A DNA stretch of 49,123 nt from Deltaproteobacteria bacterium (GTDB lineage: Bacteria; Desulfobacterota; DSM-4660; Desulfatiglandales; HGW-15), in NCBI GenBank assembly GCA_019310525.1, contig JAFDEE010000040.1, forward strand, positions 1 to 49,123. The letters are read 5' to 3'. Positions 1-49,123 of the stretch are shown one piece after another. Below the pieces are notes generated by a model. It did not search any database. It saw only the letters and a program-made list of their open reading frames with translations, and was not told the origin of the DNA. Every line of letters starts with the position of its first letter. Position 1 is the stretch's first letter. The translations under genes and the position numbers were made by a program.

Positions 1-1
1 C

Positions 2-805
2 CACCTCATCGTCCACGGTGGGGCTTACCAGGGTCGCCGGATTCTCGGGACCCTCTACTTCATCAAAATCCATGAGGACGTCCTGGAAGTTACCAGGGAC
101 GGATTGAAAAAAAACCTGGAGAGGAGCACCCCGGCTGTCAAGGAATATCCGGCGGGGAAAACCAGGGCCAGACCCCTTGGCAAAAGGGAAGTAGAGGATC
201 TGGTTAAAAATTACAGGTTCGAGCCTCTTCTCAAGGCCGCCGCTACTGACAGGCGGCTCCTCCGGCATCTCCAACGGCTCCTGTACACCGTCGACACCTT
301 ACTCCGCTACCGTGCGGCGGACGCCCTCGGACAGGTTTCCGCCCGCATCGCTGAAACGAACCCCGGCGCTGTCTCGCGTCTCCTCCAGGGATTTCTCACC
401 AGCCTCTCGGACACCGCGGCCTCCAGTTGGGGCGCCCTGGACGCTATCGGAGAGATCATCCGGAACAGTCCGGAACGGTTTGCCGGATTCGTTCCCCAGC
501 TCTTCTCCTTCCTGAAGGACAGGACACTTCTCCCCCAGGTCCTCCGGGCCCTGGAGATGATCGCAACGGCAAGCCCGGCGATTCTCAGGGGAAAGGCCTT
601 TTATTTCATCCCACTCCTCCAGGACCCTGAACCGGCCGTGAGGGGTTACGCGGCCCTCTTCCTGGGCGGCCTGGGAGCGGCAGAGGCAAGAGAAGAACTC
701 ACTTCGTTGCTGGAAGACCCGGTTCCCCTGGAAATCTACCGAAACGGCCGGATCATGAAGAAAACGGTCGGCCAATTGGCCTCCGAGTCCCTGGAAAAGC
801 TGTGA
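2..805 (+). CDS. HEAT-repeat-like protein, left end cut by the window
   Basis: The reading frame is open to the left edge, so the true start may lie outside. A TTG at 104 could be an internal start, but the 34 codons before it also read like protein. The visible part is rich in helical pairs of about 35 to 40 residues (for example around residues RYRAADALGQVSARIAE and VRGYAALFLGGLGAAEA), the pattern of HEAT/armadillo repeats, which usually make protein-binding scaffolds. No catalytic motif is seen. The stop overlaps the GTG start of the next gene, so the two are probably translated together. HEAT-like structure is inferred from the sequence pattern; the function is unknown. Confidence 0.6.
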   Translation, partial: HLIVHGGAYQGRRILGTLYFIKIHEDVLEVTRDGLKKNLERSTPAVKEYPAGKTRARPLGKREVEDLVKNYRFEPLLKAAATDRRLLRHLQRLLYTVDTLLRYRAADALGQVSARIAETNPGAVSRLLQGFLTSLSDTAASSWGALDAIGEIIRNSPERFAGFVPQLFSFLKDRTLLPQVLRALEMIATASPAILRGKAFYFIPLLQDPEPAVRGYAALFLGGLGAAEAREELTSLLEDPVPLEIYRNGRIMKKTVGQLASESLEKL

Positions 806-1947
806 AAACCCGCTATCTCTTCTCTTCAACCGACGGACCGGTTCCCGTCCCGGAGGATTTCCTCCAGGGGCCTTTTCTTCTCAGCCCGACCCAGGAGCAC
901 CCCACCCTGCGCCTGAACGATTATTTCGATGCAATCGGCCGGTTCCTCCTTGAGGCCCCTCCCTCACCCATACTCACCGCCCTCGGCCGGAAGGCGGGTA
1001 CTCCGGTTCTTCCCGGCGCCATCGAGGAGATCCGCATCATCAGCGAGAAACACGGGGCCCTTTACCACGTGGCCCGTATCGAGGTCATTGTTCAGGACGA
1101 AAAAGTGAATTTCGCTCTCCTTTCGGCTCTCCCCGGGAGGGGTGCGGATTCCCTGAGACACGAAAGGGAGGCCCTCAGGCGACTATGGGCCGCCTTTTCG
1201 TTCCGTTACGTGCCAGAGGTCTTCGCTTCGGGGGAGGTCCCGGTGGGGAGAGGAGACCCGCCCCTTCGCCTAGGAATGATTTTGGAGGAGTGGTTCCAGG
1301 ATTATCATGAGTGGCACTTCTCCTTTAGGAAAACGGGAGAACCGGTGCTCCTGCTCTGGGACCCCGACCGGGGTCACCGTCCTTTGGGAAAAGAATCGAT
1401 GGAGAAAATCTTTAAGCAGGCCGCCAAGATACTGACCCTCTACTACGATATCGAGACCGGAAGCAGGATCCTTTCCTGGCATCATGCCGCCGGGGATTTC
1501 GTCGTCCGGGAGAAAAATGGAGCCGTCGACGTAAAATTGACGACCGTGAGGGACTATGACATCCCGGAGTCTTTTAAGGGGAGGGAAGAGAATCCACCCG
1601 GGATCCCCCTCCTTTTCTTCTTCCTGGAGTTGTGTTTGAAAATGAGGATCGACAGGCTGGAGGGAACAGGTGAACGGCACTTTGCCGGAAGGGAGATCCT
1701 CAAACCGGTGCTGGAGGGATTTTTCGAGGCCCTGGAAGTCAAGAATGGGGAGGGCCGATTCCCCCTGGGGGAACCAGCGGATTTCCGGTGGTTACTGAGA
1801 AGTTTCTCCAAAGAGGAAATGGGACACCTGCTTGACACCCTCGTAGAGATCCTGCCCCCGGATGATCCTGAGGACCTTCCACTGATCCGGCATCATCAGG
1901 AAGCTCACCTGGAAGACCTGCTCCAGGTCATACATAGCACTCCCTGA
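802..1947 (+). CDS. Protein of unknown function (381 aa), possibly a diverged kinase-like fold
   Basis: I do not recognise this family. It starts at a GTG that overlaps the stop of the HEAT-like gene. There is no signal peptide or membrane segment. The order of some motifs is reminiscent of aminoglycoside-phosphotransferase/protein-kinase folds: a helix with LRHEREALRRL after a beta-rich N-terminus, a hinge-like GMILEEWFQ, and WHHAAGDFVV followed by VDVKLTTVRDYD, which could match the HGD catalytic loop and metal-binding Asp. That is a weak inference and key Asn/Asp residues are not clearly present. Its last 20 bases overlap the 3' end of the convergent YkgJ-type gene. Confidence 0.6.
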   Translation: MKTRYLFSSTDGPVPVPEDFLQGPFLLSPTQEHPTLRLNDYFDAIGRFLLEAPPSPILTALGRKAGTPVLPGAIEEIRIISEKHGALYHVARIEVIVQDEKVNFALLSALPGRGADSLRHEREALRRLWAAFSFRYVPEVFASGEVPVGRGDPPLRLGMILEEWFQDYHEWHFSFRKTGEPVLLLWDPDRGHRPLGKESMEKIFKQAAKILTLYYDIETGSRILSWHHAAGDFVVREKNGAVDVKLTTVRDYDIPESFKGREENPPGIPLLFFFLELCLKMRIDRLEGTGERHFAGREILKPVLEGFFEALEVKNGEGRFPLGEPADFRWLLRSFSKEEMGHLLDTLVEILPPDDPEDLPLIRHHQEAHLEDLLQVIHSTP

Positions 1948-2560
1948 GGATTTCATCCAGGGGCGATTCGAGGGCCCTGGCCAGAGATATCAGGAGAGAG
2001 GCCTTCCCGGGATTCTCGGTTCCCAGTCGTATCAGCCACTCACGGGAGAGCAAAAAAAGGATCTGTTGAGCTTCGTCGAGATTGAAGGCCGGGTAAGAGC
2101 GGCCCTGGTTGAAACCGGCCTTTCCGCATACCCTGGCCTTCCCCCGGATCCTGGTGGGGATCCCGTAAACCCGGCAGGTCAGGGGACGGCTGGGATACAG
2201 GACGCATCTCTTTTCATCGTCCAGGAGAGGACAGCGGATCCGCGCCTTTCCCAGGATGTCCGGGGTGGGTGAACCCGTCTCCATCCCGGGCCCGACGTTT
2301 TTTTGAAATCTCTCAAGATCCCGGTTCATCCTCACGCACCGCGCGAGGACCTCCCGCCTCTCCTTCCGATCCAATCCTTCAAAATGTCCCTTGATATAGG
2401 CCGCCTCTATCAGAAACAGGCCGAAGAGGGCATGGCAACAGTCCGAGCATCCGATCCTGCACAGGACCTCTTGGGGATATTCCCTTTCTATCTTCTGAAA
2501 GGCCCGGTCCGCCCCCAGAATCAGGTTCTCGTAACGGTTGAGAAGATCCGCCGGGATCAT
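1928..2560 (-). CDS. YkgJ-type cysteine-cluster protein (putative metal/Fe-S binding)
   Basis: The 210-residue product carries the cysteine pattern of the YkgJ/UPF0153 family: CRIGCSDCC near residue 35, then CPLLDDEKRC and RPLTCRVYG near residues 110 to 135. Members are thought to bind zinc or an iron-sulfur cluster; their cellular role is poorly known. The ATG overlaps the stop of the upstream TPR gene by four bases (ATGA), indicating translational coupling. Together the two form a small operon just downstream of dsrABD on the same strand. The family call rests on the cysteine spacing; any role in sulfur metabolism is only suggested by position. Confidence 0.8.
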   Translation of the reverse strand: MIPADLLNRYENLILGADRAFQKIEREYPQEVLCRIGCSDCCHALFGLFLIEAAYIKGHFEGLDRKERREVLARCVRMNRDLERFQKNVGPGMETGSPTPDILGKARIRCPLLDDEKRCVLYPSRPLTCRVYGIPTRIRGKARVCGKAGFNQGRSYPAFNLDEAQQILFLLSREWLIRLGTENPGKASLLISLARALESPLDEILRECYV

Positions 2561-3183
2561 GACTTGCGGTGGGGTTCAAGGCGTTTCAGGAATTCCGGGT
2601 GGACTTCGAATCCCAGGGAAACGGCCCGGTCAAGGTGTTCGATGGCCTTGTCGCACTGACCGTCACTGTAATAGGCGAAGGCGAGATTGTTGTGTCCCAG
2701 GGCGAAATCAGGGGCCATCTTCACAAGCTTTTCCCCGATTTCGATGGCCTTTGCAGTGTCCTCCTTCTGGAGATAGGCATTGGCCAGGTTGTTCCAGGCT
2801 TGCACGATATCCGGGTTCAGTTCAATGGCCTTCTCAAGGGCCTCGATGGCCTCATCCGTCCTGCCCATCTGGAGATAGGCGAATCCCAGGTTGGCATACC
2901 CCCGTGCATAACGGGGTTCGATCTCAATAGCCCGCTTGTTGGCCTCAGCCACCTGTTCGAGGTCACCTTTCTTGAAATAGATATATCCGAGATTCACCCA
3001 GGCCTCGAACATCCTGCCGCTGTTGGAAATGGCCTCCCGGAAGTAGGGAACGGCCTCCTCTAATCGTCCTTGCTCCATCAAGGAAACCCCGATGTTGTAC
3101 TGGGAAGTGGCGCACTCGGGATTTTCCGCAAGGATTTTTTTTTGTTCCTGGATAAATTCTTCCGAATCCTGTGGCTGTTTCAT
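2557..3183 (-). CDS. Tetratricopeptide-repeat (TPR) protein
   Basis: About 208 residues starting at the ATG of MKQPQDSEEF; a TTG 15 bases further upstream is possible but less likely. The body is four to five consecutive 34-residue TPR units with the typical Gly/Ala and Pro positions (AWVNLGYIYFKKGDLEQ, GYANLGFAYLQMGRTDE, AWNNLANAYLQKEDTAK, GHNNLAFAYYSDGQCDK). TPR domains are protein-interaction scaffolds. No signal peptide is seen, so it is probably cytoplasmic. It lies 89 bases downstream of dsrD, separated by a strong hairpin, and overlaps the YkgJ-type gene. Confidence 0.88.
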   Translation of the reverse strand: MKQPQDSEEFIQEQKKILAENPECATSQYNIGVSLMEQGRLEEAVPYFREAISNSGRMFEAWVNLGYIYFKKGDLEQVAEANKRAIEIEPRYARGYANLGFAYLQMGRTDEAIEALEKAIELNPDIVQAWNNLANAYLQKEDTAKAIEIGEKLVKMAPDFALGHNNLAFAYYSDGQCDKAIEHLDRAVSLGFEVHPEFLKRLEPHRKS

Positions 3184-3199
3184 AGGGATCCCCGTCAAC

Positions 3200-3238
3200 T
3201 GAAAGGGACCGCTATCCTCCGGACAGCGGCCCCTTTCA
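3200..3238 (-). terminator. Strong hairpin between dsrD and the TPR gene
   Basis: Arms at 3200-3213 and 3225-3238 form a 14-bp stem with a single mismatch and an 11-base loop. It follows dsrD by about 34 bases on the minus strand. No proper U-run follows, so it may be a partial terminator or an mRNA 3'-end stabiliser for dsrABD that also separates that unit from the TPR/YkgJ genes. Confidence 0.6.
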
Positions 3239-3271
3239 ATTATTTGTTAAAAAGGAGTCTGGATAATCGAC

Positions 3272-3502
3272 CTAATGGTCCTCGGTTTGCCCGCGGCCCT
3301 TCAGGCCGTACATGGTGCTGCTCCCGGTGGAGAAGTAAATCAGTTTTTCTTCATTCACCAGGGCGGTGGCCGCCTTCTTGATCTCCCTGGCCTTGGCGTT
3401 GGGAAACTGTTTCTGGACGGCCTTTTCCATGTCCTTGAAATAAAACTTGGTCTTCTTGCTCGTCTCGGCGAATTCGAGAATCGCCTTTTTCAGATCTTCC
3501 AT
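3272..3502 (-). CDS. dsrD: DsrD, small winged-helix protein of the dissimilatory sulfite reductase operon
   Basis: A 76-residue protein beginning MEDLKKAILEF and containing the highly charged KKTKFYFKDMEKAVQKQFP and AREIKKAATALVNEEKLIYFSTGSSTMYGL, the DsrD sequence type. The ATG at 3502 has GGAG a few bases upstream; an open frame extends further upstream but overlaps dsrB and is not coding. DsrD is found in organisms that use DsrAB in the reductive direction, and family knowledge describes it as an activator of DsrAB. Its presence directly after dsrB argues that this organism reduces rather than oxidises sulfur compounds. Confidence 0.95.
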   Translation of the reverse strand: MEDLKKAILEFAETSKKTKFYFKDMEKAVQKQFPNAKAREIKKAATALVNEEKLIYFSTGSSTMYGLKGRGQTEDH

Positions 3503-3536
3503 GTCGGTGCTCCTTTTGTGTATACCGAAGGGCGGT

Positions 3537-4724
3537 TTACTCGATACCGCCGGCGGCCTTGGATACCGCCCAAGCTGCCTCCGTAAACTTAAACTGGGTG
3601 GAGGTCCTGTAGGTATCGTAAGCAAGCCGGTAGTCATCAATCAGATGCTCGGTAAAGGGGATGCCGCACTTCTCAAAGAATTTCTCCCATCCGATGCGCT
3701 CGGCCCAGTCGCCGATGCGTTCGTACTTCCTGGCGTCCGCGGCGTAAGCCTCGATAATCTTCTTTATCGCCTCGCAGGTTTCCGGGAAACGCGGGAAGTT
3801 GTTGGGCAAGGCCGGGATGACCACCTTGGAAAACTTCGGGGGACTGATCCGGTTGGAGAGCTTCCCGCCGGCCAGCAAGGTCACGCAGTCCCCTTCCTTG
3901 TCGGAAAGTGGAAGGGCCATGCACATGGTGTAACAATTGCCGCAGAACATGCACCGCTCTTTCTTGATCTTGACGGTCTTCTTGCCTTCCTCCGTCTTGG
4001 CGGGAGAAATGGCCGCCGTGGGGCAGGCCGCGATGACCAGGGGAATCTCGCAGACCGACTCCAGGACCTCCGAGTCGATGATCGGGGGTTTCCTGTGGTA
4101 GCCCAGCAGAGCGATATCCGAGCAATGGACCGCGCCGCACATGTTCAGGCAGCAGGCCATGGAGACCCGGACCTGGGCGGGAAGGGTCATACCCTGGAAA
4201 TAGTCGAAAAGCTCATCCATGATAGACTTGACCATGGAGGAGGCGTCAGTCGCCGGGGTATGGCAATGGATGTAGCCCTGGGTGTGCACGATGTTCGTCA
4301 CACCCGCACCGGTTCCACCGATGGGGAACTTGTAACTCCCGGAGACGTGCTTTCGGCTTCTGAGGTCTTTTACCAGGGCATCCAGTTTGTCCTGAGTGTC
4401 CACCATGAATTCGATGTTGTTCCGGGTGGTGAAACGCACGTAACCGTCGCAGTACTTGTCAGCGATCTCGCAGATCTCCCGGACGTTTTCCACCGTCATG
4501 AAGCGGCAACCCCCGCACCTGACGGTAAATACCTTGTCCCCCGTCTCCGATACGTGGACCAGCACCCCGGGTTCGAGGATCTCGTGGTAGAGCCACTTGC
4601 CGTAATTATTCTGGATGACGGGTGGAAAATATTGCCAATAATGTCTCGGCCCAAGGTCTGTGAGCCGGTTTTCCATGGGCTTGTCAGGGTTGTAACGTCC
4701 CAGTCTTTCCTGTGATAATGCCAT
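3537..4724 (-). CDS. dsrB: Dissimilatory sulfite reductase beta subunit
   Basis: The 395-residue product is DsrB, the partner of DsrA in the six-electron reduction of sulfite in the cytoplasm. Visible signatures are the N-terminal [13 protein letters not shown] block, the siroheme/[4Fe-4S] cysteines (Cys154 in YIHCHTP and the [11 protein letters not shown] block at residues 191-201), and a ferredoxin domain with [11 protein letters not shown] at residues 258-268 plus CPTAAI at 234. In DsrB these bind the catalytic siroheme-[4Fe-4S] centre and an additional cluster. It starts 22 bases after the dsrA stop, in the same operon, and is followed by dsrD. Full-length, with nothing missing. Confidence 0.97.
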
Positions 4725-4746
4725 ATTTCATTCCCTCCTGTCCGTC

Positions 4747-6168
4747 CTATCTCTTGTGTCTGGCGCGATAGTCCTTGATATCTCGATCCCAACCGCCGGG
4801 AACATCTTCCTCTTTCCAGAAGATGTAAGGGTTGGCGCGGGGTTCTTTCACCATCTGCGGCATGGGCGGAATGTTGAGCACTTCGAGGAGTTTCTGGACA
4901 CCCTGCCTCTGGATGAGTTCGCCGAGCCGCTCGCGGTTCTTCCCCTCTTCCATCCACCAATCCCAAATCGGCTCGATGACTTTCTCCTTGATGTTGTCAA
5001 AGGGAGGTTCGGCCTTCATGAAGGGGATGGTCAGGAGGGCCATCTGGGCGCCTTCCAGAATGGGGGCCTTGGCGCCCAGGAGAATGCTGACCCCGGTATC
5101 CGTTCCTGGCCTGAGGGCCCTGGGCATCACGTTGATGCAATGCATACAGCGGGTACATTCTTTGTCGTCGATCTTGAGCTTTCCGTCTTCCATCCACATG
5201 CACCGGGTCGGACAGAGATCGATCACTTCCTTCTGGATATCGAACTTACCCCAATCCTTCCCGGCATGGGCGCCGCCGTTGGGGGCTATTTCACCGCCGA
5301 TATAAGCCTGGACCGCTTCCTGGTCGATGCGGATATTGTCCCGCCAGGTCCCGATGAAGGACATGTCGGAACGGGCGATGGAGGCCACGCAACCGTTGGG
5401 GCATCCGTCGAATTTGAACTTGAATTTATAGGGGAACTGCGGGCGATGCAACTCGTCCTGATAGTAATGGGTCAGCTCGTAGCAGAGTTCCTGGGTATCC
5501 ACGCAGGCAAATTCGCACCGGGCCTTCCCGATACAGCAGGAGGGTGTCCGCAGGTTTGAACCTGACCCGCCGAGGTCTTGCTGGAGGACGTGTCCCAGTT
5601 CAAAGAAGATGGGTTCCAGTTGCTCCGTGAAGGTTCCCAGGAAAATGATGTCGCCGGTGGAGCCGTGCATGTTCATCATACCGCTTCCCCTGAACTCCCA
5701 AAGATCGCAGATGGTCTTCAGGTAATCGGTGCTATAGAACTTGCTCGCCGGCTGATTCACACGGAGGGTGTGGAAGTGGGCGATGGAGGGAAATTGTTCC
5801 TGGAGATCCGAGTACCGGCCTATAACACCGCCCCCGTAACCGAACACGCCCACGATACCGCCGTGCTTCCAATGGGTTTCCCCGTCCTGGAAGGAAACCT
5901 CGAGTTGGCCGAGCATGTCCTCCACCACGTCCTGCTCGATCATCAAGCGATCCTGGCCCAGTTTCCTGCGGTGAAGGGCCTCCCGCTTGGCGTCGGCCAC
6001 AAAGCTGGGCCACGGACCCGATTCCAGGTCCTCCACCATGGGGATGTCATGCTTGATCTTGAAATTCTTCAGCTCCTCTTCCGTGTAATTATTGAGCTCA
6101 TCGTCTGAATAAATCCTGAGCTCATCGTACTTCAATTCTTTTTGTGGTTCCTTTGGTTCAAACGCCAT
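4747..6168 (-). CDS. dsrA: Dissimilatory sulfite reductase alpha subunit
   Basis: The 473-residue product is DsrA. The siroheme/[4Fe-4S] ligand pattern is intact: Cys212-x5-Cys218 (CIGKARC) and Cys256-x3-Cys260 (CPNGC), followed by a ferredoxin insert with CPTRC at 319-323 and CTRCMHC at 338-344. The ATG at 6168 is preceded by AAAGGAGG. The N-terminus (EPQKELKYDELRIYSDDEL) is acidic and appears somewhat longer than in Desulfovibrio. It is the first gene of dsrA-dsrB-dsrD, transcribed from the TTGACA/TATAAA promoter about 220 bases upstream. DsrA-type clusters together with dsrD indicate the reductive pathway. Confidence 0.97.
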   Translation of the reverse strand: MAFEPKEPQKELKYDELRIYSDDELNNYTEEELKNFKIKHDIPMVEDLESGPWPSFVADAKREALHRRKLGQDRLMIEQDVVEDMLGQLEVSFQDGETHWKHGGIVGVFGYGGGVIGRYSDLQEQFPSIAHFHTLRVNQPASKFYSTDYLKTICDLWEFRGSGMMNMHGSTGDIIFLGTFTEQLEPIFFELGHVLQQDLGGSGSNLRTPSCCIGKARCEFACVDTQELCYELTHYYQDELHRPQFPYKFKFKFDGCPNGCVASIARSDMSFIGTWRDNIRIDQEAVQAYIGGEIAPNGGAHAGKDWGKFDIQKEVIDLCPTRCMWMEDGKLKIDDKECTRCMHCINVMPRALRPGTDTGVSILLGAKAPILEGAQMALLTIPFMKAEPPFDNIKEKVIEPIWDWWMEEGKNRERLGELIQRQGVQKLLEVLNIPPMPQMVKEPRANPYIFWKEEDVPGGWDRDIKDYRARHKR

Positions 6169-6393
6169 TCTTCATGCCTCCTTTGACTTGCTGATTGACA
6201 AAAAGAGAAAGCAGCGATCTCAGACCTTTCTCCAGTGCTCACCTCCTCCCTCAGTTTGAATTCAATATTCCCATGTGACTTGTTTTATTCCTCTTACCCT
6301 TACGGTCTCGCCCTCTGGGCGGCGACGAAACCTTTGCTGAACATTCCTTTCGGAATCCTCAAGCACTAGAAATAGAGCCAAATCAAGAGGATG

Positions 6394-6423
6394 TTTATAG
6401 GCAGAAACTCCTTGTGTTGTCAA
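6394..6423 (-). promoter_or_regulatory. Sigma70-like promoter of dsrABD
   Basis: Read on the minus strand, a perfect -35 (TTGACA, 6418-6423) is separated by 18 bases from a -10 of TATAAA (6394-6399). Transcription would start near 6387, giving a 5' untranslated region of about 220 bases before dsrA. It lies about 50 bases from the divergent cbiA promoter. Confidence 0.65.
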
Positions 6424-6472
6424 CAAAAAACTCGGACGACAGGCGTTCCTGTGCGGGCCGTTTCATTATCTA

Positions 6473-6501
6473 TTGACATTCACTATGCAAGGTCCTATAG
6501 C
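6473..6501 (+). promoter_or_regulatory. Sigma70-like promoter of cbiA(-dsrC)
   Basis: A perfect -35 (TTGACA, 6473-6478), a 17-base spacer and a -10 of TATAGC (6496-6501) sit about 65 bases upstream of the cbiA start. It is back-to-back with the dsrA promoter, and the 50 bases between the two -35 boxes would be the natural place for a shared regulator. Confidence 0.6.
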
Positions 6502-6572
6502 CCTTCTCTTAGATTCGGGACATCTTTTCGGTAGAAGGACAAAGGGTCAACCCGAGAAAACAAAGGGGGACT

Positions 6573-8012
6573 ATGCTGAACGCGCCGCCCCGCATGATCA
6601 TCTCCGCCCTCAAGGGAGGATCCGGAAAAACGGTCCTTTCCCTGGGCCTTGCCTCTGCCTGGAAGGCCCAGGGCTTTCGCATCGCTCCTTTCAAGAAGGG
6701 ACCGGACTTCATCGATGCCGCATGGCTTTCCCTGGCCGCAGGCCGCCCCTGCCGCAACCTGGATTCCTTCATGATGAATGATGAGCAGAACCTTCACTCC
6801 TTTCTCACTTACTCCTTAGACGCGGACCTCGCCCTCATCGAAGGCAACCGGGGGCTCTTCGACGGCCTCGACCAGGAAGGATGTTGCAGCACGGCGGAGT
6901 TGGCGAGACTCTTGAAATGCCCCGTCTTCCTGGTAGCCGATGTGACCATGTCCACCAGGACCGTCGCCGCCCTTGTCCATGGATGTCAAACCTTTGAAAA
7001 GGATCTTCGGATCGCAGGGGTCATCCTGAACCGGGTGGCCGGTCAAAGGCAGGAATCCATCATTCGCGCCTCCATCGAACATTACTGCGGTATCCCGATC
7101 GTGGGATCGATCCCCAAACTGAAAGACAATCCCTTTCCTGAACGCCATATGGGCCTTGTTCCCCATCAAGAAAGAGACCATGCGGAAGGGGCCATCGCAT
7201 GGGCCCGGTCGACGGTCGAATCTTACCTCGACCTTAAAGCCATTTGGGAGTTGGCCCACGACGTCCCACCCATCAGCCCCGGGCCCGATTTATCGGAAGT
7301 ATCAAAAGGCAAGGGAACCCCGGTAAAAAGGCAAGATCGTCCCCGAATCGGGTACATCCTGGACCGTTCCTTTTGGTTCTACTACCCGGAAAACCTGGAA
7401 CACTTGGAACGCCTGGGCGCCTTTCTCGTAAAAGTCGATGCCACATCCCAAAGGGCACTCCCCGAGCTCGACGCCCTCTACATCGGGGGAGGTTTTCCGG
7501 AGACTCAGGCTTCCGTCCTCGCCGATAACCGATCCTTTCGGGAAACCCTGGGGCGGAGGATCGATGAGGGACTCCCGGTATACGCGGAGTGCGGCGGGTT
7601 GCTCTTTCTCGGGAAACACCTGGTGACCGATGGACACACCTACCCGATGGTCGGTGCCCTATCCCTATCCTTCGCCATGGAAAAGAGACCCCAGGGCCAT
7701 GGTTATACAATACTGGAAGTTACGGAGAAAAACCCCTATTTCGACACCGGAGAGGTCCTCCGGGGACATGAATTCCACTATTCACGTCCCTTGGGGGAAC
7801 CGTCAGGGGACACGCGCTCGGTTTTCCGGGTTCTGCGGGGAAAGGGTCTGGACGGCCGGAAGGACGGCCTTTGCAGGAAAAACCTTCTGGCCACCTATAC
7901 CCACCTTCACGCCGCGGGGAATTCCATGTGGGGGGAAACGCTCTTTCAGATCGCAAAGACCTATAAAGAAAGGCGAGAGGGAAGGGATTCCGGGAATAAA
8001 ATGAAGGATTGA
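6573..8012 (+). CDS. cbiA: Cobyrinate a,c-diamide synthase family amidotransferase
   Basis: A 479-residue glutamine-dependent amidotransferase of the CbiA/CobB family. The N-terminal dethiobiotin-synthetase-like ATPase has the P-loop LKGGSGKT (residues 13-20) and the substrate-side motif PKLKDNPFPERH; the C-terminal class I glutaminase-like domain has the nucleophile Cys340 in ECGGLLFLG and a late HEFHYS. Such enzymes amidate the a and c acetate groups of a corrinoid precursor. Next to dsrAB in sulfate reducers it is commonly thought to amidate siroheme to the siroamide used by DsrAB. It is divergent from dsrA and 80 bases upstream of dsrC. Confidence 0.92.
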   Translation: MLNAPPRMIISALKGGSGKTVLSLGLASAWKAQGFRIAPFKKGPDFIDAAWLSLAAGRPCRNLDSFMMNDEQNLHSFLTYSLDADLALIEGNRGLFDGLDQEGCCSTAELARLLKCPVFLVADVTMSTRTVAALVHGCQTFEKDLRIAGVILNRVAGQRQESIIRASIEHYCGIPIVGSIPKLKDNPFPERHMGLVPHQERDHAEGAIAWARSTVESYLDLKAIWELAHDVPPISPGPDLSEVSKGKGTPVKRQDRPRIGYILDRSFWFYYPENLEHLERLGAFLVKVDATSQRALPELDALYIGGGFPETQASVLADNRSFRETLGRRIDEGLPVYAECGGLLFLGKHLVTDGHTYPMVGALSLSFAMEKRPQGHGYTILEVTEKNPYFDTGEVLRGHEFHYSRPLGEPSGDTRSVFRVLRGKGLDGRKDGLCRKNLLATYTHLHAAGNSMWGETLFQIAKTYKERREGRDSGNKMKD

Positions 8013-8092
8013 CATTATCTGGGATTTGGTTTATATGTCAAAATTTGTAAGAGGAGCAAGCATCTTATTTAATCATCAAGGAGGTTAGAGGT

Positions 8093-8410
8093 ATGCCTAC
8101 GGTAGAATTTGAAGGTCACACCTTCAATGTCGACGAAGACGGCTTCATCGACGACTTCAACAATTGGAACGAGGCTTGGGTGCGCTATGTGAAACAGACC
8201 GAAGGGATCGAAGAGCTGACCGACGAACACTGGAAGGTCATCAAGGTTCTTCAGGACTATTACAAAAAGAACGGCATTGCTCCGATGGTGAGGATTCTCT
8301 CCAAAGTTACCGGATACAAGCTGAAATACATTTACGAGCTGTTTCCATCGGGCCCGGGCAAGGGCGCCTGTAAAATGGCGGGTCTGCCAAAACCTACTGG
8401 ATGCGTCTAG
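8093..8410 (+). CDS. dsrC: DsrC, sulfur-carrier protein of dissimilatory sulfite reductase
   Basis: A 105-residue full-length DsrC. It ends in the diagnostic flexible arm with both redox cysteines, Cys93 (GACKMAGLP) and the penultimate Cys104 (KPTGCV). In the known cycle the two cysteines carry the sulfite-derived sulfur from DsrAB as a trisulfide that is reduced by the DsrMKJOP membrane complex. The ATG is preceded by AAGGAGG. It lies 80 bases after cbiA and is followed by an excellent intrinsic terminator, so it is probably also expressed at high level as its own short transcript. dsrC is often unlinked to dsrAB, so its closeness here is worth noting. Confidence 0.97.
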   Translation: MPTVEFEGHTFNVDEDGFIDDFNNWNEAWVRYVKQTEGIEELTDEHWKVIKVLQDYYKKNGIAPMVRILSKVTGYKLKYIYELFPSGPGKGACKMAGLPKPTGCV

Positions 8411-8445
8411 GTTTTACGGGATTCAGGTCCCATCCTTTCACGCCC

Positions 8446-8490
8446 AAAAGGCACATCAGAAGAAAAAAAGCTTCTTTTGTGCCTTTTTTT
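8446..8490 (+). terminator. Intrinsic terminator of dsrC
   Basis: A 10-bp stem (8446-8455 with 8478-8487), extended by AGAAG/CTTCT (8458-8462 with 8471-8475), is followed by a run of seven or more T residues. It is a textbook rho-independent terminator 35 bases after the dsrC stop. Confidence 0.88.
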
Positions 8491-8553
8491 ATGATCCCAG
8501 ATGATGTTTTGCGGTCCTCCTGAACGGAAAAACGGCATTCGGGAGGTGGTTCA

Positions 8554-9381
8554 TTATCCCTTTTTCCCCCGCCAAAGGGCTTCGTAGAGTTCCGCCCTCC
8601 GGTGGGGGAGAAAATATTTCATTCTGTGGCCCCGAACCTCCTGGAGGTCCCTTTCCCGCAGTTCGACCGTCATGAGGGTCTCTCCTTCCCCCTCGAAGCG
8701 GCGGATTACGCGTCCCGCCGGATTCAGGGCCAGGGCGACCCCAGGGAAAACGAGCCCTTCTTCACCTTTTCCCACCTGGTTGCAGGCCACCACGAAGGCT
8801 CCATTGTCAAAGGCCCTGGCGGTGAGGTGCCGGAGCCAGCTTTCGGCCTTCTCCACCGGGGAGCCCCCTGGGGAGGCATGGGGGATGAACAGGATCTCAG
8901 CTCCCTTCAGGGCCAGCAGGGTGCTGATTTCCGGAAAGTGGGCCTCGTAACAGAGTTCCACACCCAAGGTGGCCTTTGAGAAAGGAAAAACCCTGATCCT
9001 TTCCCCCGGGACATAGGCGGCCTTTTCCGGGGGCGATAAGTGGGTCTTGCGGTGGATCCCCACAATTCCCTCCGAATCAGCCAGGACATGACTGATAAAT
9101 GGGCCCTCCTCCCCCCACTCGATGGTTCCTGCCAGCACCCCCACCTCATACTCCCTTGCCAGCCGGGCTACCTCTTTCACCAGATCCCCGCTTCGGGAAG
9201 GGGCAAGAATCTTTCCGGGATCATCCAGCACATAACCGGTAAGGGACAACTCGGGGAAACAGACCAGATCGGCCTCCGCCCGGGCGGCCTCCTGCAAAAA
9301 GTATGCTGTCTTCTTCAGGTTTTCCTCGATCTTCCCCGGCCGGGAACGCATGCAGACCACCGCCACCTTGACGTCCTTCAC
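8554..9381 (-). CDS. Carbon-nitrogen hydrolase (nitrilase superfamily)
   Basis: A 275-residue nitrilase-fold amidase. The Glu-Lys-Cys catalytic triad can be seen: Glu in FPELSLTGY, Lys in HRKTHLSPPEK and Cys in GVELCYEAHFPE. Members hydrolyse amides or nitriles such as omega-amides, N-carbamoyl compounds or NAD-linked glutamine; the substrate cannot be read from the sequence. The GTG start at 9381 is preceded by GGAGGAGG. It follows leuB on the same strand after 76 bases that hold a GC-rich hairpin, so it may be a read-through tail of the branched-chain amino-acid operon or a separate unit. Confidence 0.88.
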   Translation of the reverse strand: MKDVKVAVVCMRSRPGKIEENLKKTAYFLQEAARAEADLVCFPELSLTGYVLDDPGKILAPSRSGDLVKEVARLAREYEVGVLAGTIEWGEEGPFISHVLADSEGIVGIHRKTHLSPPEKAAYVPGERIRVFPFSKATLGVELCYEAHFPEISTLLALKGAEILFIPHASPGGSPVEKAESWLRHLTARAFDNGAFVVACNQVGKGEEGLVFPGVALALNPAGRVIRRFEGEGETLMTVELRERDLQEVRGHRMKYFLPHRRAELYEALWRGKKG

Positions 9382-9401
9382 CTTCCTCCTCCCCCTTCAC
9401 C

Positions 9402-9430
9402 GGGGCGCGACGGCGTCAAGCCGTCACCCC
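9402..9430. repeat. GC-rich palindromic (REP-like) hairpin
   Basis: GGGG (9402-9405) and GACGGC (9409-9414) pair with GCCGTC (9420-9425) and CCCC (9427-9430) around a short loop. It lies between leuB and the nitrilase gene and has no T-run, so it is more like a REP-type palindrome than a terminator. Confidence 0.45.
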
Positions 9431-9457
9431 TACCCGGCCCTCACAGGTCACCCGGAC

Positions 9458-10522
9458 TCAGGAGCTCTCCACGTAACCGGCCACAAGATCTCCGACTTCG
9501 CTCGTTCCGTATCCCATCTTTCCGGCATCCATGCTCTTGAGATCATTAAGGAGCACCTTTTTCATGGCCTCCAGCAACCAATCGGCGGCCTCTCCCTCTC
9601 CAAGGTACTCCAGCATCATCTGGGCCGCGCCGATGGCCGCCATGGGGTTGATTATGTTGAGCCCCGTATATTTCGGGGCAGAGCCGCCGATAGGTTCGAA
9701 CATGGCCGTCGTATCGGGATTAATGTTGCCCCCGGCGGCGATTCCGAGTCCTCCCTGGATCACGGCCCCCAGGTCTGTGATGATATCCCCGAACATGTTT
9801 CCCGTGACTATGACATCGAACTGCTCGGGATTCTTGACCATCCACATGCAAAGGGCATCCACGTGCTGGTAATTGGTGCGGATATCCGGATATTCCTCCT
9901 TGACTTCCTCAAATACCCGAAACCAGAGATCGGATTCGTATATCAACACGTTGGTTTTCGCGCAAAGGGTCAACAATTTCTTCCTATCCCTTTTGCGGCA
10001 CAGGTCAAAGGCATAACGGATACAACGCTCCACCCCTTTTCGGGTGTTCACCGATTCCTGGATGGCGATCTCCTCCGGGGTTCCCTTCTTGAAGAAGCCG
10101 CCTCCCCCGGCGTAGACCCCTTCCGTGTTCTCCCGCACCACCACGAAATCGATATCCTCCGGCCCCTTGTCCTTCAGGGGCGTCTCCACGCCGGGGAGAA
10201 GAAGGACAGGCCTGAGATTGATGTAAAGGTCAAGCTCAAAGCGGGCCTTCAGGAGGATTTCCTTCTCCAGGATTCCGGGCTTGACCTCTGGATGGCCGAT
10301 AGCCCCCAGGAAAATGGCGTCCATGCCCCTGAGTTCCTCGATCACCTCATCCGGGAGCAGGACCCCCTCCCTCAAGTATTTCTCCCCCCCCAGGTCATAG
10401 TTTTGAAATCGGAAATCGAGGCCGTATTTCCTTGAAACGGCCTCCAGACACTTCACCCCTTCTCTCACCACCTCCGGACCCGTTCCATCTCCGGGGATCA
10501 CCGCGACATCGTAAGTTGCCAT
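9458..10522 (-). CDS. leuB: 3-isopropylmalate dehydrogenase family enzyme
   Basis: Beta-decarboxylating dehydrogenase of 354 residues with the N-terminal VAVIPGDGTGPEV, the catalytic Arg/Tyr block FVVVRENTEGVYAGGG, and the C-terminal metal/NAD segment FGDIITDLGA and EPIGGSAPKYTG. In the leucine pathway it oxidises 3-isopropylmalate; in the citramalate route it acts on 3-methylmalate, which is consistent with cimA in this operon. The ATG at 10522 has GAGGAGG nine bases upstream; a GTG two codons earlier is too close to that site. It is the last pathway gene of the operon. Confidence 0.92.
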   Translation of the reverse strand: MATYDVAVIPGDGTGPEVVREGVKCLEAVSRKYGLDFRFQNYDLGGEKYLREGVLLPDEVIEELRGMDAIFLGAIGHPEVKPGILEKEILLKARFELDLYINLRPVLLLPGVETPLKDKGPEDIDFVVVRENTEGVYAGGGGFFKKGTPEEIAIQESVNTRKGVERCIRYAFDLCRKRDRKKLLTLCAKTNVLIYESDLWFRVFEEVKEEYPDIRTNYQHVDALCMWMVKNPEQFDVIVTGNMFGDIITDLGAVIQGGLGIAAGGNINPDTTAMFEPIGGSAPKYTGLNIINPMAAIGAAQMMLEYLGEGEAADWLLEAMKKVLLNDLKSMDAGKMGYGTSEVGDLVAGYVESS

Positions 10523-10548
10523 GTCCACTTTCCTCCTCGGGCTCAGCG

Positions 10549-11607
10549 CTATTTCTTCTTCCTGTTTTCAGGCCTCAGGGAACGTACTGCGGCCCCGGCC
10601 CGCCACATTTCCGAGTTCCGGATGGCTTCCAATTCCGCCTCCAGCTTTTCCCGGTAATCCGGCGCACTGTTGGCCTCCAGCACTCTTCGGGTCTCCTCCC
10701 CGGATACAACCTTTTCGTAGAGTTCGTCGAAGAGCGGCAAAACAGCGTCCCTGAACCTCGGCGCCCAGTCCAGGGCACCGCGCTGGGCCGTGGTGCTGCA
10801 ATTGGAGAACATCCAGTCCATGCCGTTCTCGGCCACCAACCGGATAAGGCTCTGGGTCAATTCCTCCACCGTCTCGTTAAAGGCCTCGCTGGGACTGTGC
10901 CCGTTTTTCCTCAACGTATTGTACTGGGCCTCCATCACGCCTGCAAGACATCCCATCAGCACACCCCGCTCTCCGGTCAGGTCACTGTACACCTCCTTTT
11001 CAAAGGTGGTTTCGAAAAGGTAACCGGATCCGATGGCGATACCAAGGGCCAGGGTCCGGTCCTTGGCCCGCCCCGTGTAGTCCTGAAACACGGCGTAGCT
11101 CGAATTGATTCCGCTGCCGTCAAGAAAATTTGTCCGCACGGTACGCCCTGAACCCTTGGGAGCGACCATGATCACATCGATGTTCTCCGGGGGAATGATA
11201 CCTGTCTGATCCTTGTACACGATGGAAAAACCGTGGGAAAAGTACAAGGCATCCCCCGGGTTCAGGCATTCTTTGACCATCGGCCAGGTGGCCACCTGCC
11301 CGGCATCTGAGAGGAGATAGAGCACTATGGTCCCTTGCTTTGCCGCCTCCTCGATGGAAAAGAGGGTTTCGCCCGGCACAAAGCCGTCCGCCACGGCCTT
11401 GTCCCAGTAAAATGGTTCGCTTTCCCGCTGCCCCACGATCACCTTGAACCCGTTGTCCCTCAAGTTAAGGGCCTGTCCGGGTCCCTGAACGCCATAACCC
11501 AGGCAGGCGATGGTTTCGTCCTTGAGAACCTCCCTGGCCCTCTCCAGGGGGAATTCTTCCGAGGTTATAACCTCTTCCATCACGCCACCAAAATCAATCT
11601 TTGCCAT
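10549..11607 (-). CDS. ilvC: Ketol-acid reductoisomerase
   Basis: A 352-residue NAD(P)H-dependent enzyme that isomerises and reduces acetolactate or acetohydroxybutyrate in valine, leucine and isoleucine synthesis. The Rossmann segment IACLGYGVQGPGQALNLRDNG is followed by the cofactor-specificity loop VGQRESE and the acidic metal-binding C-terminal region, including LTGERGVLMGCLAG and NCSTTAQRGALDW. The start has AAAGGAGAT in front of the ATG. It lies between ilvN and leuB. Confidence 0.93.
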   Translation of the reverse strand: MAKIDFGGVMEEVITSEEFPLERAREVLKDETIACLGYGVQGPGQALNLRDNGFKVIVGQRESEPFYWDKAVADGFVPGETLFSIEEAAKQGTIVLYLLSDAGQVATWPMVKECLNPGDALYFSHGFSIVYKDQTGIIPPENIDVIMVAPKGSGRTVRTNFLDGSGINSSYAVFQDYTGRAKDRTLALGIAIGSGYLFETTFEKEVYSDLTGERGVLMGCLAGVMEAQYNTLRKNGHSPSEAFNETVEELTQSLIRLVAENGMDWMFSNCSTTAQRGALDWAPRFRDAVLPLFDELYEKVVSGEETRRVLEANSAPDYREKLEAELEAIRNSEMWRAGAAVRSLRPENRKKK

Positions 11608-11722
11608 GCTATCTCCTTTCTTTTGATCTGATATTTCATACAGGTACGGATGCCGACTCCAGGATTATTCCCGCCGGGGTACCCGACGGCGATCCGCGAT
11701 GAGCCTTTCGTCGGATTTTCTC

Positions 11723-12220
11723 CTACTTCTTTTCTCTTGCCAGGGCAATGGTTCCGGTCCTGGCGATCTCCTTTATCCCCATGGGTTTTACAAGGCTCAG
11801 GAAGGCGTCGATCTTGGAGTCGTCCCCGATGATCTCTACAATATAGTACTCGGGACTGGCATCCACCACCCTGGCCTTGAAGATATCCACGGTCCGCAGG
11901 ATCTCCGCCCGGTGTTCGGATTTCGCCCGCACCTTGACAAGGGCCATTTCCCCCTGAACAAAGGCCAGGTCCGTAAAATCCATAACCTTGATCACATTGA
12001 TCAGCTTGTTGAGCTGCTTCTTGATCTGTTCGAGCACCCGGGATTCACCCGAAGTCACGATGGTGATCCGGGAGACCAGAGGATCCGTGGTTTCAGCTAC
12101 GCAAAGGCTCTCGATGTTGAATCCGCGGCCGCTGAACAGCCCAACGATACGTGAAAGCACACCCGGCTTGTTATCCACCAGAATCGACAGAATGGATTTC
12201 TTTTCATCCAGTTTTCCCAT
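11723..12220 (-). CDS. ilvN: Acetolactate synthase regulatory (small) subunit
   Basis: A 165-residue protein starting MGKLDEKKSILSILVDNKPGVL; an open frame extends upstream but the AAGGTGG ribosome site supports this ATG at 12220. It has an N-terminal ACT domain (VDNKPGVLSRIVGLFSGRGFNIESL, residues about 15-39) and the C-terminal regulatory half with EIIGDDSKIDAFL. It binds the catalytic subunit and gives valine feedback inhibition. It lies 74 bases after ilvB. Confidence 0.95.
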   Translation of the reverse strand: MGKLDEKKSILSILVDNKPGVLSRIVGLFSGRGFNIESLCVAETTDPLVSRITIVTSGESRVLEQIKKQLNKLINVIKVMDFTDLAFVQGEMALVKVRAKSEHRAEILRTVDIFKARVVDASPEYYIVEIIGDDSKIDAFLSLVKPMGIKEIARTGTIALAREKK

Positions 12221-12294
12221 AAAAAAAGACCACCTTTCTTCAACGATCCACCCCACAAACCAGGGGAAGTGCCAGGAGGACACATCTTTGGTCT

Positions 12295-13989
12295 CTAAAC
12301 GAGAAGCATCTCGGTGATCGGCTCACCCGCCGGCACCATCGGATAGACACACTCCTCCTTCTCCACCTGGAAATCCATAATGACCGGTCTTTGCACTGAG
12401 AGGGCCTCCTTGATGATCCCCTCCACCTCTTCGGGTTTCGTGGCCCGGAGCCCCACTGCGCCATAGGCCTCTGCCAGCTTGACAAAGTCCGGGGCGCAGC
12501 TCATTTCCGTGTGGGCATAGCAGCGGTCGTAAAACAATTCCTGCCACTGGCGGACCATCCCCAGGTATCCGTTGTTCAGGATCGCCACCTTGACAGGCAG
12601 GTTGTATTGGACGGCGGTGGCCATCTCCTGGATGTTCATCTGGATACTCCCGTCACCCGCGATATCGATCACGAGCTTGTCCGGGCAGGCGATCTGGGCC
12701 CCGATGGCCGCGGGGAACCCGAATCCCATGCAACCAAGCCCCCCCGAGGTGATGAAACAATTGGGCCGATCGAAATGGTAGTACTGGGCGGCCCACATCT
12801 GGTTCTGGCCCACCTCAGTGGTTATGATGGCCTCCCCCCGGGTCAGCTCGTATAGCTTTTCTACAACGAACTGGGGCTTGATCACATCGCTCTGCTCATA
12901 GTCCAGGGGCATGGTGGATTTCCATTCTTCGATCTGGTCCAGCCAGGGACGCCTTTTCTCCTTGATATTCCCCAGATCCTCCGTCTCCAGGAGTGCATTG
13001 AGTTTTTCCAGAGTGATCCGGCAGTCGCCCACGATGGGAACGGTCACAGGGATATTTTTCCGTATCGATGTGGGATCGATATCGATATGCACGATCTTGG
13101 CGTTGGGGGCGAAGGCATCCGTCCTTCCCGTGACCCGGTCGTCGAAACGGACCCCGATGGCGATAAGCAGATCGCACTCCCCGCTGGACATGTTGGCCCT
13201 GTAAGTGCCGTGCATCCCTATCATTCCCAGCCACAGGGGGTCGGAGGCGGGGAAGCCCCCCAGCCCCATGAGGGTGGAGGTCACAGGGGCATGGATCTTT
13301 GCGACGAATCTCCTGAGTTCTTCGGAGGCCTTTGACAGGATGACCCCTCCACCCGTGAAAACAAGAGGCCGCTTGGCCTCCTTTAGAAGCTTCACCACCT
13401 TGGGCAACTGTTTGCTGTTGGGCTCGTAAGTGGGATGATAAGAGCGGAGGCGAACCTCCTTGATGGGCCGGTTCGAGGTCTTGGCCTGGACCAAGTCCTT
13501 TGGCAAATCGATCAAAACCGGCCCCGGACGCCCGGAACGGGCGATAAAAAAGGCCTCCCTGATGGTCCTTTCCAGCTCCTCCACGTCCTTGACAAGGTAG
13601 TTGTGCTTTGTACAGGGCCTGGTGATCCCCACGATATCCACCTCCTGAAAGGCGTCGTTGCCGATCAGGGCCGTGGGCACCTGTCCGGTGAACACCACCA
13701 GGGGGACCGAGTCCATGTAAGCCGACGCGATCCCGGTCACCGTGTTTGTGGCCCCCGGCCCGGAGGTCACCAGACAAACCCCGACCTTGCCCGAGGCCCG
13801 GGCATACCCGTCGGCGGCATGAACGGCTCCCTGCTCGTGACGGACCAGGACGTGCCGGAGATCCGTCTTGACCAGCGCGTCGTATATATCCAGGACGGCG
13901 CCGCCGGGGAAACCGAAGATCGTATCCACTCCCTCTTCCTGGAGGGCCTTCATTATGATTTGCGCACCAGTGAGTTTAATAGCGATCAC
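12295..13989 (-). CDS. ilvB: Acetolactate synthase catalytic (large) subunit
   Basis: A 564-residue thiamine-diphosphate enzyme that condenses pyruvate with pyruvate or 2-oxobutyrate. Visible motifs: [15 protein letters not shown] with the following catalytic Glu in [18 protein letters not shown], and the ThDP/Mg motif [11 protein letters not shown] ending in [12 protein letters not shown]. The start is unclear: the annotated GTG at 13989 directly abuts the only good ribosome site (AAAAGAGG), whereas an ATT four codons in, just before KLTGAQI, would be at ideal spacing. It lies 64 bases after leuD in the operon. Confidence 0.94.
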
Positions 13990-14053
13990 CTCTTTTCTAA
14001 AAAAATGGGTTTGGATAATGACGATATCTTGGCCCTTTTTCGAGCACCCTTTA

Positions 14054-14548
14054 TCAAAAAGTCCCCTTTGCCTTTATATAGGGAACCAGGCCACCGGCCT
14101 CGATGATTCTACTCATGAAATCCGGTATAGGCTTGGCGAAGACCCTGACCCCTTCGACCTTGCTCCCTATCTCACCCGTCCGGAGATCCACGGAGATCTG
14201 TTCCCCGTCAGAGAAGGCATCAAAAGCCTCCTCGCATTCAAGGATGGGCAGGCCGATATTAAAGGCGCTCCTGTAAAAGATGCGGGCGAAGCTCCTTGCG
14301 ACCACCACCCCGATTCCGGCCGACTTGATAGCCAAGGGGGCATGTTCCCGCGAGGACCCGCAACCGAAATTGACCCCGGCCAAAAGGATATCTCCCTGTG
14401 CGACCTCCTTTACGAACTCGGGCCTCACATCCTCAAAACAGTGCTTGGCCAGTTCGTCCTTGTCCGATACATTGAGGAACCTCGCGGGAATGATCACGTC
14501 CGTATCCACGTGGTCCCCGAATTTCCACACCCTTCCCTCGTATTTCAT
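14054..14548 (-). CDS. leuD: 3-isopropylmalate dehydratase small subunit
   Basis: A 164-residue swivelling domain of the aconitase superfamily, short archaeal/anaerobe type (LeuD type 2). It starts [21 protein letters not shown] with AAGGAGAG upstream and contains the substrate-binding [11 protein letters not shown]. With LeuC it isomerises isopropylmalate, and the same pair can act on citramalate. It follows leuC after about 104 bases in the same operon. Confidence 0.94.
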
Positions 14549-14652
14549 GATATTCTCTCTCCTTAGTGTCTGCAGGAATTTTACCGGCATTCCCCGGCAT
14601 GCCATGGTCCGGGATTCGGGCCATTGCAAACGAAACACTTCCCCCCTATTGC

Positions 14653-15918
14653 TTACAACTCCTCAGGGGAAGCTATTCTCCCCAGGACGGCCGTTGCCGC
14701 TGCCACGGCCGGACCTGCCAGGTATACCTCACTTTCCGGATGTCCCATCCTGCCGACGAAATTTCGATTGGTGGTGGAAAGGGCCCGCTCTCCCTCCGCA
14801 AGGATGCCCATGTGTCCCCCCAGGCAGGGACCGCAGCAAGGAGGCCCGATCACGGCCCCGCTTTCCAGGAAGGTCTGGATGATTCCCTCTTCGATGGCCT
14901 CCCGGTAGATACGGGTGCTGCCGGGGATTACGATCAGCCTGAGGTTCCTGGAAGTCCTTCGGCCCTTCAGGATGTCCGCGGCGATCCGAAGGTCCTCCAT
15001 GCGCCCGTTGGTGCAGGAGCCGATGAATACCTGATCCACCGGGACGTCTCCCGCCTCGGAGACGGGCCGCACGTTGTCAGGGGAGTGGGGAAAGGCCACC
15101 TGGGGTTCCAAATCGTCCACCTGTACCTCCAGGACCCGCTCGTAACGGGCATCCCTGTCGCTACTGTAAAAAATGGGCTCCCGTTCAGAGCGCCCGGCCA
15201 CGTACTGCCGGGTGATCTCATCCGGTTCCACGATCCCGTTTTTCGCTCCCCCTTCCACCGCCATGTTGGCCATGGTCAGCCTCTGGTCCATTGAAAGGGA
15301 ACCTATGACCTCCCCTGAAAATTCCAGGGTCTTGTAAAGTGCGCCCTCCACGCCGATCCTTCCCAGGGTGTAGAGAATAAGATCTTTGCCCCCGACCCAT
15401 TTTCCCAGGGTCCCACGGTAGATCACCTTGATCGTTGGAGGGACCCTGAGCCAGGTCCGCCCGGTGGCCAGGACGGCTCCCAGGTCCGTGCTCCCCACCC
15501 CAGTTGAAAAGGCACCGAGGGCCCCGTAAGTACAGGTGTGGCTGTCCGCTCCCATGACCAGATCCCCCGGGAGGACCAGGCCCTGCTCGGGCAGGATGAC
15601 ATGTTCGATTCCCCCGTAAGCCAATTCCAAATAGTGGACGATTCCCTGGCTCCTGGCGAACTCCCGGATGATCTTGGCCTGCCTGGCCGAGGGGATGTCC
15701 TTGTTGGGAACGAAATGGTCCGAGACCAGGGCGACCTTCTCCGGATCAAAGACCCGTTCCCTCCCGATCTCCTCGAAGACTCGGATCGCCAGGGGCGCGG
15801 TGATGTCATTGGCCAGGGCCAGATCCACGTCCACCTGGATCAAATCACCCGGACTTACGGTCCCGAGCCCGGCGTGGGCGGCCAGTATCTTTTCCGTGAT
15901 AGTCATTGGTTGTGTCAT
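14653..15918 (-). CDS. leuC: 3-isopropylmalate dehydratase large subunit
   Basis: A 421-residue aconitase-family protein of the short LeuC2 type. The [4Fe-4S] ligands are visible as IGSCTNGR and GPPCCGPCLGGH; the substrate region includes GADSHTCTYGALGAF. It partners LeuD. The ATG at 15918 follows AGAGGAAGGGG. Fe-S hydratases of this type are oxygen-sensitive, fitting an anaerobe. It lies 46 bases after leuA. Confidence 0.94.
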   Translation of the reverse strand: MTQPMTITEKILAAHAGLGTVSPGDLIQVDVDLALANDITAPLAIRVFEEIGRERVFDPEKVALVSDHFVPNKDIPSARQAKIIREFARSQGIVHYLELAYGGIEHVILPEQGLVLPGDLVMGADSHTCTYGALGAFSTGVGSTDLGAVLATGRTWLRVPPTIKVIYRGTLGKWVGGKDLILYTLGRIGVEGALYKTLEFSGEVIGSLSMDQRLTMANMAVEGGAKNGIVEPDEITRQYVAGRSEREPIFYSSDRDARYERVLEVQVDDLEPQVAFPHSPDNVRPVSEAGDVPVDQVFIGSCTNGRMEDLRIAADILKGRRTSRNLRLIVIPGSTRIYREAIEEGIIQTFLESGAVIGPPCCGPCLGGHMGILAEGERALSTTNRNFVGRMGHPESEVYLAGPAVAAATAVLGRIASPEEL

Positions 15919-15964
15919 GGATTCCCCTTCCTCTCTTGATGTCCCTTTTGCTCAGTTTCAGGTT

Positions 15965-17506
15965 TTACAATCCCATCGCCTCAGGGGCCACGCTGGGATT
16001 CTTCTTCAGGTATTCAAGTCGATTCAACCCGTTGACATAAGCCTTGGCGCTCGCCGTGATGATATCGGGATCCGCCCCCTTTCCCAGGGCCACCAGGCCG
16101 TTTTCCTTGAGCCTTACGGTCACCTCTCCCTGGGCGTCCATCCCTCCGGTTATGGATTCGACGGAGAAGCGTATCAGCCTGGAACGGGTTCCCGTCATCT
16201 TAGCGATGGTATTGAAGGCGGCATCAATGGGTCCCACACCGAACCCCGCGCTCTGGACCTCCTCCCCGTCGATCAACAGTTTCACTGTCGCGGTCGGCAC
16301 CGCCCCTGTTCCGCTCACCACATTGAGATAAGCCAGCTTGTAGCGATCCGGCACCCGCAGGATCTCCTCGGCGAAAAGGACCTCGATGTCTTCGTCCTGG
16401 ATCTCCTTGCGCTTGTCCGCCAGGGTCTTGAACTTCTCAAAAAGACGCTGCACGTCTTCATCGGATACCTCGTAGCCGAGTTCCTTGAGTTTCTCCCGGA
16501 AGGCGTGCCGCCCCGAGTGTTTCCCAAGCACCAGGCGGTTCTTGGCCAACCCTATGGTCTCCGGCTCCATGATCTCATAAGTCATCCGGTTCTTGAGGAC
16601 CCCATCCTGGTGGATCCCTGCCTCGTGTGCGAAGGCATTCGCCCCCACCACGGCCTTGTTGGGCTGGACCACGATTCCCGTGATCATGCTCACCAGGCGG
16701 CTTGTGGGGTAAATCTCCCGGGTCTCGATGGAGGTCCGGAGTCCCAGGTGTTCGCGCCGGGTATAGAGACCCATGACGAGTTCTTCCAGGGAAGTGTTCC
16801 CGGCCCGCTCCCCGATGCCGTTGATGGTCACCTCGGCCTGACGGGCACCGTTCCGGATCCCGGCCAGGGTGTTGGCCGTTGCCAGCCCCAGGTCGTTGTG
16901 GCAATGAACGCTCAGGACCGCCTTGTGGATATTGGGGGTGTGGGTACGGACATAGCGGATCAGTTCACCGAACTCGTCCGGCATGGCGTAACCCACGGTA
17001 TCGGGAAGGTTCACGGTCGTGGCACCCGCCTCGATGGCGGCCTCGAAGACCCGGCAGATGTAATCCCTGTCGCTCCGGGATCCGTCCTCACACGAGAATT
17101 CCACGTTGTCCGTGAAGGACTTGGCGTAACCGACCGCTTCCACGGTCGCCCTAATCACCTCTTCCCGGCTCATACGGAGCTTGTGTTTCAGATGGATGTC
17201 GGAGGTGGCGATAAAGGTGTGGATCCTGGGATTGGCTGCATCCTTGATGGCTCCCCAGGCCTTGTCGATGTCTTCCTTGTTGGCGCGCGCAAGGGCGGTG
17301 ATCTGTGCCTTCCGAATCCTTGCCGCAATCTGCTTGACAGCTTCAAAATCGCCGGGAGAGGCGGCGGGGAATCCCGCTTCAATGGCATCCACTCCCAGTT
17401 TTTCCAGTTGCCTTGCCAGCCTTAGTTTCTCGGCTGCATTCATGCTCGCCCCCGGGGACTGCTCTCCGTCCCTGAGGGTGGTATCAAAGATAATCACTCG
17501 TTCCAT
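15965..17506 (-). CDS. leuA: 2-isopropylmalate synthase
   Basis: A 513-residue enzyme that condenses acetyl-CoA with 2-oxoisovalerate as the first committed step of leucine synthesis. The TIM barrel begins [15 protein letters not shown] and contains the metal HxH in [18 protein letters not shown] and [13 protein letters not shown]; the C-terminal LeuA allosteric dimer domain (residues about 390-500) ends the protein. GGAGG precedes the ATG. It lies 156 bases after cimA with a strong hairpin between them. Confidence 0.95.
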
Positions 17507-17594
17507 AGGCTGATAACCTCCTCGTATAATCGTTTTCAGCGTTTTTCAAGCAGTATGGACAAACCGTTCTCAATGGAGGTTATCGAACGAGCAT

Positions 17595-17632
17595 ACGCCG
17601 CAGGTTCCCCCCTTGGGAGGAACCTGCGGCGT
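17595..17632 (-). other. Perfect 14-bp hairpin between cimA and leuA
   Basis: Arms at 17595-17608 and 17619-17632 are perfectly complementary around a 10-base loop, with no U-run on the minus strand. It is likely a processing or mRNA-stability element within the operon, allowing cimA and leuA levels to differ. The loop-side GGGGGGAACC resembles part of a T-box sequence, but there is no room for the rest of a T-box. Confidence 0.5.
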
Positions 17633-17662
17633 TATTCACCGTTTCTCTGTCTTTTCCTGTTT

Positions 17663-19243
17663 TCATTCCTTTTTCCCGTTCACTGATCGTGAAAGTTTGT
17701 ACTGGACACTGTCGGCCAAGGCCTGCCAACTGGCTTCAATGATGTTTGTAGAAACCCCGATCGTAGACCAGATCTCCTTCGCATCCCTGGACTCGATCTG
17801 GACACGCACCCGGGCCGCCGTTCCGTCGGATCCTTCGATCACCCTGGTCTTGAAATCCACCAGCCTCATCTCCCGGATCTCCGGGTAAAACTTGTGGAGG
17901 GCCTTCCGGAGGGCGTTGTCCAGGGCATTGACCGGTCCATCACCCTCGGCGGCCGTAATCTCCTGTTCATCTCCCACCGAGATCTTGATCGTGGCCTGGG
18001 ATGCACTTGGGCCTTTGCCGTTCTTTTCGATCGTCACCCGGAAGGATTCAAGGCTGAAAGGTTCCTCTAACTGCCCGGTCGCCTTCTTTATTAAAAGCTC
18101 CAAGGACCCCTCGGCGGCCTCGAATTCATATCCCTGATCCTCCAGACGCTTTATCTCCTCAACGATTTTCCGGCTCGTGTATCCGTTCCCGCCCAGCTTG
18201 ATGTCCATCTCCTGGGTCTTGTACTCGATGTTGCTCTTCCCGGAGAGATCCGATACCAGGACCCTGCGGCGGTTTCCCACCAACTCAGGTTCCATGTGTT
18301 CGTATGCCACTGGGTTTTTGAGGATGGCGCTCACGTGGACACCGCCCTTGTGGGCGAAGGCGCTTTTGCCTACAAAGGGCCGCTGATTGAAAGGAGGCAC
18401 GTTGGCGATTTCGCTCACATAGCGGGAGAGTTCCGTAAGCTTCCTGAGGTTTTCAGTAGGCAGCACCTCATAGCCCATCTTGAACTGAAGGTTACCCACG
18501 ACGGCGATCAGGTCCACATTTCCACACCGCTCCCCATAACCGTTGATGGTCCCCTGGACCATGGTGACACCGCTCTTAACAGCACTCAGGGAATTGGCCA
18601 AGGCCAGACCGCAATCGTCATGGGCGTGGATCCCCGTGGGGACATCCACCTCCGGCATGACTTCACTGATGATCTTCTCGATTTCGTCCGGCAGGCTCCC
18701 GCCGTTGGTATCGCAAAAAACGATCCGATCGGCCCCTCCCTCCGCTGCGGCCTTCACGGTCTCAAAGGCATAGGAGGGGTTTCTCTTGTACCCGTCGAAG
18801 AAATGTTCTGCGTCGTAAATAACCTCCCTCCCCTTTTCCTTTAAATAGGCCACCGTCTCCCGGATCATGGCGAGGTTTTCCTCCAGAGACACCCCGAGAA
18901 TTTCGGTGGCGTGGATATCCCAGCTTTTGCCGAAGACCGTCACAGTCCCGACCCCGGTATCCAGGAGGGCCTGGATGCTGGGATCTTCTTCCGGTCTCAG
19001 GCTGGCGCGACGTGTACTCCCAAAGGCGGCAAGCCGTGTCCGATTAAAAGGGATCTGTCGGGCCATGTCAAAAAACCTGGCATCCTTCGGGTTGGAACCC
19101 GGCCAGCCTCCTTCTACATAGTGGATACCGAAATCATCCAACTTCCGGCACACCCTGATCTTGTCCTCGGCGGAAAAATTGATCTGCTCCCCCTGGGTAC
19201 CGTCTCTGAGTGTCGTGTCGTATAGCAGGATTTGCCTTCCCAT
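17663..19243 (-). CDS. cimA: (R)-citramalate synthase
   Basis: A 526-residue DRE-TIM enzyme with DTTLRDGTQGEQINFS near the N-terminus, DAEHFFDGYKRNP, and the metal motif GIHAHDDCGLALANSL, followed by a C-terminal LeuA-type regulatory domain. The YDTTLRDGTQGEQ and DAEHFFDG signatures distinguish citramalate synthase from LeuA. It makes citramalate from pyruvate and acetyl-CoA, giving 2-oxobutyrate for isoleucine without threonine deaminase; LeuBCD in the same operon can carry out the following steps. The ATG at 19243 has GGGGGGAG upstream. It is the first structural gene after the attenuator. Confidence 0.92.
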   Translation of the reverse strand: MGRQILLYDTTLRDGTQGEQINFSAEDKIRVCRKLDDFGIHYVEGGWPGSNPKDARFFDMARQIPFNRTRLAAFGSTRRASLRPEEDPSIQALLDTGVGTVTVFGKSWDIHATEILGVSLEENLAMIRETVAYLKEKGREVIYDAEHFFDGYKRNPSYAFETVKAAAEGGADRIVFCDTNGGSLPDEIEKIISEVMPEVDVPTGIHAHDDCGLALANSLSAVKSGVTMVQGTINGYGERCGNVDLIAVVGNLQFKMGYEVLPTENLRKLTELSRYVSEIANVPPFNQRPFVGKSAFAHKGGVHVSAILKNPVAYEHMEPELVGNRRRVLVSDLSGKSNIEYKTQEMDIKLGGNGYTSRKIVEEIKRLEDQGYEFEAAEGSLELLIKKATGQLEEPFSLESFRVTIEKNGKGPSASQATIKISVGDEQEITAAEGDGPVNALDNALRKALHKFYPEIREMRLVDFKTRVIEGSDGTAARVRVQIESRDAKEIWSTIGVSTNIIEASWQALADSVQYKLSRSVNGKKE

Positions 19244-19263
19244 TTTCCATGCTCCCCCCGCAA

Positions 19264-19307
19264 CCAAAAAAAAGATCCGTTATCAGGCGGGCCTGATAAC
19301 GGATCTT
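19264..19307 (-). terminator. Attenuator terminator in the cimA-leu-ilv leader
   Basis: On the minus strand, arms at 19291-19307 and 19272-19288 are a perfect 17-bp inverted repeat with a tiny loop, followed at once by a run of U residues (19266-19273). It ends about 22 bases before the cimA ATG, so transcription that stops here never reaches the operon. The same 3' half of the leader has an alternative partner upstream (see the antiterminator entry). Confidence 0.85.
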
Positions 19308-19417
19308 GTGATGAACTGGTTTGAGCGTTAAGTCATTATCAGGCCCGGGGGTCTTGGAATTACCCCAAGCAGGAGAAGCAGCAGGGATACAAGTATCCCT
19401 ACTGCGCTGATAATGAC
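19289..19417 (-). promoter_or_regulatory. Antiterminator and pause strands of the branched-chain attenuator
   Basis: Three mutually exclusive pairings can be read directly. Strand 1 (19407-19417, GTCATTATCAG, inside Ile/Val codons of the leader peptide) is perfectly complementary over 11 bases to strand 2 (19332-19342). Strand 2 extended (19336-19346, GGGCCTGATAA) is perfectly complementary over 11 bases to strand 3 (19289-19299). Strand 3 pairs with strand 4 to make the terminator. A ribosome stalled at Ile/Val/Leu codons would cover strand 1, free strand 2 to hold strand 3, and allow read-through. Confidence 0.8.
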
Positions 19418-19441
19418 GATAATGTTATGGACCAGATTCAT
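19328..19441 (-). CDS. Branched-chain amino-acid leader peptide (37 aa)
   Basis: ATG at 19441 to TAA at 19328 encodes 37 residues, of which nine are Leu, seven Ile and five Val. It includes six consecutive Leu codons and runs such as NIIVII. It begins about 35 bases after the predicted transcription start and ends 20 bases before the terminator hairpin. Composition, position and the downstream alternative hairpins match ilv/leu leader peptides of other bacteria, whose translation senses charged tRNA supply. Only a weak A-rich ribosome site (AAAAGAA) is seen. The peptide itself likely has no other function, although its hydrophobic centre could also insert in a membrane. Confidence 0.82.
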   Translation of the reverse strand: MNLVHNIIVIISAVGILVSLLLLLLGVIPRPPGLIMT

Positions 19442-19481
19442 TTTTTCTTTTATTTTGCTGCCGAATTAAAATTAAAAAGCA

Positions 19482-19510
19482 TTTTTAATCTATTTCAGAT
19501 ACAATGTCAA
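19482..19510 (-). promoter_or_regulatory. Sigma70-like promoter of the cimA-leu-ilv operon
   Basis: A perfect -35 (TTGACA, 19505-19510 on the minus strand), a 17-base spacer and a TAAAAA -10 (19482-19487) lie about 40 bases upstream of the leader-peptide ATG, in an AT-rich stretch that stands out from the surrounding coding DNA. Confidence 0.6.
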
Positions 19511-19587
19511 GAAATTTTTCGGCCTTTTGCTACTATCCCTCAAATCGTCCTTCCCTTACTGAAACTTGAATCAAACCGGCATCAAGT

Positions 19588-20247
19588 TCATTCAAGGATC
19601 TCGATGCCTTGGATCCGCCCCCCGCCGAATTCGTTCACGGCCTCTGCCGCCACTCCCAGACCGTACCGGAGATGATCGGTTCCGATGCCGGGGATGCCGA
19701 AGGCATAAAAAAGGACGTTTTCGGTTTCGCTCCGCACCCGGGTCTTCTCGTCCGCGCCCTGGCACAGGACACACACGATGGCCTTTTCATCCCTCAGGAC
19801 TATTTCTCCTTCCTTTGTTTGAAACTCCCGTCCGCCCATTCCTTCAGAGACTTCCCCCTCCCCGGCCACATCCAGGGTCAAACGCCCCTCGAAACGATCA
19901 AGATCCGTCACGGCCACCAGGATACCCGCGCACATTTCCGCCATTATATGGGCGTCCACGAAGAGGTCATAGCGAGGGAAGCCACTGTGAATAGTCCGCT
20001 TCAGGTGCTTCGGCAAAGGGCATTCATATCCGAATCCTCGGAAGAACCGATCATAGGCCTCGATCCGCTCCGTGATCCGTGCCAGGGTCTCCCTTTTCCT
20101 CATTCTTCGGAGAAGTCTCCTTTTGTAAGCGTCGAATCCCGGGGGATTGGGGTGATTTCGGCATCCACGGATCATGGACCACCCGAAAGGTACTCCAGGA
20201 TACCGCTTCCTGTAAGCCTCCGAAACGCTCAGATGGAGTTTGGTCAT
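19588..20247 (-). CDS. B3/B4 tRNA-binding-domain protein
   Basis: A 219-residue stand-alone protein related to the B3/B4 domain of the phenylalanyl-tRNA synthetase beta subunit. The family pattern is seen in YPGVPFGWSMIRGCRN near the N-terminus, LPKHLKRTIHSGFPRYDLFVD in the middle, and a C-terminal block LFYAFGIPGIG. In PheRS this domain edits mischarged tRNA; free-standing members are proposed to edit or bind tRNA or amino acids, but their role is not settled. It lies upstream of the branched-chain operon promoter on the same strand. Confidence 0.8.
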   Translation of the reverse strand: MTKLHLSVSEAYRKRYPGVPFGWSMIRGCRNHPNPPGFDAYKRRLLRRMRKRETLARITERIEAYDRFFRGFGYECPLPKHLKRTIHSGFPRYDLFVDAHIMAEMCAGILVAVTDLDRFEGRLTLDVAGEGEVSEGMGGREFQTKEGEIVLRDEKAIVCVLCQGADEKTRVRSETENVLFYAFGIPGIGTDHLRYGLGVAAEAVNEFGGGRIQGIEILE

Positions 20248-20438
20248 GGTTCACCCTCTCCTTCTCCGCCCGGGGCGTCCCTTCTGGACAAGCTGTGAAC
20301 ACGAGGGTTCCCGCTCGGATTGAATGATCTTAAAAGAAGCTCATATCAACCCCTCCGGCCCCTGTCAATTCCCCCTTTTCAGGCCGATCAATATAATCCT
20401 TATTCATAATCTTTCCTCCTTGAACATTTCCCTCGAAT

Positions 20439-21767
20439 ATGCTTCACTCGCACATGAAAGTCCTTGAAGGGAATCCGCCTCCCGGGACCTTACGCGATCG
20501 GTTCCGGTACACTTTCCCTGAGCCAGAAATGAAAGCGGAGGTTGTTGACGACGTGGGACCCGAGGAAAAAATCACATTTGAAGAAAATCGGCTGATGGTC
20601 CCGAACCATCCCGTCATTCCTTATATTGAAGGAGACGGCATAGGACCCGATATCTGGAAGGCGGCGGCCCGTGTACTGGACCGGGCCGTTGAACTCTGCT
20701 GGGAAGGGACCCGGAGGCTCGTCTGGAAAGAGGTCCTGGCCGGGGAAAAGGCCCACCGGGAAACCGGGAGATGGCTGCCCCAGGAGACCATCGAGGCCTT
20801 CAGGGAATACAGGGTCGGGATCAAAGGCCCCCTTACCACGCCTGTCGGAGAAGGCATCCGCAGCCTCAACGTCGCCTTGAGGCACAAGCTGGATCTCTAT
20901 GCCTGCATAAGGCCGGTCCGTTATTTCCGGGGGGTGCCAAGCCCTGTCAAAGAACCCGGGAAAGTCGACATGGTCGTTTTCCGGGAAAACACGGAAGATG
21001 TCTATGCAGGCATGGAACTGGAGGCCGGGCGGGAAGAAACCCGGAATCTTATGGACTACTTTTCCCGAGAACTCGGCTGGCGCATCCGGCCCGATTCGGG
21101 CATAGGGATCAAACCCATAAGTAAGACGGGCAGCCGCCGTCTTATCAAGGCTGCCCTTGATTACGCCTTGGCCAAGGGGAGACGGAGCATCACCCTTGTT
21201 CATAAGGGAAACATCCAAAAATTCACCGAAGGGGCCTTCAGAAACTGGGGATATGAACTCGCCCGGGAACTTTACCCGGATAAGACCGCTTCCTGGGAAG
21301 AAGCGAAGGGGGGCTCTTCAGGGGGAAAGGTCCTTATCAAAGACACCATCGCGGACATCTTCTTTCAGCAGGCCCTGACCCGGCCGGAAGATTTCGATAT
21401 CATCGCCACCACCAATCTGAATGGGGACTATATCTCCGACGCCCTGGCCGCCCAAGTGGGAGGGGTCGGAATGGCCCCCGGCGCCAATATCAATTACGAA
21501 ACCGGCTATGCCATCTTCGAGGCCACACACGGTACGGCCCCTAAATATGCCGGCCTTGACAAGGTGAACCCTTCTTCCTTGATCCTGAGCGGGGCCATGA
21601 TGCTCGACCATCTGGGCTGGTCCGAAGCGGCGCGGCGGATCGAGATGGGCCTGGAGAAAACCTTTTCATCACGCAAGGTCACTTACGATCTTGCCAGGCT
21701 CATGGACGGGGCTGAAGAGGTATCCTGCTCGGGATTCGCCGATCTGGTCTGCGAAAATATGGTCTAG
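20439..21767 (+). CDS. icd: Isocitrate dehydrogenase (NADP-type family)
   Basis: A beta-decarboxylating dehydrogenase close to bacterial NADP isocitrate dehydrogenase: [15 protein letters not shown], the substrate motif [19 protein letters not shown] with its phosphorylatable-type Ser, [18 protein letters not shown] and [13 protein letters not shown] near the C-terminus. It supplies 2-oxoglutarate in the TCA cycle. The start is uncertain: the longest frame begins at 20439, but by comparison with E. coli Icd the ATG at 20529 (MKAEVVDD) fits better. None of the candidates has a clear ribosome site. Confidence 0.9.
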
Positions 21768-21845
21768 GGCAAGGCTTTGTCCGCCCTGGTAAAAGAACCG
21801 GAAACATTGATCCACATTGGAATAAAATCCACCACAATTTTCTCC

Positions 21846-21873
21846 TTGACGAGGGGGGAGAAATTTGTATAGT
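21846..21873 (+). promoter_or_regulatory. Promoter of the GntR-family regulator gene
   Basis: TTGACG (21846-21851), a 16-base spacer and TATAGT (21868-21873) precede the regulator ATG at 21940 by about 65 bases. A perfect palindrome follows immediately downstream. Confidence 0.55.
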
Positions 21874-21887
21874 TAAATGTATGCCGC

Positions 21888-21897
21888 TTGTATACAA
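21888..21897 (+). promoter_or_regulatory. Candidate GntR/FadR-type operator
   Basis: The perfect palindrome TTGTATACAA lies about 15 bases after the -10 of the regulator promoter. It fits the general TNGT-nn-ACNA half-site pattern used by FadR-subfamily proteins, so autorepression is plausible. This is inferred from position and symmetry only. Confidence 0.45.
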
Positions 21898-21939
21898 AAA
21901 ATATAATACCATTCCATTTCAACACATAAAGCCCATTCC

Positions 21940-22641
21940 ATGAAAATAACCGTCCCTTCAAAAATGGATGAGATGTCCTTGACCGAGCGCGTGTATCGGG
22001 ATCTTCGAAACGCCATCATCACCGGTCAAATTCCCGGCGGAACCAGGATGATCGAGGCCGCGTTGGCCGATCAGATGGGGGTAAGCAGAACCCCCGTCAG
22101 GGAGGCCTTGAAAAGATTCGCCCAGGAGGGTCTTGTCTATTCCATTCCTCGGGCCGGATACGTGGTCGAGGACTTGTCTGACGAAGATGTCGAGGATCTC
22201 TTCGCCGTCCGCACGGCCATTGAACAGATCGTGGCCCGATGGGCTCTGCCTAAGATTACAGATGAAGAAATCTCCCTTCTCAAAAAAAACCTGGATGAAA
22301 CGGACGAGGTGCTCCGAAGCGGCCGGACTGAAAAGATGATTGACCTGGATATCGAATTTCACCACATCATTTACAAGGCATGCCGGAGCAAACGGCTTTA
22401 CTTGATCAGCAAAAATCTGGGAGACCACACCCTGAAATTCCGTATCGCATGCATCCATATTCCTGAAATCGCCGAGCGTGCCAGGGATGATCATAAAAAA
22501 ATTTATCAGGCGATAGCGGCAAGAGATCCCGTAGAAACGGAAAAGGCCATCTCCGCCCACCTCATGGTGGTCAAGGAGGATATCCTCAGCTTTTTGAAAC
22601 GTTCCAGGGAAAAACAGTTCATCAGACAGGGCCTTGATTGA
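21940..22641 (+). CDS. GntR-family transcriptional regulator, FadR/FCD subfamily
   Basis: A 233-residue two-domain regulator. The N-terminal winged helix (residues about 13-78) has LRNAIITGQIPGGTRM and LADQMGVSRTPVREALKRF, the GntR hallmark. The all-helical FCD domain (about 85-220) has DLDIEFHHIIYKAC and later Asp/His positions that usually bind a metal and a carboxylate ligand. Members typically repress acid-catabolism genes and respond to the acid. It stands between icd and the branched-chain-type ABC importer on the same strand and may control the importer. Confidence 0.92.
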   Translation: MKITVPSKMDEMSLTERVYRDLRNAIITGQIPGGTRMIEAALADQMGVSRTPVREALKRFAQEGLVYSIPRAGYVVEDLSDEDVEDLFAVRTAIEQIVARWALPKITDEEISLLKKNLDETDEVLRSGRTEKMIDLDIEFHHIIYKACRSKRLYLISKNLGDHTLKFRIACIHIPEIAERARDDHKKIYQAIAARDPVETEKAISAHLMVVKEDILSFLKRSREKQFIRQGLD

Positions 22642-22804
22642 TCGTCTTGGGGGAAGTCGAAATCCGGATGGCCGAAGAACAGTTTCGGTTCAGGGCACCG
22701 CGGGCCTCTCAGGGAACGCGGCCCATTACCGGGACTTTTCGCAAGGTCTTCCTCTTTCGTCCTCTTAACACACCTCTTAACACACCTACAAAAGGAGGGG
22801 CATT

Positions 22805-23965
22805 ATGAAAAAATTTCTTATGTTGGGGTTTGTCGTGATCGGTCTGTTGATCCTGTCAGCTTCACCATTACTCGCAGGAAAAGTTTCCAAAGGCATCCAT
22901 GTCGGGAATGCCGGGGCCTTCACCGGGGACGCGGCTGCACCCTGTATGGAAATCTTCAATTCCGCCCAGATCGCCGTAGATGAGTGGAATGCAAAGGGGG
23001 GCATCCAAGGTGTGAAGATCAAGCACATTATGGGTGATGACGCCATGGATCCAGCCCAAGGTGTCAACGTGGCCCAGAAATTCGTCGCCGATAAGCTGAT
23101 GTACGGCGTTATCGGTCCCCCCATGAGCCACATCGCCCAGGCCACCATGAAGATTTACGGCGCCGCAAACCTCGCATGCATTACCACCGCCGCCTCCAAA
23201 CCGTCCCTCACCGAACAGGGGTACAAGCACTTTTTCCGTGTCAACGCCAGGAACGATGCCCATGGCTGGAACTGTGCCCTTTTTATCAAGAGACACCTAA
23301 AGGCCAAAAAGGTGGCCATTCTCAACGAAAAGGTGGCCTATTGCGAAAACCTGGCCACTGAAACCATCCGGGGGCTCAAAAAGTTGGGAATCACCGATAT
23401 CTTCCAGGACACCATCGTGGCCGGGGCCAAAGACTTTTCTCCCGTCCTTACCAAGGTCAAGGCCTATAATCCCGATGTCCTTTTCTTCGTGGCCACTACG
23501 GCTCCGGACCAGGCCATCGGCGTGCGGCAGGCGAGAGAACTGGGCATCAAGGCCGTGTTTTTCGGAACAGAAGGTGCCAGGGACAAAAACGACTTCATCG
23601 CCGCAGCCGAGGGTGCGGCCGAGGGAGCCTATGTGTATCATTTCGCCCCGGATATCTACAGCATTCCCGAGGCAGCCGGCTATGTGAAGAAGTACGAGTC
23701 GAAGTACGGAACCCTCAGCGGATTCGGTCCTCCCGCCTATGAGGCCATGAACATCCTTCTCACCGCAATCGACAAGGCGGCCAAGGACGGCGATATCACC
23801 CGAAAAGAAGTCGTAAAATACCTCCATGAAACCAAGGGGTACAAAGGCATTTTAGGGTTCCCGGTGACCTTCGACGAGAAAGGCGACCTTGAGGGTGGCG
23901 CGACTTACTTCTTCCGCGTGGAAGGGAAAGATTTCAAGCAGGTTACCGTCATGACCGGAAAGTAA
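22805..23965 (+). CDS. Branched-chain-type ABC transporter substrate-binding protein
   Basis: A 386-residue periplasmic binding protein of the LivJ/leucine-binding type. It has a Sec signal peptide (MKKFLMLGFVVIGLLILS, cleavage near SPLLAGK) and then a Peripla_BP_6-type fold: IHVGNAGAFTGDAAAPCMEIFNSAQIAVDEWNAKGG, VYGVIGPP-like segments and EAMNILLTAIDKAA. The AAAGGAGG site sits just before the ATG. It heads the importer operon. The ligand may be an amino acid, amide, urea or aromatic acid; the fold does not settle it. Confidence 0.92.
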   Translation: MKKFLMLGFVVIGLLILSASPLLAGKVSKGIHVGNAGAFTGDAAAPCMEIFNSAQIAVDEWNAKGGIQGVKIKHIMGDDAMDPAQGVNVAQKFVADKLMYGVIGPPMSHIAQATMKIYGAANLACITTAASKPSLTEQGYKHFFRVNARNDAHGWNCALFIKRHLKAKKVAILNEKVAYCENLATETIRGLKKLGITDIFQDTIVAGAKDFSPVLTKVKAYNPDVLFFVATTAPDQAIGVRQARELGIKAVFFGTEGARDKNDFIAAAEGAAEGAYVYHFAPDIYSIPEAAGYVKKYESKYGTLSGFGPPAYEAMNILLTAIDKAAKDGDITRKEVVKYLHETKGYKGILGFPVTFDEKGDLEGGATYFFRVEGKDFKQVTVMTGK

Positions 23966-24012
23966 TCCGGTCTTCCGGGAGGTCCTGACCCCGGAGGGAG
24001 ATTAACTCGTGT

Positions 24013-24205
24013 CCATCCATAAATAGGCAATTTTATTCAAGGTCAAGGAAGGCGAAGATTTTAACCACAGGAATACATTGAAGTATTTCGAGGATTAAAA
24101 TCTGAGCCTGACCTGTCTGCCGTGCCTGCCTGCCCCTTGGAATGGCAGATAGGCCCGGCACAGGCAGGCGCAGAGATTGGAGAAAATCTGTAAGTGGTCG
24201 GGGAG
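24013..24205. repeat. Dispersed hairpin repeat, copy A
   Basis: This non-coding stretch fills most of the 297-base gap between the binding-protein gene and the permease gene. It starts with CCATCCATAAAT (24013-24024), then has an outer stem (24056-24064 with 24095-24103) enclosing an inner AATAC/GTATT hairpin (24072-24076 with 24083-24087), then a palindromic CCTGTCTGCC...GGCACAGGCAGG insert, and ends GCAGAGATTGGAGAAAAT. About 80 bases are nearly identical to the right edge of the window (copy C), and the architecture recurs at 37.5 kb (element B). It interrupts the transporter operon, leaving a long spacer before the permease gene. Confidence 0.7.
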
Positions 24206-24262
24206 GAGGTTCCCCGGCCACATTTTCCCGGCCCTTACTCAACTTCACGGTGAGCAAGAAAT

Positions 24263-25201
24263 ATGGACTTTTACCTCCAACTCCAGCAACTTCCCCAGCA
24301 ACTGGTAAACGGCCTGACCTTGGGGGGAGTTTACGCCCTGATCGCCATTGGATACACCATGGTCTACGGCATCCTTTTCATGCTGAACTTCGCCCACGGT
24401 GAAGTTTACATGATCGGGGGGTTCGCCGGGTGGTGGGTGCTTCATCTACTTACACGGAACAATGTCCCCATAATGCATGCCGCCTTGGTGATCTCCCTCA
24501 TGATCGTCATCGCCATGGGAGTGACGGGTCTCCTGGGAATCACCATAGAAAGATTCGCCTATCGACCCCTCAGGAAGGCCCCCAGGATGAATCTCCTGTT
24601 GAGTGCCCTCGGGGTATCCATCTTCCTGCAAAACCTCGTGCTCACTTACCAGGGGGCCAAGGTACGGTTCTTCCATGTCACTTCACTTATCCCTGAGGGG
24701 CTGCGCGTTTTCCAAGTGGGAAACGTCGTCCTTTCCTTCATGAAGATCCTGGTCCTCTCCGTTACTTTCCTTCTCATGGGACTCCTGACCTTTCTGGTCA
24801 AGAAAACCAAGGTCGGCAAGGCGATGAGGGCCACGGCCCAGGATATCGAGGCCGCCACATTCATGGGCATAGACGTGGATCGCATCATTGTGCTCGTTTT
24901 CCTCATCGGCTCAGCCCTGGGTGGGGCCGCCGGGACCCTTGTGGGGCTTCTCTTCACCCAGGTGGACTACTACGTGGGATTCCAGGCGGGCCTCAAGGGA
25001 TTCACGGCCGCTGTGCTCGGGGGTATCGGAAACATTGCCGGGGCCATGTTGGGCGGCATTATCCTCGGCCTTCTCGAATCCCTCGCCACCACCTTCTTTC
25101 CCTCGGCTTACAAGGACGTGGTTGCCTTCGTTATCCTTATACTCGTTCTCATCTTCAGGCCTTCGGGTCTGCTCGGGGAAAAGATACCGGAAAAAGTCTG
25201 A
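24263..25201 (+). CDS. livH: Branched-chain-type ABC transporter permease (LivH-like)
   Basis: A 312-residue inner-membrane permease with about eight hydrophobic segments. The start MDFYLQLQQLPQQLVNGLTLGGVYALIAIGYT contains the NGLxxGxxYALxAxGxT pattern of LivH, followed by YGILFMLNFAHGEVYMIG. The conserved GLLFTQVDYYVGFQAGLKGF block lies near the C-terminus. Its TGA overlaps the ATG of the next gene. It forms the membrane channel with the LivM part of the fused protein. Confidence 0.92.
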   Translation: MDFYLQLQQLPQQLVNGLTLGGVYALIAIGYTMVYGILFMLNFAHGEVYMIGGFAGWWVLHLLTRNNVPIMHAALVISLMIVIAMGVTGLLGITIERFAYRPLRKAPRMNLLLSALGVSIFLQNLVLTYQGAKVRFFHVTSLIPEGLRVFQVGNVVLSFMKILVLSVTFLLMGLLTFLVKKTKVGKAMRATAQDIEAATFMGIDVDRIIVLVFLIGSALGGAAGTLVGLLFTQVDYYVGFQAGLKGFTAAVLGGIGNIAGAMLGGIILGLLESLATTFFPSAYKDVVAFVILILVLIFRPSGLLGEKIPEKV

Positions 25202-27066
25202 TGGAAACATATACGCAGGAAAACCCATTGAAACTGAAGTCCAGAGTCGCCCTCTGGGGAGGGCTGTTGTTGCTGCTCGCACTCTCCCCCCATATTATGC
25301 CCAACAATTACTGGCTTCGAATTCAAACCATGGCCGGTCTCTACGTCATGCTCGCTCTCGGATTGAACGTGGTGGCCGGATTCGCGGGTCTCCTGGACCT
25401 TGCCTATGTCGCCTTCTTTGGTATCGGGGCCTATATCTTTGCCTTCCTCTCGTCCGAGCAGTTCGGCATCCACCTACCCTTTCTTCTGGTTCTGCCGATA
25501 TGCGCCTTCGCCACCATGGGGTTCGGTTTCGCCCTGGGCTCGACAAGCATGCGCCTGAAGGGGGACTACCTGGCCATCGTGACCCTGGCCTTTTCCCAAA
25601 TCTTCAAGCTGCTCCTGTTGAACCTCGACCGCCCCATTAACATCACGGGTGGGGTAAACGGCATCTTCAACTTCGATCCTATCAGGATCCTGGGGTTTCA
25701 GCTCGTCTCTCCCCTTGCTTACTCCTATCTCATCTGGCTCTCCGCCATCCTTGTCCTCCTGGGATGCTACCGAATCAAAAATTCCCGTTACGGCAGGGGG
25801 TGGGAGGCCATCCGCGAAGACGAACTGGCCGCGGAGGCCATGGGGGTGAATACCTCCTGGATGAAACTCAAGGCCTTTGCCGGCGGAGCCTTCATCGCCG
25901 GGGCCAGCGGGGCGCTTTTCGCCTCCTTTCAGGACTCCGTTTTTCCCAATAACTTCGACTTCCCACAGCTCGTCATCATCTACTGCATGGTCATCCTTGG
26001 AGGCCTTGGGAACATCATCGGCGTAGTCCTCGGGGCCGTTCTTCTGGCCATTCTTCCCGAGTTTCTCCGTCAATACGGGGCATACCGGATGATGTCCTTC
26101 GGTCTCATTCTCATTGTTCTCATGGCCCTCCGCCCCCAGGGCATCCTGGGATCCATCGGGTTCCTGGTGCGGGGCATGAAACGCCCGGACAAGGACGAAT
26201 CCGGGGTCCTCCGGGCCTCCACCGATCTATATTACAGGAGCCGCGAGCATCCGGTGGAGCGCGGGGAGGAATGCTATACAAAGGGCGAGAGGGTCCTCCT
26301 TGAGTTACGTAATGTGACCCAGGACTTTGGAGGTCTCCGGGCCGTGAACGACCTGAGCTTCAAGCTTCACGAGAGGGAAATCCTGAGCATCATCGGTCCT
26401 AACGGGGCGGGGAAAAGCACGGTATTCAACATCATTTCGGGAATCTACCCCCCGACGACCGGGATGGTGATGTTCGAGGGAAAGGACATCACAGGTCTCA
26501 AGCCCCACCAGATCGTCAAGACGGGAATAGCCCGAACCTTTCAGAATCTCCGCCTGTTCGGCAACATGAGCGTCCTTGACAACGCCAAGGTCGGTCAGTT
26601 CTGCAGAACACGTTCAGGTCCCTTATCGATCCTCCTTCACCTGCCCCGCTTCCGGAGGGAAGAAGAAGAAACGGAAAAGAAAGTAAAGGAAATCCTCGAG
26701 CTTTTCGGAGCCAGGCTTACGGGTTATCGTTTCGATCAGCAGGCCCTTTACCTCTCTTACGCCAACCGCAGGCGCCTTGAAATCGCAAGGGCCCTGGCAA
26801 CCAACGCGAAAGTGCTCATGCTGGACGAGCCCTCGGCAGGGATGAACCCCCAGGAAACGGAAGAGATCACCCTGTTCATCAAGAAGCTGCGGGACACATA
26901 CGGCTACACCATTCTTCTTATCGAGCACAAACTGAATGTGGTACAGGCCATTTCAGACACCGTCATCGCACTTGATTACGGGAGAAAGATCGCGGAGGGG
27001 ACTTACGACGAGGTGGCCAACAACGAACAGGTCATCGAGGCCTATCTTGGAAGGAAAAGAGGGTAG
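25201..27066 (+). CDS. Fused LivM-type permease and LivG-type ATPase
   Basis: A 621-residue fusion. Residues 1 to about 320 are a LivM-like permease with many membrane segments (LNVVAGFAGLLDLAYVAFFGIGAY; GSTSMRLKGDYLAIVTLAFSQI). A soluble linker then leads to an ABC ATPase (about 365-621) with Walker A GPNGAGKST, the signature segment LSYANRRRLEIARAL and Walker B LMLDEPSAGMNP, ending in the LivG-type tail. The signature has AN in place of the more common GD/GQ. In most bacteria these are separate genes. It overlaps livH by one base and is followed four bases later by livF. Confidence 0.92.
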   Translation: METYTQENPLKLKSRVALWGGLLLLLALSPHIMPNNYWLRIQTMAGLYVMLALGLNVVAGFAGLLDLAYVAFFGIGAYIFAFLSSEQFGIHLPFLLVLPICAFATMGFGFALGSTSMRLKGDYLAIVTLAFSQIFKLLLLNLDRPINITGGVNGIFNFDPIRILGFQLVSPLAYSYLIWLSAILVLLGCYRIKNSRYGRGWEAIREDELAAEAMGVNTSWMKLKAFAGGAFIAGASGALFASFQDSVFPNNFDFPQLVIIYCMVILGGLGNIIGVVLGAVLLAILPEFLRQYGAYRMMSFGLILIVLMALRPQGILGSIGFLVRGMKRPDKDESGVLRASTDLYYRSREHPVERGEECYTKGERVLLELRNVTQDFGGLRAVNDLSFKLHEREILSIIGPNGAGKSTVFNIISGIYPPTTGMVMFEGKDITGLKPHQIVKTGIARTFQNLRLFGNMSVLDNAKVGQFCRTRSGPLSILLHLPRFRREEEETEKKVKEILELFGARLTGYRFDQQALYLSYANRRRLEIARALATNAKVLMLDEPSAGMNPQETEEITLFIKKLRDTYGYTILLIEHKLNVVQAISDTVIALDYGRKIAEGTYDEVANNEQVIEAYLGRKRG

Positions 27067-27070
27067 AGCC

Positions 27071-27796
27071 ATGGAGCAGGCGCCTGTCCTGGAACTGGAA
27101 CACGTTGATACATTTTATGGAAGCATCCAGGTGTTGTACGATATCAACATCCGCATTCATGAAGGAGAACTGGTCTGTCTCCTGGGTGGAAACGCTTCCG
27201 GAAAATCCACCACCCTTAAGACCATCCTGGGAATCTGTAAGATCAAAAGGGGCACCGTGCGGCTCATGGGAGAGAGGATCGACGGCAAACCCACCAAGCA
27301 TATTATAGCCCGCGGGGTAGCAATCGTTCCCGAAAACCGCCGGATATTCCCCCGCCTCACGGTGCTCGAAAACATGGAAATGGGGGCTTACCTGAGAAAG
27401 GATCCGGAGGGCGTCAAGAAAGACATAGAGCGAATGCTAGACCTTTTCCCCCGCCTCGGGGAGCGCCTCCACAGGCCCGGGATGACCTTGAGCGGCGGAG
27501 AACAGCAGATGCTCGCCATGGCCCGCGCACTTCTTTCGAACCCGAAGGTGCTCCTCATGGATGAACCTTCCATGGGACTTGCCCCCATCCTCGTGGACCA
27601 ACAATTCGAGCTGATCAAGGAAGTCAACCGGAGGGGAACCACGATTTTCGTGGTGGAACAAAACGCCAACATGGCCCTTTCCATAGCGGACCGCGGCTAT
27701 GTGCTCCAGACCGGCGCCATACTCCTGACCGACACGGCGGAAAAACTACTCGCAAACGACATGATGAAACGGGCCTACCTGGCTACGGGCGGATAA
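27071..27796 (+). CDS. livF: Branched-chain-type ABC transporter ATPase (LivF-like)
   Basis: A 241-residue ATPase. I place the start at MEQAPVLELEHVDTFYGSIQVL (27071), directly after the fused gene, although the frame is open further upstream. Walker A is GGNASGKST, the signature LSGGEQQMLAMARAL, and Walker B LLMDEPSMGLAP; FVVEQNANMALSIADRGYVLQTG is the LivF-type end. It pairs with the fused ATPase to power import, and is the last gene of the transporter operon. Confidence 0.94.
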   Translation: MEQAPVLELEHVDTFYGSIQVLYDINIRIHEGELVCLLGGNASGKSTTLKTILGICKIKRGTVRLMGERIDGKPTKHIIARGVAIVPENRRIFPRLTVLENMEMGAYLRKDPEGVKKDIERMLDLFPRLGERLHRPGMTLSGGEQQMLAMARALLSNPKVLLMDEPSMGLAPILVDQQFELIKEVNRRGTTIFVVEQNANMALSIADRGYVLQTGAILLTDTAEKLLANDMMKRAYLATGG

Positions 27797-27883
27797 GCCG
27801 GGCCAAGCTGCATCAGGATTGAAACCTCCTTCCTTCTACTGCTTTTCACCGCTTCGAAAAGACTGTTTCGGGTGGAGAAGAAA

Positions 27884-28351
27884 ATGAACCTCAAAACGCA
27901 ACCTGTTGATCGTATCTCCTTCATCCTGGGGATGATTACGGCCTTTGCCGAATGCCTGGCCAATGAATCAAAAAGGATGGCCCTCTCCCCTCCCTTTTAC
28001 TCCAGTGACTACAGTTCGGTTCTGCCAGAGGCCGAACGAATCGCCCGGGAACAGGGGATTCATCTCTGGTACGAGGAAAATCCGGATCTACCCCCGGCAA
28101 ACAGGCTTCACTGGTTTGTGATGTACAAATTCCCTGAAGTCCTGGAAGAATACAAAAAATTGAGAAACAAAGGGTTCAACCCCATCCGGCACTTCTCAGA
28201 GTTCGGTGCTCTACTGAGTTACGGAACGGCCTGGGGAAAAGGGGCCGACGGTGTACTTCCGATGATGAGAGAGGTCCGCCCCACAGAAGATACCGTTGGA
28301 AGGATTCTTCTCGGAGAAGGAGTCTGGCCCCCTATACGGGACAAGGAGTGA
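27884..28351 (+). CDS. Hypothetical protein (155 aa)
   Basis: I do not recognise this protein. The ATG at 27884 (MNLKTQPVDRISFILGMITAF) is favoured over a GTG four codons earlier because GGAG lies at good distance. It has an acidic, soluble composition with a Pro-rich middle (ENPDLPPANRLHWFVMYKFPEV) and no membrane segment or cofactor motif. It follows the importer operon by 87 bases on the same strand and is closed by a strong hairpin shared with the convergent AOR operon. It could be a small accessory of the importer's catabolic pathway, which is only a guess from position. Confidence 0.6.
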   Translation: MNLKTQPVDRISFILGMITAFAECLANESKRMALSPPFYSSDYSSVLPEAERIAREQGIHLWYEENPDLPPANRLHWFVMYKFPEVLEEYKKLRNKGFNPIRHFSEFGALLSYGTAWGKGADGVLPMMREVRPTEDTVGRILLGEGVWPPIRDKE

Positions 28352-28475
28352 TATTTACCACCACGCGGACTCCGGTTGCCGCCCCGCGGGTTCCTTGTTT
28401 TCGTCGGGGTCCCGAAGGGCAAGGATGCCACGGGGTTTCCAGTCAGGGTCATCGCCGTCATTCCCTAGGATCAAC

Positions 28476-28509
28476 AACAAGGACCGGGCCCAAAGGCCCG
28501 GTCCTTGTT
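28476..28509. terminator. Bidirectional hairpin terminator
   Basis: Arms at 28476-28490 and 28495-28509 form a perfect 15-bp GC-rich stem with a CAAA loop, between convergent genes. The flanks carry short T-rich ends on both strands (GTTT on plus; GTTGTTG on minus), so it can serve both. Confidence 0.7.
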
Positions 28510-28545
28510 TGGATATAACCGCACGAATATTTCCGGCTGGTAATG

Positions 28546-30354
28546 CTATTTCGGGACCCCGTCATCATCCCAGCCCCTGAGTCGATAATACTCCTTGACC
28601 ATCTTCTCAATGGGAACCACATTTCCCTTTGAAGGGCCTTCCCGCAAAGGTTCCCGTGTAAACCGCCCCGGCAGGGTATCCTGACTCGCATCCACCCCGA
28701 AATCTATATTTAGGCGCCGCTCGGCATCTATGACGCCCCGCAGCGCCTCGTTCACCTTGCCCTCCGTAAACTTGAGACCCGTGCCGGTCCGAAGCAGCCC
28801 GGCGGCAAACTCGAAATCCAGGATGTCCATACTCAGACCCACATTCTTGCACATGGTCAGGCAATCGGTGAGCAGGGCCTGCCGTTCGGTATACTCCACC
28901 AGAACGGCCTTTCCATTGTCGGATAGACGGTCCGCCGCATCCCGGGTGCCGAATCGCCTCTCGGATTCCTCGTAGCGTTCCGTCAATTCGAAGAAAGGTT
29001 CAGCACGCAGATGATCCGCCCCCCTGGAGGCGATGGCGTAAGTGAGCCCGAAGGCCTTCAGGCCCCGGGGATCTCCGCAGATCATGTCCAGGCCCTTTAC
29101 GTGGAAAGCGTATTCCTCCGTCCCCTTCCCGTAATGCCGGGCCAGATGCCGAGTTCCCTCCGCGAATAAATCGCCGATTCCCTGCCGGTAAACGATCATA
29201 TGGAGAAGTTTCTCGATGGTCTCCCTGTTTCCCCAGGTAAAATCGAGCCCTTCAAAATCATCCCTGCCCAAAAGCCCCCTTTGCACGCATTCCATGGCCC
29301 AGCCGATTGTTTCCCCGGAACTCAGGGAATCCACCCCCATGCGGTTGAGGAAGGCGTTCATTTTCAGGGCGAAGCGGAGATCATCGTTCCCGATCCGGCT
29401 GCTGTAACTGCAAAGGGTCTCGAATTCCGGACCCTCGGACTCTCCATCTTCCGTAATATAATACCGTGAGCAATGGATGTTGCAATTATAACAGGCCTTG
29501 TTCTTGACTTTATAGATCTCCGCCAGCCTCTCACCGCTCACCTGATCTACATAAGGGGCCAACCCTTCCTGGAAATGATTGGTGGGGAGGATCCCGATTC
29601 CGTGCAAGGCCTTCATCAGGAGCGTGGACCCCAGGGCCTTGCGCCGTTCATACTCAGGGTGATCCATAATCCTCCGATCCAGCTCTCGGCACAGGTCCAT
29701 GAATCCCAGGGGATCCGATACGCTTAGACGTCCCTTTCCCCGCACGGCCACGGCCTTGAGTTTTTTCGAACCGAAAAGGCAACCCATCCCGCTCCGCCCG
29801 AACATCCGGGAGTTGTTGCAGGCCACCGTGGCATACCTGACCAGGTTCTCGCCCGCGGGACCGATGGCCGCCACCTGTATGGCATTGTCACTACATTCCT
29901 TCCGGATGGCTGATGTGGTCTCCCAGATATCCTTTCCCCACAGGTGGGAGGCGTCCCGGACCTCCACGAAGTCATCGGCGATGAAGAGATAGCATGGCTT
30001 TTCCGCTCTCCCGGTGATGATAATCTGATCATAGCCAGCCTGTTTGAGCTCAGGACCGAAAAAACCGCCTGCCGCGGAATCCCCGAGAATCCCGGTCATG
30101 GGAGATTTGCCCGAAATAGTGGTGTAGGCCGACGTGGAAAGAAGCGTACCGGTTAAGGGTCCCACTCCGATAAGAAGCATGTTTTCTTCTGAGAGGGGAT
30201 CCGCATCCCTCTTCAGCTCATCGTAAAGGCGCCAGGAGTTCAGGCCCCGCCCCCCGATGGCCCTCATCACATAAGCGGGATCCGTTTTTTCCCTCTTTGT
30301 TCCGCCCGTGGTCAAGTCGACCCGAAGCACGTATCCGCCGTATCCGTGAAGCAT
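28546..30354 (-). CDS. Tungsten-type aldehyde:ferredoxin oxidoreductase family protein
   Basis: A 602-residue AOR-family protein. The N-terminal domain has the family pattern LRVDLTTGGT and GGRGLNSW with GPLTGTLLSTSAYTTISGKSP. The [4Fe-4S] ligands are in CYNCNIHC and a later TDCLTMCKN. Family members bind a bis-pterin tungsten or molybdenum cofactor and oxidise aldehydes to acids with ferredoxin; some homologues act on benzoyl-CoA or other substrates. It starts directly after the ferredoxin-like gene (TGAATG junction, GGAGGGG in front of the ATG), so the two make one enzyme complex. Confidence 0.92.
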   Translation of the reverse strand: MLHGYGGYVLRVDLTTGGTKREKTDPAYVMRAIGGRGLNSWRLYDELKRDADPLSEENMLLIGVGPLTGTLLSTSAYTTISGKSPMTGILGDSAAGGFFGPELKQAGYDQIIITGRAEKPCYLFIADDFVEVRDASHLWGKDIWETTSAIRKECSDNAIQVAAIGPAGENLVRYATVACNNSRMFGRSGMGCLFGSKKLKAVAVRGKGRLSVSDPLGFMDLCRELDRRIMDHPEYERRKALGSTLLMKALHGIGILPTNHFQEGLAPYVDQVSGERLAEIYKVKNKACYNCNIHCSRYYITEDGESEGPEFETLCSYSSRIGNDDLRFALKMNAFLNRMGVDSLSSGETIGWAMECVQRGLLGRDDFEGLDFTWGNRETIEKLLHMIVYRQGIGDLFAEGTRHLARHYGKGTEEYAFHVKGLDMICGDPRGLKAFGLTYAIASRGADHLRAEPFFELTERYEESERRFGTRDAADRLSDNGKAVLVEYTERQALLTDCLTMCKNVGLSMDILDFEFAAGLLRTGTGLKFTEGKVNEALRGVIDAERRLNIDFGVDASQDTLPGRFTREPLREGPSKGNVVPIEKMVKEYYRLRGWDDDGVPK

Positions 30355-30876
30355 TCAACCCCTCCTTTGCTTGAGCCATTGTTCCCTGAGTCCCTCAACG
30401 GATTCAAGGGCGAAGTCCAGTCGCTTTTCTTCCGGGGTCTTACCCCGGGCCCTCTTCTTGAAGATTTCGAGGCTGACCTTTCCAGCCCCTTCAGGTTCAA
30501 AGGAAAGGGCCCCCATGGTACAAGCCTTCACACAGCGGGGATCACCGCCGCAAAGATCGCAAACCACCGGGACCTCCTCGAAAAGCTCAATCGCCCCGAT
30601 GGGACAGAGTTTCTCGCAGGTGCCACATCCCGTGCATAGTGTGGTTGAGAGGACCACCTGACCGTACCGACCGAACTGGATGGCCGATTCCGGGCACTTT
30701 GCACAGTAACGTTCCTTGCAGAGTCTGCAGTTGACGGGGAAATCGATCCCGGACTCCTCCACCTTCACCACCTTGATTCGGGCCCCGCTCCTTCCAACCT
30801 TCCCAGAATGATAAAAGGAGCAGTGGACTTCACAACGGCGGCAACCCGAACACTTTGAAACATCCACGATGATCAT
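30355..30876 (-). CDS. Polyferredoxin electron-transfer subunit of the AOR-type enzyme
   Basis: A 173-residue iron-sulfur protein with 16 cysteines in four groups: CSGCRRCEVHC, CRLCKERYCAKC, CTGCGTCEKLC and CDLCGGDPRCVKAC, enough for four [4Fe-4S] clusters. It matches the electron-transfer partner commonly encoded with AOR-type oxidoreductases. It overlaps the upstream TIGR04076-type gene by four bases (ATGA) and abuts the AOR gene, so all three are one operon. Cytoplasmic; no signal peptide. Confidence 0.92.
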   Translation of the reverse strand: MIIVDVSKCSGCRRCEVHCSFYHSGKVGRSGARIKVVKVEESGIDFPVNCRLCKERYCAKCPESAIQFGRYGQVVLSTTLCTGCGTCEKLCPIGAIELFEEVPVVCDLCGGDPRCVKACTMGALSFEPEGAGKVSLEIFKKRARGKTPEEKRLDFALESVEGLREQWLKQRRG

Positions 30877-31154
30877 TCTTCCTCTATCCTTTCTATGCGG
30901 TACTGAACCCGCCCATCGGGATCAGGGCAAGAGAATCGAACCCCTGAAAGGCTGGTCCATTCCCCCTTCCTGGGTTCGGTTCGCTGGAGGATGGGTAGGA
31001 TGGGCATCATGCTCTGAAGGGCCCACATACATATGAATTTGCCCTCAGGGATCATGATCTTCCCCCGCTCCTCCAGAATAAAGCTATCACCGACCAACAT
31101 GGGAAGGGAGCAATAACCATCTATCCTTTCCACCGTAATCTTCAATTTATACAC
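30873..31154 (-). CDS. TIGR04076-type small cysteine protein
   Basis: A 93-residue protein from a GTG at 31154 (VYKLKITVERIDGYC) preceded by GAGGAGG; an open frame continues upstream without a better start. Features fit the TIGR04076 family: YCSLPMLVGDSFILEERGKIMIPEGKFICMWALQSMMPILPIL, with one Cys in each half and a late FSCPDP Cys. The function of the family is unknown. It leads the AOR operon and overlaps the ferredoxin gene. Confidence 0.75.
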   Translation of the reverse strand: MYKLKITVERIDGYCSLPMLVGDSFILEERGKIMIPEGKFICMWALQSMMPILPILQRTEPRKGEWTSLSGVRFSCPDPDGRVQYRIERIEEE

Positions 31155-31433
31155 GAAATTCCTCCTCTCTTTTGAGGAAATTATGAGGCCTGGGCCCAAA
31201 AGCTGGATCACCGCCTGCCCGTCCGGCAATGGCCTTCAGACGCCGAAGGCCTCCCGCTTCGATCAGGGGATTATGGGCGGCAACCCATGATCTTACCAAG
31301 GATCTCCTTAATCCTCTTCTGGATGCCCAACCCCTTGCAAATGGGTGGTTTTCCGGACTGTAACTATCAAAAGGCCGCCCTCCAGTCAAACTTGCTCTAC
31401 CCGGTTGCTTTCTCACTATACACGAAAATACAG
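31155..31433 (-). other. Leader region of the AOR operon, no gene recognised
   Basis: About 280 bases lie between the TIGR04076-type start and the palindrome. Both strands were read. The open frames (for example one across 31147-31455) have no ribosome site or recognisable protein features, and no known riboswitch core was recognised. It probably is the untranslated leader of the AOR operon. Confidence 0.4.
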
Positions 31434-31467
31434 ATTTATATATGAAAAAAACCATTCATATATAAAT
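31434..31467. promoter_or_regulatory. Perfect 13-bp inverted repeat in the AOR / XRE-cupin intergenic region
   Basis: ATTTATATATGAA (31434-31446) and TTCATATATAAAT (31455-31467) are exact inverse complements around eight bases. The stretch is almost pure A+T in a GC-rich neighbourhood and lies between the divergent AOR operon and the XRE-cupin gene, which makes it a likely operator for that regulator, possibly controlling both sides. Confidence 0.6.
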
Positions 31468-31474
31468 ATTTTTG

Positions 31475-31504
31475 TTGGCATTTCCCGCCAGGCTCTGCTA
31501 GGAT
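31475..31504 (+). promoter_or_regulatory. Candidate promoter of the XRE-cupin regulator gene
   Basis: TTGGCA (31475-31480), an 18-base spacer and TAGGAT (31499-31504) sit about 75 bases before the regulator ATG and just downstream of the palindrome. The boxes are moderately good. Confidence 0.4.
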
Positions 31505-31580
31505 GGCCGTTAAAGTTTCATTAAATGCCGTGTTCACCCTGACGGGCGATCGTCGACAAGTTCAAGTAAGGGAACAAAGT

Positions 31581-32105
31581 ATGGAAGGCTTGGGCTCCAA
31601 GATCAGAGAGGAACGAAAGGCCCTGGGACTCACCCTTGAACAATTCGCCGAACTCCTGGGGACGAGCACCTCCATGTTGCAGCGGGTGGAAACCGGTGTG
31701 AGGTCCCCCTCGGTCGATCTTTTGGTCGAGATCGCCAACGTCTGCCGGAAACCGATCGACGAATTCCTCAACAATAAGCCCATCGGGTTTCGGAAATTCG
31801 ACCCTTCAAACCAGAAAACGATCCACATCAGCGGTTGCGATATCACCATTCTATGCCCTTACGGCCTTATCTCAAAGGACATAGTTGTCAGCCATTTCCG
31901 GGGAAAGAAGGGGGCTGAAATCGAACCCCAGCGGCATGACGGGTATTGCTGGGTGTATATCCTTAAAGGAAGTTGCACCTTCGAACACGACGGGGTTCAA
32001 CATGAATTAAAAAAAGGGGACTCCATTTTCTACGATGCGGCCAAACCCCAACACCTCAAGGTCAAATCGACCCTGGAGTCCATCCGGATCACCATCAGAA
32101 GGTAA
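31581..32105 (+). CDS. XRE-family regulator with C-terminal cupin domain
   Basis: A 174-residue regulator. I chose the ATG of MEGLGSKIREERKALG (31581), which has AAGGGAAC upstream; the frame is open earlier. Residues about 5-60 form an XRE helix-turn-helix (LTLEQFAELLGTSTSMLQRVETGVRSPSVDLLVEIA). Residues about 95-170 form a cupin_2 barrel (GYCWVYILKGSCTFEHDGVQHELKKGDSIFYDA), which usually binds a small ligand. The gene is divergent from the AOR operon and 190 bases upstream of the TRAP transporter, so it may control either or both. Confidence 0.9.
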   Translation: MEGLGSKIREERKALGLTLEQFAELLGTSTSMLQRVETGVRSPSVDLLVEIANVCRKPIDEFLNNKPIGFRKFDPSNQKTIHISGCDITILCPYGLISKDIVVSHFRGKKGAEIEPQRHDGYCWVYILKGSCTFEHDGVQHELKKGDSIFYDAAKPQHLKVKSTLESIRITIRR

Positions 32106-32294
32106 CCCTGAAAGTATGGGAAGCGGGCCCCTGAAACGGATCCACAGGGGCGCCCTGCGAGGCTGAAATGTCAACCGGGAATCCAGCCCGATCTCCGAGG
32201 TGAAGATAAAGAGAAAGGGGGTGAGGGAAATACATCGGGCTTTTGAATACGGATTTCCAAAGTAACTCATCACCTATCAGAAGGAGGGCGGATC

Positions 32295-33296
32295 ATGAAA
32301 CAGAGGAAAATCTTTACCCTGGCATGCATCATCACATTTCTTTTGACGGGCATTATGTTGAGCATCCCGGGTGGTGCGGCCCACGCAAAAAAGATCGAAC
32401 TTTCACTGGCCAACGAAGCACCGCCGTTTTTCGTCTACACCATCATCTCCAAAAAATTCAAGGAGATGCTGGAACAGAAGATCGGGGACAAGGTCACCGT
32501 AAAAATCTACCACTCGGGACAATTGGGTGGAGAAAAGGACACCATTGAAGGCGAGATGATCGGAACCGTGGACATGGCCATTGTTCAAAGCTCACTCTTA
32601 GCCCTCTGGGAAGAACAGATGGTCTACATTGACATCCCCTTTCTGTACCGGGACGTAGACCATGCCATCAAGGTGATGAACGGACCGATCGGGCAATCCA
32701 TCAACCGGAAGATGGAAAAACACGGTGTAAAAATCCTCGCATGCATGAATCTGGGTTTTCGCGGCATCTACAATAGAAAAAAACCCATCTATAAACCAGA
32801 AGACGTGGCGGGAATGAAGTACCGCGTGATCCAAAACCCCCTTTACGTAGACCTCATCAATTCCTGGGGAGCAAAGGCGGTCCCCATGAATTTCGGGGAG
32901 GTCTATACGGCCCTCCAGCAGGGAGTCCTGGATGCGGCGGGACTGGAGCCGTACTCCTATGAGATCATGAAGCACTATGAACCGGCCCCCTATTTCTCCA
33001 TAACCAACCACATCTATCAGGCCTTCCTGCTCACCATGTCGAAGAAAAAATTCGACTCCCTCCCCGCCGATGTTCAGGAGGCCATCCTGAGTACAGCGAA
33101 GGCCCTTGTCCCCACGGCCGTTCAGATCACCAAGGACATCGATTATCGGGTCATCGGCAAACTTGTCAGGGAAAACAAGGTCCTTTTCAACGTGGCCGAT
33201 ATCGAGGCCTTCAGGAAGGCCTCCAGGGCGGTGAGTGAAAAGTACTCCGCCAAGGTGGGAAAAGATATCATCGACGCCATCAAGGCAGTGAAATAA
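32295..33296 (+). CDS. dctP: TRAP transporter substrate-binding protein (DctP family)
   Basis: A 333-residue periplasmic binding protein with a signal peptide (hydrophobic core IFTLACIITFLLTGIML, cleavage near AHAKK). Family signs are YHSGQLGGEKDTIEG, the carboxylate-binding Arg in MKYRVIQNP, and NFGEVYTALQQGVLDAAG. Such proteins bind organic acids with a conserved arginine-carboxylate contact. AAGGAGG lies before the ATG. First gene of dctPQM. A hairpin follows, which likely keeps more of this soluble component than of the membrane parts. Confidence 0.94.
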   Translation: MKQRKIFTLACIITFLLTGIMLSIPGGAAHAKKIELSLANEAPPFFVYTIISKKFKEMLEQKIGDKVTVKIYHSGQLGGEKDTIEGEMIGTVDMAIVQSSLLALWEEQMVYIDIPFLYRDVDHAIKVMNGPIGQSINRKMEKHGVKILACMNLGFRGIYNRKKPIYKPEDVAGMKYRVIQNPLYVDLINSWGAKAVPMNFGEVYTALQQGVLDAAGLEPYSYEIMKHYEPAPYFSITNHIYQAFLLTMSKKKFDSLPADVQEAILSTAKALVPTAVQITKDIDYRVIGKLVRENKVLFNVADIEAFRKASRAVSEKYSAKVGKDIIDAIKAVK

Positions 33297-33307
33297 ATCA
33301 AAATGCC

Positions 33308-33338
33308 GGGCAGCCCGGCCGCTCACCCCGGGCTGTCC
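33308..33338 (+). other. Intergenic hairpin after dctP
   Basis: GGGCAGCCCGG (33308-33318) pairs with CCGGGCTGTCC (33328-33338) with one mismatch and a nine-base loop. It lies between dctP and dctQ without a T-run, the usual position for a structure that stabilises the binding-protein part of the message or attenuates the rest. Confidence 0.5.
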
Positions 33339-33360
33339 CGCTTCTCCTGGATCACCGGGA

Positions 33361-33840
33361 ATGCTGGACAGGATAAGTCACCTTCTCAATATCTTTGTAA
33401 AACACCTGGCGGGTCTCCTCACGGCGGCCATGACCGTCGTGGTCTTTCTCCAGGTGCTCTTCCGTTATGTCTTCAACGCGCCCCTCGACTGGTCCGAGGA
33501 GATGGCCACCTTCGCCTTCACCTGGATGGCCCTCCTGGGGGCGAGCGTCGGGCTGAAAGGGGAAGAACATCCCGCCCTGGACATCTTTTTCATGCGGCTC
33601 TCCGGAAAAATTCAGATCTTCGTGAAGACGATCATCAACCTGAGCATCATCTTCATGCTGGTGATTCTTTTCATTTACGGAATAAAGTTGACCCTGGCCA
33701 TGAGGAGTCAGTCCACCGCGGCGCTGGGATACTCCGTATCCTTTGTTTATGTCGTTCTCCCGATCTCCGCTCTCATCATGCTCCTTCACATAATCGTTCA
33801 GGCCCTGGACCTCTTCAGGAAGAAGGAAAAGGAAGATTAG
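33361..33840 (+). CDS. dctQ: TRAP transporter small permease (DctQ family)
   Basis: A 159-residue membrane protein with four hydrophobic segments, typical of DctQ. Visible family features are the first helix with LAGLLTAAMTVVVFLQVLFRYVFN followed by PLDWSEEMATFAFTWMALLGAS. It forms a complex with DctM and has no transport activity alone. It starts 64 bases after dctP and ends four bases before dctM. The ribosome site is weak. Confidence 0.92.
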   Translation: MLDRISHLLNIFVKHLAGLLTAAMTVVVFLQVLFRYVFNAPLDWSEEMATFAFTWMALLGASVGLKGEEHPALDIFFMRLSGKIQIFVKTIINLSIIFMLVILFIYGIKLTLAMRSQSTAALGYSVSFVYVVLPISALIMLLHIIVQALDLFRKKEKED

Positions 33841-33844
33841 ATTC

Positions 33845-35122
33845 ATGGCCCTCACGCTTTTCACAATATTCTTTGTCCTTCTCATCATCGGGGCGCCCAT
33901 CGTTTTCGCCATCGGGGTTGGAACCACCGCAGCCCTCATGGTGGGCGGCATCCCCCTCGAAATCCTGCCCCAGAAGATCTTCTCCGGACTGGCCCATTTC
34001 CCCTATCTGGCCGTACCGCTGTTCGTCCTTGCAGGGATGCTCATGGAGACCGGGGGCATTTCCAGGCGTATCGTGGATCTTTCCAACGCATTGGTGGGTC
34101 ATATCCGAGGGGGCATGGGCATGGTGGTCATGGTGGCCACCATCTTCTTCTCGGATATTTCAGGTTCTTCGGCCGCCGATACAGCGGCCATCGGCAGCGT
34201 GATGATCCCGCCCATGAAAAAAAGGGGATATGACCCGAGCTTCGCCGCGGCCCTGGTAACCGCGGCCGGCGGCATGGGTGTCCTGATTCCGCCCTGCCTC
34301 ACGATGGTCGTCTTCGGCAGCCTTACCAACACCTCCATCGGCGCCCTCTTCCTTGCGGGTTTCGTACCGGGAATCGGGATGGGGCTCATCTTGATGCTGC
34401 TGACCTATGTCATAGCAAGGAAGAAAAATTTCCCGCGTGAGAAACGGGCCACTTTAAAAGAACTGCTGGTGGCGTTCAAACGCTCCTTCCTTTCCCTCTT
34501 CATGGGGGTGATCATTCTCGGGGGGATCATCCTCGGAATCTTCACCGCGACGGAGGCCGCCGCCGTGGCCGTGGTATACGGCTTCTTCCTTTCCGTGATC
34601 CTTTACAGGGAAATCAAGTGGTCCCAGCTGCCTGAAATCCTCTGGAAATCAGCCGTCATATCCGGGGTGGTAATGCTCGTCGTAGGCATCTCCTATGCCT
34701 TCGGATGGGTGCTTGCAAAGGAGCAGATTCCTGTCAAGCTGGCCAACTTCATGCTCGGGATCCCGGGCGGAAAGTGGGTCTTCCTCCTTGCCGTGAACCT
34801 GCTCTTGCTATTGATGGGCATGTTTTTCGACGCCTCCCTTTCCGTTGTCATCCTGGTGCCCATCCTTTTCCCGGTGGCGCTCAAGCTCGGCATCCACCCG
34901 GTCCATTTCGGCACCTTCGTGATCATGAACCTGGGGATCGGTTTTACGACCCCTCCCTTCGGCCTGTCCCTGTTCATCGCTTCGAGTATCGCCAAGGTCA
35001 GGCTGAGTTCCATCATCAAACCCATATTTCCCTATATCCTCACCATGATCGCCTTTCTCATGGTGGTGACCTATGTGCCCTGGTTTTCCCTGGTCCTTCC
35101 GAGGATCTTCATGGGGTACTAG
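33845..35122 (+). CDS. dctM: TRAP transporter large permease (DctM family)
   Basis: A 425-residue permease with about 12 hydrophobic segments. Family features include GAPIVFAIGVGTTAAL near the start, GSSAADTAAIGSVMIPPMKKRGYDPSFAAALVTAAGG, and NLGIGFTTPPFGLSLFIAS near the end. It moves the substrate with sodium or protons. The gene immediately precedes the microcompartment genes on the same strand, at 198 bases, which suggests that the transporter delivers a substrate or a precursor for that pathway. Confidence 0.94.
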   Translation: MALTLFTIFFVLLIIGAPIVFAIGVGTTAALMVGGIPLEILPQKIFSGLAHFPYLAVPLFVLAGMLMETGGISRRIVDLSNALVGHIRGGMGMVVMVATIFFSDISGSSAADTAAIGSVMIPPMKKRGYDPSFAAALVTAAGGMGVLIPPCLTMVVFGSLTNTSIGALFLAGFVPGIGMGLILMLLTYVIARKKNFPREKRATLKELLVAFKRSFLSLFMGVIILGGIILGIFTATEAAAVAVVYGFFLSVILYREIKWSQLPEILWKSAVISGVVMLVVGISYAFGWVLAKEQIPVKLANFMLGIPGGKWVFLLAVNLLLLLMGMFFDASLSVVILVPILFPVALKLGIHPVHFGTFVIMNLGIGFTTPPFGLSLFIASSIAKVRLSSIIKPIFPYILTMIAFLMVVTYVPWFSLVLPRIFMGY

Positions 35123-35142
35123 CGGGGATTGACGATTCGGTT

Positions 35143-35172
35143 TTGTCTTTCCTTTTTGGGAGCTATTATGAT
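35143..35172 (+). promoter_or_regulatory. Candidate promoter for the microcompartment genes
   Basis: TTGTCT (35143-35148), an 18-base spacer and TATGAT (35167-35172) lie in the gap after dctM. The -35 box is only partly consensus. The same -10 overlaps the ATG of a 22-codon open frame (35169-35237) that has GGGAG upstream, so either reading is uncertain. Confidence 0.35.
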
Positions 35173-35320
35173 AGGCGTGGACTTAAAACCCGTTCATGAC
35201 ATTTCTGAAGAGCCCGAAGGGGAAAACTCCTTTTGATTTAACACGAGGATCCCGGGTCGATCCATGCCCTGGAGTATGGTGGGCTCCGGGAGAACCCATA
35301 CACATCCGAGGAATGTTTCC

Positions 35321-36757
35321 ATGAAAAAAGTGATCACGGGAGAAGACGTCCATTTGGCATATAAGGCGGGGGAAAAAGAGATCCGCCTGGGACCAAAGGA
35401 CATCGTTACGAGTGTAGCCAGGGAAACCGCCGAAAAATACGGACTGCGATTTGTCCGGGAAACCGAATCCGCTCCCTTAACCTCAGGGGCTCCGGCAGGG
35501 GCGGGGGTCTTCGTTCCCCGGCGACTGGAGATAGCTGGAGATAGGACTTCCCCCTCCCCGTCTCCTCCGGGCTCTTCTCCCAGCCCGCCCTTTGATATGG
35601 ACTACTGGCGCAAACAGTTTCCCATCCTGAAAGACCGTGTCCATGTGGCCAACTGCTCCCAGTCACCTCAATCCACCTTCACCCGGGATGCGGCCATGGA
35701 ATACATGGAAAACTGGAACAGGATGGGTATGGACTGGGAGCGGTGGATGGAGGAGATTCACCGCTCCAAGGAGGAGTTCGCGAAAATCATCCATGCCGAT
35801 CCGAGCGAGATCGCCGTGGGCACGTCGGTCTCGGAATTGACGAGCGTGGTTGCCAGTTCCCTCCCCCTGAATGCCGGGAGGAAAACCATCGTCTTGACCG
35901 AGGCCGAATTCCCTACCGTGGGCCACGTCTGGCAGGCCACTCGGAAATACGGCTATGACGTCCGGTTCATTCCCGTCAAGAACGGCATGATCGATATCGA
36001 GGACTATGACCGGTACGTGGACGAAGACACCCTCCTCACCTCCCTGTGCGATGTTTACTATTACAACGGTTTCCGGCAGGACCTGGCACGCATCATCCCA
36101 AAGGTCCACGAAAAGGGCTCCCTGGTGTACATTGACGCCTACCAGGGCCTGGGCACTCATCCCCTGGACGTAAAGGCATTGGATATCGATATTCTTTCTT
36201 CCGGGAACCTCAAGTATCTCCTTGGGGTTCCCGGCATCGCCTTCCTATACGTGAAGCGTGAGATCGTGGAATACCTCAAGCCGGCCTTCACGGGGTGGTT
36301 CGGACGGAAGGAACCCTTTGCATTCGATATTCACACCGTGGATTATGCTGAGGATGCACGCCGGTTCGATACCGGGACCCCCCCGGTCCCCACCGCTTAC
36401 ATCGCAAGGGGGGGGATGAAAATCATAAATCTCGTCGGGGTGGACAAGATCTTCCAATGGACCAACGTCCTTTCCGAGCATTGCATCAAGGGGGCCCTGG
36501 AGCGGGGCCTTGAGGTCGTAAGCCCCACTGATCTGAGCATAAAGGCCCCAAACACCGCCATCCGGGTTCCCGGCAATTCCCACGACTTCGAGCTGGCCCT
36601 GAGGGAAGAAGGGGTCATCGCATCGGCCAGGGCGGACGTGGTGAGGATAGCTCCCCACTTTTTCACCACACTGGAGGATATCGACTATGTCCTTGACTGC
36701 TATGTGAAAATCATGAAGAAAATGAAGCTACCTGCTGCAAGCAGCAGGGTATCTTGA
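35321..36757 (+). CDS. Class V aminotransferase-fold PLP enzyme with N-terminal microcompartment-type domain
   Basis: A 478-residue protein in three parts. Residues 1-47 (start at 35321, GAGGAA upstream) form a small domain with ITGEDVHLAYKAGEKEI, then an IVTSVARETAEKYG pattern that resembles segments found in other microcompartment-associated proteins. Residues 48-92 are a Pro/Ser/Gly-rich linker. Residues 93-478 are a class V aminotransferase fold with IDAYQGLG (Asp272 and Gln275) and the PLP lysine Lys298 in SSGNLKYLLG. Such folds act as transaminases, lyases, desulfurases or epimerases; the reaction here cannot be read. It heads the BMC gene set; its last ten codons lie in a palindrome. 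Confidence 0.88.
   Translation: MKKVITGEDVHLAYKAGEKEIRLGPKDIVTSVARETAEKYGLRFVRETESAPLTSGAPAGAGVFVPRRLEIAGDRTSPSPSPPGSSPSPPFDMDYWRKQFPILKDRVHVANCSQSPQSTFTRDAAMEYMENWNRMGMDWERWMEEIHRSKEEFAKIIHADPSEIAVGTSVSELTSVVASSLPLNAGRKTIVLTEAEFPTVGHVWQATRKYGYDVRFIPVKNGMIDIEDYDRYVDEDTLLTSLCDVYYYNGFRQDLARIIPKVHEKGSLVYIDAYQGLGTHPLDVKALDIDILSSGNLKYLLGVPGIAFLYVKREIVEYLKPAFTGWFGRKEPFAFDIHTVDYAEDARRFDTGTPPVPTAYIARGGMKIINLVGVDKIFQWTNVLSEHCIKGALERGLEVVSPTDLSIKAPNTAIRVPGNSHDFELALREEGVIASARADVVRIAPHFFTTLEDIDYVLDCYVKIMKKMKLPAASSRVS
36725..36755. repeat. REP-like palindrome forming the 3' end of the aminotransferase gene
   Basis: AAGCTACCTGCTGC (36725-36738) and GCAGCAGGGTATCTT (36741-36755) are near-perfect inverse complements with a two-base centre. 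The element encodes the last ten residues of the enzyme and runs into its stop codon, so the native C-terminus may have been replaced or extended. Confidence 0.5.
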
Positions 36758-36851
36758 ACGGAATTGCTACGAAGTCGTCCCGCCGTTTCTCCCTGCAGCC
36801 CGGCTACAGGGCATCTTGGCGAAGGCGAATGAAATGATCAGAGGAGGCCCC

Positions 36852-37151
36852 ATGAAACTTTGCAAGGTCGTTGGATTCGCCACCGCCTCCATCAAGGAGG
36901 AGGGGTTGAGTGCTTTCAAGCTCCTGGTGGTAAAAGGTATCGATGAGGAGGGCGTTCCCTCGGGTCAGCCCTTCCTGGCCGTGGACACCCTTGGAGCGGG
37001 TCATTCCGAACTCGTTGCTGTAACGACTGGAGCACCCGCCCTCAATGCCCTGAATAACAAAGACTTGCCCGTTGACGCGGTCATCGTGGCAATCCTTGAC
37101 AGCGTATCCGTAAACCAAAAAGAAATCTACAGCAAGAGCAAGGAGGAATAG
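36852..37151 (+). CDS. BMC-P pentameric vertex protein (EutN/CcmL family)
   Basis: A 99-residue protein starting MKLCKVVGFATASIKEEGL (36852) with GAGGAGG just before the ATG. It is a single Pfam EutN_CcmL-type barrel: the N-terminal beta strand with VVG, the middle FLAVDTLGAGHSELVAVTTG and the C-terminal DAVIVAILDSV. Such pentamers cap the 12 vertices of a microcompartment shell. It is the only pentamer gene in the window and directly abuts the BMC-H gene (TAG immediately before ATG). Confidence 0.92.
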   Translation: MKLCKVVGFATASIKEEGLSAFKLLVVKGIDEEGVPSGQPFLAVDTLGAGHSELVAVTTGAPALNALNNKDLPVDAVIVAILDSVSVNQKEIYSKSKEE

Positions 37152-37442
37152 ATGAAGGCGTTAGGTATGATCGAAACAAAGGGTCTGGTGGGCGCCATCG
37201 AGGCGATGGATACCATGGTAAAATCCGCCAATATCGAGGTCCTGGGCATGAAGGAGATCGGGGCGGGGCTGGTCACGGTCTTCGTGGAAGGGGATGTCGG
37301 GGCCGTAAAGGCCGCTCTGGACGCGGGCGCGGCCTCGGTCAACAAGATCGGCGAGATCGTTTCCGTCCATGTCATCGCCCGGCCGAGTGAAGAAACTCTC
37401 AAGGCGCTCCCCAAAAGAGAGAAACCGGGCAAGAAAAACTAG
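37152..37442 (+). CDS. BMC-H hexameric shell protein
   Basis: A 96-residue single BMC domain beginning [30 protein letters not shown], the PduA/CcmK/EutM signature, with [22 protein letters not shown] and [13 protein letters not shown] following. The pore-loop position between the beta strands reads [10 protein letters not shown], so the central pore is lined by a Gly/Ala turn as in canonical shell hexamers. AAGGAGG ends the upstream gene. It is the only BMC-H gene seen. The repeat element B follows directly. Confidence 0.96.
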
Positions 37443-37449
37443 CCAGTAC

Positions 37450-37646
37450 CCATCCATAAAATAATTTTGGGCACTGGCGAGTTTCCAATCCAGAAATGAG
37501 AATTTTTATGCAAGATCAAGAAAATCAAGGGATTACGCGGAGGCGTACATCTAGTACGCCGCACCTGTCTGCCGGACCAGGCACAGGCAGGCAAGGAATC
37601 CCGCAGATTGATGCAGAGATTGCGCAAAAAGGCCATTTATGGATGG
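37450..37646. repeat. Dispersed hairpin repeat, element B, inside the microcompartment operon
   Basis: A 197-base element bounded by exact terminal inverted repeats CCATCCATAAA (37450-37460) and TTTATGGATGG (37636-37646). Inside are an outer stem (GGGATT 37529-37534 with AATCCC 37597-37602), an inner perfect hairpin (37542-37548 with 37554-37560) and the CCTGTCTGCC palindromic insert. It shares its end sequence, insert and GCAGAGATTG tail with copy A but has different stems. It separates the BMC-H and BMC-T genes and supplies a misleading in-frame ATG ahead of BMC-T. Confidence 0.7.
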
Positions 37647-37677
37647 AAACCAGCTAGTGGAAAGAAAGCGGGTCCTT

Positions 37678-38292
37678 ATGGCTGAGGAACACTTTCAACT
37701 CAGGACGTATGCCTTCATAGACAGCATGCAGCCTCAGTTCGCCGCCTTCCTGGGCTCGGAGCTCGACGGGGACGTACCCCTGGCCAACATGGCGGAATTG
37801 TGGATGGAACTGGCCCCGGGCAGTGAGGTGTACAACCTGCTCGACCTGGCCCTCAAGGCCAGCGACGCAAGGCCGGGTCTTCAAATGGTGGAGAGGGAAT
37901 TCGGGGTCCTGGAAATCCACTCCTTTTCCGTGGAGTCCGTGAAGGACGCCGGGAAGACCATCCTGGAGACCTGCGGGCTGGATATCTCCCAGAGACTCAG
38001 GCCCAAGGTGGTCTCATCGAAGATCATCCACAAGGTGAATCCCTATCAGGCCCAGCAAATCAACAAGAACAGGAAGGGGAATCTCCTCCTTCCGGGCCTC
38101 TCTCTCCTTGTCTTCGAGGTGGAGCCGGCGGCCTATATTGTTTCGGCCGCCAACGAGGCGGAGAAGGCGAGCGACGTGCAACTGGTACACTTCAACCCCT
38201 TCGGCCGGTTTGGGAGGCTTTTCCTTTCCGGCCGGGAATCGGAAATCAGGTCCGCCCTGGAGGCGGCCGTTGCAGCGATCGAAAACCCCTGA
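37678..38292 (+). CDS. BMC-T tandem-domain (trimeric) shell protein
   Basis: A 204-residue protein. I start it at MAEEHFQLRTYAFIDSMQPQ (37678); the longer frame begins in the repeat. The LRTYxFIDSxQPQ start is typical of this shell-protein type. Two BMC-type domains follow: one with LANMAELWMELAPGSEVYNLLDLALKA and VLEIHSFSVESVKDAGKTIL, the second with GLSLLVFEVEPAAYIVSAANEAEK and LFLSGRESEIRSALEAA. Trimers of such proteins look like hexamers and often have larger, gated pores. It is the only BMC-T gene in the window. Confidence 0.93.
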   Translation: MAEEHFQLRTYAFIDSMQPQFAAFLGSELDGDVPLANMAELWMELAPGSEVYNLLDLALKASDARPGLQMVEREFGVLEIHSFSVESVKDAGKTILETCGLDISQRLRPKVVSSKIIHKVNPYQAQQINKNRKGNLLLPGLSLLVFEVEPAAYIVSAANEAEKASDVQLVHFNPFGRFGRLFLSGRESEIRSALEAAVAAIENP

Positions 38293-38316
38293 GGCCTTAT
38301 GGGGCTGATCTGAATC

Positions 38317-39813
38317 ATGGTCTTCATACCCCATTACCTAAAAAAAGAAAGGGGAAAGCCCTTCGTCCCCACCTGGCTGGGGGAGGCCGATAGGCCGTCC
38401 TCCCTTGGCACCGATTCCTTCCCTCCCCTGGAGGAGACCGGGACTTCTCCTCTCTTGCTCAAAGGCGGGGTATGCGTCGTCCCCTATGAGGGACTTTTAC
38501 CCATGGACATCAGGATCGAGGAAGGCAGAATCCTCGAAATAGGAGAAGACCTACCCGAGGCCGGCGCCCGGATCGTGCCCGTCCGAGGAAAATACGTGAT
38601 TCCCGGGATCCTGGACCCCCATGTCCACCTGGGAATCTACGCCGAATTCCAGGACGAATTGGCCACGGAAACCCGCTCTGCGGTGCTCAACGGGGTCACG
38701 ACCATCGGGCTTTATGTCAATTCCGAAGAATCCTATCTCCCAATGCTGGAGGATACGATCCGGCGCATCGGAGAAATCTCCCTGTGTGACGTATTCATCC
38801 ATCTCGCCATCTTCAACCGCAAGCAACTGGAGGAAATCCCCCTTTACCATTCCCGGTTCGGCGTCACCTCCTTCAAGACCTGGATGTGCGGCATCCCGGG
38901 CCTCATTCCCGACGCCGAAGACGACTTTCTCATGGATCTCATGGAAACCGTGGCGTCCCTTGGAAAAGGCGCCGTGTTGAATATCCATGCGGAAAACCAC
39001 CGGGTCGTCGCCCGGGCCACGGAAAAGTTGAAGAGGAAAGATCCCTCCAGTCGATCCCTCTCCACCTGGGAAGAGAGCCATCCTGGGTTTGGAGAGGCCG
39101 AGGCGGTGGAGAGGGCGGCCCGCCTCTCGGATGAAAGCGGAGCGCGGATCTATTTCGTTCACCTCTCCTCAAAGGAGGCTGTGCAATCTGCAGCAAGCCT
39201 CAAGCACAGGAGGAAGAATCTCTACTTCGAAACCACTTCCCCCTATCTGACCCTTTGCCTCGAGCAGAACCTGAATCTCCTTTACAAGATGTCCCCCCCC
39301 ATAAGGAAGCGTGAAGACCAGGACGCCCTCTGGGAGGGCCTCAGGGAGGGAACCCTGGATACCATCGGCACCGACCATACCCCCATGACCAGGGAGCAGA
39401 AAGGTGCGGCTCCGGACGTCTGGGGAACACCGCCAGGTTATCCGGCCCTGGGCACCCACCTTCCTTCCCTTCTCCACGAGGCCGGCAAGAGGAATTTTCC
39501 TCTGGAGCGTCTCATCGAAAAGATGACCGCCGAACCCGCTAAGGTCTTCGGGCTCTTCCCCCGCAAAGGCACCCTCCTTCCCGGAAGCGACGCAGACCTT
39601 GTCATCGTGGACCCACTGCTGGAGAAAGCCGTCACCCACCAGGCCGCGGCATCCAGGGCCGACTATGCCCTGCACGAAGGAAAGAGGCTCACGGGCTGGC
39701 CCGTAGCAATCATCAAGTCCGGGCGGATTCTGGATCCGGTGCAGGGAAGCCAAGGGGTGATGAGAAAAATCGGACGGTACCTGGAGAGGGGGGTTGACGG
39801 GGACATGGGATAA
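38317..39813 (+). CDS. Hydantoinase/dihydropyrimidinase-family amidohydrolase with N-terminal extension
   Basis: A 498-residue cyclic amidohydrolase. The binuclear metal site is complete: His102 and His104 (DPHVHLG), the carboxylated Lys187 (TSFKTWM), His224 (NIHAENH), His282 (FVHLSS) and Asp353 (GTDHTP). Such enzymes open cyclic amides like hydantoins, dihydropyrimidines, dihydroorotate or allantoin. The first 45 residues are extra: a short hydrophobic-basic segment MVFIPHYLKKERGKP and a Pro/Ser linker before the catalytic domain, the layout of an encapsulation peptide. It is the last gene of the microcompartment set, 24 bases after BMC-T. Confidence 0.9.
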   Translation: MVFIPHYLKKERGKPFVPTWLGEADRPSSLGTDSFPPLEETGTSPLLLKGGVCVVPYEGLLPMDIRIEEGRILEIGEDLPEAGARIVPVRGKYVIPGILDPHVHLGIYAEFQDELATETRSAVLNGVTTIGLYVNSEESYLPMLEDTIRRIGEISLCDVFIHLAIFNRKQLEEIPLYHSRFGVTSFKTWMCGIPGLIPDAEDDFLMDLMETVASLGKGAVLNIHAENHRVVARATEKLKRKDPSSRSLSTWEESHPGFGEAEAVERAARLSDESGARIYFVHLSSKEAVQSAASLKHRRKNLYFETTSPYLTLCLEQNLNLLYKMSPPIRKREDQDALWEGLREGTLDTIGTDHTPMTREQKGAAPDVWGTPPGYPALGTHLPSLLHEAGKRNFPLERLIEKMTAEPAKVFGLFPRKGTLLPGSDADLVIVDPLLEKAVTHQAAASRADYALHEGKRLTGWPVAIIKSGRILDPVQGSQGVMRKIGRYLERGVDGDMG

Positions 39814-39889
39814 CCCGATCTACCGAAACTTCCCCGGTTCGGGCCTGGAACTCCCGGTCCCGGGCGGCGAATCTTTTCCTGATTTCCTT

Positions 39890-40597
39890 TCAATCGGCGT
39901 AAGGACACACCTTGATGCATATTCCGCATATGGGGGTTCCGATCCCGGGCAACTTAGCGAAACGGTTCACGGTTTGATCCACGCATCGGGAAAAAAAGAG
40001 GGCCTCCTCCCGATCCTTGTAATGATGCTCCGTATTCACACCCTTGATGGCCTCGGCCGGACAGGCATCCCGGCAGTTGTTGCACTCTCCGCACCGGTTT
40101 TCCAAGGGGGAGTCGGGATCCAGGGGGGCCTGGGTCAGGACTGTAACGAGTCGAACCCGGGGGCCGTATTGGGGGGTGACGAGCAGCAGGCTCTTTCCCT
40201 GCCAGCCCAGACCCGCCACGCGGGCCACGGCCTTGTGACTTACGGCCCCATATAGTCCTTCCCAGTCCAGGATCTGGGAGGCAGGGATAGGAAGACTTTC
40301 ATAACCGGCATCTTCCAGGTGAACGGCCGTCTTGAAGGCGATCTCGTCCAACAGCCGGTTCGCCGTCTCATAGGCGGCCTTGTAGAGGGGAGTGGGCCGG
40401 TCCTCGATCCCCTGGAAGATCACCCGAGGGAGGCGAACCGCGATCGCAATCGCCCGGGAGAAGGGATCCAACAGGCCAAGGGGTTCCACCCTGAGCCCTT
40501 CCAAGGCCGCAATGTCGGCCACGCCCACCAAGTCAGCGCCCCAGCCCCTGATCCTTTTCTTCAACTCCGCGGTGTAAGCCCCAAGCAAGCTTTCCAT
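39890..40597 (-). CDS. QueG-like 4Fe-4S double-cluster protein
   Basis: A 235-residue protein starting MESLLGAYTAELKKRI (40597). The N-terminal half resembles the cobalamin-binding part of epoxyqueuosine reductase, with AVARVAGLGWQGKSLLLVTPQYG in the middle. The C-terminal ferredoxin part has CGECNNCRDACPAEAIKG and CGICIKVCPYAD for two [4Fe-4S] clusters. It is shorter than QueG, so it may act on another substrate; many anaerobes have several such proteins. It is convergent with the hydantoinase gene at 76 bases and is not part of that operon. Confidence 0.82.
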   Translation of the reverse strand: MESLLGAYTAELKKRIRGWGADLVGVADIAALEGLRVEPLGLLDPFSRAIAIAVRLPRVIFQGIEDRPTPLYKAAYETANRLLDEIAFKTAVHLEDAGYESLPIPASQILDWEGLYGAVSHKAVARVAGLGWQGKSLLLVTPQYGPRVRLVTVLTQAPLDPDSPLENRCGECNNCRDACPAEAIKGVNTEHHYKDREEALFFSRCVDQTVNRFAKLPGIGTPICGICIKVCPYAD

Positions 40598-40622
40598 GGC
40601 CGTACCTTTCTCCTTTTCTCTT

Positions 40623-40673
40623 AACAGGCTATTGAAAAACGTGGCGAGCACAGTAGTTTTTCAACGGCCTGTT
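40623..40673. repeat. Imperfect 18-bp inverted repeat upstream of the QueG-like gene
   Basis: Arms 40623-40640 and 40656-40673 match at 16 of 18 positions around a 15-base loop, with AACAGGCTATTGAAAAAC as the left arm. It looks like a mobile palindrome rather than a regulatory site. It lies 26 bases upstream of the ATG of the minus-strand gene. Confidence 0.5.
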
Positions 40674-40727
40674 GAACCCAAATTATGCGTGGACGCTTGC
40701 CCGCCTCGGGCGCGGCCTGTCCAAGAA

Positions 40728-40875
40728 AGGGTAAAGGGATTTTCCCGTAAGCGGCCTATTTTGGCTCTGGAGCAGCCTGCCTGCCGCAGGCAGGGAGAAC
40801 GAAGCCATGGACGGCGTAGCGCCTGCCCGCCGGCTGTTTGGCGGGAACGTAGCGAAGGGAACATCCCTTTACCCT
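40728..40875. repeat. 148-base non-coding element bounded by perfect 13-bp inverted repeats
   Basis: AGGGTAAAGGGAT (40728-40740) and ATCCCTTTACCCT (40863-40875) are exact inverse complements. Between them are smaller palindromes, CTGCCTGCCGCAGGCAG and CCCGCCGGCTGTTTGGCGGG, in a stretch with no coding frame. The layout is that of a small non-autonomous element or a folded RNA. It fills most of the gap between the QueG-like gene and the histidine kinase gene. Confidence 0.5.
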
Positions 40876-40895
40876 TCACCCATTGTCAATGGCTT

Positions 40896-42857
40896 CTAAG
40901 GAAGCAGGAGGGTGAAGGTGGTACCCTTGCCGGGTTCCGATTCATAGGTCAGTTCCCCTCCGTGTTCCTTTACGATTTTCAGTGTCACCGGCAGCCCGAG
41001 CCCGGTCCCCTTGTAACCCTTTGTGCTGAAGAACCCGGTGAAAAGCCTCTTCTGGGTCTCCTCGTCCATTCCGGTTCCGTTATCCACGATCCTGAAGCGA
41101 ACGCTCCACCCTTCCGGCCTGTCGGTCATCACGATCACCTTGCCCCTGCCCCGGGTGATTCCTTCAAGGGTGCAGGCATCGATGGCATTGCTGACCAGAT
41201 TCAGGAGGCAATGGTGTATGGCCGTCCTATCCATGGAGACTTCGCCCAGTTCGGGGTCGAGCCGGTGAACCAGTTGCACCCCCGCCAACTCGGCCCTTTC
41301 CCCCATGAGACCTATGACGTTCATGACCAGCTCATTAGGATCCACGGGCCGGAATTCGGGTTTCCGATCCTTGGCGTAGACGAGCATATCCATAACGATT
41401 TGCCCGATCTGGTCTATACTCTTCTCCAGCATACGCCAGGCCTTCTCCACCAGCGCCATGTCCTTCTTCCTGATCCCCGAATTTATGACATATCCCCCGC
41501 CCTTCAAACCATTGAGAATGTTCTTGATGTAATGGGCCACACCCGCCACGGTCTCGCCGATGGCCGCCATCCGCTCTGATTGCTCCTTTTCCTTCTGAAG
41601 CCGACGCACCTCCCTGAGATCCTGGATGAAGGCCACACTGCCCACTTCCTCGCCGTTGTCATACAGGAGCGTTCCGGCGAAACGTACGGGAACGGGTTCA
41701 CCCTGCTTGTTGGTTACCTCGATCTCCTTGTTGACGACCTTTCCAAAAGGGCCGTATTCGTCGCTGTAAAAGGTCTTTCTCAAGTCCTTGGCGGTTTCCC
41801 TGGAAAAGATTTCACTGTAACTCCTCCTCCCGATCACCTCCTCGGGAGAATACCCCAGGATCTCGGAAGCGGCCTGATTGAAGATAACCAGTTTACCCTC
41901 ATTGTCGGTCGCGATGATGCCGTCGATGCAATTCTGAATCAGGTTCTGCTCAAAGGCCTCCCGCTTCCTGAGTTCCTGCATCATTCTCACCTTGTCGGTG
42001 ATATCGATGTAGGTCACGATTGCGCCCTGGATCTCGCCCCGGTCGTCCTTGATGGGGGCCGCGAACAGATGGATGTGGGTTCCCTTTTCCCCGATCTGGG
42101 GGAAGAAGTGCTCGGATTCGTAAGCATCCTCGATAAGAGGGGACCTTCTGAGCCCGATGCGTTCATCGAGCTTTTTCATCCTCCGGTAATCCCTGTCGAT
42201 GATGAGATCGGCCAGCAAGGGGATCTTCCGCTTGTACCAGGGTTTCCAATGCCAGTCGGTCCCGATCATCTCCTCACTGCTGTATCCGGTCAGGTTTGCA
42301 CAGGCTTGATTCCAGTACGCCACCTTATGGTTCTTGTCGATCACGAACATGGGCGTGGGCGATCCATGGATGATGCCTTCGGCGATCTCTTTCTGGAGAA
42401 GGGCCTCTCTCTGTGCCGCTTCCAGTTCACGGGTACGGGCCTCGACTTCCCTTTCCAGTTTTTCGGAATAAAGTCTTTGGGCCTCCTCGTGTCTTTTTCT
42501 CAACTCCACTTCTCGGTCGATGATGTAATCAATGAGATCCCAAAAAAAATCCGCGATCGTATGATCCATGATCCTGACCCACGGGGGCTTCTCCCGGTGA
42601 AGGGCCTCGACGATGTCCGGACTCCCGGTCAGTTCCAGGATAAGATGAAGATCCTCCAGTTGGAAAAGGTCCCGGTAGTCTACGGTAGTAAAAATATCCA
42701 GTTCCCGGGCACGCCGGATCCCCGGCGCCTCGGGGTTGATGTCCGCCACCCCGATGAGATTCAAGGGCAGCCGCCTCGATCCATCCGAAGAGAGCCGGTC
42801 CATGAAGACCACACAGCCGTTGCCCCCGCCTACTATGGCCAGGTTGAGGGTTTCCAT
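40896..42857 (-). CDS. PAS-containing sensor histidine kinase with N-terminal Rossmann-like domain
   Basis: A 653-residue soluble kinase. Residues 1 to about 115 look like a nucleotide-binding Rossmann domain (LNLAIVGGGNGC, then VADINPEAPGIRRARELDI). A short coiled coil (about 120-155, EELRKRHEEAQRLYSEKLEREVEARTREL type) leads to two PAS domains (about 158-300 and 305-430), then HisKA with GVAHYIKNILNGLKGG and an HATPase domain with NLVSNAIDAC, DNGTGM and GTGLGLPVT. No membrane segment, so it senses an internal signal. It overlaps nothing and follows the receiver gene by two bases. Confidence 0.9.
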   Translation of the reverse strand: METLNLAIVGGGNGCVVFMDRLSSDGSRRLPLNLIGVADINPEAPGIRRARELDIFTTVDYRDLFQLEDLHLILELTGSPDIVEALHREKPPWVRIMDHTIADFFWDLIDYIIDREVELRKRHEEAQRLYSEKLEREVEARTRELEAAQREALLQKEIAEGIIHGSPTPMFVIDKNHKVAYWNQACANLTGYSSEEMIGTDWHWKPWYKRKIPLLADLIIDRDYRRMKKLDERIGLRRSPLIEDAYESEHFFPQIGEKGTHIHLFAAPIKDDRGEIQGAIVTYIDITDKVRMMQELRKREAFEQNLIQNCIDGIIATDNEGKLVIFNQAASEILGYSPEEVIGRRSYSEIFSRETAKDLRKTFYSDEYGPFGKVVNKEIEVTNKQGEPVPVRFAGTLLYDNGEEVGSVAFIQDLREVRRLQKEKEQSERMAAIGETVAGVAHYIKNILNGLKGGGYVINSGIRKKDMALVEKAWRMLEKSIDQIGQIVMDMLVYAKDRKPEFRPVDPNELVMNVIGLMGERAELAGVQLVHRLDPELGEVSMDRTAIHHCLLNLVSNAIDACTLEGITRGRGKVIVMTDRPEGWSVRFRIVDNGTGMDEETQKRLFTGFFSTKGYKGTGLGLPVTLKIVKEHGGELTYESEPGKGTTFTLLLP

Positions 42858-42859
42858 CC

Positions 42860-43264
42860 CTATTTCAAGACCTCCTTGACCAGAGCCAAGAGTTTATCAG
42901 GGTCCACGGGCTTTTCCACGTAGCCGTCGGGACGGAACAGGGCCGGGCCGGCAGAGGTCCCGGGTTTTTTATCCAGAAAGGACTCAAATTCTATGCCCGT
43001 CTCCCCGGCTACACCCGTCACCATGATCACGGGAATCTCCTTCAATTCATCCCTGCCCTTCATCTCCGAGAGCAGGGAAAGGCCGCTCTTCTGGGGCATC
43101 ATGAGATCAAGGAGTACCAGGTCGGGCCTTTCGCTCTCGATGAGCTTCAGCCCTTCCCGGCCGTTCTGGGCGCTGAGGGTTCTGTACCCGTTGTCCTCAA
43201 GGAGTGTTGAAAGGAAAAGGATCACGTCGGGATCATCATCAATAATAAGGATTCTTTTATTCAT
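42860..43264 (-). CDS. Single-domain response regulator (receiver protein)
   Basis: A 134-residue CheY-like receiver starting MNKRILIIDDDPDVI (43264), with GGGAGAGGGG upstream. The acid pair (DDD), the phosphorylated Asp in LVLLDLMMP, the Thr in VIMVTG and the Lys in EKPVDPDKL are all present. There is an insertion between the Thr and Lys (FESFLDKKPGTSAGPALFRP). There is no output domain, so it must act on another protein. It is two bases from the kinase gene and surely forms a two-component pair with it. Confidence 0.93.
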   Translation of the reverse strand: MNKRILIIDDDPDVILFLSTLLEDNGYRTLSAQNGREGLKLIESERPDLVLLDLMMPQKSGLSLLSEMKGRDELKEIPVIMVTGVAGETGIEFESFLDKKPGTSAGPALFRPDGYVEKPVDPDKLLALVKEVLK

Positions 43265-43441
43265 ACCCCTCTCCCGATGAAGAATGGATGGAGAATTTCC
43301 GACTCTGTTGATTTTATATCCGCTTGGAGAGGCCTTCGTCAACTAACAGGGGAAAGCGGAACGTGGGGATTCACGATATCGGGGTTGACGTACCCGGGCC
43401 ATTCTGTGCTATTGAGAATTCACGCGAAGGAGGTACGCTTT

Positions 43442-44095
43442 GTGACTGAAGCTGCAAGGATCACTATCGTATATGACAACACCTCCCTGGAACCGGAACT
43501 GATCCCGGATTGGGGATTTTCCTGTCTGGTGGAGGCCCATGGGAAAAGGATACTCTTCGACACAGGCGCCAAGGGTGAAATCCTCCTCCACAACATGGGA
43601 CACCTTGGCATCGACCCCGCAGACCTGGACGGGGTCTTTATCTCCCACTCCCATTTCGATCATACGGGCGGTCTGCCCGAAGTGCTCTCCGGTCGCTCCA
43701 TCCCAGTCTACCTTCCTGCCTCCATAACCGTCCCGACCGGAAAGAGCAACTTTGTCACGATCCAGGAGCCGGTTGAAATCCATCCCGGAATCTTTTCAAC
43801 GGGCGAGCTGGCCCGCATTGAACAGTCCCTGGTGGTTCGGTTCAAAAGGGGCCTGGTGGTGATCACAGGTTGTTCCCATCCGGGTGTCGGGGCCATTCTG
43901 AAGCAGGCATCACGGCTTGGATCGGTGGCGGCCCTGGTGGGGGGGCTTCACGGTTTCAAGGAGTTTGAACTGCTGGAATCCCTGAAATGGATCTGCCCGG
44001 CCCATTGTTCGAAGTACACCGAGGAACTCCGCAACCACTTTCCCGGAAAAGTTATCGGGGCCGGCGCGGGAAAAATCCTATGGTTCCCGGAATAG
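43442..44095 (+). CDS. Metallo-beta-lactamase-fold hydrolase (small, methanopterin-synthase-like family)
   Basis: A 217-residue protein from a GTG at 43442 that follows AAGGAGG at good distance; the open frame before it overlaps the divergent receiver gene. The metal motif is HSHFDHTGG, with later TGCSHPGVG and GGLHGF histidines. This pattern (short MBL fold, ITIVYDNTS start, TGCSHPG) matches proteins annotated as RFA-P synthase-like MBL hydrolases. The substrate is unknown. It is divergent from the two-component pair. Confidence 0.85.
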   Translation: MTEAARITIVYDNTSLEPELIPDWGFSCLVEAHGKRILFDTGAKGEILLHNMGHLGIDPADLDGVFISHSHFDHTGGLPEVLSGRSIPVYLPASITVPTGKSNFVTIQEPVEIHPGIFSTGELARIEQSLVVRFKRGLVVITGCSHPGVGAILKQASRLGSVAALVGGLHGFKEFELLESLKWICPAHCSKYTEELRNHFPGKVIGAGAGKILWFPE

Positions 44096-44488
44096 ATCGG
44101 GCCCAGGAAGGCGCCGGCCGTCCTTCCGCTTGCTATAATGGTTTTCGAGATTATATTGAAAACTGCACCAGCGAGGGCCGATAAAAAAAATTTGCAAGTG
44201 CCCGTGCCCCGCGTGGTAAGAAAGTCTCCCAGCAAACTATTATCGGCTGTAGCCGATAGCTTTAGGGCCCCAGGGGCCGAGGGGGCAAGGGGAAATGCAT
44301 AGGGGCCGGCTTATTAGTTTCTACAACAATCACTCGGCCACTTGAACCCTTGGATCCTTGAACCCTATTATAAAAACGATCCGATTAAAGTCTTCCCCTG
44401 AAGGCCCAAGGTTCTCCCATTCCCAGAATGGGACATTCACCCGTGACCGATTGGAATAGGGATTCAAGGGCCGCTAAAGGGAGCCAGG
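44096..44488. other. 393-base intergenic region upstream of the sigma54-type regulator
   Basis: No coding frame with a ribosome site was found. It holds two strong palindromes, TATCGGCTGTAGCCGATA (44241-44258) and GGCCCC-A-GGGGCC (44266-44278), and a repeat-like CTTGAACCCTTGGATCCTTGAACCC (44343-44367). A GG...GC arrangement on the minus strand near 44200 has spacing off by one from a sigma54 promoter. I recognise no known RNA family. Confidence 0.4.
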
Positions 44489-45871
44489 ATGAAACAACCC
44501 CTCAAAAACCAGACCCAAATCATACTGGACAGCATCGCGGACGGTGTATTTACCGTAGACGGCGACTTCATCATTACATCTTTCAACAGGGCCGCGGAGA
44601 ACATAACGGGCATCAAGAAGGAGGAGGCACTGGGACGCCACTGCTGGGAGGTCTTCAGGGCCAGCATCTGCGAAAAGGATTGTTCCTTGAGAAGAACCAT
44701 GGAGACCGGTGTCCCGATCGTGAACCAGTCCATCTTTATCGTCAACCTGGAGGGAGACCGCCTTCCAGTCAGCATCTCAACGGCCCTCCTGCGGGACGAA
44801 AAGGGAGGGGTCATCGGCGGGGTGGAGACCTTCAGGGACCTGAGCGTCCTGGAAGAACTCCGAAAGGAGCTGGCCGGACGACATTCCTTCCTGGATATCA
44901 TAAGCAAAAACAAGGAGATGCAACGCCTTTTCCGCATGCTGGAGCAGGTCTCGGAAAGCGAGGCCACCATCCTGCTCGAGGGAGAAAGCGGAACGGGCAA
45001 AGGACTTTTCGCCAAGGCGATCCATTCCCTAAGCACCAGAAAGGACGGTCCCTTCGTTGTGGTCAATTGCGGATCCCTGCCGGACAGCCTGCTCGAATCG
45101 GAATTATTCGGATACGAGAAGGGCGCCCACAGCACCGCGTACAAGGACAAACCCGGCAGGCTGGCCCTGGCAGAGGGCGGCACTCTTTTCCTGGATGAAA
45201 TCGGGGATATCTCACCGGCCCTCCAGGTGAGACTCCTGCGGGTGCTCCAAGACCGGGTCTACGAGCCCCTGGGAAGCACCAAGTCCTTAAAAGCCGATGT
45301 CAGGATAGTAGCAGCCACAAACAGGGACCTTGAAAAGCTGGTAAAAGAAGGGGTCTTCCGGCAGGACCTCTATTACCGAATCAACGTGGTAAGACTCGTT
45401 CTCCCTCCCCTGAGGAAGAGAAAGGAGGATATTCCCCTCCTGGTGGACCATCTCATCCGGAAATTCAACCGCCTGAGCGGAAAGGAGATTCAGGGAGTCC
45501 TCCCAGAGGTTCTCCCCATCCTCATGGCCCATGATTTTCCGGGCAATATCCGGGAGCTTGAAAACATTATCGAATATGCCACTGTGGTGTGCCGTGATCG
45601 GTTGATCGGCATCGAGCACCTGCCAGAATCCCTCCGCCCCCCGCCGAGGGAGGGGACAGAAATGACCTCCGGAAAACCGGAAAGCCAAAATTTCTCTCTG
45701 GAGGAAGTCGAGCGCGGGTTTATTTACGAGGTTCTCCGAAAAAACCATTGGAATCGAAAGGCAGCGGCCGCCCAGATGGGAATTCACCCCTCTACGCTAT
45801 GGCGCAAAATGAAGCGTCTCCGTATCCAGGCCCCGGGGAGAGAAAACCTACCCAAAGGAATCAACGAATGA
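44489..45871 (+). CDS. Sigma54-type enhancer-binding regulator with PAS domain and altered GAFTGA loop
   Basis: A 460-residue regulator with an N-terminal PAS domain (about 8-120) that carries Cys52, Cys61 and Cys65 (possibly redox or Fe-S sensing), an AAA+ domain (about 135-370) with Walker A GESGTGKG (165-172) and Walker B GTLFLDEIGD, and a Fis-type helix-turn-helix at the C-terminus (NRKAAAAQMGIHPSTLWRKM). The loop that touches sigma54, normally GAFTGA, reads GAHSTA (212-217). A palindromic site and a -24/-12 promoter lie just downstream, so the next operon is its likely target. Confidence 0.92.
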   Translation: MKQPLKNQTQIILDSIADGVFTVDGDFIITSFNRAAENITGIKKEEALGRHCWEVFRASICEKDCSLRRTMETGVPIVNQSIFIVNLEGDRLPVSISTALLRDEKGGVIGGVETFRDLSVLEELRKELAGRHSFLDIISKNKEMQRLFRMLEQVSESEATILLEGESGTGKGLFAKAIHSLSTRKDGPFVVVNCGSLPDSLLESELFGYEKGAHSTAYKDKPGRLALAEGGTLFLDEIGDISPALQVRLLRVLQDRVYEPLGSTKSLKADVRIVAATNRDLEKLVKEGVFRQDLYYRINVVRLVLPPLRKRKEDIPLLVDHLIRKFNRLSGKEIQGVLPEVLPILMAHDFPGNIRELENIIEYATVVCRDRLIGIEHLPESLRPPPREGTEMTSGKPESQNFSLEEVERGFIYEVLRKNHWNRKAAAAQMGIHPSTLWRKMKRLRIQAPGRENLPKGINE

Positions 45872-45885
45872 GACAATCCTTCTTT

Positions 45886-45926
45886 GCGATACTGCGATAT
45901 TTGTGCTAAAAATATTGCAATATCGC
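45886..45926. promoter_or_regulatory. Long inverted repeat, candidate UAS for the adjacent regulator
   Basis: Arms 45886-45902 and 45910-45926 match at 15 of 17 positions (left arm GCGATACTGCGATATTT) around a seven-base spacer. It is 15 bases after the regulator stop and about 95 to 135 bases upstream of a -24/-12 promoter, the usual position of an enhancer site. No T-run, so a terminator is unlikely. Confidence 0.6.
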
Positions 45927-46019
45927 GACAAGCCTCCCGGTTGACCTTCAGAGGGAATAATCATATTTCCTATGTATTTTCTAATAGATAACCGTGCATC
46001 CGCCCCTTTACCATACAAA

Positions 46020-46035
46020 TGGCATATTTCCTGCT
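46020..46035 (+). promoter_or_regulatory. Sigma54 (-24/-12) promoter of the M24 peptidase / NifX-like operon
   Basis: TGGCATATTTCCTGCT has the invariant GG (46021-46022) and GC (46033-46034) separated by exactly ten bases, and differs from the TGGCACG-N4-TTGCT consensus at three positions. Transcription would begin near 46046, giving a leader of about 205 bases. Confidence 0.6.
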
Positions 46036-46251
46036 CTCCTTTGAACATATCGCCGGATATCCAACCTGCCGGGAGAGAGGCGGGGAACTGGAGAACCGAT
46101 AGTTCTTTGACAGCAGGGATATGTATTTCAAAGGGGGAATGCTTCGGGCGGGCCTGAGGGCCGGTGAATCGAGGCTTTAGGTCCCGGAAGGAATAGAGGA
46201 AAGGATCGGCTTCCCGGACAAAAGGGACCGCGAAGGAAAGGGTGATTCGAG

Positions 46252-47478
46252 ATGGATTTTACAAGGAGTTGTGCAGAAGGTGCGGGATTGGAAAAAGTTC
46301 CTGAAGAAGAGATTCGGCGGCGTATCCAGGGTCTTCAGTCGATCCTGGATTCCAGGGATATGACGGGCGCCTTTTTCCTCCAAAACGTGGACATCTTTTA
46401 CCTGACAGGGACCCTCCAGCGCTCCGTTCTTTACGTTCCCCGAGAAGGTGCTCCCCTCTTGATGGTCATAAAGAGCTACCAGCGGGCGCGGGAGGAATCC
46501 TCACTGGAGGACATCATTCCAATCCAAGGCCGCCGGGAAATCTGGAATATCCTGACTGACCACGGCCATCGCCGATTCGAGCACCTGGGCCTGGAGCTGG
46601 ATGTTCTTCCAGCCGCTCAATATCTCTGGTTCAGTGGGAACCTGCCCGATACCCGTTTCTCGGACGTCTCCCCGGAGATCCGGAAACTTCGGATGATCAA
46701 GTCTCCTTACGAGGTGGAGCAGATCCGCCGGGCAACCAAAATCCTGGATAAAGGATACAGGGAAATCCGGGGGCTCCTTCGGGAAGGGATGACCGAATTG
46801 GAAATCGACGGGCACCTTGCTTTAATCGCCCGGCGGGAAGGCCACATGGGGATTCTCAGGATGCGGGGCTGGAATCAAGAGATGACTTATGCCCATGTGG
46901 TCTCGGGCGAAAGCGGAGCGGTCGTCTCCTTCGGAGATACTCCGGTGGGCGGGATGGGGACTACCCCCGCCATGGCCCAAGGGGCGGGATTCCGCAAAAT
47001 TCGAAAAAACGAGCCCATCAGCGTTGACTTCGGGGTGGGAGTCAACGGATATCTCAGCGACCAAACCCGGACCCTGGTTCTGGGCGAACTCCCGGATGAC
47101 CTCAGGAGGGCCCACGATTGCAGCAGGAAGATCCTTCACCTCCTGGCCCAAGAAGCAAAACCGGGCGTTCCCTGCCGGGAGTTGTATCATCTGGCCGAGG
47201 ACCTTGCCGGAAGGGAAGGATTTGGGGATGTCTTTATGGGGTACGGGGAAGGGAAAGTGAAGTTTATCGGCCACGGATTCGGACTCGAGATCGACGAGTA
47301 CCCGATCATCACCCCGTCCTTCCCTGATGTTCTCCAGGAGGGAATGGTCTTTGCCCTTGAACCCAAATTTATTTTCCCCGGCCGGGGCGTTGTCGGTATT
47401 GAAGACGATTACCTTGTCACCTCCTCGGGCTTGGAACGGCTTACCTTGACGGATCAGGACCTCATTACGATCCCTTAG
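46252..47478 (+). CDS. M24-family metallopeptidase (Xaa-Pro dipeptidase/aminopeptidase type)
   Basis: A 408-residue pita-bread-fold hydrolase. The N-terminal creatinase-like domain covers about residues 15-145; the catalytic domain has the metal ligands Asp in VDFGVGVNGY and Asp in LSDQTRT, His in IGHGFGLEIDE, Glu in FALEPKF and Glu in VGIEDDY. Such enzymes cleave Xaa-Pro bonds. No signal peptide. It is the first gene after the -24/-12 promoter; the link with the NifX-like genes downstream is by position only. Confidence 0.9.
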   Translation: MDFTRSCAEGAGLEKVPEEEIRRRIQGLQSILDSRDMTGAFFLQNVDIFYLTGTLQRSVLYVPREGAPLLMVIKSYQRAREESSLEDIIPIQGRREIWNILTDHGHRRFEHLGLELDVLPAAQYLWFSGNLPDTRFSDVSPEIRKLRMIKSPYEVEQIRRATKILDKGYREIRGLLREGMTELEIDGHLALIARREGHMGILRMRGWNQEMTYAHVVSGESGAVVSFGDTPVGGMGTTPAMAQGAGFRKIRKNEPISVDFGVGVNGYLSDQTRTLVLGELPDDLRRAHDCSRKILHLLAQEAKPGVPCRELYHLAEDLAGREGFGDVFMGYGEGKVKFIGHGFGLEIDEYPIITPSFPDVLQEGMVFALEPKFIFPGRGVVGIEDDYLVTSSGLERLTLTDQDLITIP

Positions 47479-47660
47479 ACCGGGATTTGCACCGCCCCTT
47501 TTTGGTCCATGATCCGCGGCTGCGGGGAAAAGGCCATGGGAGGGCGGGAGTCCCTGCTTGTTTTTCATACCGCTGCGAAACTCTGATCGAAGAGAAGCGG
47601 AGGCAAAAACCAACATTTCGGTCCCCATGGGGAAAACCAGACAAGGAGGCATTCAGACAG

Positions 47661-48023
47661 ATGCGAATCGCAATCACGGCCCAAGGTATGGATCTGGATT
47701 CCGAGATGGATCCCAGGTTCGGAAGATGCGCCCGTTTCCTTATCGTCGATACCGACACAATGAATTTCGAGGTTCTGGAAAACACCCAGGTCCTGGATCT
47801 TCCCCAGGGGGCAGGCATCCAGGCCGCTCAAAACGTAATAGCCCAACGGCCCGAGGCGGTCTTGACGGGATATTGCGGCCCAAAGGCCTTCAAAACCCTT
47901 CAAGCGGCGGGGATACCCGTCTTTATGGGACTGAAGGGGAGGATCCGGGATGTCGTAAAGGATCACCTGGAAGGGAAACATCAAGCCGCGAGCGACGCCA
48001 ATGTAGAAGGGCACTGGGTTTGA
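47661..48023 (+). CDS. NifX/NifB C-terminal-domain-like protein 1
   Basis: A 120-residue member of the dinitrogenase iron-molybdenum cofactor biosynthesis fold, starting MRIAITAQGMDLDSEMDPRFGRC (47661, AAGGAGG upstream). The family features are DPRFGRCARFLIVDTDT and a GxxxQAAQ-like GAGIQAAQNVIAQRPEAVLTGYCGPKAF. Members bind or carry metal-sulfur cofactors; in organisms without nitrogenase genes nearby their role is unclear. First of three related genes in a row. Confidence 0.88.
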   Translation: MRIAITAQGMDLDSEMDPRFGRCARFLIVDTDTMNFEVLENTQVLDLPQGAGIQAAQNVIAQRPEAVLTGYCGPKAFKTLQAAGIPVFMGLKGRIRDVVKDHLEGKHQAASDANVEGHWV

Positions 48024-48092
48024 GAGGACATCTCCTGATGGAATCATCCTGAATATGCGTTTTGCAAAGGTCTTGAAAAGGGAGGAATGGAA

Positions 48093-48521
48093 ATGAAAGT
48101 AGCCGTCAGCTCAACGGGAAGAGAACTGGACTCTGAAATCGATCCACGTTTCGGGCGATGTGCCTTCTTCCTCATTGTTGATACAGAAGACATGAGCTTC
48201 GAGGTCATCCCGAACGGGGGCCCCGGTATGAGGGGCGGGGCAGGAATCGCGGCTGCCCAGCTGGTAGCTTCGAAAGGGGCGCGGGCCGTAATTACGGGGT
48301 CTTGCGGGCCCAATGCGGTTCAGGCCCTCACCGCCGGAGGATTGCAATTGTATCTCGGCCAAACGGGAAAGGCCAGGGAGGCTGTCGAAAAACTCCGGAA
48401 CGGCCGACTGACGCCTTCCGACAGGCCCAACGTGCCCCCTCACTCGGGTATGGGACGGGGGGGAGGCAGAGGTGGATTCGGTTCCCGGTTCGGTGGCCGG
48501 GGGAACGGTGGGGTTTCGTAG
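48093..48521 (+). CDS. NifX/NifB C-terminal-domain-like protein 2, with Gly/Arg-rich tail
   Basis: A 142-residue protein starting MKVAVSSTGRELDSEIDPRFGRC; the ATG at 48093 has better GGAGG spacing than the one two codons earlier. Residues 1 to about 115 repeat the fold of the previous gene (FGRCAFFLIVDTEDM; ITGSCGPNAVQAL). The last 25 residues are a Gly/Arg tail (MGRGGGRGGFGSRFGGRG), as is often seen in cytoplasmic NifX-like proteins of sulfate reducers. 69 bases after gene 1. Confidence 0.88.
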   Translation: MKVAVSSTGRELDSEIDPRFGRCAFFLIVDTEDMSFEVIPNGGPGMRGGAGIAAAQLVASKGARAVITGSCGPNAVQALTAGGLQLYLGQTGKAREAVEKLRNGRLTPSDRPNVPPHSGMGRGGGRGGFGSRFGGRGNGGVS

Positions 48522-48566
48522 CAAATTTTGCCCCTCCGGGAGGTAAAATAACCCAAGGAGCCCTTG

Positions 48567-49007
48567 ATGAAGATCGCCATTCCCATCTGGGAGGACAAGG
48601 TATCTCCGGTATTGGATACGGCTTCCCGGCTTCTTATTGTTGAAGAAAAAAACGGGAAGGAATCCTCTCGGTTCGAAATCTTTCTGGATGAAGAAAACCT
48701 TTCCTCCAGGTGCCTCCGAATGAAGGGCCTCGGAGTGGATCTCCTGATCTGCGGGGCCGTCTCCAGCGCTTTTTCGCGTTTGCTCGCCAGCGAGGGAATT
48801 GCCCTTATCCAGGAAATATCCGGCCGGGCGGAGGAGGTCCTCAAGGCCTATTTCCAGGGAGAACTGCTCCACGGCGACTTTTTCATGCCGGGATGCCGCC
48901 GGAACGGTTCAAGGCGGTGTCGCCGGGGGGGCGGTACACGACAAAAGGGGTGTGCCAGGCACCTTCAATCAGGATCCCGAGCCGAAAAAGGGGGAACCAT
49001 ACACTAG
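48567..49007 (+). CDS. NifX/NifB C-terminal-domain-like protein 3, with basic Cys-rich tail
   Basis: A 146-residue protein starting MKIAIPIWEDKVSPVLDTASRLLI, with AAGGAG upstream. It belongs to the same fold but to the variant with VSPVLD in place of DPRFGRC, and ICGAVSSAFSRLL where the others have TGSCGPNA. The tail beyond about residue 105 (PGCRRNGSRRCRRGGGTRQKGCARH) is basic with several Cys, so it may bind metal or nucleic acid, or be a frame that runs on past the domain. 45 bases after gene 2. Confidence 0.82.
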   Translation: MKIAIPIWEDKVSPVLDTASRLLIVEEKNGKESSRFEIFLDEENLSSRCLRMKGLGVDLLICGAVSSAFSRLLASEGIALIQEISGRAEEVLKAYFQGELLHGDFFMPGCRRNGSRRCRRGGGTRQKGCARHLQSGSRAEKGGTIH

Positions 49008-49040
49008 ACGAGACCTTTGAAAAATGTTCAATTTTGTCCA

Positions 49041-49123
49041 AGGGTCAAGGAAGGCGAAAATTTTAACCGCAGGAATACATTGGAGTATTTCGAGGATTAA
49101 AATTTGAGTCTGACCTGTCTGCC
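49041..49123. repeat. Dispersed hairpin repeat, copy C (cut by the right edge)
   Basis: The last 83 bases match copy A at about 24039-24120 with only a handful of differences. The outer stem (49058-49066 with 49097-49105) and inner AATAC/GTATT hairpin are both kept, and the sequence runs into the same CCTGTCTGCC insert at the window edge. Confidence 0.75.

Follow-up and report, generated by a model that had tools for sequence, protein, structure and literature searches.

A EutQ-related N-terminal domain on a microcompartment-associated class-V aminotransferase and its probable role in shell attachment

The microcompartment locus and the architecture of the aminotransferase

The analyzed window, a stretch of 49,123 nucleotides (contig JAFDEE010000040.1, Desulfobacterota), contained a compact microcompartment (BMC) locus at 31503–39813 with two obvious enzymes, a class-V aminotransferase and a hydantoinase, together with an XRE-cupin regulator and a TRAP transporter. 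The features considered here, all on the + strand, were as follows:

35321–36757, +: class-V (SufS/kynureninase-like) PLP enzyme with an N-terminal domain, 478 aa
35321–35461, +: EutQ-N-type domain, 47 residues, predicted b-a-b-a-b fold
35462–35596, +: P/S/G-rich disordered linker, 45 residues
35510–35527, +: FVPRRL, the F-x-P motif of the window within the linker
36852–37151, +: BMC-P (EutN/CcmL) shell pentamer (PF03319, 1.3e-23)
37152–37442, +: BMC-H shell hexamer
37639–38292, +: BMC-T shell trimer, probably of the single stacked type
38317–39813, +: hydantoinase/dihydropyrimidinase-family amidohydrolase, second candidate cargo enzyme
38317–38448, +: hydantoinase N-terminal tail carrying the FxPx[WFY] motif twice, as FIPHY (residues 3–7) and FVPTW (residues 16–20)

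The genome had only two PF00936 matches, both at this locus. For a comparison with BUF-type compartments, which have a full set of shell genes but lack the core aldehyde dehydrogenase, the ORFs beside the shell genes were inspected, and no aldehyde dehydrogenase was seen among them. A description of a hydantoinase-containing BMC was not found in the literature searched. The BMC-H protein of the window retained K53 and D57 and had N in place of Q64 (EutM numbering). K53 and D57 are conserved across BMC-H proteins generally, so that their presence is non-discriminating. In EutM itself, changes of K53, D57 and Q64 abolish the binding of EutQ (PMC4827028).

The open frame of the aminotransferase begins with the ATG at 35321, with an SD-like GAGGA upstream. 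Its PLP lysine presumably lies in the conserved SGNLKYLLG segment, where it was placed from knowledge of the family. The first 47 residues read MKKVITGEDVHLAYKAGEKEIRLGPKDIVTSVARETAEKYGLRFVRE; the initial annotation had quoted the same segment, but without the leading MKKV and with an end at YG. Its description of these residues as unrelated to aminotransferases and joined to the enzyme by a 45-residue Pro/Ser/Gly linker was upheld: the Pfam Aminotran_5 match was confined to residues 131–435, the alignments with PDB aminotransferases ran from approximately residue 89 onward, and P/S/G made up 51% of residues 48–92 (69% for P/S/G/T/A). A 42% identical homologue encoded on a Priestia plasmid, with no annotated shell gene within the 17-kb stretch around it, begins at the enzyme part and has no extension. 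Since this homologue starts at the enzyme and the Pfam and PDB matches start past the domain, the extension is an added part.

AlphaFold2 predicted a strand-helix-strand-helix-strand order for residues 1–47, with the helices at 7–15 and 31–40 and a mean pLDDT of 84–90 over residues 1–40 in the domain-plus-linker model. In the full-length model, pLDDT was below 50 in the linker at 48–85 (mean 25–28), which gives the arrangement of two helices followed by a flexible region that is characteristic of the EutQ N-terminus. A Foldseek search with the mini-domain produced no match at E ≤ 0.001 (best E 0.11), and no structural relative is therefore claimed.

Homology to EutQ and occurrence beside shell genes

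Judged from sequence comparison, residues 1–47 are homologous to the N-terminus of EutQ. In a single BLASTP comparison with E. coli EutQ, the two proteins aligned from residue 1 with 33% identity over 54 columns (E = 1e-6), and positions 1–61 of the NCBIfam EutQ model NF012001 matched residues 1–60 of the aminotransferase (E = 6.4e-5). A profile built without aminotransferase rows matched residues 1–43 of the window protein (E = 2.3e-9) and six of its orthologues (E from 6e-9 to 5e-4), and the three approaches together placed the homology to EutQ H1/H2 over the whole segment. None of 4856 reversed ORFs was matched by the four profiles at E ≤ 0.01. No Pfam family covers the segment, and single-sequence domain searches against Pfam and PDB gave nothing; profile matches of the domain to PDB were at chance level and were rejected.

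In 395 Desulfobacterota genomes, the best matches of the aminotransferase-only profile outside the orthologues were a EutQ-like protein (L024, E = 2.7e-6) and a TIGR02536-like protein with a C-terminal copy of the domain, encoded next to EutJ (L025, E = 0.0025), both in BMC loci. Partial matches of this profile over residues 1–19 were, where inspected, elongation factor P and were discarded. A second profile, A2, whose rows included EutQ, EutT, L024 and L025, was used in the same set. All 13 of its near-full-length matches lay 314–2608 bp from a PF00936 gene, with PF00936 present in only 18 of the 395 genomes. The corresponding hypergeometric value for the 12 matches at E ≤ 1e-3 was 7e-19, which is only indicative because the genomes are related. 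Half-length matches in ORFs of approximately 1000 residues from Desulfobacterota genomes without a PF00936 match were treated as look-alikes. Of 393 Spirochaetota genomes, 13 were matched, 12 of them with shell genes in the stretch around the match; the exception, an ORF of 884 residues, was also treated as a look-alike. The initial annotation had named an occurrence mostly outside BMC loci as the outcome that would speak against targeting, and the search of the two phyla (13/13 and 12/13) returned the opposite.

The same architecture was present in aminotransferases from metagenome-assembled genomes of Desulfobacterota and Spirochaetota (L004, L007-L010, L013, L014 and L104). As in the window, where BMC-P, BMC-H and BMC-T follow directly downstream, shell genes come after the orthologous aminotransferase wherever the contig continues. 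Among the intact orthologues, the domain is conserved (33–59% identity), and the linker diverges in length and sequence. In ortholog L011, the domain is degenerate and the linker nearly absent, the contig ending just past the gene. In L012 (3673–4959), the aminotransferase has two in-frame stops, a degraded domain and no linker, and no shell gene was present in the approximately 860 bases downstream on the contig; this is apparently a decaying copy of the system.

Apart from the aminotransferases, the domain was carried by EutQ-type cupins, EutT, the C-termini of PduM and TIGR02536-like proteins, RpiB, malate dehydrogenase, a Fer2_BFD protein and stand-alone proteins. The latter (L105, L106 and L111) are approximately 105–116 residues long; they and the RpiB proteins are what we take them to be from sequence inspection and family knowledge. 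The RpiB-like proteins (L107:6950-7744, L109:6658-7434 and L114:8947-9711), all from Spirochaetota and encoded beside BMC-T-like genes, have an N-terminal helix resembling an encapsulation peptide plus the domain. The malate dehydrogenase of a Methylibium BMC locus (L087:15286-16584) consists of the domain, a long P/A/S-rich linker and the enzyme, and a [2Fe-2S] protein of the Fer2_BFD family (L080:1242-1940) has an N-terminal copy in a BMC locus. Direct BLASTP of the domain against EutT was not significant; its inclusion among the carriers is based on a profile without E. coli rows, which matched EutT only at residues 21–45 (E = 2.6e-4). A plasmid search with the TIGR02536-like protein found nothing, and PduM was obtained via a plasmid-borne pdu operon located with EutM. 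In this Klebsiella PduM (L085:23583-24074), residues 122–161, the C-terminal 40 or so, matched the domain profile (E = 5.5e-4). PduM was stated in 2025 to have no known homologues outside Pdu microcompartments; it localizes to the core and possesses a separate N-terminal core-targeting helix (PMC12108088).

Putative shell attachment and alternative explanations

Functional data on Salmonella EutQ come from a published deletion study (PMC12487888). There, EutQ lacking residues 9–41 was off the shell and remained with the cargo, and the protein lacking residues 62–99 remained with shell assemblies. EutQ residues 1–99 targeted sfGFP to BMCs, and EutQ, EutM and EutL bound one another by thermophoresis. 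H3/H4 catch the encapsulation peptides of cargo, the linker and H3/H4 also mattering, and H1/H2 made no contact with the EutC peptide by NMR; no report on the sufficiency of H1/H2 alone was found in the text consulted. In earlier work, EutQ without its first 100 residues gave no pull-down with EutM (PMC4827028).

With this background, residues 1–47 can with good confidence be considered a BMC-specific adaptor domain equivalent to EutQ H1/H2, most likely shell-binding and tethering the aminotransferase via the disordered linker. The need for the segment in shell association has been shown for EutQ, and from there shell binding is extended to the aminotransferase domain by analogy. Because the domain occurs almost only beside shell genes and is kin to the shell-binding part of EutQ, the enzyme is probably moored to the shell by its tether. 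The idea of the initial annotation, a flexibly tethered small domain that targets the shell and resembles segments of other microcompartment proteins, thus gains support from the EutQ homology, the shell-gene linkage and the profile matches to EutQ, PduM, EutT and TIGR02536, with the specification that the module appears to be a folded domain of the EutQ/PduM/EutT type and not a short amphipathic helix.

In the mechanism suggested by the Eut system, the domain would attach to the assembling shell on its inside, where the parallel with EutQ-EutM/EutL points to BMC-H and/or BMC-T as its partner, and the 45-residue disordered tether would hold the encapsulated aminotransferase at the shell. A separate adaptor would be unnecessary with the enzyme fused directly to the shell-binding part. 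A 2016 study put the EutM contact with EutQ on the putative cytosolic face (PMC4827028); in that case the domain would be a docking site on the outside, which counts against anchoring from the inner side.

A different signal was considered in the FxPx[WFY] motifs. The hydantoinase tail lies ahead of the region that aligns with solved hydantoinases (matches mostly start at residues 45–54), and it had the motif two to three times in all seven orthologues compared in full. An F-x-P motif occurred once in the aminotransferase linkers of the window, L007, L008, L009, L013, L014 and L104, the rest of the linker being unconserved. Against shuffled sequences, 15 motifs were observed in the tails versus 0.1 and four in the linkers versus 0.04, in a test that ignores shared ancestry. 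Hypothetically, a motif of this type may be a second docking element bringing both enzymes to one partner. That these motifs are the real encapsulation signal of both enzymes, with the N-terminal domain secondary and serving geometry or oligomerization, draws on the same persistence in the tails and in otherwise diverging linkers, but we consider it unlikely: the L010 linker lacks the motif, the window linker holds only the FVP core, the excess over shuffled sequences is blind to common descent, and it is the domain, not the motif, that is common to other BMC systems.

Even less probable is that the BMC-specific module has the enzymatic core and not the shell as its target, binding either another enzyme or itself, and condenses cargo in the manner of an encapsulation peptide. 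The core localization of PduM, which has a C-terminal copy of the domain (PMC12108088), and the position of the domain next to an encapsulation-peptide-like helix in the RpiB fusions are in line with it. However, according to the EutQ deletions, the shell is the partner of H1/H2 and the cargo that of H3/H4, and NMR showed no contact of H1/H2 with the EutC peptide (PMC12487888), and the separate core-targeting helix of PduM leaves the body of that protein for another task. That the extension has no targeting function (serving solubility or regulation, or being a relic) and came to lie next to the shell genes by operon hitch-hiking would be in line with L011, with its degenerate domain and nearly absent linker, but is highly improbable given that copies of the domain occur on unrelated proteins across different types of BMC, that it is conserved and the linker diverges, and that L012, with no downstream shell gene on its contig, has in-frame stops and a degraded domain. 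A shell-binding adaptor of the EutQ H1/H2 type remains the preferred interpretation.

Significance and comparison with known systems

The linkage of cargo to the shell is an open problem in metabolosomes. For the Eut system, EutQ was recognized as this linker in 2025, and the kind of element discussed here, the shell-binding segment of EutQ, has been known since the same year; the literature searched contained neither its direct fusion to an aminotransferase nor an account of how widely the domain extends over BMC proteins, PduM among them. The shared domain unites EutQ and PduM and predicts which of their parts touch the shell. By analogy, it marks the aminotransferase as a probable genuine cargo of an uncharacterized microcompartment, and as a folded domain it is a potential new targeting tag for engineered compartments. 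A wider generalization is proposed tentatively: one unnamed shell-anchor domain, spread over the N-termini of EutQ and EutT, the C-termini of PduM and TIGR02536 proteins, stand-alone proteins of approximately 110 residues and enzyme fusions (class-V aminotransferase, malate dehydrogenase, RpiB and the [2Fe-2S] protein) in many BMC types, might represent a second, generally used way of attaching cargo to shells beside encapsulation peptides, acting here jointly with an FxPx[WFY] motif by which both cargo enzymes would dock to one partner.

Among the known systems, the closest is H1/H2 of EutQ from the Salmonella/E. coli ethanolamine BMC, with which the aminotransferase segment shares homology over residues 1–60, the N-terminal place, a flexible stretch thereafter and a BMC locus. 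The difference lies in what follows: EutQ continues with cargo-binding H3/H4 and a C-terminal cupin, whereas in the aminotransferase the segment is joined straight to the enzyme, a disordered linker and Aminotran_5 occupying this place and no cupin being present. PduM and the TIGR02536 'eut_hyp' proteins are matched by the same domain profile, but at the C-terminus of non-enzymatic assembly proteins, PduM having in addition its own core-targeting N-terminal helix. The fusions with malate dehydrogenase (L087) and RpiB (L107, L109 and L114) likewise join an enzyme to the domain, the former in identical part order; they involve other enzymes and other BMC types, with the helix resembling an encapsulation peptide added at the N-terminus of RpiB. 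Finally, the classical encapsulation peptides of PduP, PduD, EutC and EutE are also terminal elements connected to a cargo enzyme via a flexible linker, but they consist of a single amphipathic helix of approximately 15–20 residues, in contrast to the 47-residue mixed alpha/beta mini-domain predicted for the aminotransferase.
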